Shown: positions 1 through 64,000 of the stretch, piece after piece | Numbering within the stretch: position 1 is the first letter of the stretch | Layout of the letters: every line of letters begins with the position of its first letter | Source of the DNA: Diphasiastrum complanatum | Lineage: Eukaryota; Streptophyta; Lycopodiopsida; Lycopodiales; Lycopodiaceae | Direction: 5' to 3' | Length of the DNA stretch: 64,000 nucleotides | Assembly: GCA_029204225.1 (NCBI GenBank) | Contig: CM055103.1 | Coordinates: 4,246,114 to 4,310,113, forward strand | Translations under genes and position numbers: made by a program | Notes under the pieces: generated by a model | The model's database searches: none | The model's input: only the letters and a program-made list of their open reading frames with translations | Told to the model about the DNA's origin: nothing

Positions 1-590
1 ACTACAAAATTACAACAAAAGTGTCTGTAGCGCCGGCAAATGGTCACCCTCAAGCCCCATCCGGTACAAAAAATTTGTAAGCAATCCAACTGCCTCTATA
101 ATCCCTCTCTAATCAGAAAGACTAGTACCACGTCATCCTCATTAAGAAGAATAGCGATCAGGATATCGCCAAGTCTACAACCAGATTCGCCACACTATGA
201 GATGACTCGCTCCAACTCATCAATATATAGTCCAAAAAGAACTGGTGAAAGAGGACAACCCTGCTTCACCCCAATGGTGCTCCAGATGTGCTCAGAGATA
301 CCACAGCCATGTCAAAAACAACCCAAGACTCTCATAAAGAGCCATCACAGCTAAAATGATGTCAGTGGGAAAGCCAAGGTCACGAAGTCTATGAATGAGC
401 AGGGAGTGTGGGACAGAATCAAAGGCTTTCCTAAAGTCCACAAAACAACAGTAAACCTTCTCTTTCTTGTGTTTGGCTTCGTCAATCAAAGCTCGGAGAG
501 TGAAGATGTGATCAGTGGTAGAATAATGAGCTCGAAAACCTACTTGGCCCAAAGCATGTAATCTCCTGGATTCCGCCTCTGAACTCACTA
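1..590 (-). mobile_element. LINE reverse-transcriptase relic
   Basis: Minus-strand L1-type RT motifs in order: [36 protein letters not shown] (up to about 590), then past a break [19 protein letters not shown], and a degraded catalytic box NEDD where the intact relative at 20190 has YADD. There are several stops and one indel. The piece is cut by the left window edge and abuts Copia sequence near 595. It is homologous to ORF2 of the LINE at 18064-21615. It is dead. Confidence 0.88.
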
Positions 591-3500
591 CGAACTAAAG
601 TATGGTACCGTATTTGTGTCTAATATTGCTTCTACTAGTACTTCTACATCTATGAGGAATTCAGGTTCTGTTTTGCAAGTTGCTGATTTTCAGCCCATTG
701 AGTGGGTGATTGATAGTGGTGCTACTCGTCATATGACTTCTCGCAAAGAAACATTCACTTAAAATGGAAGCAAGGTACAATGTGCGGATAATGCATCTTA
801 TTTTGTTCATGGAATTGGAATTGTAGCCATCATTTTGCCTGAATGGTAATGTGCTTTATGTTCCGGGAATCAAGAAGAATCTTCTTTCGGTTTCAACTAT
901 GTTGAAGCAAGGACTAGTTGTTGAGTTCAAAGAAGATAAGTGTCTTGTCAAGGATCCTAAAAGATCTCTCTTGATTATTGGGAACAATGCATGCTGGCTT
1001 ATTCATTATGGATACCTATGAGCGTCGAATTCCCTCTATATGTCTTGTTGCTTCTACATCACAATCATTGGAGTTCGCTGAATTGTGGCACGCAAGGTTT
1101 GGACATCTCAACTTTGCAAGTTTAAAGAAGCTGAAAACATTTAATATGGTAGAAGATTTTCCTACTATTGAGTAGCCGGAAGGGCATGTATGCGAGGGGT
1201 GCATACTTGGAAAGGTTTAAAGGAAACCTTTTCCAATTGATGGAACTATAAGGGTTCTTGATAAATTTGATTTGGTTCATAGTGATGTTTGTGGTCCAAT
1301 GAGGACCGAATCCATTGGAAAGTGCATCTATTTTGTGACTTTTATTGATGACTTTTCCCGTTTTACATGGATCTATCCTATGAAGGCTAAATCGGAAGTT
1401 TTTCAACGTTTCAAAGATTTTCTAGCAATGGTGGAAAATCAGTTTGGGCATTCTTTGAGACCCTACGCACCAATCGAGGAGGGGATACATTAAGAATACA
1501 TTCGGTGCATTTCTTCGAGAGAGAGAATTCTACATCAAATGACAACTCCCTATACGTCTCAACAAAATGGTGTTGCCTTATGGAGATGGCCCGTTGCATG
1601 CTCAAAGCAAAGGGGCTGCCTCACAAGTTTTGGGTTGAACCGGTTATAACGGCAACCTACATAAGCAATCGTTGTCCTACTAAAGCATTGAAAATATTAA
1701 CTCCTTATGGAGTTTGGTATGGGAAGAAGCCTTCAGTCTCTCATTTTCGCATTTTTGGTTGTACTGCTTATGCTTTTGTTCCGGATAAACTTCCTACAAA
1801 GCTTGAGAGTTAAATGCATTTTTGTTGGCTATAGTAGTGAAAGCAAAGGCTATAGGCTATTCAATTTGAGCACTAACAAGATTATTGTTAGTCGTGATGT
1901 GCATTTTGATGAAAAGAATTCATTAGATATGGCCTCAACTTATATCTTGAAGGGGGACAGCCCGCATAGTGTGAATGTTGAAGTTTTTTCCAGATTTTGG
2001 TACCATCTTCTATTGTTGGAGATAAGGGGCAGGAATCAACCAATTTCCAACTGCCCAACACCTCATCAAGTTTAGAGCCTAATGTTCATCAAGAACCGCC
2101 CATTGTTGCTCAAAATCAGCCTGCAGGAACTGTTGGACAGCAAGGACCAGTTTTGGAAGATCTTGAACAGCCAAGTGCAGTGTCGAAAGATCTTGGACAG
2201 CAAATTGCAAGAACAGACATGGCTGTTGGACAGCCCACAACAGTCCCACGGTGGCTTTTGTCGACTTTGCAGGACAACAAAGTAAGTTCATTTTATGATG
2301 GAAAGACACGTGCATCTACAAAATCAGTGGACTATGCTGATTTTTCAGATTTTGCTCTTACATCTCATGGAGATGTTGCGGAAGAACCTGTTTTCTATGA
2401 GCAGGCCAAGGGAGTAAAATGTTGGGAGGATGCGATGCAAGATGAGTATGACTCACTCATGAAGAACCAGATTTGGGTTCTTGTTGATCTTCCTCATGGG
2501 AGAAGGCAATTGGTTCTAAATGGGTATACTAAATCAAGTATAAGGCAAATGGTACCATCGAAAGGTACAAGGCAAGGCTTGTTGCCAAAGGCTATGCTCA
2601 GCAACAGGGGATTGATTATGAGGAGACTTTTTCTCCTACTGCTCGGATGACTACTGTGAGGGTAGTAACGTCTTTGGCTGCCCATTTTGGTTGGCGTTTC
2701 AGGCCTGTCTCCATAGGTTGTGGCAACCGGCTTGCAATCTTCCATCTTGAATGCTTCAAAATCTGCCCAATGTAGTGTTCTTGAGAGATGAAAATTCCAG
2801 CCCCTTCTTGTACAAATCCAAGACCAAGATAAAAGTGCAATAGGCCTAACTCTGAGGTTTCAAAAACCATACCAAGATCAAGTATTACGGCATCAATCTG
2901 CTCTTCATTACTTCCCGTAATAATAATATCATCAACATAAAGCAAAATAATGATGATATAATCTGAAGTATGCTTGACATGAAGAGTAGATTCGCTAGGA
3001 CTATTAGTAAACCCACGATCACAAAATTAGGCATGTATCTTTTGATACCACATCCTTGGGGCTTGCTTCAGTCCATAAAGAGACAAACTTTATCTTCTTG
3101 GCCTTCAACCAAAAAACCAACAGGTTGTTGAAGGTACACTTCCTCATTGAGATCACCATTGAGGAATGTTGTCTTTATGTCAAGTTGCCGCAAGGTGATG
3201 GTGAACCATTTGATACTACTTTATATTGTCAAGCTATTGGTTGTCTCATTTACCTATGTAATTCAAGACCGGACATTTCTTATATATAGTGTCTCACTCA
3301 TGAGTCAATTCATGCATGCCCCAATGACATCACATTGGAAAGCGTTGAAGAGGATCTTTCGATATGTTCAAGGAACAAAAAGTCATGGACTGGTTTTTAC
3401 TGCTTGTGATGATGCATGTTTGGTTGGTTTAGTGACTCGGAATGGGGTGGAGATCAAGACACTAGACGCTCTACCAAGTGGACATTTCTTTTTTCTATGG

Positions 3501-3942
3501 AAATTCTGCAATTTCTTGGTCAAGTAAAAAAGCAGCCCACTGTTGCTACTTCTTCTAGTGAGGCAGAATATAGAGCGATATTTTCAGCCACAACGGAGTG
3601 TTTATGGCTGGAGAAGACTACTTCTTGACATGAAGTTTGGCGAGCCCTCAGCCACTCTTATCTTGAGTGATAGTCAGAGTGCTATTGCCATTGCACGGAA
3701 TCCTGTTTTTCATGCGAGGACGAAGCACATCGAGATCCATCATCACTTTGTTCGGGGAGAGACTTCATGATGGTGACATTTTACTTGAGTATTGTCCTAC
3801 AGAGGATAATATTGCGGACCTCTTCACTAAGGCATTGCCTAGAGTCAGATTTGAAGCTTTATGCCAAGCTTAAATTTAATATCACGTGTTGCTTTTATTA
3901 CATAGTGAAGATTTCAGTTTTTGCATTGTCATTTAAGGAGGG
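590..3942 (+). pseudogene. Degenerate Copia gag-pol
   Basis: Copia polyprotein remains in normal order: aspartic protease WVIDSGATRHMTSRKE (about 705-760), integrase zinc region HARFGHLNFASLK (about 1090) and catalytic part VCGPMRTES and FIDDFSRFTW (about 1290-1375), integrase C-terminal FRIFGCTAYAFVPDKL (about 1748), RT start near 2400-2690, then RNase H with SEAEYRAIFSATTECLWL and SDSQSAIAIARNPVF (about 3560-3710) and CPTEDNIADLFTKALP (about 3795). There are many stops and frameshifts. gag and the 5' LTR are missing. The RT middle is inverted (see 2698-3192). A purine tract at 3934-3942 precedes the 3' LTR. Confidence 0.9.
2698..3192 (-). mobile_element. Inverted RT segment within the Copia element
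   Basis: On the minus strand this 495-bp block encodes the missing central [22 protein letters not shown] (from about 3175), a frame-broken GLKQAP-like part, then MLYVDDIIITGSNEEQ (the YVDD catalytic box, about 2945) and MEDCKPVAT near 2730. The plus-strand code just left ends in TSLAAHFGW, and that just right starts [19 protein letters not shown]. These are the residues that flank this block in ordinary Copia RTs. An in-place inversion is therefore simpler than a nested foreign piece. Confidence 0.8.
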
Positions 3943-4005
3943 TGTTAGAAATAAATGACAATGCTGAAGTTTAATCCATAGGTTATTTTGATTGGTTATG
4001 TATCG
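3943..4005 (+). repeat. Copia 3' LTR, 5' part only
   Basis: Right after the purine tract the sequence starts TGTTAGAAATAAATG, as Copia 3' LTRs commonly do. It is interrupted within about 65 bp by the hAT relic, whose terminal sequence begins near 4006. No matching 5' LTR is in the window. Confidence 0.55.
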
Positions 4006-5880
4006 ACCAAGGTAGTTTAGGGGAACGCGATCCGAAACGCGATCCGAAAACGCGTTCCGATCGTGTTCCGTGAATTACCATTAGGGTTTCCCGGAACGCT
4101 TTTTTTTTTTGAAAATTTTTTAATGCCAATACGGGTATCAAATGGAAGGTTTTTTCAAGGACAGTTCATTTATCAAGATAGCCATCAATTTTAGGACCAT
4201 TGTCGTCCATTAACTTATTTTTCACTATTATATCATTTTTTACAGTTACCAGTATTGTGTAAAATGAAATCATGTGCAAAGCAAAGCATTGAAAGCATAT
4301 TGAATCTCTCTCTCCTCTCATCTCCTCTCTCTCATCTCTCTCTCTCTCTCTCTCCAGATAGACGATGCTGAGAAAAAATCATACCGAATTACTTACCTAC
4401 TGAAAATAGACCGACACAATGTAAATAAACGCAAAAATATATAATGTCAGGCTTCTAGGGCCAAAGAAAAAATAGAGTGACGTCGATAAATAATGTACTC
4501 ATAACAACTACCAACTAACAATCGTCCTCTAACTCAAAGTCTGAGTATCAGTCTCCGTGGAATTGCCAAACAAGAATCTGTAGATGACGCTCAGGGTGTC
4601 ATGTGTCGTAGTGAGACTCTGCCTCTTGCCTCTGCGTCCGCCTCTGCTCTTCCCTGTCCCTCTCTCTCTCCCTCCTGCCCCTCCTGGTTGGCTCCACTGC
4701 TCCTCCTCTGCTACTCCCTCTAGGTCACCCTCTCAACTGTGATCTCGTAGCCTACGAAGGCCCTATAAACTCAGAGTCGACCTGGCCCTCAACTGCCTGT
4801 GAAACTCCAGTCCGCTCTACAAACAAGGCCCCCAGCCCACCCACCCCCCCTGGAACGTCTAGGTTGCCCTCTACGTCTAGGTGCATGAACGGCTGGCTCC
4901 TCCTGTGTCTCGGCATCGGGGTCTACGAATAAGTGTTGCATGTCTCCCCCCCCCCTCATGGTCACCCTCATCCTCTGCCTCTGTATCACTCTCATTCATC
5001 ACTCCTCCTCGTACCCATGCCCAAATCCCTCTCCACGCCCCAAAATCTCATCATCTCCATCCTCTCCCCATCTCCTGACGTCGAGCTGCTCTCCTGTGGC
5101 GTCGTGTAGACCGTGCCTCTGCATCTGCCTGCCTACAAAAAACAAACGGCATGGTTAGCAACTCATCCATTCGTCAAGTAAGTTCATTTGAAACGCAAGT
5201 ACATCAAGCAATACCAATAAAGTCACTAATTCACCTCGATCAAGCGGTCACCCTGCATGCATGTGCGTCTCAACATGCGTCCGTGGTGTTCACGAACACC
5301 AACCGCTTGCACTGCTCAATGGAGAGTCTATTTCTCTTCTTCGTGTGATGGCTGGCCCATACACTCCAGTTCCATTCACAGGCAGAAGCCGAACAGTCCT
5401 GTGCAAGGACCCTCTCTGCCAGTCGCTGAAGGTCAGGCGTACTGCGGCATGAAAGCTCCACCATGTGACAGGCGCCAACTGGTCATCTCTGACCTTACAC
5501 TGCTCTCGATCAAAAGGATACAGGCCCCACTCGAACTTGACCATGTCTCGCTCTATGTCCAGAAGTCGTCTGCAAAGACTATGGCCTGGGAAGAACGCTG
5601 CCTCTGTCGTGCAATTCCTAAACTCATCAAATGCCTCACTGGATACCATCCTCCGCAAATGATCTCGCAAGACGCCCAGTCGCTTGAGAACCAGGAAAAA
5701 GAAGGCAAAGTGAGTGGGTGTTGGCTTCTTCAAGTCCAGCCGAGAGAATGTACGGAACAATGCCAGCACGCGTGTCTTTCTGGTGATGAACTTCATTATG
5801 CGCATGGCTTGAGAGGTGAGCTGCAAGACAAACATTAAACAAAAAACTGTTAGAAGCTAAAAGAGGTTAGGGGCCTGGAA
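4006..5880 (-). mobile_element. hAT transposon relic, transposase 3' half and terminus
   Basis: Minus-strand hAT transposase pieces: MKFITRKTRVLALFRTFSRL then KKPTPTHFAF (about 5790-5700), APVTWWSFHAAVRL (about 5480), and the hAT C-terminal dimerisation motif WNWSVWASHHTKKRNRL (about 5385). These parallel the transposase at 33120-34200. The left end (4006-4085) has GGTAGTTTAGGGG and repeated GATCCG/AACGCG words, a T-run, then GCCAATACGGGTATCA, the body motif shared with the MITEs at 47791 and 49648. The N-terminal half of the gene is missing and frames are broken. Confidence 0.8.
4308..4356. repeat. (TC)n microsatellite
   Basis: Imperfect TC/CTCAT tract inside the hAT relic. Confidence 0.9.
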
Positions 5881-5929
5881 TAATTGACAAGTGCAAAATG
5901 CTTTACAAAGTGACGAAAATTGTACCTCA

Positions 5930-6600
5930 CGAATCCATGGCAAGTCAGGCCATTATAAATGGCTAACTCATGGGCCCCACCAAACTGTATATGTACTCAC
6001 CATATGGGGTGGTAGGTCCCATACTATGCTCGGAAATCCTGGTAACTCCCATCCCATCACTGTCAAGAGCGTGAACGCCAAACTGGTCGGTGGTGTCATG
6101 AAACTCTGACTGTCGCAATGATGTCCTGACATTAAAATTCCCAGTGAGGAAGATATGCCACCACTCTACGAATCTGACAATGTCCAATTTATCAAGGTAC
6201 TAGGTAGGGTGAACCAATGCCCTCGGCAAAAGATGAAGACTCTGGAGGAACATAACATGCCGCAATAAAGAGATCCCTATCCAAATCAACCCCCTGCCCA
6301 ACAATGCGGATCCAAATATAACGTGCATGCTCGTCGTGTCAAACGAACTCGATGATCGGATGAAGAGACTCCTTGTATAAGCATGCAACTCTTTTGGATC
6401 CGCAACCACTAGCTGATCTAGTCACAGATCTATACACAGAATCCCATCAGTACCCTGGGAAGGTGGGTAACCCTCACTCCTGAGTCCTGACTATCACGAG
6501 TCTCCACAAAAACCAATAAATCCTATCCAATAATAAAATCAATCAGGTCGCCTGTTGTGGAAGATGACTGCATACCATCACAATTCCATACTCCCCTATA
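5930..6600 (-). mobile_element. LINE endonuclease relic
   Basis: The minus strand encodes pieces of the L1-type APE endonuclease: [22 protein letters not shown] (about 6330-6290) and GNFNVRTSLRQSEFHDTTD (about 6140-6085), then TPYGEYIYS. The intact LINE at 18112 has [25 protein letters not shown] and SFGEQLI at the same places. Stops and frameshifts are present. Confidence 0.8.
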
Positions 6601-6981
6601 GCATAAGTTTTGGGAACAAATTTGTCCCTTTTGGCCCAATTTTTGTTGCTAGCAAGGCCTAGATTTTCCCTCCCAACTTGCATACTTATACAATTTTAAT
6701 GCTTGAGCTTTATTCCAAAAAGTATACCATCTTCAGATAACGATTAGATGATGTGGCATTCCCATTCTCTCATTCCCCTTCTCTAAGGAACATTCCCATT
6801 CCCTAGCAGCTATGCTTCCACTACTAGTGAGGTGCTTTATACTTGTTTTGATGGAACATAAACATAATGTACTTTGCTATATTCATTCATAGTTTCACAA
6901 TAGTGAAAAGGAATCCAAGAGCCAATGAAGGAAAAACACATTATCCATTTGCACCAGTTGTGAAAAGTTTTCAGTTCATAC
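6601..6981. other. No recognised gene; TPP2 3' flank or intron
   Basis: AT-rich sequence with no coding match. By order, the remaining TPP2 C-terminal exons should lie at or left of here, but none was recognised. Confidence 0.5.
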
Positions 6982-7077
6982 AGCCAATGAGTTCTCTTGC
7001 CCAATGAGTGCCATCCCCTTCTTGTAGAATGCATCTGCTAGGGCATCCCTCTGTGCTTCCATCTCTTTCTTGACTTG
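6982..7077 (-). CDS. TPP2: TPP2 exon [17 protein letters not shown], last one found
   Basis: 32 codons, [20 protein letters not shown] then [12 protein letters not shown], in line with the RDQLADALYQKGLA segment. The frame meets a stop two codons past a GTATGA donor, so the exon most likely ends at Ala. The remaining C-terminal segment (KWVDVKS...LYELK in relatives) was not found to the left. Either those exons lie outside the window or the 3' end is lost. Confidence 0.9.
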
Positions 7078-10000
7078 CTGAATTGTATCACATACAGAGA
7101 GCTATGTCAGCAGTTCCAAAACTTAATTATGCACTGCAAAGTGCTAATACAGCAATACACACTGTAGCGCTTACAAAAAACAGCTACTACATGGCTAAAC
7201 AAAGCAGTAGACTTTTTCCATAAACTCATGGTAGTCGAACCAATAGGTGACAAGAGGACATACATTGGCATCTGCTTCTTCAGATTCGCTCTTCATTGAA
7301 AAGAATTTTGCCAGTGCATCTCTATTGACAAGGTTTACAACATTGTCCGCTGCTTCAATAACCTGACAAAGAAGGTATTTACACAAGACCCTTACAGGAA
7401 AATGCCAACATTAAGGCTGAAACAAGGCACAAAAAAACCAAAAACCTCATTGTAGTTCCTCTCTTCATCCTGCGATGCAGCCAGTTTCTGAAGTATTTCC
7501 ACCATTAACTGCAAGTGGGTTGGATATTCAGCCTGCACACATAACCAAGTCTACTGTAGTACATTGTACAATTCCACCTAAACATTTTATAACAAATTAG
7601 CGTGAAAACAATAAAAAATAAATTAAAAGAACATTCCCCCCAAAGAAAGTTGGAAATTTCCTTCCACTCATACTTTCTAAACAAAATGCTTTCTTTGATA
7701 GTTTTCTAGTTATACCATCTTGATGATTTTTTTGTTTTACTTTCTTTCTGTTTTGGGAGGGGAGGGAACTTCACTGATATTTAAGGGTACTTTTTGTTTA
7801 CTCTTTGCAGCTTATCGTGGTACTAGTTTTGAGCAGACCTGTAAAAAGAGAGAATATAATATCAAATCTGTTCAGTGTTTTGAATTGCTCTAGTACCTTC
7901 AACGCTTTTGCTTGCTCAGACCACTCTTTCTTTTCTTCTTCTGTAGACCTTGGCAAGAGTGACAACAATTTTATCTTCACATCTCGAACCTGCATACAGA
8001 GCAGTCGCATATGACTTCACATTTTATCGAGAACATGTAAGCTTGAACAGTTCACAATGAACCTCTTTGAAAGATCCCGCTTGCAGATTTTGACCATGAA
8101 AGGTAACAAAAATGCTTGCACGCACCTCTTCAGCAACCTTTCGTATAGCATCCTTTTTAGCTTCTGCTCCCTTTTCCTTAGATTTTTCTTCAGCCTATCA
8201 AAAAGACATCCTATTACAGCATTCTTTCTTCAAAATCAACGTGATGGGAAACCACATACTTAGCATTCTAGAAGATCGATCCATTCTAATGGCACAGAGA
8301 AGGCTTTTCGATCATCACCTTAACTGGTGGAGGCACAGAAAAGATTAACCGTGATGAGGCCGGACAAGCACCTCCATTTAAGTCTCCTTTACCATTTGCT
8401 TGAGAAAGCTTTCCGTATGTTATTTTCCCTAGCAACAGTGCTCCTGGGGTAGCATCCTGCAAAGGTACAAAGGTTGAATGCTAACACCAAAGAATCTTCG
8501 TACTGCAAACTTCTTATCAAGCAGACAGACGAAAAGAAACCTAATTGGCCATCAAAAACTTCAGTTGAAAGATGACCCTTGTCAGTTCTGATTATTCTTG
8601 AAGCAATAACATCATATTGGATCGCCTATTTATTTATTTATGTGTTGGTGAAGTTCTCAAACTGTGTACCGGGGGGAAAAGAAGAAACACGGCACAACGC
8701 AATAGCCGAAAGTCCAAGGCTTCTATTCTATGTCGATGCTTTGTGCAGGTTGTAAACTACAGACGTACAGCCACTACTGGATCATGGCTACTCCAAAATC
8801 ATATCCTTATCCTCTGGTTCCTTTGATCCTAACTTTTGCACTTAAAAGTGAGTAATTTTTATGTGTCTTATATAAGAATTACACTAAGACCAGAGAAATA
8901 GGTATTTTCGGAGTCCAAAGATGGAGGAATCCATCACACAAGATACTTCCTATCAAATGCCTTATTTCTAAACATCAAACTAAAACAGCATTGGAAAGCT
9001 GTTAACGCCATAAATAAACATCATGTGATGAATATAAACCAAAGCAGAACTTGGATACTTCTTCTTTATTCAAACCCCTTTTTGTTTAAAAAGTGAATGG
9101 CAGTGGAGAAAGCACAAAATAAATTGTTATAGCCTGACGTCTGTCCCATCAGATCCAGCAGCTTGAATAAATGAATGGAGAATAAGAAATAGTATAAACC
9201 TCCCAAAAAGCAAAAGAATAAAAGTAGCACTTGTAAGTAATAAATTTTGATAGATCTTAAATTCAGTTCCAAATTCCACTCAATATAAAATTACCTTAGA
9301 ATTTAGAAAGAGTCCATACTATTAAAACTGAGATTAGTCCTTAAAGGAAGACTATTAAAAGAAGTGCAAATGTTATCACAACACAAAATGGGTCAAATTC
9401 TGATTATCTTGCTGAATTGCAATCACTTCTCAAATAAAGAATGAAAGTGTAATTATAGACACCCTGAAATGATGCTGCCTTTATTAGTCAACAATTTTTT
9501 ATTCCGGTCTACAAAATTTTCCACGGACTAACAACATTAATCTAGTACTGTGTGCACAAGTTTTCCAGAGGGCAACTCAATCTCCCAACACCTTGAGATG
9601 AACTTCGCATACTTAGACTGCTCAGCTGGCATTTCAAGCACATGAATGCATAATAAGTTAAGTGCATTGCAGATGGTTATGAACGGTTAAATTTACACAT
9701 CCAGAAACTGTCAGACGTATCAGACGAGTTTACCCTAAAATTCAACCTTTGACGTGGAGTGCCCACTTCATACTATTTTGAAAATTACAGTCATGACTAT
9801 AGGAGCGTTCCTCTGGGGGCAATCCAATTCAAAGATAATGTCAAGATATCCCTTTTGTCGCACCAATCACAATTCAGACCAGCGAACTTTCCTTCAGCAA
9901 CAACCGATAGATAGGTAGCTTAGGCAACATTTTCTCAAAACTAGGGCACTTCCACGGTAGTATGATATTGATAACACTCTCTTTCTTTCTCTAGATTTAG

Positions 10001-13000
10001 TCTAATTTCTTGTATAAAGAAGTGGAGCAGAACTATGATTAACCACCCAGCCCACATACTCATAAATGTCACGCAAATGAGTCCAATCATAAACACAAAC
10101 TGCGTATGGCCTCATAGTTCTAGATTAGAGGTGGTTCAGGTTCTTTTCCTAGTAGCATTGGCAACCATGCCAAGAGAGAGATTCACCATCTGGTAGCAGA
10201 TACAGAGCTCAGCCACATTGGCAGCTCGGGTGCTAGAGTGCTGATACTGTCATTTTTGTGGCCAAGTGTCTTTAGCACTTTGACCAAGCTGAGGATTCAT
10301 CCTCTCTGCACCACAGATGGCCAAGTTGTTGGCATCTGCATAAGTGAGTCGATAGGAGATGCAGACCGACAAGCACACACCCCAAGCCCTGCCTTCCAAC
10401 AGCAGCACCATTGCATACGTACGTGTGTTTGGATGTGCAGCATACAAGCACATTCCCAAAGAAAAAAGAAGCAAGCTCGATGACAAATCTGAGCAAACAA
10501 TCATGGTCGGCTACTCGAACGGAACACATGTGTACAGGCTCTACAACCCAACCATGAAGAAGGTTGTTTCGAGCAGAGATGTGAAGTTCGATGAGTCCAC
10601 ATTTTCTGGACTGAAAGAGAAAAGAGGCCATGAGATCTTCACACTGCTGCCTATTCAAGAGGAAGATCGAGGACAGACATCAAATCAAAATGCAGAGCAG
10701 CAGGAAGCAGAGGATCAACCCCACGAACAAGAACCGTTCGAGCAGCGACGAAAGGAACCTCGAAGGTCAACAAGACAAAGAAGACCTCCAGAGCGGAGTG
10801 AAGACATGCAGTTTGAATACTGCAGCTTCACAGAAGAGCCAACAACATATCAAGAAGCTATCCAGAGTCTAGAGGGAGATTTTCTGGAAGCAGGCAATGT
10901 CAAAAGAGATTGAGTCAATGAGGCGAAACGAGGCATGGACATTAGAGCCACTGCCAAAAAAGAGGAAAATAGTCGACTGCAAGTGGGTATACAAGAAAAA
11001 GATGAAATCAGATGGCACCATTGGCCGCTACAAAGCAAGGCTTGTCACGAAGGGCTACATGCAGAGATATGGTATTGATTATTTCGACACATATTCGCCC
11101 ATGGTGAAGATGACAAGCATAAGGCTACTCCTTGCATACGCCACACAGTACAATCTGGAAATTCACCAGATTGACGTGAAAACAGCCTTTCTCCACAGAG
11201 ATCTAGAGGAGGAAATCTTCATGAAGCAACCTGAAGGCTATGAAGACCCCGACAACAGACAATATGTCTATCGATTGCAGAGATGCATCTATGGTCTAAA
11301 ACAGGCATCACGAGCCTGGTATAGAAAGCTTGATGGCGTCTCTAGACTTCAATCCTACTCAACCAGACTGCAATGTCTACATTAAGAGAGTAGGAAAGGA
11401 TTTTGTGATACTGACCATTTTCGTGGATGATTCGCTAATGATAGGAAATTCCTTGATGCTGATCAAGGACACGAAGAGTCAGATTTCCGAAAGCTACGAA
11501 ATCACAGATCTTGGAGAAGCAACGAAATGCCTAGGGCTGGAGATCAGAAGAGATCGAACAAAGGGCGAAATGCACTTGAGTCAGTCAGAATATGCCAGAA
11601 AAGTGCTAAAACAGTACCACACATGATGGACTGCAAAGAAAAAGCCACACCAGTGATAGCTAGAGCCAAGCTAACGAAGCAGGAATGCCCAAAAACGGAA
11701 GAGGAAGAACAGAAGATGGCAGGTATACCCTACCAAAACCTAATCGGTAGTCTGATGTACTTGACAATTTGTACCAGACCCAATCTAGCTTTCTCTGTTT
11801 ACACATTAAGCCAATTCTCTTCCAATCCTGGCCTGGCGCATTGGCAAATGGCCAAATGAATCCTGCAGTATCTGAAAGGTACCCAGAATGTGCGATTAAC
11901 CTACAGAGCTGAAAACAAAGAAAAAGGATTCGAGCTGCACCACTACAGTGATGCAAGCTGGGCGAGCTGCAAAGATGACAGCAAGTCCATTACTGGAGGA
12001 TGTACAATAGCGTGCGGAGCTGCAATCAGTTGGATATGCAAAAAGCAAACCTTGGTGGCTCAATCCTCTTGCGAAGCTGAATATATCGCAGCTTCAAAGG
12101 TCGCGAATGAGGTAGTGTGGCTGCAGATGATGCTGGAGGCAATCGGGATACCACAAGAAGGGCCAAGCACAATGATGATGGACTCTCAGAGTGCCATCTA
12201 TCTGTCCCAGGATCCTGTCTTCCATTCAAAGACAAAGCACATACCTCTGAAGTACCATCACATTCGAGATTTGATCTCGAAAGGAGAGCTCCAGGTCCAG
12301 TATATAAAATCAGAAAATATGATTGCAGATCTGCTCACGAAACCGCTCGACAAGCCACTCTTTGCCAAGCAAAGAAAGGCAATTGGATTAAACGTACAAA
12401 GCTACAAGGTTCAAGAGGGAGTGTCAGAAATGGTGAACTCCTGCAACTTTGTCGCAGCACGAACAAGAAACGAAGGTCGAACGAGAACAATTCGCGACAG
12501 TCAACGTTCCTTGACTCGATGCACGAACGATTCGCGAACCATTCGTGAATCGTAAACACACCTCCAGGACCGCAAAGGGACGCAAAAACACGATCTCGCC
12601 CTAAAAAAAATTAAACTGATAATACAGTCGCTCTATTTTCGTGCATCTCCTTGTCTTATGTTGTCTGTCTTGATTGCTAGAATAAAATATTTTCTGTGAT
12701 GTGTAGTCGAGTGTCTAGAATCCTGTAAAAGCTTCCGCGCAAGAGAAAAATTCAAAGACACAAAATCGTTCGCGAATAAGAAGACGAAGACGAAAACCAA
12801 ACAGTCTCGCTTCCGCGACAGATAGTTCTTTCACTATTGACAAACAAATTCAATTCACACAAATACTTCCCCGATACTTCCCCAATGCACTTGAAATTGA
12901 AATTTTGAACTTCCTATAGCAGTTCAAATATTACCGTCATTCACACAGTACAACTTAAAAAAAAATCTGTTAACTATCATAAAATGAGTGTAGCCATGCA

Positions 13001-16000
13001 TGCAAAGCTCCACAGTAGACCACCCATGCAATACTTCAAAAACATAGTGTAAGTGATTTTATGTCCACGTAGAAGGTTCCATGTTTGCATAGTTCTCATG
13101 CATCAATATTTTGCTACAAAAATTTCTTAAATTTGCTAAAAATTGCCAAAACTTCAAGCACTAACTTTCTTGGTTCTCGACAAAAGTAGGAGTTGTACAA
13201 TCTCCTAGATTTTGCCTCATTGCTCACTGCTGACTGAAGAATGATACTATACATCTTTGCTATAACATGCCCAATCATAATAGTGCGGTAATTACTAGGA
13301 TTCATGGGCCATTTTTATGGATGTGATGAATGATATTGGTGGACCAGGAAGATGGGAAGCTGAAGACAACGACACAATTGAGAAGGATGGCCAAAAGAGG
13401 TGATAGCAAGTCAGTAGTGTAAAAAGAGAAAAAAAGAAAGAAAGATCTTTATCGATGTCCTTGAAATACCCTAAGGTACATAGGACTAAGAAAAAGGTAC
13501 ATTTCAAGTGTGCACATATAGGAGTTGACAAGCTCAATTAGCTAAAAAAAACAATATCTGCAAACTCAAAAACTATATATATTGAGGTGGCTGGCAGAGT
13601 CAAAGCCCATCAGCCTGGTATAATAAGTGTCCATCAACCTGAAAAAAATGGTGTACAGTATGCCGTGAAACTATAGCTGAATGCACCGCGGACCTCTGTC
13701 TCCGAGTGGATTGTCGATGTTGTCTCAACTGCTATGGAGCTGTGGACTGTGGTCTATGAACTGACTGTCTCTCTGGGCGTCGACACTGTCTCTACCGTCT
13801 GTGCCTGGAGGCATCTGGAATCTCAGCCTCTCCATTAGAGTCACTACTCAAGGCTACCTCTTGTCTCGGTCTCCGGCGAAATAGGCACTCCCTGATGCTC
13901 AACTGTATCAGGGGAGTACATTCATGTCCAATATCGTGTCTGACATCTCCCAAATCATCAATGCAACACATCTGGGGTCCTCATACGATATCAAGGTAGA
14001 GAGTGTGACTGGGTGATCTCTGAACAAGCAGTAATATCTCCCTCGTATCTACTCTCCAAACTGTAATAAGTACTCACCATATGGGGTAATAGGTCCAAAA
14101 CTGTTCTCGGAAATCCTGGTAACTCCCATCTCATCACTATCAAGGGCATGAACGGGGAGTTGGTCGGTGGTGTGAATCTATGCCCTTAGCAAAAGATGAA
14201 GACTCTGGAGAAACTAGCATGCTGCAACAAACAAGTCCCTATCCAAACCAATGTCCTGTCCAACAATACGAATCCAAATATAACGTGCATGCTCGTCATG
14301 TCTAATGAACTCAGTTCTCGAGTGAAGAGACTCCCTATATAAGCATGCAGCACCTCCGGATCCACGATCACTAGCTGGTCTAGTCTCAAGTCTGTACACG
14401 GAATCCCATCTGTATTCTGGGAAAGTCGGTAGTCTCTCTCCTAACTCTCATGAGTCTCCATGAAAAGCAATAAATCTCGACCAGTGATAAAATCAATCAA
14501 GTCTCCAGCTGTGGACGATGAGTGTATACCACCTTAGAAACATACTCCAATCTGAAGATGCTCGGACTCCACCTCAGATAGTGAACATATCCGGCAGATC
14601 TGCTCCTCTCGTGGGGTACCATGGAAATGTCCAACCTCAACCTCAAGCTGATGTGATGAGACTCGTAACTGACCCAGTGTGAATCTCAGACCATGGGATA
14701 ATCTACAGTCTAAATAGTGTGGTAGAACTGGGGTCCCCACTGCATCCATCTCCAAGAAATGAGTCCTGTAACAATCGGGTTTGACCCCTAACTGGCTCTG
14801 CCATGTACGATGAAGATATGCTCTATAAAGAAAACGCCTGATATAGTCGTGGGTGCTTGATGGGAGGTCCGTGATAGAGATGCCGAGGGTATCAAGTAGA
14901 TGTGATGCCTGTGAAAACCATGACAAGCGATAGTCCAAACTATGAAGGTGTTGGGATGATGTGAGTGTCGCCTGTGTGTATCCCTGTGCATCCATGGAAA
15001 GCAACATGAGGCGTTGTATATATGTGATGAGACAGAAGATGGCATCAAGTTGTAGAGGTGGAATTGCAAACTCTGCTAGGATAATATGGTGCGGGACGGA
15101 GGGCTTAGCCCATATCATCCGTGATAGTATAAGGACCTGTAGGCATGAGATATTGGCCTAGTCAACTGAGGTGAGCCTTGGACACCATACCTCTGCAAGG
15201 TACAATGTTGTGGGAGAAACAAAAGTATCAAACAGCCGACACTTACTCTGGGCATCCCAAATAAATCCCTGAAAGTAAACTAGACTAACGAAGCATGTCC
15301 CTTCCCAAGTCTAGCTGTAGCTGCATGTCTCATACCAAATATAGGACCAGTGAAAACCCCAAGATAAGTATAGGATGAAACAATCCCCAACGGTTGTCCA
15401 TCAAAAATAAGCTCTTGTCACTACATCAAAAAATCATGGAGATGTAGACAGGCTAGCGGCTCTCAACTCCAACATCTCTCGAATCAAGAGGAAAACACAT
15501 ATCAGAACAATTGGAAATTCTACCAATTTTGCTCACACAATTGCAAAACTTCATATGATCATATCTTTGGCTACTGGACACCAAATTGGATGCTGTAAAG
15601 CTCAGTACATAGGGAGACCTAGTGAACAAACACTTGCCACGTCAGCCTGCCACCTAGGATTCACACGTGCCAAATAACCTGTAGGAGGGCACACTTTTTC
15701 AAGGCCAATCAACTTAAAAACTTGCAAACACTCAACCAAGCCTAAAAGTGATGATCCAAACAGTCTTAAATGGTCTCTAAGAGTTCCATGAAGCCTTCAT
15801 ACAGATCCTATGAAGCAGTATGGGCTGAGAACCATGAATTCTTGATTTCTAGAAGTCAAAATTGCTACAAACTTGATGGAATTGAAACATAAGCCTCCAC
15901 CCATCAATTTACAGGTCTGATAGCTTGCTGGGAAGGTAAAAAGGAATACAAATCATGCTGTAAAAAATCCAGAATGATCCCCTTATGGATTTAGAGAAAT

Positions 16001-16849
16001 CCATCCCCCAAAATTCACCAAAATTGGTCAATTTTTGACAATTTTTTACTTCCTACAAACCCAATTGCTGGAATTCTTGGCTCTATCTTCTAGGACAACT
16101 TCAAAAGACTATGATTCATCTTTTCCCAGCTTCAATTGATGTTCAATAACCTCCTACCATCAGTTATGGACTCGGCTCATTACATTCGCCGCGTCCATTT
16201 ACATTTATTTTACTTTATGCATATTGGGCCCTTTTTTATTCATTAGTGACACTTAGACTATATGGTTGGCCTTTGGCCTTATTATTCATTATTAGGCCAT
16301 TTGGACATATTACTGGAGAGTGGGGGCCTTCTTGGAGGGCGCACTATTTTCCCTCCCAGTTGGGCCCTAGCCACCGGAAGCTTCCTTTTTAGGGCTTCCT
16401 CTTGGCTATAAGTAGGGAAACTGTGTCATTTGTTATTCAGCTAATGATATTGATCTCTCTCTTTAGTCTCCTTAATCTCTCTCTTTCCTGCTTTCTAGGG
16501 TTAAGTCTTGCTTATGTGCTGCTTTCATAGCTTAAGTCTTGCTTATGTGATGCTTTCATAGCTTAGCTCTAGGTCAGTTGTGGCTCTATTTGTAACTTGG
16601 TATCAGAGCACTTTCCTCTGAACTACTCTTTCAGATTTAGTAGACGCCCTACTAACCCATCACTTTTGTCGATTTTTTCATCAAATTTCCATCGTTTTTT
16701 CAATTTAGTAGAGGCTGTCCAGTGCCCTACTAACCCATCACTTTCGTCGATTTTTTCATCAGATTTCCATCGTTTTTCCAGATTTGGTAGAGGCTGGCCA
16801 GCGCCCTACTACCTTGTCACTTTCGTCGATTTTCTCCACCGATTTGCTG

Positions 16850-16928
<79 letters not shown>

Positions 16929-19900
16929 CGCTCTGCTGGTGCGCTGCCCGCTTGCTGGTGCGCTGCCCGCCTGCTGGTGCGCTGCCCGCCCTACTGGTGC
17001 GCTGCCCGCCCTGCTAGCGCTGCTGCCTTCTCTCTCTCTTGCGCGCCCACCCGCCCTGCTGGCGCTGCTGTCCGCCCTGCTGGCGCTGCAGTGCTGACCT
17101 TCGCACCTGCCCTACGCTGCCCTGCGCTGGTCCTCCATCTGCTTACCGCCTCCTATGGCACCTAAGAAAAAGGAGGGTGTTCTTACACCTCCCTCCCTGT
17201 TGGACACCCCCCCATCACCGGTAGTGATGGAGGAGCCGTCTTCGGTGACAGAAACTATCAACATGGCTGCCATTGACTACACTCCTTCCAAACCTACCGA
17301 AAGTCTTTTTGCTTATGATCTTAGTTTTATCCGGCAAGAAATTCTTGGACTTAAGAAACAACTACACCTCTTTGAAGCTGAAAATAGCAAGTTAGCTAAG
17401 GATCTTTTTGGTGTCTCGGAACGTGTGGAGCAGCTTGAGCAAGAAAATATATATCTTAAGCAACGAATTGCAGAAAAAAGTGCCTTGGAGGAGACTTCCA
17501 ACAAGATCAATAGCTTGGAGAAACAAGTCGAGGAGACGAAAACGTGGGCAGCACTTTTCAAACCGGATGATATGGGCAGCAAACTCTCATCACTCGCAAA
17601 ACAGGTTGAAGAAACGACATCGATCCTTAAGCAAGGTAATCACTCTCAGATTTCATCTTTTCCGAAGGAAAACGATTTGGAGACAGTTTTGGGTGAACAA
17701 GCCAGAAGGGCCAAAAAAGCCTTTAACATTAGAGTAAGAGGCATTGCCAATGGTGGAAAACCGTTGGAAGAAGCTACGGATTTGCTCATTTCCAAGTTAT
17801 CTCATGTGGCTGACGGTTTTGATACTGCTTGGCGCAGTAAATTTGATGACAATGTTTTGTTTATCAAGTTCCGCTCGCTTTCACAACGCAATGCTGCCCT
17901 TCGGCTTAGGGCAAAGCTTAAAGGTACTTTCATTTATATGGATGATGACTTAACAAATACTCAATGGTTGGCAAGAAAAAAGATTATCCTTGAAGCGAAA
18001 GAGAAAGGGCAAAGGGTTGTTTTTATTGACGGGAAACCGAGATTTTTCGACCTTCCACAATAGGAACTAGGGGCCCCCGGATATAGAAGCTACCCGAGAT
18101 CCCCTACCAATTTGAGACTTGGCTTCTGGAATTGTAATGGTTTTTTATCTTCGTCATCAGCCGGAGACTTTGCTGATTTTATTAGAAAATGCGACATTTT
18201 GTTGTTGGCTGAAACTCATGAGTCCTTATATCATCCTCTTCCAAATATACAGGAGTACTCTTGGCATTCTGCTTTTCGTCCATTTGTTAGGGGAAAAACT
18301 TGTCGAGGATCTGGAGGAGTAGCTTGTTTATACAGAGACACCACAGTTCAGATGGTTAAACAAGATCCATACGCTCGCTATATTTGGTTACACATTATTG
18401 GCTCACTATTGGGATTACCTCAGGACATCTATATAGCTGTATGCTATTTTGCTCCACAGACCTCAGTGTTTGCTGAGTTTGGCGGGGACCCTTTTCAGGC
18501 TCTCTCAGATGATATTGCTATCTTTTCTCAGCAGGGTTCCATTTTACTAGCAGGTGATTTCAACGCCCGCACATGCTCTAGACAAACCGAATTTCATGCA
18601 GCTACGGATCTTCTCAGGCTTTACCCTTTGGATATGGGGCTAGACCGGGTATCACAGGATGCAGACACTCCAGCTACATCTTTCGGGGAGCAGTTGATCA
18701 CTCTAGCAGAGACACACGCTCTTGCCATTTTGAATGGCCTCACACAGTGGCCTTCCTCATCAGCATATACATGCTATCCTCATGGTGGAGGACATAGTGT
18801 GGTCGACTACTTCATTGGATCACCTGCTTTGATCTCTCACATTTTTGATTTCTCCATCACACCCCCTACCATTTCCGATCACTCACTCTTACACATCTCA
18901 CTTGGTCACATAACCTCTTCTTTGCAAATTTCTTGCTCTCTTCCCACTCATAAACGTATTCCTTTCACCCAATCTGGATTCACTAATTACACCACAATCT
19001 TATCCCAACTACTCGCTAACTTCCCGTTCATGGCACCAATTGACCAGCAAGCCACTTTTCTCTCTACATCCCTCTTAGCTGCTGCTTCCTCATCCTTCCC
19101 CACCAAAACGACATCATCTCACAGAAGTGTTCACAACAGATGGTATGATGCAGAATGCCGCTCTCTTCACAATCATGTGACATATGCCAGGTCACACTCC
19201 CCTGCCACACTCAAACAATGCCAGAAAGAATATCATAGAACCACCAGAACAAAGAAGATCAAGTACCTACAATCACTCTGCCAAAAAATGATCAACTCTT
19301 TAGATTCACCCTCCTCCTCTTTTTTCTGGAAACATTTCACCAGACACTCTTCAACATTGGCCCCCATAGCCATCGAATCCTGGATCGAGTATGCCACGGA
19401 GTTATATACCACGGACTCTCCTCCTACCTCACTCTCACCGAGACCTGACCACTGCTCACTTTTCACCCCTGACATGGTTGAAAACGCCATTAAACATGCC
19501 AAACTAAATAAAGCCACTGACTATGACTCCTTAAGTGTAGACTTCCTAAAGCCCGTAGCACATCTCATCTCCCCTTACATTGCTCATGTTTTTAACACAG
19601 CTGTTACTTCTGGTTTTCCTACGGCTTGGTGTACTAATATCCTTCACCCCATCCTCAAGGCAGGTGATCCCATGAATGTAGGAAACTACCGCACCATTAT
19701 GATTGGCCACACTCTAGCTAAGATATATGGCTCTATACTACAGACAGTCACTGGATCTTTTGCTGAAACTGAGGGTTTACACGCTATGGGTCAAGCTGGT
19801 TTCAGACCGGGATATTCTACTTCAGACCAGATCTTCATTTTGAGATGCATTATTGAGGAGGCTCGACATCGGAAACAGAGAATTTACTGTTGCTTTGTGG

Positions 19901-21849
19901 ATTTTCGCAAAGCTTTTGACTCTGTTCCACGACATCTTCTTTTCCAGAGACTGTCTTCACTTGGCTTTTCAGAGGATACTATTGCTGCGATCATTACTTT
20001 ATATGAGCGAGTCTTGGCACGTTTCAGAGATGGTAGTGGCTGGTCCTCACAGATACATTCTACCATTGGGGTGAAGCAGGGTTGCCCCTTATCACCCACT
20101 CTTTTTGCACTATATATAGATGACCTCGAGCGGATTATTCGCGAGGAAGGTGGAGAGGGCTGTCCCCTAGCAGACATTATTATCCCCATTCTCTTGTACG
20201 CTGATGATGTGGTTCTCCTCTCATCCTCTGCAGCTGGTTTACAGAGTCACCTTTCTGCTTTACATCACTTTTGCCAGCGTTGGGGATTGACGGTTAACCT
20301 TAAGAAGACTAAGATTATGGTGTTTAACACCAACAGACAGCATATGAGAGATGTGATTTTCTATTATGACGGGCTACCGATTGAGATCGTGACCTCCTAC
20401 ACCTATTTGGGAGTTCTTTTCTCTGGTCCGCTACTCACTTTTCGACCAGCAGCCACCGCCAGGCTCCGCAAGGGGCATACCGCTCTTGTGCATATGGAGA
20501 GATTTTGCTCTACTTATTATGTGCAGGATCCTGCTACCAGATGCCTACTATTTTCTGCTACTGTCTCCCCAGTTGTGCTATATTCGGCTGAGACTTGGTG
20601 CCCTGATTTATCACGCGATACATGGAGAGATCTTACTCGTATCCAGATTCTCATGCTCAGTAGGATAATCCGGGCTAAGCCCTCAGTACCACATGATATC
20701 ATACTAGCCGAGTTTGCTTCTCCTCCATTAGTTGTTGGTGCTATGTTTCAGATCATCACCTTTCTTCACAGGGTATCAGATCTAGATACCTCCAGATACA
20801 TTGTTGCTGCTCTCACTTCATCTTGTACCATTGCAGATCAGGGAGCCAAGCACTCTTGGTATCGCAGTGTCTCAGCCCTTCTTCAGACTTGGGGTTTATC
20901 CGCACTTGATCTTCCGAATGGAACCCATGCTTATATCAGACAGCAGATCTACCGGAGCTACATACGCACTATATGGTCACATCCTGATCCAGATAGGGTC
21001 AAGCTACATTATTATGGCACACATCTTTTACGGCTGGACGTTTCGGGCTTGCCTATTCTTCCAGTTTATCTTACACAGACGCTATCTTTTGGTCTGAGAT
21101 ATCGTATAGGACAGCTTCGAGTCTCTTCTCATCAGCTTGCTATCGAGACAGGTAGATACACAGACACTCCCAGATTGCAGCGGATATGTCAGCTTTGTTC
21201 TCTTCAGGAGGTGGAAGATGAGTTTCATTTCATCTTTCGCTGCCCAGTATACTATGAGATTAGAGGACGATACCATTGTTTATACCGAGATATTCCCCTC
21301 ACGTTGAGCTCCTTCCTCGAGTATCCAGATGCTAGATGTGTGGGTCTTCTTTTGAGAGAGATGTATATTTTACGAGCTTCACTTCTACCTACGCTCTCAG
21401 ATATGGATTCCAGTCAGGCTCACATTACTCAGTTCTTCCAGAAGCGAGACAGAGTGGATATTTCGGTTGCGGATTTTGACGTCCCCGTCCGAAGATCGAA
21501 GACACAGAGAGTTTCGGCTCGATCCAGTGCTACTAGATCTTCATACGCCTCCCACCAGCCTACATCACGACCCACTACTACCATCACTCATTACTTTCGG
21601 CTTGCTCGTAGCTAGTTTCCTCCGCGGAGCAGGTGGTTAAGCTCTTGCTTTGTACCCTCACCAGCTGGTGGTCAAGCTTGGATACTTTTTCTCTTAGAGA
21701 CAGAGAGATCGATATTTTAGTTTTAGTTTTACTGTCTTTTCATTGGTAAATAAGTCCTTATGCGGACAATGCTTCTCACATTTTGTACTCTCTTTTGTCT
21801 TATGTGCCCCTGGGCACCAAAAGACGTTAATAATAATAATTCTAATTCT

Positions 21850-21882
<33 letters not shown>

Positions 21883-24800
21883 GCCTCCTATCCAAAAATC
21901 ACCAATCGTTTGCTATTCCAAATTGCCAAAATCCTGCAGCTTGTTCATCGCTACCCCAGCCCTTCCAACTTGTCACTTTCGCCTATTATTTTATCCGTTT
22001 CCAGCCATCTTTCACAGTTTATCAAAAGGCTCTCCAGCGCCCATCCTCAACCACATTTCACGGAATTCCGACTCTGTTTGATATTCCAATTTGACATTTC
22101 CCTCCTGGCTGTCCAGCACATTTTTACAGCCTTCATTTTCACTTTATCCATTTGCTGATTGTTGCCCTTTCTTAGTTGTGATAATATTGGTTTTAATAGA
22201 CTAATTTCGGGTGACGACAAGAGTCCGCTCCCTCAAGTTTTCGTCTATTCCTTCCACTATCATTATGGCACATTCACCTACCCCGAGTGAAACTGTTCAA
22301 GAAAACTTATCCGATCAGTTTCGGCGCATGGATGAAACCCTTTCTGGCCTCGTTCTTCGCTTCGATACAGTTATGACCGGCTTTCCTACTATGCAGTCAC
22401 ATATTGATTATTTACAGCCTCATGGTCCTCGTTACACGTCTGCAGAGTTCGCTGACCTTCAGGATCCTATATCGCACAGTTTGAGCGAGTTGTATACTCC
22501 GTAGCTGATTTTGTTGATACCCGTCTAGATGAGTATGTGGTTCTTCTAGATGCATATTCAGGCCAGAACTTATCAGTTGATGCTTCTGTTATTGTGCCTA
22601 CGTATGTTGTTCCATTTTTGGATCATATTATTCTAGATGCGGGGCGAGAGTATATTGCTTTAGTGGATACAGGCAGTACACATTCATTTATTAGCAGTTA
22701 CATTTCCACCAGGATTCATGCTACACCTGTTCCTGCTTCCCAGCCTCTCAGTGTTGAGGTTGCTCGTTCCCATTCTTTTCCCAGTTCTCAGATGATTCAG
22801 GGCTTGGATTTATCGCATTGATGATTTTTCTGGTCAGGCAGATTTCTACATTTCTCTAAAGCACTATGACATTATTTTTGGTGCAGCCTGGTTCTCTTCA
22901 CTTGGTACTGTTGCTGTGGATCTCTCTCAGCAGACACTTTCCTTTACTCATGTTGGTCAGCATCATTCACTTGCTGGTATTGATTCCCAGGGTGACTATC
23001 AGTTGGTTACCGGGAAGCAGTTTATGCGTAGCCTGCCAAAGGCTCAGGATGCAGCTCTTCTTTCAATTCAGAGTACATCAGTTGCTGCTTCACTTTCACC
23101 ATTCGTGGGTCCTCTTCCTCAGGTTGATGCTCCTTCGGATTTACAGATTGTTGTTGTGTGCCTTGTGCCTATATGCCTTGATTCACAGATATTGTATTCA
23201 GTGGTCATTCCTGGTTTCATTGATATTCAAGCCGTATACCTTGGTGGTATTTCTACTATTGCTTTTGCGCATACCTCAGATAGCCCTCTTGGTTCGGTGG
23301 TTGGTGCAGTATCTTCTCCATTGGTCTCTATATCTCCATCTCTTGAGTCCGTTATGGCTGATGTTCCTGCTGATTTCTATGGGGTTCTTCACGGGTCCAC
23401 GTTTGATGGCTCCCTCGCTATTGGTGATCAGGTTGTATCTTCTTTCGCTTTACTCCATGGATCTCTGCTTGAGGTTTGTGAACCGCCTCATGATATTTCT
23501 ACGGTTCCTTACATGATTCATGCGCCTTTGGCCCTTACCGTTACACATTTTCCGTCCGAGGATATTTGCGAGATGGTCACTATTACTTATCCAGGGTATT
23601 TATATGCTGGGATCTTTCTAGATGAGTATACGGGCATCCTTCAGTCTCCTTGTGTTTGTAGATATAGGTTTGCTGCAGTCCATGCCAATGCTATGGATAT
23701 ATGGCATTCCTGGTTATTACGTATAGCTTGGTTTCCATTTGGACCTGTTGATTGGTGCTGGTTTTTCCATATTACTGATCGCCTATAGTGTGGATATCTC
23801 TATGATTATGCATGTGGCTCTCTATCTGTTCCTTGGATTGTTGCTCATTGTCAAGCTTGGCATATCCTGATGGCTTGGGTTATTCCCTCCGTTCCAGCTA
23901 CTGTTTGTCCAGGTGATCTTCAGATTCCCTGTCATTTCAGGTTGCTCCATATCGCTTGGTCTCCGATGCTGAGATGCCACTTTGTTCTGGTTTTCCGAGA
24001 CCATCAGGTTACCTTGAGAGAGTTCCTTCTCCTCTCTTGGATAGTTTTTGGGGATATTGCCGCCATATACTTCAGTATTGCTCATATGTGCTTTGATACT
24101 CATTCCCAGCTACACGTGGATATTGATCCGATGCTTGCTACTGATGTTGGGAATCATGTTCCTCGTTCCAGTGCATTTCTTCTATTCCTCACTTGTGCGC
24201 CTGTGTACTTTGGGATTACACTTGCGGCCAGTTCCGATGGGTCATCCGATTCTCCATCCGTTTTTGGTGTATCCTATGATGGATTGGTATGTCCATATGA
24301 GGTCTTTCTGGATGAGTTTTTCGGCTACAGTTTTTCAGTTGAGGCCTCCACTATTTCTAGATTTGTTGCTATTGTTTTTATGCATCATGTCTATTTAGAT
24401 GATGCATTGATTTCTTGGACCTTCTGGAGCTTTTGGCATGCTGCTCTTCTCGTGATAGGGGCCTTGAAGGTACTGTGTGCCATTGCTACTTCTCATTCAT
24501 GGGCCTTAAAGATACCTTGGGCTTTTGACCATGCTGGTGCACATTTCTCCATTTTAGCTATCCTTTGTCAGGATGATCTCTTTATGATCCATGATTCTTG
24601 GCATATCGCTTGCTTTTCCATGCTACTACAGCGTGCCTGTCATCCTGCTTATGTTCCTACTCCTTGGTGCTGGTCTTCCGATGCTGCTATCTTTTCTTGG
24701 TGCACCTATATCACTGAGTTTGCACATATGGTTGATGGTTACGTGTATGATGCGACTATTCGCGATGACTGTCCATCTCTTTGCCAGTTTCCTTATTGGC

Positions 24801-27800
24801 TTCCCGTTGCTGATGCACTTCTACCTTCTCGGGCTTTTTGGATACCTTGGTATGATGTCCCTATCTTTTGGGCTAATCCTCTACTACCTTGGGCATTGCG
24901 GATACCTTGGCATTCCTGGTTGCTGCTTGATCTTCTTCTTGTCCATATGCTCCATATTTGATTTTATAAATCCATTTGCAAGTGATAGGCTTCTTACCAT
25001 CAGGTAGCTCAACCAAATTCCACGTCCTATTTTTTGATATGGCTTCCATTTTTGTTTCCATAGCTGCACACCACTCCTTGTGCTCCTTTGCTTCATCAAA
25101 AGTTTTTGGTTCTTGTAGTAGGGAAACTGTGTCATTTGTTATTCAGCTGATGATATTGATCTCTCTCTTTAATCTCCTTAATCTCTCTCTTTCCTGCTTT
25201 CTAGGGTTAAGTCTCGCTTATGTGTTGCTTTCATAGCTTAAGTCTTGCTTATGTGATGCTTTCATAGCTTAGCTCCAGATCAGTTGTGGCTCTATTCGTA
25301 ACTCCATCCAATTTCATGAAAAAACAAGCAAATATCATGAATTTTGGCCCTTTCTAGGTTTTTTCACCATGCCCAATTGGAAATTAATGGCAAGAACGTT
25401 TTCCAAATCCACATGCAATCCAAAATACAGAGTTATAACCAACCAATTGATCTGAACCTGCTGGATTTTGAATTCTACCCTCCATTTTGTGCCAAAATCA
25501 TGGAGAACAAGCCATATTTGGCCACAAAAGAGCCTAGAATCCAAATACATGGGACAATCCAACATACAACCTGAATTTCAACTACTTGAAAGTGAATTAA
25601 CTCGCTGGAAATTTCATATCCATAACTAGTTTTGAGCTACACATGCTAAAACTCCAAAAAGACACCAAAATTGATTTCCTAGCACAATTCTCCATAAACC
25701 ACAATGAAATTTGAGAGAGATATGGATCATGCAAATTGAAATTGGGACGATCCACCAACTTGCAACCTTGCTCCTCTCCTTGGATGAGAATACTAGTTGA
25801 ATACCACCAAGCCCAATGAAAAGCACCACCTCTCCAAACTTGTAAGCCTTGCTCTGATACCACTATAAGGGAAGCTCCTTAGATCCTGCTTACAAATCCC
25901 AAACACAAAGGATAACACACTATAGAGAAACCACCCAACCAAGTAGAAGCATCCAATCAAACTCTAGAAGCCTCACCCCCAAGCCAAAGAACAAGAAGCA
26001 TGAATGTAGAGTGAGAGCCTGGCAATGAATCCAAAACCATGATGAGGAATAGGGCGAGTTTGGACCCAATATATAGAGCCAAAAGCATCCTGGGCACTTA
26101 GCCATGCATAGCCCTAAGTTTCCTATACATAGATTCACCTAGAATAGAGTCCTAAGCATGGACCAACTATTCATAGAATTGCTATTGATAACTCTACACA
26201 TGCATACACTGTCTCATACCTTGTCTAAACTCCATTTAGTGTGTTCTGGGCCTCACAGGGATATTAGTTACTTTCAGGTCACGTCCAGTATGTCGTGGCA
26301 TAACTAACAGCTTGTTTCACTGGAGTACCGTGTATCCAAGACTAGGAGTATACTGTATCCTATGTACTGGTCATGGACATAACATCTACACTTGGAGTAA
26401 GGCCATGAAGGAGGAATAGCAGTACAGGCTCTTGGTTTCTCCGAGATCCTCACAACATCCACCTGCAAACGGAGACCCCTGGGCCAAACAAGAGGTTCTA
26501 ATACTCGTGTGAAGACACAACAAGGTAGACACAGGCCCACCCCCGAGTGGTAAGGGTCGAGGGAGGTCTAGAGCGCAAATTGACTACTCTGAAAGCACCA
26601 AACTTACTCAATTTTATGTCTAAACAAGGAGCTCTCAAACCAGTTTTTCTTGGTTTTAATACGTAGACGTGTGCTCCAAATAGCGGACATCTTGAGCCAT
26701 AGTGCTTTAGATGCTAGTTTCTTGGGGCCACTTTGTCTTAACAAGTGACCAAAGGGGCCCAAACTTAAGTAATAGGGCCCAAGTCTGGATGAACGTGCCG
26801 CAATTTTCAAAAAATGATTCAAGTAAATGCCTGTACGAATTCACCACCAAGCACTTTGTGTCAATGCAAACACATAGCTTCGGAAGATACTGCATATCAT
26901 AGTTTCAAAAAATTGCAACTCGATTTTTTTAAAATCGACTTGAATTGAAAGACTTGCTTGCTTTTTGGAAAAAAAATCAAAATTTTGGGTTTTTTTCTAA
27001 TTGGCTTTGCATTCCAATGACCAGAGTCTAGAAGTCTGAAAGACAAAACAAATTTGATTCATATTGACTGGGAACTGTCCTGCACATCATGCTATGAAAT
27101 TTGCACATAAGAAGAATAAACTAAATAAGAATCACCTTTGGAAGCCTATCGTCCCCAGGTGCAGCAATGTAAAATGGGCGGAATTCCCTAGAAAGTCAAT
27201 AACTCAAAACATCAGAACCCTTCAAGACGTAGCTTTTTCAGACATAACGAACCTTCGTTTGGCACATTGTAATGATAGAATACAAGCAAAGGTTTCAATT
27301 ACCCAGGTGCCAAAATTGTGGACTTCAGATTCTCAACTCCAGTAATAGGGCCGTCAATGCTCGAGTAGCAGCTCAACTTCACAGAATTCTGCAGCAATGA
27401 AATGCCAAAGTCATGTACAAACATTGCTATAGTAAACCAAAAAAGATCGAGAGAAAGATAAGAGATCCTCACATCAGGCCCCCATATTTAAGCATTCTAT
27501 ACACATATTGTCTTCAAACTTTTTGACATGTCAAATTCTCTTCATGCACATTCCTATTTGAGGCCATGCTATAACCAGAAAAATAATGCTTCTGATCCAC
27601 AAATCTCTTGTGCATCATAAATCAATCTCAGTGCAAAAATTACATGACAAGAAGCATGCACTCCTTTGTGTGACATCTATTACCAGCAGAAAGGATGAAA
27701 TTTATTTGTTAGGGCCTCAGGCCAGAGGAAATCAGGAAGAGATGCTGCACCTTCTCATCAAGAGCTTTATCCACAAACACAACAGACTTTCTGAGCTTCT

Positions 27801-29287
27801 CTAAGTATCCAACATTATCATGCCTGCAATGTTACACTTGATATGCATAAGCTAAAAAGAGTCACAACATACAACTATCTCAAAGTTCCCTAAAAAGTAA
27901 AACCTATTCACCTGCTTCTTAATGACCAAACACTTATCTTTTTTAATAATAATAAACCTGCAAAAGTAAAGCATATTTTACTACCTTATATAAAGACGGA
28001 GTGTGTAGTCTCCTTTGGATAGGCGCACTCCTTTAGGATAAACATCGCCTTTTGCTACAACTCTCTGATATTAGTGCAGATACAATAAACAATATCATCA
28101 GGCAGAAATTTAAATAAAATTAGTGATTCTACAACGGCAAGATACAAAATTCAGCCAGTCAATAAATGGTCAAAGAGATAAATCATAAAAAGGAACATGC
28201 CAAATCAGAGAAGGGAAGCCACAATACCTTGTTCACATCAGAGATCATATAAAATTGGGACTCAAACTCATTATCATAGATTCTCTTATTGAGGTATGGA
28301 AAACGTGGGGTCATCCTACCAGCTTCTGTTGAAGTAAATTTGTACCTGTATGATACAATTGTTATAACATAATATTATTATTCTCCTTTGACTGGCCAAA
28401 ACCTATGTCTAAATAACAAGGCAATGAGCTGTACTCACGTTAATGTTAAAGCATGAATTTGGCGCCCATTTTGCAGCTTATCTCTTTCAGCAGATAAGGG
28501 AACAAGCTTCGTTTCAACAGGACGATACGGTGTCCGAATCTGCAGCCATAGATTAGTTGTGAATAACATGTCTATTCACTGTGCACTCTGGATGTCATTA
28601 GCAATACTTGAGCCCCAGAAACCTAAGTTCCGTAGAAACCCGATGTATGGTTTGTTTTTCTTTTTATTTGTGGGCAATATGGGAATCAAATTAATGCCGA
28701 ATGGTTTGGGTACAATGTGGTTAAATTTAGATGGATCAATCCCTGTTTGAATGCCCCTTGACATTCAATTCAATTAGTATCAATTTTCCTTTTGCCTCAG
28801 CGATTCTGGATCCAGAAACGCGTTTCTCAGAAACAAGAAACGTGTTTCTGGGCAACTATGATATATATATATATATATATATATTAAAAGATGAGGGGTC
28901 CGGATGCGGACGCACGTCCGGACACTGGACATGTGGGACGCGTGTGGACGTGGACATATCATAGTTGCACCCCCCTTCCAAAAACGCAATCAGAAACGCG
29001 TTTCTGAACCGCGTTTCTGAAATGGGGGAGCGTTTCTGAGAAACAAAAAAATTTCATTTTGTGGGCAATATGGGTATCAAATTGAAGCTCTGATCAAGGG
29101 CATTGCATCTGTATAAGTTGCCAGATGTTCTGCTCACAGTTGGGTTGGTCACAGCATGGTTTAGGGCAATTTTAGGGCAAAAAATATATAATCTGTTTTA
29201 CTTTTGGCACGATTCTGGGTCCAGCGCAATTCTCAGAATCGCGTTTCTGGGAACGCTTTTGCCCAAAAATGCGTTTCTGGAAAACTA

Positions 29288-29343
<56 letters not shown>

Positions 29344-31214
29344 ATATATATATAACAATGTTCCCCACGGCACCTGTGCCGTGGGGGTAGGGTGCCATAC
29401 CACAGCACACATGCCGTGATACGGCACCTGTTTTTTTTTTTCTGGGTTTTTGGTTTTTTCATCAAAAATGATTAAAAAAAACAGGTGCCGTGGAGAACTT
29501 CAGTACCACGGCACTTGTACGGCACCTACAGAACCCGTGCCGTAGGAGGTGCCATGGTACGGCACATGGAAATATGATATATATATATCATAGTTACTTT
29601 AACATTTCTGCAAACGCGTTCAAAACCACAGTCAGAAAAGCGTTTCTGAAATGGGGGAGCATTTCTCAGAAACGTTTTTTTTTTTGGTTTTCTTTATGTT
29701 ATTTTAGTGGGCAATACGGATATCAAATTAAAGCATTAATTAAGGGCACTACAGCTATGTAGGTTTCCGAATGGTTTGGGTATAGTGTGGTCCAATATAG
29801 GTGGATCAATCCTTGTTTGATTCTGTCAAGAGGTTCAATTAAATTAATATCTGTTCTTTTTTTGCCTCAGCGATTCTGGATCCAAAAACGCGATTCTGGG
29901 CAACTATGATATACATACATATCATAGTGGCACGTGGTACCGCCATTATGGTACCGCGGTACCATAATGGTGCCGCCCTCAGACCAGCGGTACCAGGGCG
30001 GCACCAAAAAAATAATATTTTTTATTATTATTTTTTTTTTAAAAAAAAAACCTTTTAACTGCTAAAACTAGGTAAAAACTAAGATGTTACTGTACACGGG
30101 GACTGTACTGGGGACACTGTGGGAGAGCGGACCCAATCGGAGTGCGGCATGTGGGGGAGCAATACATGGGGCAGGTACAATAGCACATGGGCACTGTGGA
30201 GGAGCAGACCATGGACCCAATCGGAGTGCAGCATGTGGGGGAGCAATACATCCGGACAGGTACACGTCACATGGGCACTGTGGAGGAGCAGACCATGGAC
30301 CCAATCGCAGTGCAACATGTGGGGGATCAGCACATGGGGCAGGTACAGTAGCACATGGGCACTGTGGAGGAGCAGACCATGGACCCAATCGGAGTGCAGC
30401 ATGTGGGGGAGCAATACATCCGGACAGGTACACCGTCACATGGGCACTGTGGAGGAGCAGACCATGGACCCAATCGCAGTGCAGCATGTGGGGGATCAGC
30501 ACATGGGGCAGGTACAGTAGCACATGGGATCATCAACAAAAGCAAATTGGGAAACAGGCTGTGGGGTTAAATAGGCACTCACGAGACAGTGAGAGAGCCA
30601 GTGAGAGGGGGTGAGAGGCATTGTGAGAAGCTATGAGGGAGAGCCAGTGGGAGGCTGTGAGAGAGAGGCATTGTGAGAGGCTGTGTGACAGACCGAGTGA
30701 GAGGCTGTGAGAGGGGGGCTGTGAGAGAGCCAGTGAGAGCCATTGAGAGGCTATGAGAGGCTGTGAGGGTCATTTCGAGCAACAGGGTGTCGTGAGATGG
30801 CGGAGGGCGAAGCCAGGAGGAAGCTCGAGGAAGATGTCCAAAGGCACAACGAAAGGCATCGGAAGCAAGAGGTAGACATTGCAGAGATGTTGCGAGAGAC
30901 CTGGCAGAGACACCCAGAGCTGCAGATCCCTGCCCCCGCTGTGGCCCCCGCCCCCACTATCGAGCTGGATTTGGATGAGCAGATCGGAATAAACTTCACA
31001 CAACGGCAGCTCATCATGGTCAGGGAAAGGGCTATACCGCGGTACCATATCGGTCGGCTGTACCCAAAAAAAAAAAAAAAAAATTTGCGAAAATAACACG
31101 GGAAATTTTTTTTTTTTATAATATTATGGTACCGTCCTGGTACCGCGGATCCCAAGGCGCTACCGTACCGACGGTACCACTGTTATGGTACCGGCGGTAC
31201 CACGGGGTACTATG

Positions 31215-31266
<52 letters not shown>

Positions 31267-34200
31267 TAGGTCCCGCGGTACTGGGTACCGCGGATCCCGG
31301 TACCGCGGGACCATACTGGTACCGCGGTACCATGATGGTACCGCGGTACCACAATATAATAATATATTTATTATTTAATATTTTTTTTAATTTTTTTTTA
31401 CCTAAACCTACCCGCCCCCCTCGCATTTCCTCTGAAATTTTTTTGAGCCCTCTCTGCCCTGCCATCGCTGCTGGTTTTTCTTGTCTGCCTTTGATTCCTT
31501 GCGTCGCCCATCGCCCACGCAACGCCCTGCCTTGCATCTGATTTCCTTTGCCCTGCATTCGCCCATTTTCAGCGTCTCTCCAACAGTGAACCCTGCTGTT
31601 TTTTTTCCAGCAATCCATCCCTCATTTCATCTGCAATGGTGCAATCCGACCTTTCCGGTCTGTGGGACGAGGTAGACATTGTCAGGCGGGTTGCCGACAA
31701 GGCCAACAAGACCGGTCAGAAGATCGTGCGCTGCCGATACTGTCTCGTCGAGTTTGCTGCATCCCTCACTCGCCTTAAAGGCCATCTGCTCGGTGCACGC
31801 GCCAAAAATGGTGCCACCTTGAATGCTGCCCCTTGTGGCAGCATGACCGTCCCCGACAGGCAGCGACTACTGGACACCTACGGGCCGCGGCTCGTGGCAG
31901 GGGAGAACACCATTTCGGAGGGCGTTCTCCGATTTTGCACCGCTCCTTATGTGGCTAACCCAGAGTTGCTGCCTGCTTGGCTGGCACGCACGAGGAGAGG
32001 GAGTGCATCCTCCTCTGGTCCCTTTGCCCCTCAGACAGCTCTGCCTCATGCACCCCCATCTGCTCAGATTCCGGTGGATCCCGTCCCATCGCGTCCGACA
32101 GTTGCCACTGCGGTTCCACCACCACCCACTGTTGCTCGCACTCCACCAGTCTACGACTTTCTCATGGACTCTCCGCCACCCGAGCAGGCCCAGGATGGTA
32201 CTGGGCGGGCCTTCGAGGATGTGGAAGAGATCCCTTCTTCCTTCCCTTCCCATCCGGATGACCTCCTCAGCCAGCAGTTTTCGTACCCCATGCCAGATGT
32301 TGCCCCTCCACCAGTGCACCCCACCTATGCTGCTGCACCCATCCCTGCCAGTGCATCCCACTCTCCCCATTCCACGTCTACAGCCGATGCATCCACCAGC
32401 GCCCAGCCTGTCGCGTCATCGTCCATTCCCGTCATGGTTGGTGCACCGTGCTGGAGGTCCACCACCCGTCGTCCACCAGGGAGAGCCCTCGTGCAGCAAA
32501 CCATTCGCGGCGCGCATCAGCCGCACATGGACAGAGAGGCCACACAGGCCGTGGCCAGTCTGGTTTACGAGCTGAACCTGCCCTTTGCCATCACCGACTC
32601 TGAGCCCTTCAGAAGGGCCTTCCGCCTTGCACAGTCTGTCAGCCCTAGCTGGAGAGTCCCTAGTTCAGAGGTTGTCCGCACACACATGCTGAGGGATAGG
32701 GTCGAGTCCTTGTCTAGAGAGATGGAGCCTCTGCGTCGGCACTGGGCCACTTACGGTTGCAGCATCATGTCCGATGGCTGGACTGATGTCAGGAGGAGGC
32801 CGATCCTCAACATACTGGTCTCCAGCTGCATGGGCACACAGTTTTTGAGGGCAGTGGATTGCAGCAGGGGGGGGAGAGTCATATCTGCAGAGTTCATGTT
32901 TGATGTCATCAGGTCTTCCATCCTAGCCATAGGCCCACAGCATGTCGTCACGGTGGTGACGGACAATGCCACGAACTGCATTCAGATGGGTGTACTACTA
33001 GAGGCCGAGTTCCCTCATATTGTTCATACCCCCTGTGCAGCCCACGGCATAGACCTTTTGATGGGGGACATTGGAGCACTTCCCTGGGTTAGAGCCATCG
33101 TCCGGGAGGCCCTCTTCCTGGTGACTTTTGTCACCAGAAAGAGGCGTGTTCTTGCCATGTTCCGGGTGTTTAGCCATCTGGACCTCCGTAAGCCATCCCC
33201 CACGCGCTTTGCATTCGACTTGGTGGTCATCGACCGTTTGATCAGGTGCAGGGCCCAGCTTCTACAGATGGTTGCCAGTGATCTTTGGGGTGCCAGTACA
33301 TTTCCGCACACTGAGGATGGGGAGCACTTTTCTTCCACGGTGAGGGGAGACCAGTTCTGGAGGGATGCACAGACATTGTCAGGACTGCTTCGACCACTCT
33401 ACATTGTGCTCCGCATGGCTGACAGCGAGGGGTCGACACTTGGACTGGTGTATGAGCTCATGGACCGGATTGGACAGTTCCTGCAGCTGCCCATCTTGCA
33501 GCCAGAGAGGTAAGCGGTACAGTGTTGCAATTGACCTTTATCTTTTCAGTACTTGCTAGTTTGTTTTTCTGTCAATGTTAAGCTTTTTCGTAATGCCCTA
33601 AACCACATGCCCCTCACCTGCAGGATGACAGAGCTGAAGTTCATATGGGAGACGCGATGGAACTACTTCCACATGAGTATCCACAGCGTTGCACACATGC
33701 TGCATCCCCTCTTCCTCTCTCCGACACAGATCGCAGACAGGGAGCTCGAGGCCGATTGGCTTCAGTACATTCACAGGGTGGGTCCACACATAGGTTTGGA
33801 TCCTATCAGGCTCATGGAGGAGCTCGCTGCATTTCGTTTCGGCATGGGCACATTCGGCCACCCGGCTGCCCAGGATCCAGAGAGGAGGTAGCTACCCATT
33901 ACCTGGTGGACCATGTTCGGTAGCACATACCCATCTATACAGCGTCTTGCACTGCGTGTCCTTTCTCAGGTATGCATCTCATTTTATCCTCCATTTTTTG
34001 TGTTTCGTTGAAGTTTCACCTTTGCCACAATGTGCTGAAGTATTTCAATGCACGCACCACAGGACTGTGCTGCCTCTGTGTGTGAGCGTAATTGGAGCAC
34101 ATGGGCACTGATTCACACGAGGAGAAGAAACCGGTTGTCAGTGAGTCAGTTGGAGCGGTTGGTGTTCTGTAGCACCAACGCACGTCTCGCCAGGAGGCTT

Positions 34201-37200
34201 CCGACCATTACGAGCGCATTGCAGGTGATAAGCTAATCTTTCATAGCATGTTGGTTGACTCCTGGTATGTTGGTTTCATTTCTTGAAAAAGTTGTCTCTC
34301 TGACATGCAAATTTTAAACCTTGCAGACAAAGATATCTGATTTGGAGCGCCAGGTTGACTTGCCTACGGACAGCACCCATCCCATGCCTGCAGATGACCT
34401 GGGCACACAGTTGATGGCAGAGAGAGAGAGGGAGCTTGCCGAGATGAGAGAGAGAGAGCTTGGGCTTGAGCACAGAGAGCCCCCATTGTATGAGGCAGAT
34501 GAGCCAGTGTCAGAGGATGAGCATGATGAGGATGAGCCCATTCGGGTTGTGTTTGCCAGACCAGAGAGGGATGAGGCAGATTATACAGGTGCAGGGCACA
34601 CGCCACGGGCAGGGGTCACAGGTGCATCACGTGGCAGAGGTGGGACACATGGCATAGGTTATATCGGCAGACAGGCAGGGCACACAGGGGGGGGCAGTGG
34701 CATACCTACCTATGTCGACATGATGGAGGAGGCTCTTGATAGAGGGCAGAGTGGTTTAGATGCTGGTCCCGCAGATGTTTGGATGTGTGCAGCACAGAGT
34801 CATGGCCGTTACTACGACAGCACACCAGAGGAGGCACCTGATGACTTTCATTGCACAGATTGGGAGGCCATGCAGGGTCTACAGGGTGCACATGATGAGG
34901 CACGGGATGAGGCTTGGGTTGATTCAGGGGTTGGTGCACAGGATGATTCAGAGGTCGGTGCACAGGATGATTTAGAGGCTGGTGCACAGGATGAGTCCCA
35001 GAGCCCAGAGCATTTGTATTCGGATGCCCAGCTGGCCGACTTGGTTGCCACATTGGATTCAGAGGCCCAGCAGATGCCGAGTGTCAGGGCGCCCCCATCA
35101 TCTCTTGCCAGCATGCCACACAGAGTCCCAGCCAGAGCAGCCGCATGAGGTGCCTACAGTTCCTCCAGCTCCTCAGAGGGTGTATGTGCATCGCACAGCT
35201 CCTCCAGTGCCACCGATGCCATTTAGGCCTGCATCCCCTCCATCGCCGTCCACTTCTGCAGCACCAGGTCTCCATGGCAGGCCACCATCTGTGCCCAGGT
35301 TTTCTCTTGCAGCGCCCACATCCACAGTGGCTCCTCCAGTGGCAGCACCCACGTCACATCCTCCTCCTTTGGCAGCACCCAGGATGTACCAGTACCGGCC
35401 ACCACAGTGCCCCTTTCAGTACATATCGCCACTGTACTCGCCTCCTGCACAGCCAGTTCCTCCACCTGCAGCAGCCCCACGGGCACACACTCCACGAGCT
35501 CATCCTCCTCGCTCAGTTGCACAGGGAGTTCCCTCTTTTGCTTCTCTATCCCAGCCGGCCTCATCTTGGGCCCAGCCTAGCCAGCCAGGTGATTTGCATG
35601 GGGGTGACGAGGCATTGACAGCTCCTCTTGTCCGCAAGAGACCAGGCAGGCCCAAGGGTGCACCGAACAAGAAAGGCAAGGCACAGAAACTGCCAGGGAG
35701 GAGAGGACGACCACGCAGGGCTCCAGGTACAGGTAGAGGTGCAGTATCACAGCCAGTTGGAGCAGGTGTTGTTGGTTTGGCCTGCTTGGGGGCTGATGCG
35801 GAGGCTGATTGGGAGGATGAGGATGACGAGTCTTCCCCCTCGGATACACAGCCCATGCCAGTTCCAGACAGGCAGAGATATCGGCTGCGAGAGTCAGCTC
35901 GGGGCCCTGAGTTGTCTCCAGAGCATTCGTCTGAGTCAGAGCCAGAGCATTGATTGTGGCTCTATTGTTTTAGTTTCAGTAGTTTGTCTCTAGCAGACGG
36001 TCTACCATTGTACTCAGATGATTTTTCACATTATATACAGTGTTTGGCCTACATTATTTGCTGCACATTGTGCGTATGTCGCTCTGTACATGTGATGCTT
36101 TATTTTATGTTGAAGAATTCTATGTGCGTGTGTGAATCCTATTTTCATTTAATTTCGTTTGAAGTGAATGCTAGCTTCACATATATGCACCTACATCATG
36201 AGCACAGCAATCACCCCTACACCCCAAACGACATTGAATAAACACATGTAATACATCTGCATTTAAAAAAATTACAAACATTGCATCTTACATGACCAGG
36301 CTCGCGTTGCACAAAAAACAACTATGTTTTTTTTTTCAACCGTTGTATCAGGATAACATCACATATACTGTCATTTTTTTAAGCAGCCATCTAGTTATTT
36401 GCTGCACCATAAACTGCCGAAAACTACATAGCAACAGTCCGCCACATACGGGTGGACCTCATCTATTCTAAACATCCCTCACTGATCCTCCACCGACTCC
36501 TCGCCCTCGTCTGGTGCATTGTTTTGTCGCTCTTGCTCTGCCTCTCGGTTAGCCCGAGCTGCCTCCTGGTTAGCCCGACGTCTGGCCGCCCTTTCCCTGA
36601 CCATGATGAGCTGCCGTCGTGTGAAATTCATTCCGATCTGCTCATCCAGATCCAGCTCGACAGCGGGGACAGGATCCACAGCGGGGGCGGGTGGCTCCGG
36701 TTCCGGATTTCTCTGTCGAGTCTGTCGCAGCATCTCTCGGATATCTGCCTCTTGCTTCCGATGCCTCTCGTTGTGCCTTCGGATATCTTCCTCAAGCTTT
36801 CTCCTGGCTTCGCCCTCGGGCTTCGGTGGTATTCGCTCAGCCATCTCGATCGACCTTCTCCTCACAGCACCCTGATCCTTGAACACCCTCTCACAGCACC
36901 CTGGCTCTCAAACAGCCTCTCACAGCCTGTCACCGGCTCTCGCTTGCTCTCTCACTGTCTATCACTAGCCCTCTCACAGCCTCTGAAAATGCCGACCACA
37001 ATGGCATTGTGAGTGCCTATTTATCCCCACAGCCTGATCGGCCATGTGGATCCCCATCATCCCTCCATGTGCCTCCGTACCTGCCCCCATGTGATGCTCT
37101 CCCCTGTGTTGGTCTCCCATTGGGCCCATGGTCTGCTCACCCACAATGCCCATGTGCCTCTGTACTTGCCCCCATGTGATGCTACCCCCTTGTGTTGGTC

Positions 37201-40200
37201 TCCCATTGGCCCCTCGGTCTGCTCACTCGCAGTGCCCATGTGCCATTGCAACAGTCCCCTGCATCATGTACTGTACCCTCTTTTTTTACACCCAAAACCC
37301 CCTCTTTTTACTTTTTTTTGTCCTTTTTTGGTAGTTAATATGCAAAAAAAAATTACTAAAAATATATTAAAAAATAAAAAAAAAATATTAAAAATGGTAC
37401 CGCCCTGGTACCGCAGATCCCAGGGCGGTACCGTACCGGCGGTACCACTGATATGGTACCGGCGGTACCATACCAGCGGTACCAGAGGGTACTATGATAT
37501 ATATATACATATATATATATAATATATATATATATATATCTAAGGAAGCAGACCCCGGGCGCAAACGCACGTCTGGAGACATGTCCGGGGTGGACGCACT
37601 TTTTTCTTTTTTTCTTTTTTTAAATTTTAGTGTATTTTTACCATTAAAAAAAAAAACGGACACGTCCGCTTCCGCATCCGGGGGTCGGAGAGATACATCC
37701 GAAAGAGAAGATAATTTGTTGAGGTTTTCATTTATTTTCTGAAATTCAATTCTTTCATAAGGAACAAAACATAGCTTCAAAACCCAAAAACAGGTAGCTA
37801 TGCTTTAATTCATACAGCCCTACAAGAAGTGAAGTGGATCCCATATACTGTGAGTATAAAAGCCAGAAATCATGAATTTTTTTGGGAACGTTCTTAAGGT
37901 TAAGAGGCTCTTCTTAGAAGCAGGTATCTGTAAGATTGAAAACCGTGCCATTAAATGCAGGTAATTTTTGTAGTCAGGCATTCATGTAAAACTCGGTAAG
38001 AGTGTAACAACTTGAACAAACAGTACCTTTGTAAGAACTGCTTTTGGAGATAACACCTCCATTGATAAGGGTGCTCTGATGTCTACCCGAGTGGCTACTT
38101 CACCGGCATCTAAGAACACATCTTTACCTGCCAAAATTCCATGGAAGGCCATCTATACAAAAAAAGTTAAATGATGGCCTGGATTGAAATTCAAACTTTT
38201 TAAAGCTATTTTCAATTTACAATCATGTCGGTTAGCTATAACTATAGCAGCCAGAAAAATGAAGATGTTTTCGGTACCACCCTGAAGATGGGAACCCATA
38301 TGGCAATTTTCAGAATACAGCCTTGTGAGTCATCATACATGTCCACAAAATTCAAACTTCTTAATGTACAGAGACTTCTGAGAATCCTGATTGAAAGCTA
38401 CTTCCATCTTTTTACCCTTAAAACCAGCATACAACCATAAAAAAAGCTATCTTATATATGGTAGCAGTATGACATGCCGTATATGACAATGGAGCCAAAA
38501 GAGTATGTATGTGTTTCTCGCCCATCACCCCCCAGAAACTTTGCAACTAAACAGCATATTTTGGTAGCTATGACTTTAAAACGTTTTCTCACAATGAGTG
38601 AATTTAAATAGGTCTCAAGACCATCTATCAGACCAAAAGTGAACCAACATACCTCTACCTCTGCACTTGCAGGGACACGGCTCCCACTACCACTGGACCA
38701 AAACTGTGCAATTGTTAGCTCCATAGTTAAGCCCCCTTTGACAACAAATGTGAAGCTTTTTGATGAGGGCAATGAGAAGGTCGCAATGCTTTCCCAAACA
38801 TAGGGCCTATCCCTGGGCGGTAACTGTTACCATTGAGCATCGCATCAGTCTCAGCAGAAAATGTTTGAAGAAAGCCTAGTCACTCGGCACTGATACCATA
38901 CTTCATGGTTCAAAGATCCTAACACAGAGCACATTGATATCAATTTGCATGCTTTGTAGAAAAAAACAGAGATCTTTGGTACCTGAACAGCATTAAGGAA
39001 AAATTTGCGAGGTGTGTCAAAGCCTGTAACTCGAAAGTTAGCTTCCACCCATGTTGAGCCCTCAGGAACGGCTATGAATCTGCGTTCAATATGACCTGTA
39101 ATCCATGCATCAATTTAGCTGCCTGCAGCAATTTTCACAGTAGGGTGGACTCCAAAATCTAAAATCAAGCAAACGCAGAAATAGGTGCCACACAAACTTA
39201 ACGCAGTACCAGGAGTGAATGACAGGCTCGAGAAGGAAGCAAGAGGTGGCCTGACAGAAATCTCCAATGGTTTGGTGACCGTAATCGGAACACGAAACAG
39301 AGGCCCTCTCCATGGAGCATCACAATCCAAGCCCACAACTTCAGTAAAATGGACACCAGGTTTGAGTTCTGTCGGATCCACCATGATACTGCAAAGTAGG
39401 AAAAACAAGCAACACAGGAATGAGCCACTTAGGAAACACTTTCAAGAGCAATATTGCCATGCAGTACACATATTGATACCAAAACAGAATGTCTTATGAA
39501 CAAGAATGACAGATGGCTACTGATGGATATATTTCCAAGATAATATGAACTATGATGATAAGTAGATTGTTTCTTGATTACATAAAACAAAGCAATAAAA
39601 AGATCAAAAAAGATTTACTTGAAAGTGCGTCCGTTGTATGTGAGAAGAAGATATTTTGGGCACTTCACCCATGTGGCACCAATGGTTTCAAGTTGAACAT
39701 GCTCCTCAAATGGTACAAGTATGTCCAGCTTATCAGCATCTTCATGAAATTTTGGCTTGACTTGCACAGTCCACTACAACAAAGAAAAGAAAGAGCTGCT
39801 AAATTAAAGTTGGTAAGATGCTTTGTGCATGAAGAAATTATGCTGCAAGGTGCAAAATTCAAATCAAAACTACAAGCCATCGGCATCAATCATTTTAATG
39901 ACATACATTCTCTGGTATGGCCATATGAGTATTCAGAACTTACTAGGGTCTCAATTGTTTTTATAAGGCTACTTTGTTATTTATAAAACCCCTTTATTTA
40001 AGATGAGACTATTTCAATAGATAAGGCTAAATGCCCTAGATCTAGAACCTTGTAAATTTTTCAAAACGATTAGCAGCTAGGATTCTACCATTGTTGGATT
40101 ATTCTCCTTCTTGCTAATCAACTAATCGGTTTTAATCCTCATTCATTGTTTATCCAGTTCTGCGGATTTTCCCGTGTCTTTACACAGTCTGCAGATTTAC

Positions 40201-43200
40201 AAGTGTTTTTACACAGTCTGCAGAAATACACGGAGTTTGACAACAGTGTCGCTCTCTCTACAATCCAAACACTGTCGCCTGTCAGGAATTACGTGTAAAA
40301 ATGCAATGTCGCCTTTTTCGCATTTTTCGCCTGTCAGGAATTATGAGTAAAAATGCAGAGTCGCGTTTTTCAAAGTGCCTCAAATGTTAAGGAAATGACT
40401 GGGGCAAAGTGTGGGGCTACCCCAATATTAAGGAAATGAGAATTTATGACATTGTCGCCTTTTTCGCAAAAAGCCGACACTGTCGCCTTTTTGCGACACT
40501 GTCGCCTGTGGCAGTTTTAGTTCATTTACGCAAACAAACTGTTTACGGCCAATTTTCACCGCTTATCAGCAATCAATTTCTGAGAAGGAACTGGATGAAT
40601 GCCAGCGGACACCAGCCAACTGGCAATCGCATTTGACGACCTAATTACTTAGTATAAATCAGTTGTTCATACATCTCTTTTCATGTTCAGAAGCAACGAA
40701 TCAACATTGTGAATTGTGAAGGAGTTGAGTGTTATTACATGTCGCTTCCTGCGCTCTTATCAAGCGAATCATTCACAATCAGAAAGTATTGTTGTTAGCT
40801 CTCTATCAAGCTTTCAAGCTTGAACTGTCTTGAGCATTCTAGCTCAGTCTTTTAGAGATTTATTTTAGAGTTGCTATTGCACTACTGCTTATCAGCAAAG
40901 CTGCTTATTATCAGACTTATTCCAGTTACGCATAGACAACTTAGAGTGCGCGGTTTCTATCCTCTATTGTTTTGCGCTCATTAGCATCTGATTTTGTTTT
41001 TCTAAATCAATACTATCTTCTTATTGCGTTCAGTATATGTCAGAATGCATGCATCTCTGTATTGCTTTTGTAACTGATAAAAATTGTCTGAGAATTCAAT
41101 ACTCTATGTTTGGCTACGTAATCACTTGATATCTAGCGAATTCAAATTTAGTTGCTAAAGATTGAACGTGATTTTCATCACTACTGCTTTGTTTAATTTT
41201 TGATAGGCGTAGTTGGAAGCAGGAAGTTTCTGCATTACATTATCTATCCTATTTCCGACATGGTATCAGAGCGTTGATTCTTCTTCAGGGCCTAATACTA
41301 TTTCGATATCAAAGCTCTAATACTTGATATCTTTCGCAATATCAAATTGATATCATATTCTTCAGTTCCTTTCATCGTCTCAGTATCAGAGAATTGATTT
41401 CCTGTTGTTGGCATTACTACATCCTAGCGTCATCGATACAATCGACAAACTAAGTTCCAGATGGATTCTCAAAGTAAAGCTGGCCTTATTGAAGACAAGC
41501 TGAATGGATCCAATTATCATTTGTGGAAATTTAAGATGAAGACCTTGCTAATTATCATTGTTACAGGTACAGAAGTAAAACCTGAGGACGACATTCTGTA
41601 AAACCTGAGGACGACACAGAGACTCAAAGTGGAAATCGAAGGATGGTAATATATCAGATACATAGATTGGACACATAGCTGAAGCTAAAACTTCAAAAGA
41701 CGTTTGGGACATCCTGAACTCACTATATGATGTGAGGGACGTATCTATGAAGGAAATTCTTCACATTCAAGATGTCTAATGGTGATTCTCTTCAGAGTCA
41801 CATTAACCAGTTAAAGAATCTCTTGCAACAGATGGCCGCAGTCGGATCAGTCATAGACAATCAAGACACAATTATGACATTGCTTTCAAGCTTGCCCTCT
41901 ACATATGAGAACTGGGTGATGATCATATCGACACACTCAGATTTAACTCTTACTAGAGTTATCACTATGTTGTTGCAAGAAGATAATAGAAGAAGTCAGG
42001 ACACTTTGTCTACTTCCTCCTCTCAGGCTCTATATGTCAACAAAGGCTCTAAACGACAGAAGCAGAAAAGCTCCAAGAAAGCTGCAACGAATCAGAAGCT
42101 GACTCAAAGTCAAGTACAGTCATCAAATCCACAGTCGAAGAAGAAGATGTTTTGCAGGTATTGCAAGCGCAATAACCATGAGATCAAGGATTGCCGAATT
42201 CTCCAAGCGAAGAATGCAGCCAAGCAACCTGATCAACAAGCAAACACAGTTTCATCATCTCCCCAGGTCGAAGTGGACGAAGGCGCATTCATGGTCAAAG
42301 ACCAAAGCGCATTTTTGGATGATTCATGGTTTCTTGATTCTGGAGCAACTCAACACATGACCAATCAACGTGAGATTTCCTACACGCCTTACAGCACGAA
42401 GAAATTTGTTCATCTTGGTGACAATAGTACTCACACTATTGAAGGCGAAGGTACTATAAGATTGTGATTCCAACAGAATTAATTCAAACTACTATCAAAC
42501 GTCTTATATGTTCCTAAACTCTCTACAAATTTGTTATCAGTAAGTAGAATTACAGATTGAGGTCATAAGGTAGAATTCGAATCTAATCAATGCAAAATTA
42601 TTGATAGGAGGAATAAGATCCTAGCACTCGAAAAGAGGCAGGGTTACTTATATAGATTGGCACATTCTTATTCTGAGTCTAGTCAAGCCTTGAAAACCTC
42701 TGTTCTAGTCAATAAAGCATTACTATGGCATCATCGCTTAGGACACTTGAATTATGCATCTATTTTGAACATGTCCAGACAATCCATGGTTCTTGATCTC
42801 GACTATCCTTCTGGTAAGGTCGATCTCCCTGTCTGTCATAGTTGCATCTTTGGAAAGCAAGCTAGGATTCCTTTTAGATCAAACCATAGGCATGCAGCAA
42901 AAGGTCTGTTAGATGTTCATACAGATATATGTGGACCTATGCAAACTCCGACATTGCTAGATGCAAAGTATTTCATTACTTGTATTGACGAATTCTCCAG
43001 AAGAACATTTGTTTATTTCATTAAACAGAAATCAGAGGCTTTCATCAAAATTCAGACAATTCAAAGAGCATGTTGAGAATCAAACTGGCAAACGAATCAA
43101 AGCACTGAGGTCAGATAACGGGGGAGAATACATCTCCACCGAATTCAAGAAGTATTGCCTTCACAACGGCATTGAGCAACAATACATTATCTCCTATTCG

Positions 43201-46200
43201 CCTCAGTCAAATGGTCTTGCTGAGAGAAAGAACAGAACCTTAGCTGAATCAGCAAAGTGCATGTTATCACATGCGACACTTCCGAAGTCCTTCTGGGCTG
43301 AAGTTGTTTCAACAGCAACCTATATTCAGAACAGATGTCCTACTAAAGGTCTCTTAGACAAAACACCATTCGAAGTTTGGACAGGTACCAAACCTTCTTT
43401 ATCAAACCTACGAGTTTTTGGATGTACTGCTTTTGCGCAGATACCTCGTGATCTCAGGAAGAAGCTCGACTTCCAGAGTATCAAATGTATTTTCATCAAC
43501 TACACTACTTCAGATCAAGCCTACAAGTTGTTTGATCACATCGAGTCGAAGATATTCACTAGCCGGGTTGTCATCTTCATCGAAGATCAGTTTCAAGACC
43601 TCAAAGGAAAAGGCAGTCCCCATGTAGCCGACCTGTTAGATTTTCTTGACAAAAAAAAAAAATTTAGTTCCTCAGTCGACTATTCCCACTGAAGGTCCAA
43701 GCTCTTCTACTTTTGACGAACAACAAATCAATGGCGAATCAGAAGATGAAGATTCAATACTTTCCTTATTGAACACACCTAGCTCTTCAGATTCAAATGT
43801 TTACTTCAAAACAGTGCAGCAGTCTTTTATCATTATCACTTTATACGTGGATGATACATTGCTTTTCAGCAACGGTACCGATCTGATAAAAGAGGCTAAG
43901 ACAATGCTCTCTTCCGAATTCGACATGACGGATCTGGGCGAAGCTCATTTCTGCCTTGGTATACAAATCCACAGAGACAGAAAACAAAAGTTGGTCTACA
44001 TTACATAACAGAGGTACATCTACAACATGTTAGTCAGATATAATCTAATTAATTGCAAGTTAGCTCTCTCACCAATGGAACCAGGTCTCAAATTGTCAAA
44101 GGACCAATGTCCCAAAACAATTCATGAGAAGCAGCAGATGCGTGAGTATCCTTACCATTCTATTATAGGATCTCTTATGTACGCCATGATCCGTACCAGG
44201 CCAAACATAGCTTTTGCAATCAGTTCCCTAAGTCACTTTATGACTAACCCTGGTATAACACATTGGAAGGCTCTTATCAGAGTCATGAGATATCTTCGAA
44301 GCTACTATGGACTTTTGCATTTGTTATGAAGCAGTCGGCAACGACAAACTCAATTTACTCAATCGTTACACAGATGCAAGTTGGGCGGAATATGTAGACA
44401 CTCGTAAATCCACTTTCGAATTTACATTCTTCCTCAACAATGGTCCAATTTCCTGCAACAGTCGCAAGCAATCTTCAATAGCTCTATCTTCCATTGAATT
44501 AGAGTATATCGCAGTCTCTCAAGCTACAAAGGAAGCAATTTGGTTGAGGAACTTACTCTCAGATATCGGTCTGACTCAATATGCTCCGACGACATTATTT
44601 TGTGATAATCAAAGTGCCATTGCTTTATCAGTCAACCCTAGATTTCATTCTAGGAGTAAGCACATTGAACTGAAGTATCATTTCGTCAAAAGCAAAGTTC
44701 TCAACGAAGAGGTCAAATTGCAGTACTATAGAATGCAAGATATGACAGCAGATATTTTTACCAAAGCATTGAGTTTGGAAGCACACAGAAGATTCTATGT
44801 AGAACTAAGTTTGAAGGTCAAGGCATTCAAGAATTCAGATTAAGGGAGAGTATTGGATTATTCTCCTTCTTACTAATGGACTAATCAATTTTAATCCTCA
44901 TCCATTGTTTATCCAGTTCTATGGATTTTCCCGTGTCTTTACACAGTCTGCAGATTTACAAGTGTTTTTACACAGTCTGCAGAAATACACGAAGTTTGAC
45001 AACAGTGTCGCATTTTCTCTCTCTACAATCCAAACACTGTCGCCTGTCAGGAATTACGTGTCAAAATGCAGTGTCGCCTTTTTTGCATTTTTCACCTGTC
45101 AGAAATTACGAGTAAAAATGCAGAGTCGCATTTTTCAAAGTGCCTCAAATGTTAAGGAAATGACTCTGGCAAAGTGTGGGGCTACCCCAATATTAAGGAA
45201 ATGAGATTTCATGGCATTGTCGCCTTTTCGCGACACTGTCACCTGTGGCAGTTTTAGTTCATTTCTGCAGAGTGACAGTTTTAATTCATTATTGCAGGCA
45301 AACTGTTTACAACCAATTTTCACCGCTTATCAGCAATCAATTTCTGAGAAGGAACTGGATGAATGCCAGCGGACACCAGCCAACTGGCAATCGCATTTGA
45401 CGACCTAAATACTTAGTATAAATCAGTTGTTCATACATCTCTTTTCATGTTCAGAAGCAACGAATCAACATTGTGAATTGTGAAGGAGTTGAGTGTTATT
45501 ACATGACGCTTCCTGCGCTCTTATCAAGCAGATCATTCACAATCAAGTATTGTTGTTAGCTCTCTATCAAGCTTTCAAGCTTGGACTGTCTTGAGCATTC
45601 TAGCTCAGTCTTTTAGAGATTTATTTTAGAGTTGCTATTGCGCTATTGCTTATCAGCAGAGCTGCTTATTATCAGACTTATTCTCAGTTACTCAGAGACA
45701 ACTGTGCGCGGTTTCTATCCGCTATTGTTTTGCGCTCACTAGCATCTGATTTTGTTTTTCTGAATCAATACTATCTTCTTATTGCGTTCAGTATATGTCA
45801 AAATGCATGCATCTCTGTATTGCTTTTGTAACTGATAGAAATTGTCTGAGAATTCAATACTTTATGTTTGGCTACGTAATCATTTAGTATCTAGCGATTT
45901 CAAAGTTAGTTGCTGAAGATTGAACGAAATTTTCATCACTACTGCTTTGTTTAATTTTTGATAGGCGTAGTCATGCATTGGAAGTAGGAAGTTTCCGCAT
46001 TACATTATCTATCCTATTTCCGACAACCATTTCTCAAATTATGAGTTTGAAGTTCTGAGCTTCTTGTAGGGGAGTCTATGCTTTTGGAAATCTTAGTTGG
46101 AGATCTTCCTGACCTATCTATAGACATTGTTGACCATTAAGTTTTCTTAGCTGGAAATCGCTTGTGTGAATTTTTTTTTTTGTCTTATGTTTCATTTGAT

Positions 46201-49200
46201 ACCAATATATGTGATCGAGTTCGTAATATGGTACTTGAGCAATTTCCTACCCTCTATGGTTGCTAACTTTTTTCTCTCCCTAGAAATTCTTTATGTTTAG
46301 GCCATTTCTGTCTCTAGCCATTTTCTCTCCTTAGCCTTCAATAGACATTTTACACCATACTTCTTTGTTTGTGAGGATAATTGAATTCTGTTAGTTACAT
46401 TGGTTCCAACTTCCTAGCAGTTAAACACCCTTGAAGAGATCATTTTCTGTGCTTGTCTTTTTCTAGAATTCTTATTCTAAAAACCCTAATTTTTTAACTT
46501 TGAAGGTCATCTCTTTCATATCTTTTCATGACAAAAGCTGGAATCGATACATGAGCACTTTCTTACCTGCTTTACTTGCTAAATTTTCCTTCCTTCTCTA
46601 GAAATTCTTTGTTGTCTGTCCATTTTTCTCTCTCTAGCCTTCAATAGACATTTTTCACCATACCTTTCTTGGTTGTGATCAAAAATATATAAAAAATTGA
46701 GTTTTATCAGTTGCAGTGGTTTTCTAAAAATTAAACGCCCTTGAAGAAGTCATTTTCTTTGCTGGCCATTTTCTACAAACTCTAATTCCAGAAACTCTAA
46801 CTCTAGAAACTCTAATTTCTAACATTTGAAGAAGGTCATCTCTTTCATATGTTTTTGTGACAAAAGCATAGAATTAATGAACCGTTATCATTTCACCATG
46901 GTTCTGAGAACCGTACGGTTCTTAAAATTTTTTGCCCAGAACCGTGGTGAACCCCACCGTACTAATTAATTAATTAATTTTTTTTTTTTTTTTAGTTTCC
47001 CCCCAAAAAATGTGCAAAGAAAAAGGCCAAAAAAATCTGTGAAATCTATGAATTCTGTGAAATCATCTCTAAGATCTGTCGATCAGCTGTATCATCTGTG
47101 AAATCATCTATCTGTATCATCTGTCAAATGACTCAAATCATCTGTATCATCTGTGAAATCATCTGTACATCATGTGAAATCTGTCAAATCAGCGATGATT
47201 TCACATCTGTCAAATCATCTGTATCATCTGTCAAATCATCTGTACATCATGTGAATCTCATCTTTTTATAAGCTCTTGCAAGATCAAAACTTCTCTTTGA
47301 CATTTCTTTGATGTACTTCAACTGGTAGATAGTTTGGATCACAAGTCAGAGGCATTTGATGCCACCTCGACTTATGTGGATTAGCACATTGTTACTTGCT
47401 CAAAAATTCAAGCCACCACTTGCTAGTGTTAAAGCATGGAACTTGCTTTCATTTTCTTCAAAAAATGGTGATGCTTTGCCATTGAATTTTCATATCTATT
47501 TTGAGGCTTGATTAGTGCTTGACCACAGCACAATTCAATGATGTGCTTCGTGATCTTTAGATTGCCGGTCCTTTATTTCGAATGTGCTGTGACTTTCAGA
47601 TCTTGATTACAGCTTGTATAGTGATTGAGCAAGCTTCTAATGCAAAAGAAATATCACACAAGGTTACCAGCCAATTCATCGGACCGATTTGTCCGATTCA
47701 AATCGGAAACTGGTTCGAACTGGAGTAAATCATTTTATTTATTTATTTATTATTGGTAGTGACCAAATGATATGATAGTAGACATAGATGAGGACCAATG
47801 CTGCCGGAATGTGATCCGGAACACGCGATCTGGGAAATCCAATTAGGGTTTCCCAGATTGCAATTTTTTCTTTTTTCAAAAGCTGCCAATATGGGCATCA
47901 TGTGAAAGGATTTCAAAAGAGCAATTCTGTTGCTTGGTTTCAGATGGTTAACCCCCAATATTTGCTATTCACTTCAATCGCAACCAACAAATTCATTGGC
48001 TGCAAAAATGATTTGCAGTTACTGAAGCAAATCCAGATCGTTTGTGCAGATACTGAAGCAAATCGTTTTTGCAGATACGGAAGCTAATCCGTATCGTTTT
48101 TGCAAATCATTTGCAAACGTTTTTGAAATCGATCCAGATTTGCAAATGAATATCAGATACTGAAGCAAATCGTTTTTGCAGATAATGGATAAACCCTAAA
48201 CCAGTGTTGAATCTTTGCCCGATGAGAAAAAAAATTGCAAATCTTTTTGCGATCCCGGACAGTGTTTCTGGTCCCGGATTGCTCGCAATCCGGATCGTTT
48301 TTGCAGCGGATCGCAATCTGCTGCAACATAGATGAAGACAATATAGGACCACATAATGTTGAAGGCGTTGCAAAATGTTAATGCCTTGTTTATAACAGAC
48401 CACATAAACGTATAATAGTATCAGTATATGTAATATAATTGATGTATGGATGTCAAACCATAAGCATGCTGCAGCAAGCTTCAACATGAAACTGTTTTCT
48501 AGTTTCCTCAAAGTTTCAGATTCCAGACATTCTGTTGGCAAAAACTTCAGACTTTGCACCTTTTGTTACAATTCCTGTTGGCATTTCCTTTGCAGTAGTA
48601 TCCTGCAACTTTCGGTGTGGACAGCATGCATGTTATTATTCAGCCATGGCTGAGATGCTTTCCCGATCCGTCAAGAACATGGTGGCCTCTTTGGACGAAG
48701 GATGAGTATGTTGGAAGCCAAAAAATGAGAGGATGGCTCAGACAGATCATATGGAGGCACTTAAACACACACGTCTCTATTAAAATCTATTAGCCAACTC
48801 TACTCCTCCAGTCACATAGTTGGTTTCCAATCCTACTCCACCTGACATGCTCACACCTTCCACTAGACTCTAGTACTTCTATCGTACAAGCTCATTCTCA
48901 TATTTTATCTCCTTTTCTTCTACTTTAATTACACTTCTATTTAGTCATTCTTGAAACATTATTCATACGACTATTTCGCCACTACTTTGATCTCTAGTTA
49001 TAGATGACCTCATATTACAATTTCCTGTTATTCTGGGTTCATTAAATGTACCATCAATGTCTACTGCAGTTTCCATCATACTTTCATGATGCAGAGATTA
49101 CGACAAGAAAGTCCTTGAAGCTGCCAAATTAATCTTAAGACAGTCCTGAACCAAGTGTTTCTTCAGTGCTGGCATCAATTTGATTTTGACATGTTGCGGA

Positions 49201-52200
49201 CTTGTCATTGTGATCGGTAGTTATATAAACCATTCACAAGTCTATTATGGCATTATTCAGCAACAAGCTGCCTACTCTACTCATAAATGCACCGTTTAAA
49301 ATGCAGCTCTCCAATTGCAACCATTTTGTTCAGTTAAAGAACCATCCTATTACACTATTGCAACATGTAAGCTCCATGTGCTAAGAAACAGCACGTAGTA
49401 GTGTGGATGAATACAAGTACATAGGTTCTGCTGGATGATAAACTTTCAGATTTCTCTTATCCAGATCCCAACCAACACTTTGAATTTGGTTCCATTTAAA
49501 AAGTTGTCCTCTTATTCAATTGCATGAATGGCATCCTTCAGTAAGTAAAGAAACTTTTGATCTAGAGTTGCTACAGCTGGATGCTGCTTTTTTATCAGAA
49601 AGGAAAAGAAAAAAACGCTTCTCAATCACCTAAATATGTCTTTATGCCCAAGTTGCAGTCCACATTCCGGAATGCGATCCGGGATTTCCCATTAGGTTTC
49701 CCGGAACGCAAATTTTTTTTTTTTGGATAGTTGCCAATATGGGTATCATGTGAAAGGATATCAAAAAAGCAATTGTTATGCAGATCTGTTGCTTGGTTTC
49801 AGATGGCTGCAGGCTTCATTCATTAGAAATCTGGACATCAGTAGATGGTTTAAGAAAACTGGCTGCATTTCATATGGTTTCAGATGGTTTCAGAAATTTG
49901 GACATCATTAGATGGTTTCAGATGGTTTGAGCTATTCCACAAGAAGTATACAATTCCTGCCAGTCTAAGGAAGGCTCCTTCTAACTCTTTCTATCGTTTA
50001 TTAACAGAAAATGGAGTCAGTAGACTGCAAACCATTGGCATCAGAACACCATTTCAAAACTGATTTCTGATATCTATTGGAAAAGCATGTCCACCATTCA
50101 ATTACGGTTTAGTTAGTATTAAACTCAAAGCCATTGCTCCTTTTTCCACCAAAAAAAAAAAAATTGCAATCTGGGTCGCGGATCGCTGACGTTCCGGATC
50201 GCACGATCCGAAACGTTTTTGCAGCGGATCGCAATCCGCTGCAACTCAGCTTTATGCATACACAAAGAAGTTAACATATCCAAGTACGAGCATGAAGTAA
50301 TACTTTCAGAATAACTTGGCAGTAGAATTTTGACTTTGTCAAATGAAACCAAACTTGCGATAGAAGAATAAACTTCTACTTGACATAACGAGTGACAGCT
50401 ATAAGCTTCTTACCTCTATAAAATATGTTCTGAAAAGAAACAAACCTATATGATATATCCAACAAATCAAAAATTCAACTTGGAAATTTTATTGAGTTTC
50501 AGCTTCACATCTCTAACCTCGCTTGCTTGTTGGCAGTCATGCAACTCTCTTAGGTAAACTCCACGAGCATTGAAACCTGAGAGTAATAGCATCAGAATTA
50601 AGACCTCCGATGCTCTACAAAGCTTTTGTCCTTCAGTATACAGGCAAAGCTCTCTAATTTAGGTAATGAATAATATCTTTGATTTAAGATTATTTCACCA
50701 CCCAATTTTTCCTTGACATTGCCTGATCAACGTGGCAATCCATTTCACCACTGAAAAAGATTCTCAAACATTCAAAAAAAACTTCTGGTCTGTAGAAAAT
50801 AGCTTGGAACTGATTTTTGAGCAGGATCTTGGCTCATTAACGTTCAGGTGAATTTTAGTATTTTTCCCTAGTCTTCTTGACTTGTGAATAAGGATCTATG
50901 TATGTTAGCCTTATTTGACATTTACTCACATGTTATTTGATAAAGGAATTCGGTGATGGCATTACCAGTTAAATGTAAAAAATCAAGTATATTAAGTTTT
51001 GGGTGTTGAGTAAACGAAGGGTTGTTCGATCAATGGCAAAACCGGAGGACTGCCTGTTCAGAGTGGTCGAAGAACTAATTGCTCAATGTCATCAAGATAG
51101 GGGTTGTTTTCATAATAGAAAGTGTGATGGTACTTACATATGAGGTTAAACAGTGATTTGGATGCACGTGCTTACACAAGAAAGACAATGAACATAGAAG
51201 CCGAGGATAGCATGGCTAGCATTGGGTATGTCATTAATGGTGATGGGTCAAAGTGGGCATAGAAAGTGCTCACACAGAGGAGCGTTGTGGTAAGACGTAT
51301 GCCACAAAATATCCAATAAGTAATCAAGAGGATTCTAGACCAATCTCAAGGGTTACTCGTGTACATATATAGGACCTCCAATGCCTACCTAACGTTACCA
51401 TCAAAACAATTGGAATGCGTTTGAAATGTTGCTAACCCTTTTTCATGTGTCTTTTAGAGCTTTAACCAACCCATGTGCTGATTAGGGGTTGGGAGGCTAA
51501 GTATATCATAAGTGATTAAATGAGCATGTGAAATGAGCAAAATGTTGAAACTACTATGATTAACATAGGCCATAATCTTTCATGCAGAAACCCTCGTAAT
51601 CATCTCAAAAAGAGGGAAAATGGAAAGATTTAGGTCTTAAAATTGCAAGAAAGTGGTGACAGTATGTGGGGCCGTTTGGCCCCTTTTTGGAGCCTTAGGG
51701 CCAGGAAAGAAGTTTCAAAAATCCACATTCCAAACACATTTGAAGGTACCAATGTGCCTACCTACATCCATTTTGTAGTGATGTAAACAAGGACATGGGC
51801 GGGTGGTGAGTTATAATTTTGCTCCTCTTGTTCTTCTGGTAGTTTCTATAATTGGTACATTTATGGTGATACATACAAGCACATGGCCACGTGGTGAGTT
51901 ATGACTTTGCTCCTCTTGTCATTCTAGTAGTTTCTATACCAGTAAGAGCATCATTGCAAATATGAATGTAATACAACACTCCTATTGACAAGTGTGCCAA
52001 ACAATGGGATAAGTATGAAGATCATGGTTGTAGAAAGCGACAAGAAAACTTGTGTACACACAAAAATGTTGCAGATTGTGTGGAGCAATAGTAGCAACAA
52101 AGACGGATAGTCACCTCCTCATGGCCTACTAGAAGTTGTAGTGACACAAATTTACTAATGCTGCCCAAATGGACTTTTCTACTGTTCATAGACCAAGTCA

Positions 52201-55200
52201 CATAGAGAGACCACGAATACTAAAAGAGAGCCTCAATATGTACCTAGCACCTCAAGCATCGAAGAAGGACGTCGTTGCCAAATATCAATAACATCATTCT
52301 ACAAATAGGTGCCACAAACACTGCGCTCCCACATGCCAAGGAAAGGCATACAAATAGCAAACCAAGGGGATGATGAACTTTGAACATATTTTTGAACTTA
52401 GCAATTCCTCTATCTATGACTACATAAAACAACATACAATGAGAAGCCCACAAATCATACCAGTATTTGAAGTTCTATTTAGTTGCACCGAATAGCTTAC
52501 TAGGGGCCTATCCTTGCATCTCCCAAGATATTCGAAAGCTCTGGAGAAGGAAATGCATACAATAAGATCATTATTTTGTCATGTACCTAAAATGCATCAT
52601 CCAAAACATGCAACACTTATATATAAAAATGAAAACATTTGCAGTGTCACATGATGTTATAATATACAAGTTGAGAGCTAAGATGTTGAATATTTTTTGC
52701 ATGCATCAGCAATTCACAATCTACAAGTGGTTTATATTTCCATAGCAAATTATCTCACAGAAAAAAAGTATACAAATCTTCATGAGTGATAGTTAATATC
52801 TCCTCAAAGATCAAATGTCAGAACCTGAAAACTCCATTAATCTTAGGCATCCTTTCATGACTAGATCAACTAGCATCTTACAAGGAAAACAAGAGAATAA
52901 ATTGATCTACACACTAGAATATAAGGATGCAAATCATGAGGCATAAGCTCAAAATGCAAGGTTGGAATGGTTGCATCAGGCATGGCCTTCTAGTTGTCAG
53001 TCAATCTTTATGGCACATGTACAGCATCCCTGGGTTATATCCTCCCATGCACCTAAAGAAAAGCTTCCAAGTTTCCATAACTTCTTCGAATGGCTTGGAA
53101 TTGATTGGGGGTTCTTGGTATCCACTATGGCCCCTAATACACTACCCAAATGGCACACATGTTCTATTGGGTTGGCCTGGGTTATGATTGACAATACAAT
53201 TCTATCTACTTCCATGTTAATAAGGCATTCCTAATCCATTCGATTGGCATGGTATATAAGTGTATGCAACAGGTTCAGCATGATAAAGAATTCTGTTCGT
53301 ATTCTTTATTCATATCAAATAGTTGTGTGATACACAATCAACAAGCATACTTTGTGTTTTTGCAGCTTCTACTTCAGCATAAACATTTTCGCATCTCCTT
53401 CAGTATCTGCAATTTTGCAGCGATTTCTATTTTCCAATATCAGTATTTTCTTAGACTAAGATTGAGGATAGTTTCTTTTCAGAAAAAGGGAGAGCTTTAG
53501 GCCATATATGGGACATATACCAAGAAATGAATCTCTCACACTTCATCTATCAATTGTAACTACACCAGGTGACTAGGCCTCTTGGGCTCTATTAGCAACA
53601 AGATACAGTCACTTAGCCTTGCCAATAGTAACTTGGCATTTGGATAAGTTTGCTTGAAAGTAGTTGTTGCTATTATCATTGTTATGGAGATTAATACAAT
53701 TGCCCTATAGCTTACAATCAGAGCTCTGAGTCAAAGCCGAAAAGAGGATGTCTGGCATGAAAAATTTTAGCTAAACACTCTATTAGATCACTGCCTGTCA
53801 TTGAGTTGTGATTCATGCTTTGACCTCCTACACAAAGTACACATAAAGAGCAAGATAGTATTTAAGTGCGTTGACAAGTAAACTGGTGCAGTTCTTGAAC
53901 AGAAATAAAAAAAAAGAGATAACATCCATAAAATACAAAGAAAACAAGGTGAAGTTGTAAAATGTATAAAACATGGACTAAGGAACAATCGTTGACTAAT
54001 GTGAACTAAAAGGAATCTGCTAATCATAAGCTGAATGTATGCCTTGCTAAGCTAAAGCTCAACAAAGCATAGGCTACTGCAATGCTAAGAAGTTACTCTC
54101 CAACTTGTAAAAAAAGAGAAGAATAGTCAACTAAATGATATCAAAAACCCAGTAACCATTAATTACCCATTAGCTTGATCCTTCCTTGATAAAACAATCC
54201 AGACTAGTGGTGAGAACATCAACAAACATGTAAAGCATTGAGACAAACAGAAGCTTCTTCAAAATAATGCATACTCAAACATTAGCATAATCAAGCATGA
54301 TCATGCCCATAGCTTTTGTCTACATTTAGATGGTTCATATCAGTACTGCAGCCGATCGCAATCTGCTGCAAAACCAATCTGGAATGAGTGCGGTTCGTGT
54401 TCCGGATCATGGCTTGCAACCATGGTTCATATCACAGAGCTACTCATAGTTGTAAACAAAAGTTGGCAAATGACAACCACAGAAGGGTTTCAAATAATTG
54501 TATTGATTTTCTATTTCGATTGAATGTCAACCATAGAACCCACAGTTCCCAGAACCGTCAATCTTGGGACCCGTGGAAGGAACCGTACCACGATTCATTG
54601 AACCGTGGTACGGTTCCAGTATTTGATTAATTAATCAATTAATTAATTATTTAATTACCAAATTCATACAGACCAGGGATGCGCGTCCGGGTCGGACGCG
54701 GGCAATCCACGTCCGCGTCCGGCGTCCGGACCTGAACGCGTCCGACCCCGGGACGCGTCCTCGAACGCATCCCATTTTTTTTATTTTTTTTTATTTTTTT
54801 TACACTAAATAACACTAAAAAATCGCAGCGTCCGCTACCTCAGATACAGACACAGATTTGGACCTGATCCACACAGACCTGTGTATTGGAAAAAAAAATT
54901 AATTAATTACCTCCACGGTTCACACGGTTCCTGCATAAAAGTTCTGAGAACCGTACAGTTCACTGTATGGTTCTCAGAACCGTACTGAACCGTTAACGGT
55001 TCATTCATTCTAAATTGTCAACCCAAAAGAACATGGACATTTATTTTGTGATTAGAATGCCGTAATACACAACTTCTCAGTATTACACCTCAACTGAAGT
55101 TTAAAGATGCTTGAAAGGTGAAACATATTAAAGTTGGCCCACATAAGTTTACTTGTAAGTTATGAGTGACTCAACTGTGTTACTGAACAACAAACAGCTT

Positions 55201-56119
55201 TAAAACACATATAATTGCAACTGTGGAGCTACTGTTTGTTGCTAGCAGACCATGCAATATTCTCTAGAAAAACTATTCCCACTTCATCATATATACCTAC
55301 TTAGTCAATTGCAAAAGCCCACGGCCTGTTGTAAGGGCCTCCTCAGGGTTGCTGCTTACTGGAGCAGCTGTGTTCTCCAAAGCTTTACGCACAACATGCG
55401 GATCAATCGGCCATCCCTTTGCCTACAACACATATAGGGTATAAAACCAAGCCTCTTGTACGTTGCAACTAGTTTGCAATGACAGAAACGCCATATCTCA
55501 CCTTGAGTGCACTTAACACAAGAGCAACCCCCCCACATGCACACGGAGAGGCCATTGAGGTTCCGTTCATAAGCATACGCCTTTGCAATGTCCACTTTGG
55601 TACTGGTGCAACTGCACCTCCAGAAGCACTCAGATAGACACCCAAATCACCATCTGCAGTGGGTCCCCTACTTGACCTGGCAAGAATGAAGAATAAAAGG
55701 TCAGATTCTACAATTCAACTAAACTAGCTGCTTGTTTCTTCACAATAAAAAAAAAATGTCTAGCACAAAGGTGATCTGATGGGCTTCTCTTGCTTTACTG
55801 CATTCTGATTAGTGTTTAAAGACAAGAAAGTTTTATAAAAAAGAATGACACCCTAAAAACAGGCAATTAACATGAATTGAAACATAACAAATGATAAATG
55901 AAATGCAAATGGCATGTAGCGCTCAGTTCACCAGGTATATTGAAGCCCTTGAGTTGGAGGTTCCACCATCGAATGAGCATTAGCAGCCATTTCAGGAGAA
56001 ACATAGGCTCCAATGCCTATGATGCTAGATGATGTGCCACCCGGAGCACCAACTGTGCTTAGAGCTGGTCCATTATTTCCAGCACTGCTCACAAAAATAA
56101 CACCATGTTTATTCACCAC
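6982..56119 (-). CDS. TPP2: Tripeptidyl peptidase II (TPP2), partial gene, 22 exons placed
   Basis: TPP2 is a giant cytosolic subtilisin-family exopeptidase that removes tripeptides from peptides released by the proteasome. Known family members assemble into very large homo-oligomers. Exons in order on the minus strand: 56119-55932, 55676-55502, 55422-55301, 50789-50749, 50576-50518, 39773-39619, 39388-39210, 39095-38983, 38823-38653, 38152-38027, 28539-28439, 28345-28228, 28064-27985, 27823-27751, 27388-27303, 27187-27136, 8456-8319, 8194-8126, 7989-7897, 7532-7446, 7362-7264 and 7077-6982. Together they give about 807 codons. Every intron starts GT, ends AG and keeps phase. The conserved order seen is NNGPAL, GTSMASP, the central beta-rich domains ([22 protein letters not shown]) and the helical C-terminal part. 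Plant TPP2 is usually near 1,350 residues, so the N-terminal third and roughly the last 110 residues are missing. Assignment rests on remembered family sequence, not on a search. Confidence 0.93.
7264..7362 (-). CDS. TPP2: TPP2 exon VIEAADNVV
   Basis: 33 codons, [20 protein letters not shown] then [13 protein letters not shown], ending at a GTATGT donor. Matches the IIEAANEVV...DELARF helices. Confidence 0.95.
7446..7532 (-). CDS. TPP2: TPP2 exon [14 protein letters not shown]
   Basis: 29 codons, [20 protein letters not shown] then QDEERNYNE. Matches the EYPDYTPLLAKIL helix of plant TPP2. Confidence 0.94.
7897..7989 (-). CDS. TPP2: TPP2 exon [12 protein letters not shown]
   Basis: 31 codons, [20 protein letters not shown] then [11 protein letters not shown], matching the plant VRDTKIKFL...EEEERSEW helix. 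Acceptor tatgcag, donor GTACTA. Confidence 0.95.
8126..8194 (-). CDS. TPP2: TPP2 exon, charged helix AEEKSKEKG
   Basis: 23 codons, [20 protein letters not shown] then AEE, a Lys/Glu-rich helix preceding the conserved VRD(V/T)KIK segment. Acceptor tgatag, donor GTGCGT, both phase 0. Confidence 0.9.
8319..8456 (-). CDS. TPP2: TPP2 exon [17 protein letters not shown]
   Basis: Reads [20 protein letters not shown] and a variable Gly/Asn-rich stretch to [10 protein letters not shown] at a GTGATG donor. It corresponds to the GSMLVGEISYGKLS region. The phase-0 join to the exon 18.7 kb upstream is exact. Confidence 0.95.
8457..10395. other. TPP2 intron sequence, mostly unassigned
   Basis: AT-rich intron with no gene. 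A weak Copia RT-like scrap ([11 protein letters not shown]) can be read on the minus strand near 9560-9600. Nothing else was recognised. Confidence 0.5.
10396..12421 (+). pseudogene. 5'-truncated Copia pol (integrase end, RT, RNase H)
   Basis: Starts in the integrase C-terminus ([18 protein letters not shown], about 10417). RT follows with [20 protein letters not shown] (about 10980), [20 protein letters not shown] (about 11180), [14 protein letters not shown] (about 11290) and FVDD in place of the usual YVDD (about 11422). RNase H has [17 protein letters not shown] (about 11950) and [12 protein letters not shown] (about 12060). Frameshifts occur near 10900, 11340 and 11540-11600, and a stop near 11858. 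gag, protease, the integrase core and the 5' LTR are absent. It lies in the same orientation as its 3' LTR, inside the 18.7-kb TPP2 intron. Confidence 0.92.
12422..12820 (+). repeat. Copia 3' LTR
   Basis: A purine tract (CAAGAGGGAG) precedes TGTCAG, and the 399-bp segment closes with CGCGACA, giving TGTC...GACA ends. It contains GAATAAAAT near 12680 as a possible polyadenylation signal. No second copy exists in the window for comparison. Confidence 0.75.
12821..13179. other. Intron sequence, nothing recognised
   Basis: AT-rich intron, no coding or repeat match seen. Confidence 0.5.
13180..13305 (-). mobile_element. Short LINE RT scrap
   Basis: Minus strand reads [19 protein letters not shown] followed by EAKSRRLYN, aligning to [19 protein letters not shown] of the intact LINE. 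Only about 125 bp is preserved. Confidence 0.75.
13640..15430 (-). mobile_element. Scrambled LINE relic: ORF2 C-terminal half with an endonuclease piece inside
   Basis: Going down the minus strand: SYTYLGV and [10 protein letters not shown] (about 15400-15320), [15 protein letters not shown] to [17 protein letters not shown] then [15 protein letters not shown] (15118-14560). A 450-bp piece of endonuclease follows ([26 protein letters not shown]; about 14530-14070). The C-terminal region then resumes with [19 protein letters not shown] (about 14040-13960). In an intact ORF2 the endonuclease lies 5' of all this, so an endonuclease fragment now sits inside the zinc-finger region. Stops throughout. 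Confidence 0.8.
15431..16410. other. Probable U3 of gypsy-like 5' LTR plus intron flank
   Basis: No ORF of note. The stretch 16200-16410 (TTGGCCTTTGGCC, a TATA-like CTATAAG at 16406-16412) looks like an LTR promoter region leading into the repeat shared with 25117-25302. The LTR start could not be fixed. Confidence 0.4.
16411..16597 (+). repeat. 5' LTR R-U5 portion of a gypsy-like element
   Basis: About 187 bp, starting AGTAGGGAAACTG and ending TTTGTAACT, nearly identical to 25117-25302. It is directly followed by a tRNA-Met primer-binding site, which identifies it as the 3' part of a 5' LTR. Confidence 0.75.
16598..16610 (+). promoter_or_regulatory. Primer-binding site (initiator tRNA-Met)
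   Basis: TGGTATCAGAGCA, complementary to the 3' end of plant initiator tRNA-Met, abutting the 5' LTR. Confidence 0.85.
16853..16926. repeat. (TC)n microsatellite, 5' LINE junction
   Basis: Pure TC tract of about 74 bp in the gypsy leader, immediately before the LINE 5' UTR. A matching CT tract (21855-21881) follows the LINE tail. Confidence 0.95.
16927..17100 (+). repeat. Short tandem repeats in the LINE 5' UTR
   Basis: Four or more copies of a 19-20-bp unit, CTGCTGGTGCGCTGCCCGC with small variants, then GCTGGCGCTGC units. Repeated GC-rich monomers are common in LINE promoters; a promoter role here is inference. Confidence 0.8.
17155..18063 (+). CDS. LINE ORF1 protein
   Basis: 302 residues. 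The N-terminus is Lys/Pro-rich (MAPKKKEG). A long heptad coiled coil covers about residues 55-165 ([32 protein letters not shown]). An RRM-like region from about 190 ([12 protein letters not shown]) contains [20 protein letters not shown], and a C-terminal basic region includes [15 protein letters not shown]. This is the layout of L1-type ORF1p, a trimeric RNA chaperone that packages LINE RNA. There is no CCHC knuckle. Its TAG stop at 18061-18063 is in the same frame as ORF2. Confidence 0.85.
   Translation: MAPKKKEGVLTPPSLLDTPPSPVVMEEPSSVTETINMAAIDYTPSKPTESLFAYDLSFIRQEILGLKKQLHLFEAENSKLAKDLFGVSERVEQLEQENIYLKQRIAEKSALEETSNKINSLEKQVEETKTWAALFKPDDMGSKLSSLAKQVEETTSILKQGNHSQISSFPKENDLETVLGEQARRAKKAFNIRVRGIANGGKPLEEATDLLISKLSHVADGFDTAWRSKFDDNVLFIKFRSLSQRNAALRLRAKLKGTFIYMDDDLTNTQWLARKKIILEAKEKGQRVVFIDGKPRFFDLPQ
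18064..21615 (+). CDS. LINE ORF2: APE endonuclease and reverse transcriptase
   Basis: Open from the codon after ORF1's TAG to 21615. The APE-type endonuclease has [10 protein letters not shown] (18118), [14 protein letters not shown] (about 18557) and [10 protein letters not shown] (about 18880). RT follows with [30 protein letters not shown] (about 19900), [20 protein letters not shown] (about 20070), the catalytic YADDVVLL (about 20200) and [10 protein letters not shown]. The C-terminal part has [19 protein letters not shown], a CCHC-like motif (about 21190). All catalytic boxes are intact. The first ATG in this frame is at 18349, inside the endonuclease domain, so translation is unlikely to begin at an AUG of its own. 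Confidence 0.93.
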   Translation, partial: ELGAPGYRSYPRSPTNLRLGFWNCNGFLSSSSAGDFADFIRKCDILLLAETHESLYHPLPNIQEYSWHSAFRPFVRGKTCRGSGGVACLYRDTTVQMVKQDPYARYIWLHIIGSLLGLPQDIYIAVCYFAPQTSVFAEFGGDPFQALSDDIAIFSQQGSILLAGDFNARTCSRQTEFHAATDLLRLYPLDMGLDRVSQDADTPATSFGEQLITLAETHALAILNGLTQWPSSSAYTCYPHGGGHSVVDYFIGSPALISHIFDFSITPPTISDHSLLHISLGHITSSLQISCSLPTHKRIPFTQSGFTNYTTILSQLLANFPFMAPIDQQATFLSTSLLAAASSSFPTKTTSSHRSVHNRWYDAECRSLHNHVTYARSHSPATLKQCQKEYHRTTRTKKIKYLQSLCQKMINSLDSPSSSFFWKHFTRHSSTLAPIAIESWIEYATELYTTDSPPTSLSPRPDHCSLFTPDMVENAIKHAKLNKATDYDSLSVDFLKPVAHLISPYIAHVFNTAVTSGFPTAWCTNILHPILKAGDPMNVGNYRTIMIGHTLAKIYGSILQTVTGSFAETEGLHAMGQAGFRPGYSTSDQIFILRCIIEEARHRKQRIYCCFVDFRKAFDSVPRHLLFQRLSSLGFSEDTIAAIITLYERVLARFRDGSGWSSQIHSTIGVKQGCPLSPTLFALYIDDLERIIREEGGEGCPLADIIIPILLYADDVVLLSSSAAGLQSHLSALHHFCQRWGLTVNLKKTKIMVFNTNRQHMRDVIFYYDGLPIEIVTSYTYLGVLFSGPLLTFRPAATARLRKGHTALVHMERFCSTYYVQDPATRCLLFSATVSPVVLYSAETWCPDLSRDTWRDLTRIQILMLSRIIRAKPSVPHDIILAEFASPPLVVGAMFQIITFLHRVSDLDTSRYIVAALTSSCTIADQGAKHSWYRSVSALLQTWGLSALDLPNGTHAYIRQQIYRSYIRTIWSHPDPDRVKLHYYGTHLLRLDVSGLPILPVYLTQTLSFGLRYRIGQLRVSSHQLAIETGRYTDTPRLQRICQLCSLQEVEDEFHFIFRCPVYYEIRGRYHCLYRDIPLTLSSFLEYPDARCVGLLLREMYILRASLLPTLSDMDSSQAHITQFFQKRDRVDISVADFDVPVRRSKTQRVSARSSATRSSYASHQPTSRPTTTITHYFRLARS
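21804..21817 (+). other. 3' UTR hairpin of the LINE
   Basis: Perfect 6-bp stem GTGCCC/GGGCAC with a CT loop, 15-20 bp before the TAA-rich tail. Its position fits a 3' structure recognised by the LINE RT, which is known for some LINE clades. Confidence 0.6.
21855..21881. repeat. (CT)n microsatellite, 3' LINE junction
   Basis: CT tract directly after the LINE tail, counterpart of the TC tract at 16853-16926. Confidence 0.9.
22264..22504 (+). pseudogene. gag-like fragment of the gypsy-like element
   Basis: The ATG at 22264 opens an 80-residue frame, [15 protein letters not shown] then a helical stretch ([17 protein letters not shown]), ending in a TAG at 22502. Position after LTR, PBS and leader suggests the start of gag. 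Most of gag, including any zinc knuckle, is absent. Confidence 0.45.
22537..22990 (+). pseudogene. Ty3/gypsy aspartic protease, frameshifted
   Basis: Reads [19 protein letters not shown] (about 22655-22710), with the D-T/S-G active-site triad, then after a frame change [20 protein letters not shown] and AAWFSSLG (about 22826-22905), the downstream protease flap and DxxLG-type region. A frameshift near 22820 breaks it. No RT, RNase H or integrase follows in this element. Confidence 0.75.
22916..23788 (+). CDS. Open frame of unknown nature in gypsy-like element
   Basis: The first 20-30 codons continue the protease C-terminal region ([11 protein letters not shown]). After that a 290-codon frame runs through sequence I do not recognise ([19 protein letters not shown]-like, [12 protein letters not shown]). 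It lies where RT should begin. T-rich codon choice and lack of any polymerase motif argue that it may be non-coding filler. No function assigned. Confidence 0.3.
   Translation: MDLSQQTLSFTHVGQHHSLAGIDSQGDYQLVTGKQFMRSLPKAQDAALLSIQSTSVAASLSPFVGPLPQVDAPSDLQIVVVCLVPICLDSQILYSVVIPGFIDIQAVYLGGISTIAFAHTSDSPLGSVVGAVSSPLVSISPSLESVMADVPADFYGVLHGSTFDGSLAIGDQVVSSFALLHGSLLEVCEPPHDISTVPYMIHAPLALTVTHFPSEDICEMVTITYPGYLYAGIFLDEYTGILQSPCVCRYRFAAVHANAMDIWHSWLLRIAWFPFGPVDWCWFFHITDRL
23870..24961 (+). CDS. 363-codon open frame of unknown nature
   Basis: Unusually rich in Trp, His, Phe and Pro, with recurring IPW and HSW words ([35 protein letters not shown]), reflecting recurring DNA words such as GATACCTTGG and CATTCCTGG. 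No known domain. It occupies the pol position of the gypsy-like element. It may be repeat-derived sequence that happens to be open. Confidence 0.25.
   Translation: MAWVIPSVPATVCPGDLQIPCHFRLLHIAWSPMLRCHFVLVFRDHQVTLREFLLLSWIVFGDIAAIYFSIAHMCFDTHSQLHVDIDPMLATDVGNHVPRSSAFLLFLTCAPVYFGITLAASSDGSSDSPSVFGVSYDGLVCPYEVFLDEFFGYSFSVEASTISRFVAIVFMHHVYLDDALISWTFWSFWHAALLVIGALKVLCAIATSHSWALKIPWAFDHAGAHFSILAILCQDDLFMIHDSWHIACFSMLLQRACHPAYVPTPWCWSSDAAIFSWCTYITEFAHMVDGYVYDATIRDDCPSLCQFPYWLPVADALLPSRAFWIPWYDVPIFWANPLLPWALRIPWHSWLLLDLLLVHMLHI
24945..25115 (-). mobile_element. Copia RT N-terminal scrap, inverted
   Basis: Minus strand reads [20 protein letters not shown] and [16 protein letters not shown], the standard start of Copia RT. 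It is inserted immediately before the 3' LTR copy, in the opposite orientation to the surrounding element. Confidence 0.8.
25117..25302 (+). repeat. 3' LTR copy (partial) of the gypsy-like element
   Basis: Direct repeat of 16411-16597 with a handful of substitutions. The U3 part is missing, cut by the Copia scrap. Together with 16411 it bounds an element of about 8.9 kb, of which about 4.9 kb is the nested LINE. Confidence 0.75.
25303..26600 (-). mobile_element. Probable minus-strand LTR element relic (leader, PBS, LTR)
   Basis: GCTCTGATACCA at 25851-25862 is the reverse complement of an initiator tRNA-Met primer-binding site. The sequence right of it (25863 to about 26600) would be the 5' LTR, and 25303-25850 the leader. 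No pol code or LTR partner was found and the outer border is uncertain. Confidence 0.45.
26601..27135. other. Intron sequence, nothing recognised
   Basis: AT-rich intron next to the TPP2 exon at 27136. No feature seen. Confidence 0.5.
27136..27187 (-). CDS. TPP2: TPP2 52-nt exon [17 protein letters not shown]
   Basis: One base plus 17 codons, [17 protein letters not shown], flanked by tttctag and GTGATT. It aligns with the family segment VKEAFYLGPPTKDKLPK. It is the last exon before the 18.7-kb intron. Confidence 0.9.
27303..27388 (-). CDS. TPP2: TPP2 exon with SSIDGPITG
   Basis: Reads [20 protein letters not shown] then LKSTILAPG, ending GG|GTAATT (phase 2). It aligns with the LNLYSEPDGPITG region of the family. 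Confidence 0.92.
27751..27823 (-). CDS. TPP2: TPP2 exon [12 protein letters not shown]
   Basis: One base plus 24 codons: [20 protein letters not shown] then LDEK, ending AAG|GTGCAG. Matches the LRHENVELLEKL segment of plant TPP2. Confidence 0.95.
27985..28064 (-). CDS. TPP2: TPP2 exon [12 protein letters not shown]
   Basis: Reads [20 protein letters not shown] and TLRLYI, ending AG|GTAGTA in phase 2. The Arg codon is completed by the next exon. Confidence 0.95.
28228..28345 (-). CDS. TPP2: TPP2 exon [19 protein letters not shown]
   Basis: Begins with one base finishing a Thr codon, then [20 protein letters not shown] and [19 protein letters not shown], ending AAG|GTATTG. This is one of the most conserved TPP2 segments. 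Confidence 0.96.
28439..28539 (-). CDS. TPP2: TPP2 exon [12 protein letters not shown]
   Basis: Acceptor ggctgcag, then [20 protein letters not shown] and [10 protein letters not shown], ending AC|GTGAGT (phase 2). Corresponds to the conserved VPYQPIDAQL region. Confidence 0.95.
28613..28864. mobile_element. hAT-type MITE copy B1 (left end diverged)
   Basis: Contains the family body motif GGGCAATATGGGAATCA (about 28672) and ends with repeated AGAAACGCGTTTCT-type words and GGGCAACTATGATA. The left end is too diverged to place. It abuts the TPP2 exon at 28439-28539. Confidence 0.65.
28859..28885. repeat. (AT)n between elements
   Basis: AT dinucleotide tract directly after the CTATGATA end of copy B1. 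Confidence 0.9.
28886..28956. mobile_element. Short element with CGGACG words
   Basis: About 70 bp made of GGTCCGGATGCGGACG and CACGTCCGGAC-type words between an AT tract and the TATCATAG start of the next copy. The same word type occurs at 37541-37700 and 54672-54850. Confidence 0.5.
28957..29292. mobile_element. hAT-type MITE copy B2, 336 bp
   Basis: Starts TATCATAGTTGCAC and ends GGAAAACTATGATA, so the terminal TATCATAGTT is inverted. Both subterminal regions are packed with AAACGCGTTTCTG words. The body has GGGCAATATGGGTATCA (29061). AT repeats flank it, so an 8-bp duplication of TA units cannot be resolved. Confidence 0.8.
29290..29355. repeat. (AT)n tract
   Basis: About 50 bp of pure AT plus a short ATTATTATATAT extension. 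Confidence 0.95.
29356..29580. mobile_element. Element with GGCACCTGTGCC words
   Basis: About 220 bp between two TA tracts. Both halves consist of CACGGCAC, GGCACCTG and GTGCCGTGG words, separated by T-rich and A-rich tracts, ending ATATGATA. Same design as the neighbours but a third word type. Confidence 0.65.
29586..29912. mobile_element. hAT-type MITE copy B3, 327 bp
   Basis: TATCATAGTTAC at the left, GGGCAACTATGATA at the right, AACGCG/TTTCTG words near both ends, and the body motif GGGCAATACGGATATCA (29709). About the same length as B2. Confidence 0.8.
30100..30540. repeat. 84-bp tandem array with alternating subtypes
   Basis: CACATGGGCACTGTGGAGG recurs at about 30184, 30268, 30352 and 30437. 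Alternate units differ: one type has GGGAGCAATACATCC, the other GGGATCAGCACATGG, so the higher-order period is about 168 bp. Because 84 is divisible by 3, most frames stay open; I do not regard these as genes. Confidence 0.9.
30797..31096 (+). pseudogene. Truncated accessory ORF in hAT derivative
   Basis: [20 protein letters not shown] and [16 protein letters not shown], then [20 protein letters not shown], closely matching the minus-strand protein at 36479-36844. It loses the Arg/Gln-rich C-terminus where GGTACC-type terminal sequence cuts in at about 31035. Confidence 0.75.
31217..31264. repeat. (AT)n tract
   Basis: Pure AT microsatellite shared by the 3' end of the 1.3-kb derivative and the 5' end of the long hAT element. 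Confidence 0.95.
31636..35953 (+). pseudogene. hAT-superfamily transposase, four exons, one in-frame stop
   Basis: Exons 31636-33509, 33624-33969, 34063-34224 and 34327 onward; introns are GT-AG and phases agree. A BED-type zinc finger lies at about residues 10-60 ([20 protein letters not shown]). A Pro/Ser-rich linker follows, then a DUF659-like catalytic region ([41 protein letters not shown]). TWWTMFG follows, then the hAT dimerisation motif [20 protein letters not shown]. The tail is acidic, then Pro-rich, with AT-hooks ([18 protein letters not shown]) and an acidic end. Breaks: a TAG at 33889-33891 just before the TWW segment, and a frame change near 35100-35150 that could be a frameshift or an unrecognised intron. 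Confidence 0.88.
36479..36844 (-). CDS. Accessory charged coiled-coil protein of the hAT element
   Basis: 121 residues from the ATG at 36844, chosen because the homologous copy at 30797 starts at the same MAE. An in-frame upstream ATG at 36886 also exists. Very rich in Arg, Glu and Gln. A helix at about residues 10-45 ([20 protein letters not shown]), a Pro-rich linker, [20 protein letters not shown], a second Arg/Ala-rich helix ([19 protein letters not shown]), and an acidic end. No known domain recognised. It converges on the transposase gene, 0.5 kb away. Conservation in two copies with the frame kept suggests a real gene. Role unknown; DNA or transposase binding is speculation. Confidence 0.65.
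   Translation of the reverse strand: MAERIPPKPEGEARRKLEEDIRRHNERHRKQEADIREMLRQTRQRNPEPEPPAPAVDPVPAVELDLDEQIGMNFTRRQLIMVRERAARRRANQEAARANREAEQERQNNAPDEGEESVEDQ
37020..37260. repeat. Inverted counterpart of the 84-bp tandem array
   Basis: About two units containing TGCCCATGTGCCTCTGTAC and CATGGTCTGCTCACCC-type sequence, the reverse complement of the units at 30100-30540. This fixes the relative orientation of the two elements as opposite. Confidence 0.8.
37495..37540. repeat. (AT)n tract
   Basis: Imperfect AT repeat after the right end of the long hAT element. Confidence 0.9.
37541..37700. mobile_element. Short element with CGGACG words
   Basis: Starts after the TA tract with GCAGACCCCGGGCGC and CGCACGTCTGGAG, T-rich then A-rich centre, and ends in CGGACACGTCCGC and GCATCCGGGGGTCGG. 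Mirrors the design of 28886-28956. Confidence 0.5.
37701..38026. other. Intron sequence, nothing recognised
   Basis: AT-rich intron preceding the TPP2 exon at 38027. Confidence 0.5.
38027..38152 (-). CDS. TPP2: TPP2 exon [11 protein letters not shown]
   Basis: Reads [20 protein letters not shown] and ends KAVLTK at an AAG|GTACTG donor. It matches the EFHG...LDGSEA stretch of plant TPP2. The following intron (28540-38026) contains the hAT chain. Confidence 0.92.
38653..38823 (-). CDS. TPP2: TPP2 exon with [13 protein letters not shown]
   Basis: Reads [20 protein letters not shown] and then [20 protein letters not shown], a family signature in the central domain. Ends GAG|GTATGT in phase 0. 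Confidence 0.95.
38983..39095 (-). CDS. TPP2: TPP2 exon GHIERRF
   Basis: Completes the Gly codon, then [20 protein letters not shown] and [14 protein letters not shown], ending at CAG|GTACC in phase 0. Confidence 0.95.
39210..39388 (-). CDS. TPP2: TPP2 exon with APWRGPLFR
   Basis: Acceptor tttgcag, then [19 protein letters not shown] and [19 protein letters not shown]. Ends SFTPG with the Gly codon split after one base at a GTACTG donor. APWRGP is characteristic of the TPP2 central domain. Confidence 0.95.
39619..39773 (-). CDS. TPP2: TPP2 exon [12 protein letters not shown]
   Basis: Reads [20 protein letters not shown] and continues through [12 protein letters not shown] to an AA|GTAAAT donor (phase 2). 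The intron upstream of it is 10.7 kb and hosts the complete Copia element at 40092-46025 and two hAT MITEs. Confidence 0.95.
40087..40091. repeat. Target-site duplication ACCAT (left)
   Basis: ACCAT directly before the 5' LTR, repeated at 46026-46030 directly after the 3' LTR. Confidence 0.9.
40092..41260 (+). repeat. Copia 5' LTR
   Basis: 1,169 bp, TGTTGG...CCGACA ends. Contains a cluster of GTCGCC/ACACTGTCGCC words near 40250-40510. Confidence 0.95.
41261..41272 (+). promoter_or_regulatory. Primer-binding site (initiator tRNA-Met)
   Basis: TGGTATCAGAGC immediately after the 5' LTR. Confidence 0.9.
41461..42467 (+). pseudogene. Copia gag and protease, interrupted
   Basis: The ATG at 41461 starts [20 protein letters not shown], a typical Copia gag start, but a stop falls near 41598 beside a short direct duplication (GTAAAACCTGAGGACGAC). 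An open frame resumes at 41772 with [16 protein letters not shown], the CCHC knuckle [14 protein letters not shown] (about 42155) and the protease motif [12 protein letters not shown] (about 42328). It ends early at 42467. Confidence 0.9.
42657..43692 (+). pseudogene. Copia integrase, frameshifted
   Basis: Zinc-binding region [13 protein letters not shown] (about 42730), [14 protein letters not shown], catalytic part [12 protein letters not shown] and [14 protein letters not shown] frameshift near 43070 changes frame, then [34 protein letters not shown] and [13 protein letters not shown]. Apart from that shift the region is well preserved. Confidence 0.92.
43780..44843 (+). pseudogene. Copia RT (C-terminal half) and RNase H
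   Basis: Begins abruptly at [20 protein letters not shown], so the RT fingers are deleted. [10 protein letters not shown] is intact (about 43848). RT continues through LGIQIHRD and a stop near 44008. RNase H contains [37 protein letters not shown] and [12 protein letters not shown], with one frame change near 44320. The element cannot supply its own RT. Confidence 0.92.
44841..44850 (+). promoter_or_regulatory. Polypurine tract
   Basis: TAAGGGAGAG directly before the 3' LTR. Confidence 0.8.
44851..46025 (+). repeat. Copia 3' LTR
   Basis: 1,175 bp, starts TATTGG (the 5' copy has TGTTGG) and ends CCGACA. Carries a small duplication near 45255-45300 absent from the 5' copy. Confidence 0.95.
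46026..46030. repeat. Target-site duplication ACCAT (right)
   Basis: Matches 40087-40091. Confidence 0.9.
46200..46870. repeat. Tandem duplication, two diverged units of about 335 bp
   Basis: Units about 46200-46540 and 46541-46870 share CCTTCAATAGACATTTT, TAGAAATTCTTTGT, CACCATAC and CCCTTGAAGA-type blocks in the same order. Non-coding, within a TPP2 intron. Confidence 0.75.
46895..47000. mobile_element. Fragment with GAACCGTACGGTTC words
   Basis: GAGAACCGTACGGTTC, AGAACCGTGGTGAACC and CACCGTAC words followed by AATTAATTAATTAAT and a T-run. The same word type and AATTAA tract occur at 54535-55000. Confidence 0.55.
47035..47255. repeat. ATCATCTGT minisatellite
   Basis: About 220 bp of imperfect tandem GAAATCATCTGT/ATCATCTGTCAA units. 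Non-coding. Confidence 0.85.
47783..47790. repeat. 8-bp target-site duplication CATAGATG (left)
   Basis: Repeated at 48327-48334 on the other side of the MITE. An 8-bp duplication is the hAT hallmark. Confidence 0.75.
47791..48326. mobile_element. hAT MITE F1, 536 bp
   Basis: Flanked by the 8-bp direct repeat CATAGATG. Left part CCAATGCTGCCGGAATG with GATCCGG words, then T-run and GCCAATATGGGCATCA (47886). The right part is filled with GATCCGGATCG, TTTTTGCAG and GCAAATCG words, ending CTGCTGCAA. It has no coding capacity. Confidence 0.82.
48335..49639. other. Intron sequence, nothing recognised
   Basis: AT-rich, no coding match or clear repeat. Confidence 0.5.
49640..49647. repeat. 8-bp target-site duplication CTTTATGC (left)
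   Basis: Perfect match to 50250-50257 across the MITE. Confidence 0.85.
49648..50249. mobile_element. hAT MITE F2, 602 bp
   Basis: Flanked by the perfect 8-bp repeat CTTTATGC. Terminal inverted repeats CCAAGTTGCAG and (inverted) CTGAGTTGCAG agree at 9 of 11 positions. The left part has CCGGAATGCGATCCGGG and the body motif GCCAATATGGGTATCA (49730). The right part has GGATCGC, CGATCCG and GCAGCGGATC words. The body is shared with F1 and the relic at 4006. Ends about 270 bp from the TPP2 exon at 50518. Confidence 0.9.
50518..50576 (-). CDS. TPP2: TPP2 59-nt exon
   Basis: After acceptor ctctcag the exon reads [19 protein letters not shown], the well-conserved RGIYLRE segment of plant TPP2, and ends at GAG|GTTAGA in phase 0. 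The next exon starts with the expected Trp of WTVQV. Confidence 0.92.
50749..50789 (-). CDS. TPP2: TPP2 41-nt micro-exon
   Basis: The acceptor ctattttctacag precedes one base plus 13 codons and a trailing G, reading [13 protein letters not shown]. This aligns with the family's FYQIKV-type beta strand. Phases join exactly to both neighbours. A 4.5-kb intron separates it from the previous exon. About ten family residues (AYEYLKQF-like) between the two exons are unaccounted for, so another micro-exon may be missing. Confidence 0.72.
50790..54330. other. TPP2 intron sequence, largely unassigned
   Basis: No gene recognised on either strand. A short diverged tandem duplication with GCTCCTCTTGTTCTTCT (51788-51851 and 51866-51940) is present. 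An 86-codon plus-strand frame at 52927-53187 has no recognisable content. A missing TPP2 micro-exon may hide here. Confidence 0.5.
54338..54435. mobile_element. Fragment of an F-type hAT MITE end
   Basis: CTGCAGCCGATCGCAATCTGC, GTTCCGGATCATGG and related words like those at the right ends of F1 and F2. No body motif, so a fragment only. Confidence 0.55.
54535..55005. mobile_element. Element with GAACCGTACGGTTC words, interrupted by a CGGACG-word element
   Basis: 54535-54660 and 54900-55005 consist of AGAACCGT, GAACCGTGGTACGGTTC and CGGTTCAC words with AATTAATTAA tracts between, forming two inverted halves. Between them, 54672-54850 carries GCGCGTCCGGG, GGACGCGTCC and CGTCCGGCG words plus a T-rich centre. 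Its borders show TACAGACC on the left and CACAGACC on the right, a 7-of-8 match that could be its target duplication. Confidence 0.65.
55010..55300. other. Intron sequence, nothing recognised
   Basis: AT-rich intron downstream of the exon at 55301. Confidence 0.5.
55301..55422 (-). CDS. TPP2: TPP2 exon after the catalytic domain
   Basis: Reads [20 protein letters not shown] and later [11 protein letters not shown], matching the end of the protease domain. The only donor that avoids the in-frame TAG just downstream is AA|GTAGGT, giving phase 2. In relatives a short AYEYL-type segment follows here; it is absent from this exon. Confidence 0.85.
55502..55676 (-). CDS. TPP2: TPP2 exon with catalytic Ser
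   Basis: One base completes the Trp codon, then [20 protein letters not shown] and, further on, [11 protein letters not shown], the subtilase nucleophile motif. It ends VALVLSALK at a GTGAGA donor. Only 255 bp separate it from the previous exon, unlike the multi-kilobase introns downstream. Confidence 0.94.
55932..56119 (-). CDS. TPP2: TPP2 exon: subtilase core with oxyanion-hole Asn
   Basis: The exon starts in phase 0 with [12 protein letters not shown] after an acceptor ending tgcag. It carries [17 protein letters not shown], in which the Asn of NNGPAL is the expected oxyanion-hole residue, followed by [14 protein letters not shown]. It ends with two bases of the Trp codon of GLQYTW at a GTGAAC donor. 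It is the most 5' exon I can place. The catalytic Asp and His exons were not found in 56120-64000. Confidence 0.93.
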
Positions 56120-56508
56120 CTGCACCCAGAGGACACGCCAGTATTCATATGAATATCACAATCATGTACAAACACATGAGACCAGAATACTCATGATTAT
56201 GAAACTATTAATAACTTTGCAGAAGCAATAACATAAGTTCCAAAGAGAGAACAACCAAAGCAACGGAACAAAGAAAATAGGCACGGACACAAGCGTCTCA
56301 GCCCAGATTATTCATTTTTTTTACGGAAATGGATAAATGTATCTTTTTTTTATGATGGCCAATTGCTCACCTTCGATGGTGTTACATATCTACATGCATG
56401 TATCTTGTATTATGAAATGATTTGTGGGCTGTGCATTTCACTAGCTGGCATTGTATTGTGCTAGGATGTATATAGTGAATGAATATCTATTGGCATTATG
56501 TCTATTAT
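56120..56508. other. TPP2 intron flank, nothing recognised
   Basis: AT-rich sequence upstream (gene sense) of the exon starting at 56119. Confidence 0.5.
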
Positions 56509-56662
56509 TGTGAAAAGTTTTTTACACTTGGTGTGTGTGGTCGGGCTAGGGATTGAACATAGGACCCCTCCCATTCCGGTGGGGTGCTCTACCATTGAGC
56601 TACCCATCCATTTGTGTTCCAAGAGTGTTGAGCAAGGGCTATAGCCTTGACACTTTCTAACA
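56509..56662 (-). repeat. TRIM 3' LTR
   Basis: 154 bp, minus strand TGTTAGAAAGTGTCAAGG ... CTTTTCACA. Highly similar to 56736-56892. Confidence 0.92.
56538..56609 (-). other. tRNA-like sequence in TRIM 3' LTR
   Basis: 72 nt that fold as a cloverleaf: acceptor GGATGGG with CCCGACC (6 of 7 pairs, one being G-T), D-stem GCTC/GAGC with loop AATGGTA, anticodon arm with loop CCGGAAT (two mismatches), variable GGGTC, T-stem CTATG/CCTAG with loop TTCAATC, discriminator A. The A-box region TAGCTCAATGG and B-box-like GTTCAATCC are present. U33 is replaced by C and some stems are imperfect, so a working tRNA is doubtful. A TTTT run lies about 25 nt downstream. Confidence 0.8.
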
Positions 56663-56675
56663 CTCCCCCTCAAGG
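56663..56675 (-). promoter_or_regulatory. TRIM polypurine tract
   Basis: Minus strand CCTTGAGGGGGAG directly before the 3' LTR. Confidence 0.85.
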
Positions 56676-56718
56676 CATAGCCCTTTTTAGCTACCGCCCA
56701 CCAAGACCACACCCACAA

Positions 56719-56735
56719 CCATGGCTCTGATAAAA
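56719..56735 (-). promoter_or_regulatory. TRIM primer-binding site
   Basis: Minus strand TTTTATCAGAGCCATGG directly after the 5' LTR; complementary to the initiator tRNA-Met 3' end apart from the first bases. Confidence 0.85.
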
Positions 56736-56892
56736 TGTGAAAAGTTTTTTACACTTGGTGTGTGTGATCGGCGGGCTAGGGATTGAACATAGGACCTCCC
56801 CCATTCTGGTGGGGTGCTCTACCATTGAGCTACCCGTCCATTTGTGTTCCAAGAGTGTTGTGCAAGGGCTATAGCCTTGACATTTTCTAACA
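56736..56892 (-). repeat. TRIM 5' LTR
   Basis: 157 bp, minus strand TGTTAGAAAATGTCAAGG ... CTTTTCACA. Confidence 0.92.
56768..56839 (-). other. tRNA-like sequence in TRIM 5' LTR
   Basis: Again exactly 72 nt. Same D- and T-arms as the other copy. The anticodon arm CCCCA-CCAGAAT-GGGGG pairs at four of five positions. The acceptor is weaker (GGACGGG with CCCGCCG, five pairs). The anticodon position would read AGA here and GGA in the other copy. Confidence 0.78.
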
Positions 56893-56897
56893 ATTAT

Positions 56898-57603
56898 AGC
56901 ACCCAACAGAAAAAAAGAGGCAAGCAATCTTTGACCTTATAGAATCCACTTCAATGGCTAACCACAACGGCCAATTTTGTGAGGGCTCTAGTCAAACTTG
57001 TGAACTCAAGATAGCTGATATCCAAATGAAGCTCCTCCCTATCGAGCTATCTAGATCATGACTCGCAAAGGGTTTATTATGGCCTTGACAAGATTTCCCT
57101 TAATTAGCAGCCAGCCTCATGCCGAGACATGATCATTGGTCACCTTGACCATCTCGGATACTCCCCGATATAGCTAACTGCAGTCCTGGAAACTAGAGCC
57201 ATGGCGACCATCCTTAACCCACATTTCAGGCTCACCTCAGAGTGTTATGTTTGCAACTGAACCCTAACAATCCTTCACCCTCATAAAATCATCGGTCCTT
57301 CATGAAAATGTCTAGATATAGCTGAATAAGTTTTATGTTTTTTGGTTTCTATTTGCATGTTTTCTTTTTGTATGTTCTCTTTGCAAGTTTTTGTCTAGTT
57401 TGAGCATAGAATGGGTCTTCGTTGCCCGTTCCGAAATGAAATGCGTTTCAGAAAGATGTTACGGAATGGGCCTTGAAAAAAAAATATTCGATTCACACTA
57501 TTTTAGAAGTTAAAAACCAAAAATTTAAAAAACTTGGGGGTTTAAGGTATTCAAAGGGATGCCTTTAGGGATAGATAAAAACCATGGAATTCTAGGAACA
57601 AGC
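56898..57603. other. Intron sequence with one word-repeat scrap
   Basis: No gene. 57428-57475 has CCGTTCCGAAATG, GCGTTTCAGAAAG and ACGGAATGGG words followed by an A-run, like an end of the hAT MITE family. Confidence 0.45.
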
Positions 57604-58053
57604 TGTTAGGGACCCAACTCCCTTGGGTCCCAAACCTAAACTTGAGACTGGATGATTATTGGGCCTGTTGACTTGACCGGTGACTCATGAACCTGCATGG
57701 TTGCCACGTGTCGTGATCTAGGACGTGCGCATGGCTTGGAGTCTCCCACCTTTGGAGGTATACAAGGGGAGGAGGACACATTTGCCATCCATTCTATCTA
57801 CCTAGGAGGAGGTGGATGGAAAGTGGTGTGCACGGCCAGGATGAGTGCTAGCTTGAGGCAGCAGATGGCTGAGAGCCTAGGCAATGGTATGGGACACTGT
57901 CTAGGATGGAGGTCGGATCTTGCTTGATACGGTCACAGGCCAAGGCACGAAGGGTGGACCCGGATTAGGTCCTACGGCGGAATGGAACGTGAATCGTTCG
58001 GTCTCTTGTGGTTAACCGGCACCTGGAGGTTTGCGGTAAGAGAGTGTATAACA
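57604..58053 (+). repeat. Gypsy LTR copy 1
   Basis: 450 bp, TGTTAGGGACCC ... TATAACA. Closely similar to 59038-59486. The adjoining primer-binding site is decayed (TGATATCATAGCC). Confidence 0.85.
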
Positions 58054-58700
58054 TATGATATCATAGCCACTGCATGCCGAAAGCAGGTGTGTTGATCCGA
58101 AGTTGGTTTCTTGTAAAGTTTTTGATCTTTCGATAAAATTCAATAGGCGGGAAATGTACTTTTTTTACATTCTCAATTCCTTCTATCCGCTACTTTTTCT
58201 ATTTTGAAGCAAAAAAAAAACAGATGTTGGCACCTCAGTCCATTGCCACGTGGCTCTGTCCAGGTGTGGACAGGTGGCAGGGTGGAGGGGACTGCAGTTA
58301 CGCTCACACTGATGGTAGTAGACAGGTGTTTCGCGGACCCCCAACGTTAGGAAAAACAGTTATAGTCCGAGGAAGGATGTCTGTCCGCAGCCAGGGAAGG
58401 GAAAAAAACCAGCGATAGAGAGGGGGGGGGGGGTGATGCTGGCCGCCAGCTGGCAGGTATGCTAGCATGTGGCCAGGGTGTTGTGTGAAGGCCTAGGTGG
58501 CAAAGTAACGCCACTTGGCAGGTGTAGATCAAGCATGCAGAGGGAGGCATGCCTCTCCTATGCTAAACATCATGAGAAGAAGAGATGGAGGTGGTGGTGC
58601 ATCCTTCTCTTTGTTGTCTTTTAATCCTCATGGCAGCCATGGACAATACCATTTGGATTGTGAGGAGCCAACAAGTTTAGAGTTGTATCTACCTTCGTGT
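58054..58700 (+). mobile_element. Leader fragment attached to LTR copy 1
   Basis: Shares blocks with 59500-60290 (CACTGCATGCCGAAAGCAGG, CAGCCATGGACAATACC, GTATCTACCTTC). It stops before any gag code, so this copy is a 5' LTR plus leader remnant. Confidence 0.75.
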
Positions 58701-59037
58701 TAGGGGTATTCCCGTCATGGTTGTAAATAAATAAAATGTTAAAATTAATAGAAATAGGATGCGAGCGTCGTGGCATCCTGTGTGCATAAGCCCATGGCCC
58801 AATGAGCACTTGTAAATAATCTTTTTGGAATAAACTAGACTTTGGGCCATGTAATTCAAATAATATTAGAGGCCAAAGTTTAAGTTAAGTTTAAGTTAAT
58901 AAGTTTTTTGGATTAGTCAAAAGTCAAATGGTGGTAGGTGGGGTGTGCTTCTTCCAACACCATAGATTAGTTTGTGCTTCTTGTGGATGGTGTGGATTGC
59001 AATCCCATCCTTTGCAAGTAGCCAATAAGAAGCAAGG
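58701..59037. other. Spacer between gypsy copies
   Basis: AT-rich, no feature seen. Confidence 0.5.
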
Positions 59038-59486
59038 TGTTAGGGACCCAACCCCCTTGGGTCCCAAACCCAAACTTGAGACTGGACGATGACTGGGCCT
59101 GTAGACTTGACCGGTGACTCGTGAACCTGCATGGTTGTCACGTGTCATGATCCAGGAGTGCACATGGCTTGGAGTCTCTCTCCTTGGAGGTATACAAGGG
59201 GAGGAGGACTCATTTGCCATCCATTTTGTCTACCTAGGAGGAGGTGGATGGAGAGCGTGTGCACGGCCAGGATGTATTGAGAACGTGAGGCAGGAGATGG
59301 CTGAGAGCCTAGGCAGTGGTATGGAACGCCGTTTGGGATGGAGGTCGGATCCAGCTTGATACGGTCACAGGCCAGGGCACGGTGGGTGGACCCGGGATTA
59401 GGTCCTATGGCGGGGTGGAACGTGAATCGTTCGGTCTCTTGTGGTTAACCGGCACCTGGAGGTTTGCAATAAGTAAGTTTGTAACA
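59038..59486 (+). repeat. Gypsy 5' LTR (copy 2)
   Basis: 449 bp, TGTTAGGGACCC ... TTTGTAACA, followed by an intact primer-binding site. Confidence 0.9.
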
Positions 59487-59488
59487 TG

Positions 59489-59506
59489 TGGTATCAGAGC
59501 CACTGC
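59489..59506 (+). promoter_or_regulatory. Primer-binding site (initiator tRNA-Met)
   Basis: TGGTATCAGAGCCACTGC two bases after the LTR. Confidence 0.85.
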
Positions 59507-60354
59507 ATACTGAAAGCAGGTGCGTTGATCCGTAGTAGATTTCTTGTAACTTACGACACTTCTGACGGATTTCAAATCGGGTTTTAAACGCATTTTTTAT
59601 GCGTGTTTTTCTATTCTTCTTTCCGCTGTTTTTTTTGTAAATTTCAAGTAAAAAAGTTTCAAAAAAAGTGGTAGGGGCCCTAAGGAGGACCTGCCACATG
59701 GCACTGTCCAAGGTGGGACAGGTGGCGGTTCCTCTTCCGCTCCAAAACTGTAGTTTTTTGGGTCGTGATGGGCCCTCCTCAGCGAATAACAAACGGAAAG
59801 TATTTACATCGCTGTTTGACCAGCGGGATGGGTCAAGAAAGCTTGTAGGAAATCTGCCACGTCGCATGATATGGGCCAGGAGAAGTGGCAGCAGGTAGCG
59901 CCCTCCTATTCCGATGAATGTCTGATCTCCAACTGTAGAAATCGGGGCCCTCCCTGAAAGCTTACATCGATTTTCTTCTCCCTATTGCTGTCTGCCAGCG
60001 ATGGACAGGTAGAAGGTAAAACTAAAGTAAGAAGGGAGAAAGGGAATTGTAGGCCACCTGGCAGGTGCTAGAAGTGACCAATATGTTGAGGTGGAAGCTA
60101 AGTGGCAAGGCAAAGCCACTTGGCAGTTGGAAGGATGGCATGAAGAGGGAGGTATGCCTCTGTTTTATGTGAAAAGAGGTGGAGGTGGTGGTGCATCCTT
60201 CTCTTTGCCTTCTCTTATTCCTCTTGGCAGCCATGGACAATACCATTTGGTTTGTGAAGAGACAGCAAGAGTAGCCTTGTATCTACCTTCCTTGAGTAGC
60301 TTTTGATTCTCTTCTATCTTCTCTTCTTAATTCACCTCTCTTCTCTCTGTAAAA

Positions 60355-60630
60355 ATGGAGCCTACTCCTACTACACAGCCTATGTCCCCTGTTCATGAGG
60401 CTACAGTATCTACCTTTGTTTTAGACCCGGATGCTTTGATGCTGGCCATTAACAGTCTACAGCAACAGATTGTGGATATGCAAGCAAAGCATAGTCGGGA
60501 TCAGCAAGATCTCAAGGAATTGACGCAGCTAAGGCAATTGGTGCATCAACCCTTGTTCACTCCTGAAGTTTTTGCTGGGGAAAAGAAGGATAGAACCCCG
60601 GAGGCGGTCTTGCAATGGCTGGATCGATGA
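60355..60630 (+). pseudogene. Gypsy gag N-terminus, truncated
   Basis: MEPTPTTQPMSPVHEATVST, a coiled-coil stretch (LAINSLQQQIVDMQAKHSRD), then FTPEVFAGEKKDRTPEAVLQ WLDR and a stop. A frame-shifted continuation (KINLAVMYLRGKAFTW) shows the usual gypsy gag W-x-G-K-A region near 60670. The rest of gag and most of the protease are deleted: the code jumps to a VILGKEWL-type protease end near 60725. Confidence 0.8.
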
Positions 60631-60699
60631 AATTCGCACTTTTCCATGCACGATTCATCCGAGGACAACAAGATCAATCTCGCCGTCATGTACCTGCGA

Positions 60700-62140
60700 G
60701 GTAAAGCATTTACTTGGTGATGTTATACTTGGTAAAGAGTGGCTCTATGAGAGGAACAAGTCTGTGAAGAAAAACTATGTAACACACAGTTTGTCGTTCT
60801 TACATAACTGCTCACTCATAGATTTGAATGGAAATGTTGATATTTCTACTCCGTATATGCTTTCTGCTTTGGAAACTGTTAAATGTATGGATATTGTTGA
60901 TTGCAGTTCTTATTTATGTTGGTTAAAGGATTTTACTTACCATGAAGAACGTAGTTTGCAATTCTACAATCTCCAAATCGAATTAATGTCTAATAACCTA
61001 AAACAAGAAAACTCGTCGGAAGGTGAAATTTTTAGGAAACTTAGACAAGAATTTAACAATGTATTTCCTGAACAGCTTCCTGAGAGTCTTCCCCCCTCTA
61101 GGGGTGTTGACCATGGTATTAAACTGATTCCTGGTAGTTCTCCTATATCACTGTATCCATATAGGATGAGTACTACTGAAGAGGATGAGGTTTATAGGCA
61201 ACTGCAAAATTACCTTAAGATGGGCCATGTTAGGCCTAGTAAATCTCCCTGGGGGGCACCTGTGCTCCTTGTTGATAAAAAGAAGAAGGTACTCGTCTTT
61301 GTGTGGACTTTAAAAAGTTGAATAAGTTAACGATTAAAAACCGTTATCCTTTGCCGCGAATGGATGAACTGGTTGATTGACTGCATGGTGCAAAGTACTT
61401 CACCAAAATCGATTTGAGATCAGGGTATCATCAGATTCGCATAAAGACTGAGGATATTGAAAAAACCGGGTTTAGAACTAGGTGCGGCCATTATGAGTTT
61501 CTGGTTTTACCTTTTGGCTTGACAAATGCTCCAGCGATCTTCTTCGTCCATATCTGGAAAGGTTCGTAATAGTCTACTTAGATGATATTCTCATCTATAG
61601 TAAGACCTTGGAGGAGCATGAGGAGCATCTCAGGATTGTCTTAAAGTTACTTAGACAGGAGAAGCTTTTTGCCAAGGAGTCCAAATGTGTGTTCTTTCAA
61701 AAGAGATTGTTATACCTTGGTCACATTATTTCAGACCATGGGTTGGAAATTGACCCAAATAAAGTCCGACAAGTACGTGAATGGCCTATCCCTAAAACCA
61801 TCCGGGAGGTTAAGTCCTTTTTGGGCTTTACAAGGTTTTTTCATAGATTCATCTTGAACTATGCATTAATTGCATTGGCCTTGACGCAGAGGGGCTAAAA
61901 AAGTTAGCCGGCACAGTAAGTTCAGTCCTCCAGTTACTTGGACTGAAGAGTTGAATCGGAGTTTTGAGAACCTCAAATACTGTGTAACTACAACGCCTAT
62001 TCTACACATAGTGAGTCAAAGAAATCCTGAACTATGGAGTAGTTATTCTTGAACATCTGAATGGAAAACGTTTTGATAATCCAGTGAAAGGCAGCCGACT
62101 ACGCAAGTTTTGGCAGCCTACACCGCCAGTTCAGTTAGCA
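60700..62140 (+). pseudogene. Gypsy RT and RNase H start, broken
   Basis: Protease end (DVILGKEWLYERN), linker, then RT: FPEQLPESLPPSRGVDHGIK (about 61065), MSTTEEDEVYRQLQNYLKMG, PSKSPWGAPVLLV (about 61235), [16 protein letters not shown] (about 61400), [26 protein letters not shown] (about 61575), LGHIISDHGLEIDPNKV and SFLGFTRFFHRFI. Breaks include a frameshift near 61290, a TGA near 61378, a deletion near 61540 and a frameshift near 61895. No integrase and no 3' LTR follow. Confidence 0.9.
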
Positions 62141-62840
62141 TGATTGCGAATGATGCTTTTATTTTTAATGTTTTTCAATTTCTTGTTTTCACTACTTAAT
62201 TTATATTTTTTTTTGGAAAAGACAGCATATATGAAAAAGAAAAAAAATAAAAAACAAAAAAACAAAAAACTCAGGAAAGACTGATGAGCAAAAGTCAGAA
62301 ATGTCATCAGATCAGAAAAAATTGAAGGAAAGTATTTTCAGGTTTCAGATCTTTATGAGAAAATGACTTGGGAAATTACTATTTTAGTCATTTTTTGCAC
62401 AAACTGTATTAGAATTGTTCGCCGAGTTCTTAGAAGCAAGATCCACCTCAGATATACCCATACCGAGTTGGGCGAACGTTCTTTTCACCAGTTGGTACCT
62501 ATTTTGGAGTTAGGCGAATGATCAGAGATTTACCATTTTGGGAACCTTCGCCGAGCATCTTTTTGTACTTAGGAACCTTTGTGACATGCCATATGGATTT
62601 AAAATGCCAAATTTAGGTTCAGATCCTGAAAATTTGCATTTATGACAGTACCTGGGTGAAGGATGTCCTTGGGCGACGGATGAACCTTCGCCAGACCTGG
62701 AAAACCTTCGCCGGATAGGTTCAGTGCTTTAGAAACCTTCGCTGAGATTTTTATAACATATTTTCACAATACTGAGCATGCCTGGAAAGTTTGGTCTAGA
62801 ACTGAGCAGCCAAACTAGTACATTGTCTAATGGACCCTCC
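62141..62840. other. No gene; possible LTR U3 with GAACCTTCGCCG words
   Basis: After an A-rich tract (62215-62275), the stretch 62410-62750 contains at least five TTCGCCGAG/CTTCGCCG-type motifs. Its end leads into a TATA-like CCTATAAAAGGGC at 62850, so it is probably a U3 region of the next element. Confidence 0.4.
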
Positions 62841-62849
62841 AAATTAGCC

Positions 62850-62862
62850 TATAAAAGGGCAG
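62850..62862 (+). promoter_or_regulatory. TATA-box-like site
   Basis: CCTATAAAAGGGC, about 140 bp before an ATG at 63000 that opens a gag-like frame. Promoter function is inferred from position only. Confidence 0.45.
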
Positions 62863-62999
62863 AATTCGATTTCATTTCTCACTTGTGCTAGCGAAGCACT
62901 TGCCGATTTTTCCAGTGACCAAAGCCTTCCAAACTTTCCATATTGCTTTCTGTTATACACTCGCGCTCATTACTTTCAGTTTCTAACCTTGTTTCACCA

Positions 63000-63640
63000 T
63001 GTCTTCCACAGACACTTCTCAGTCGCCTCGCTATACTATCCATTGTGATGTCCCAGCTGCAACGGACATCATGATCCTTCCTAGCACAAGCATAGTCACT
63101 CAGTGGATGATCCTTGTGGAGCCTCTGCTCACTGCAATGGGTATTCATGAGAGAGCCTTCTCATGAAAAATTAACATGGATTTTATTACTCTTGCCTTCA
63201 GTACTTGGAAGTAAAATCCAATTTTTATATTCCCTTTCAAGGAGCCACACACAAGGTGCGCGTAACTGAAGCCGCCCTTGCTGCCATAGTGATAGTGTCT
63301 GGAACCCAAGCCTCACCAAATCATAAACAAGCAACAGGCTATTAAGCCTTATATTGATACTACCAATGATCTGTATTGGACAAATGACGGCTATCTTCTG
63401 GAGGCCATTACTGACCCTACTATCCATGTTGCTGCTCAACTCTCGATAATTTCGCAAATTCTGCATAGGATAAGTGAATCCCAAGCCAAGATAGCCAAGG
63501 CCCCTCAGGAACCATATAACTGGTTCAAAATCGTCTTCGGAGAGCTCAAACGAGCTATTAAGAGCAATACCAAGCAGCAGTTTGCTGCTGGCCAGTTATT
63601 GTCTCTCTTGCCGCCTCCCATCTTGACAATAAAATCCATA
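63000..63640 (+). pseudogene. Unrecognised, possibly retroelement capsid-like, frame-broken
   Basis: MSSTDTSQSPRYTIHCDVPA runs to a stop near 63166. Later pieces in other frames read ATHKVRVTEAALAAIVIVSG and KPYIDTTNDLYWTNDGYLLE, then QEPYNWFKIVFGELKRAIKS and KQQFAAGQLLSLLPPP. Mostly helical. No known domain recognised. Position after a TATA-like site suggests the first gene of a retroelement that continues beyond the window, but this is inference. Confidence 0.35.
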
Positions 63641-64000
63641 GGCATCGGCTGAATCATCACATTAGGCATCGAGTTCACATAGTCGACGTCATGTACGCAG
63701 CGAGATCGTCGTTCCAGACTCGCCTCCCGTGACACGTCGTCGTACTAGGTAACCAACCCCAGCTGCGCTTCCACCCCTGCTGCAATTCGCACTGAGGCTA
63801 CCCATTCCTCAATCCACTGATCAATCCCCTCGCCTCTGCTTCCTCACAGGGTCAGTCTGTGACAATTGGATCTACCGTTCCAATCCGCATCGAATTCCTC
63901 CCTCTCTACTATAAATAGTGCCAAACTCGAGTTTGGAAAACATGTTCATATCCTCATTTCAATACAAGTAGATTGGTTCTCTTATGGAACGGATTTGTGA

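Follow-up and report, generated by a model that had tools for sequence, protein, structure and literature searches.

A complete 384-bp TRIM lies at 56509-56892 of the window, the whole 64-kb stretch of Diphasiastrum complanatum DNA that was analysed here. Its LTRs, 154 and 157 bp long, enclose a 73-bp internal region (56663..56735, minus strand), and the element is flanked by a perfect 5-bp duplication of ATTAT, with the left copy at 56504..56508 and the right copy at 56893..56897. The TGTTAGAA start, the primer-binding site (PBS) of the initiator-Met type and the purine tract identify the minus strand as the sense strand. In this orientation the 157-bp copy at 56736..56892, which has 3 bp inserted in the T-arm, on its 3' side, is the 5' LTR, and the 154-bp copy at 56509..56662 is the 3' LTR. 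The PBS TTTTATCAGAGCC, placed with the help of other copies, and the polypurine tract GAGGGGGAG occupy the two ends of the internal region (56723..56735 and 56663..56671, respectively, both minus strand). We take the PBS to pair with the initiator tRNA-Met at its 3' end. An earlier note on this DNA, which gave no strand, had reported the same coordinates, element and LTR lengths, ATTAT duplication, PBS and polypurine tract, and all of these were correct by sequence. It had also described the element as complete and recently mobile; the TRIM is indeed complete, and recent mobility is not demonstrated for this copy, as 7 of the 154 bases that align between its two LTRs are different.

Each LTR contains a tRNA-like body on the minus strand, at 56768..56839 in the 5' LTR and 56538..56609 in the 3' LTR. 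Within these bodies, TAGCTCAATGGT (56821..56832 and 56591-56602) and TGTTCAATCCC (56779..56789 and 56549-56559) are presumably the A box and the B box, assigned by the usual definitions of these motifs. Upstream of the bodies are a TATA within CTATAG (31-34 bp away; 56870..56873 and 56640-56643) and a CAA (3-5 bp away; 56842..56844 and 56612-56614), and a TTTT that is a possible Pol III stop is found at 56740..56743 in the 5' LTR and 56513-56516 in the 3' LTR, all on the minus strand. As for other features of the window, subtilase pieces are encoded on the minus strand at 55297-56155, with Pfam Peptidase_S8 detected in two of three exon-like pieces, and we assume that they belong to tripeptidyl-peptidase II. 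The TRIM is located just upstream of these pieces and is perhaps intronic. A long open LINE-type frame with endonuclease and reverse transcriptase was found at 18112-21615, and its best database matches share about 41% identity.

Both tRNA-like bodies gave full-length matches to RF00005, at 36.6 and 36.2 bits; the gathering score is 29, and the E values over the whole window are 0.00049 and 0.00062. These were the sole Rfam matches at the gathering threshold within the 64 kb. ARAGORN, run in its bacterial setting, called no tRNA in the 64-kb window, and the cloverleaf was not favoured by single-strand minimum-energy folding of the window body. Other copies of the same family (hereafter, family 1) matched better, with all 28 LTRs at 14 other loci above the cut-off at 39.7-61.4 bits, which indicates that the window element is a decayed copy. 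These 14 loci are the 18 left from the first 20 after removal of the window copy and its duplicate, less four further duplicates, and include one more duplicate (L018, of L012). The tRNA interpretation in the earlier note rested on a 72-nt cloverleaf parse, whose place and length agree with the full-length matches in both LTRs, and the covariance scores exceed the gathering score in the window and at the other loci. When 137 padded family-1 LTRs were given to ARAGORN, 62 were called, 58 of these as tRNA of unknown type. The motif TAGCTCARTGG was present in 102 of the 137 LTRs, and 100 had a B box of the GTTCRA type, showing that many family-1 copies are damaged.

Pattern searches of the genome revealed 391 places matching a 35-nt internal pattern of family 1, 599 matching its LTR upstream segment and 342 matching its tRNA core (each with up to three mismatches), and none of the reversed controls gave a match. 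In the same genome, a 204-aa protein encoded next to a tRNA gene on contig C15 (locus L023) is identical along its full length to O6H91_15G080000 of Diphasiastrum complanatum. The element is thus multi-copy, and not the single-copy accident that the earlier note had allowed for. Family counts were drawn from these patterns because the search with the full 384 bp, which yielded at least 41 matches, scored 40 of 661 candidates. Family-1 copies for comparison were taken from the first 20 loci of that search and the first 100 exact internal-pattern matches listed. Removal of duplicates reduced 98 copies to 84. One that was missed (L069, a duplicate of L068) is still among them, and also within the 137 LTRs and the 54 LTR pairs considered below. 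Young copies are over-represented in the samples of both families described here, as these were drawn from the exact matches listed first. The 5' LTR was complete in 60 of the 84 copies, truncated in 11 and absent from 13, and a perfect 5-bp duplication flanked 19 of the 38 elements whose two outer ends fall within the piece.

The PBS of family 1 starts with TGGTAT in 18 of the first 20 copies and is exactly TGGTATCAGAGCC in 14. That of the window copy starts with TTTTAT, a form shared among these 20 copies only with its duplicate, L001, which lies about 163 kb away and over 3384 bp is identical to L002 in reverse complement. A cluster of family-1 LTR-segment matches was detected at C1:94.6-99.8 Mb (L128-L132), where the five pieces read contain a 5'-truncated TRIM in two sets with shared flanks; the shared flanks indicate that it probably spread via a larger duplication or repeat.

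A second family was recognised from its tRNA part. The A box followed by GGTTCGA occurred at 33 places in the genome, and the 16 that were fetched all lie, by reading, inside TRIM LTRs, two of family 1 (L185 and L193) and 14 of a family (hereafter, family 2) with LTRs of about 144 bp, an internal region of 116 bp and a PBS of the same type as family 1. The internal pattern of family 2 matched 928 places in the genome, and its reversed control none. The 14 loci, which had been selected by the A-box/B-box pattern, contained 22 matches above the Rfam cut-off. In a sample of 40 of the first 100 exact matches listed, not de-duplicated, a perfect 5-bp duplication was found for 16 of 24 elements with both ends visible, so both families include copies with target-site duplications, which the earlier note had named as support for its element.

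Comparison of one copy from each family showed that 58 of the 73 positions of the tRNA bodies are identical, with a z value of 13.8 versus shuffles, and that U3 and U5 reach z values of 3.0 and 2.6. With this difference and with stem pairing kept, the tRNA part is the most shared portion of the two families. Based on column-majority letters and omitting the anticodon arm, the acceptor, D and T stems have standard pairs at 15 of 16 sites in family 1 and at all 16 in family 2. The families differ at four pairs, each of which is a standard pair in family 2, and at one of the four both sides have changed, from G-C to A-T. We also compared the bodies with 12 distinct tRNA sequences out of 30 tRNA loci, a partial set, in search of a named donor. 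Thr was the closest, with 46 of 72 positions identical for family 1 and 49 over the 73-nt body for family 2, which is too weak for it to be named.

Within family 1, the non-CpG variability of the tRNA body was 0.034, versus 0.035 for the rest of the LTR, a comparison of low power if most differences represent post-insertion decay. The test proposed in the earlier note, that the tRNA part should be conserved better than the LTR remainder, was therefore borne out between the families and not within family 1. For the A and B boxes the picture is mixed, as they are common to both families and, inside family 1, conserved no better than the LTR remainder. Distinct substitutions at paired sites in family 1 kept 12 pairs and broke 30, and no covariation was seen at these sites.

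Indels in family 1 were concentrated in the T-arm. Columns 100-124 of the LTR alignment (56766-56793 and 56539-56563 in the window) hold 59 of 108 indel events in the 137 LTRs, or 40 of 83 distinct events, with the A-run at columns 136-144 left out of the counts, and the length difference between the 157- and 154-bp LTRs of the window copy is a 3-bp indel in this hotspot. T-arm indels were also found in 7 of a separate set of 20 LTRs (15 independent by shared flanks). Of 54 elements with both LTRs, 28 had no T-arm indel, 14 had one in a single LTR, 12 had different indels in the two LTRs and none had the same indel in both. As they are never identical in both LTRs and their number grows with LTR divergence, the T-arm indels arose after insertion. 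In family 2, the T-arm region held 1 of 17 indel events (69 LTRs; Fisher p 1.3e-4). The LTR pairs of family 2 have a mean divergence of 4.0% (31 pairs) and those of family 1 a median of about 4.6% (54 pairs), with 0.023 and 0.044 substitutions per site from the reference LTR, respectively. We considered the hotspot as a mark of TFIIIC/Pol III binding and rejected this, as a general B-box effect is unsupported by the single event in family 2. Something particular to the family-1 sequence, for example its hairpin, is the more likely cause, and single-strand hairpin energies alone did not explain the hotspot. One permuted copy (L073, with its duplicate L080) has a left LTR piece that begins at column 108 and a right one that ends at column 98, a layout as if a one-LTR circle had been opened in the T-arm.

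The boundaries of the internal region were informative on possible mobilisation. In 12 of the 13 family-1 copies without a TRIM LTR before the PBS, the upstream DNA ends in CA, as LTRs do. L104, counted among these 12, is an inverted TRIM dimer: two family-1 internal regions stand head to head on either side of a short palindrome formed by LTR ends. Four of the 84 family-1 copies (L088, L112, L118 and L119) continue from the 3' LTR into another PBS and then into non-TRIM letters, of which 15-20 are visible per piece. In family 2, 4 of 40 copies have no TRIM LTR end before the PBS, the upstream DNA again ends in CA, and two of the four (L203 and L205) have identical upstream letters. At L185, L189 and L195, as at the four copies with a second PBS, the TRIM unit or LTR meets foreign DNA, either LTR-like or internal, precisely at the PBS. 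In the left flank of L003, a whole family-1 TRIM is found in antisense at the LTR/PBS border of what appears to be another miniature LTR element. The junctions at the PBS suggest recombination with other LTR elements, and they fit template switching between the RNAs of a TRIM and another LTR element in one particle; recombination between chromosomal copies could also have generated them. The CA-ended upstream DNA and the second-PBS copies are compatible with reverse transcription beside other LTR elements. A search for an autonomous partner of the two TRIM families found none.

Taken together, these features favour a TRIM that is mobilised in trans and whose tRNA-derived part is a putative Pol III-type promoter, a reading that we consider probable though far from certain. 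RNA polymerase III, directed by the A and B boxes, would start near the CAA upstream of the tRNA-like body and stop at the TTTT close to the end of the 3' LTR, and the product would be an RNA of about 325 nt, whose two ends would carry the same tRNA-like sequence as a redundant R region. The proteins of another LTR element would reverse-transcribe this RNA from an initiator-Met tRNA primer and then integrate it, so the tRNA-like part would act as a promoter and not as a working tRNA. One point in favour is that two TRIM families that otherwise differ have only the tRNA body strongly in common. A published survey of tRNA genes in flowering plants (PMC11700998) gives frequencies of 22-32% for an upstream TATA, 78-82% for a CAA within 50 bp and 67-72% for T runs downstream, and the CAA and TATA positions in the window LTRs agree with the plant tRNA genes as described there (PMC11700998). 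Support from the TATA, CAA and T-run falls short of proof, because such motifs are common. A TTTT was found near the LTR end in 119 of the 137 family-1 LTRs and in 5 of the 69 family-2 LTRs; as it is absent from the other 64, a simple Pol III stop does not suit family 2. Also against Pol III transcription are the tRNA body being as variable as the LTR remainder in family 1, the excess of broken over kept pairs, the folding that favours no cloverleaf and the many damaged copies.

The lack of TTTT in those 64 family-2 LTRs and the unexceptional conservation of the tRNA body inside family 1 would make sense if the TRIM were transcribed by Pol II and the tRNA-like body were a passenger, left by insertion of a SINE or tRNA into an ancestral LTR. 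The CTATAG is about 30 bp upstream of a possible start, and the word 'tRNA' is absent from the main text, in its accessible part, of the plant TRIM survey of Gao 2016 (PMC4717578). A passenger does not readily explain why a homologous tRNA body is present in two families with weak alignment elsewhere in the LTR, nor the paired acceptor, D and T stems in both, and we regard this explanation as possible and rather unlikely. The pairing itself could alternatively mean that the tRNA-like fold is used, in end processing, packaging or primer placement, and that structure and promoter are both selected. The near-complete standard pairs in both families, the four differing pairs that stay standard in family 2 (one changed on both sides), the top copies at 57-61 bits and the 62 ARAGORN calls among 137 LTRs are in line with this, whereas just two families were compared, the family-1 substitutions break 30 pairs and keep 12, and the anticodon arm is irregular, making selection on the fold improbable. 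A chance likeness, or an ordinary tRNA gene within an unrelated repeat, might have been proposed from the roughly 36 bits of the window copy and the failure of ARAGORN to call either body, but is already refuted by the copy data, namely the 28 of 28 LTRs above the gathering score at 14 other loci and the 22 matches at the 14 family-2 loci that had been chosen on their A-box/B-box pattern.

A more novel reading, which we regard as possible and rather unlikely, is that the tRNA body is an exchangeable promoter cassette in these two lycophyte TRIM families, which differ in U3, U5 and internal region, possibly swapped by template switching. The switching would take place in shared particles, by the same process as may have formed the foreign-LTR junctions at the PBS.

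TRIMs bearing tRNA-derived LTR sequence have been described as Helenus (Kojima 2024, PMC10886601), and the statement in the earlier note that no well-described TRIM class has a tRNA gene in its LTR has thus been overtaken. In that study, TRIMs shorter than 1000 bp were used, with 5-bp duplications for plants and fungi, Selaginella moellendorffii is the sole plant listed, Diphasiastrum is not mentioned in the main text, and Pol III transcription of Helenus is expected, without validation (PMC10886601). Helenus is also briefly mentioned in the accessible part of a 2026 meeting report (PMC12859917), and among the papers listed by our literature search of an open-licence library there was no report of it in Lycopodiales. 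Based on structural criteria, and with Helenus-1_SMo compared by description only, both Diphasiastrum families are of the Helenus type, in a second lycophyte order (Lycopodiales), and do not form a new class. Like Helenus, they are shorter than 1000 bp and encode no proteins, each of their LTRs includes a tRNA-derived part with A and B boxes, their internal region opens with a PBS and closes with a purine tract, and they generate 5-bp target-site duplications, as stated for plants and fungi by Kojima 2024. They differ in size, with LTRs of about 153 and 144 bp and internal regions of 73 and 116 bp, compared with an LTR of 120 bp and an internal region of 85 bp in Selaginella. The informative additions are the second family and the tRNA cassette common to both.

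Other known elements share some of these features. Cassandra TRIMs likewise have small-RNA-derived sequence in a plant TRIM LTR, but it is 5S rRNA in Cassandra and tRNA in the window element; neither 5S rRNA nor a ribozyme, including the hammerhead of retrozymes, was matched at the Rfam gathering thresholds in the 64-kb window. We know of no small-RNA gene in the LTRs of SMART and Wukong TRIMs. These are similar in being very short non-coding LTR elements, and tandem forms have been reported for TRIMs. Like the window element, tRNA-derived SINEs have A and B boxes within a part derived from tRNA, their head, but they are not known to have LTRs, a PBS or a fixed 5-bp duplication, all of which are present here.

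These results extend the range of tRNA-bearing TRIMs in plants to a second order of lycophytes. The 391 and 928 internal matches of the two families, within one genome, provide a tractable set for the question of whether LTR elements of plants can use Pol III. As the LTRs score up to 61.4 bits, the tRNA-gene counts of such genomes may be inflated.
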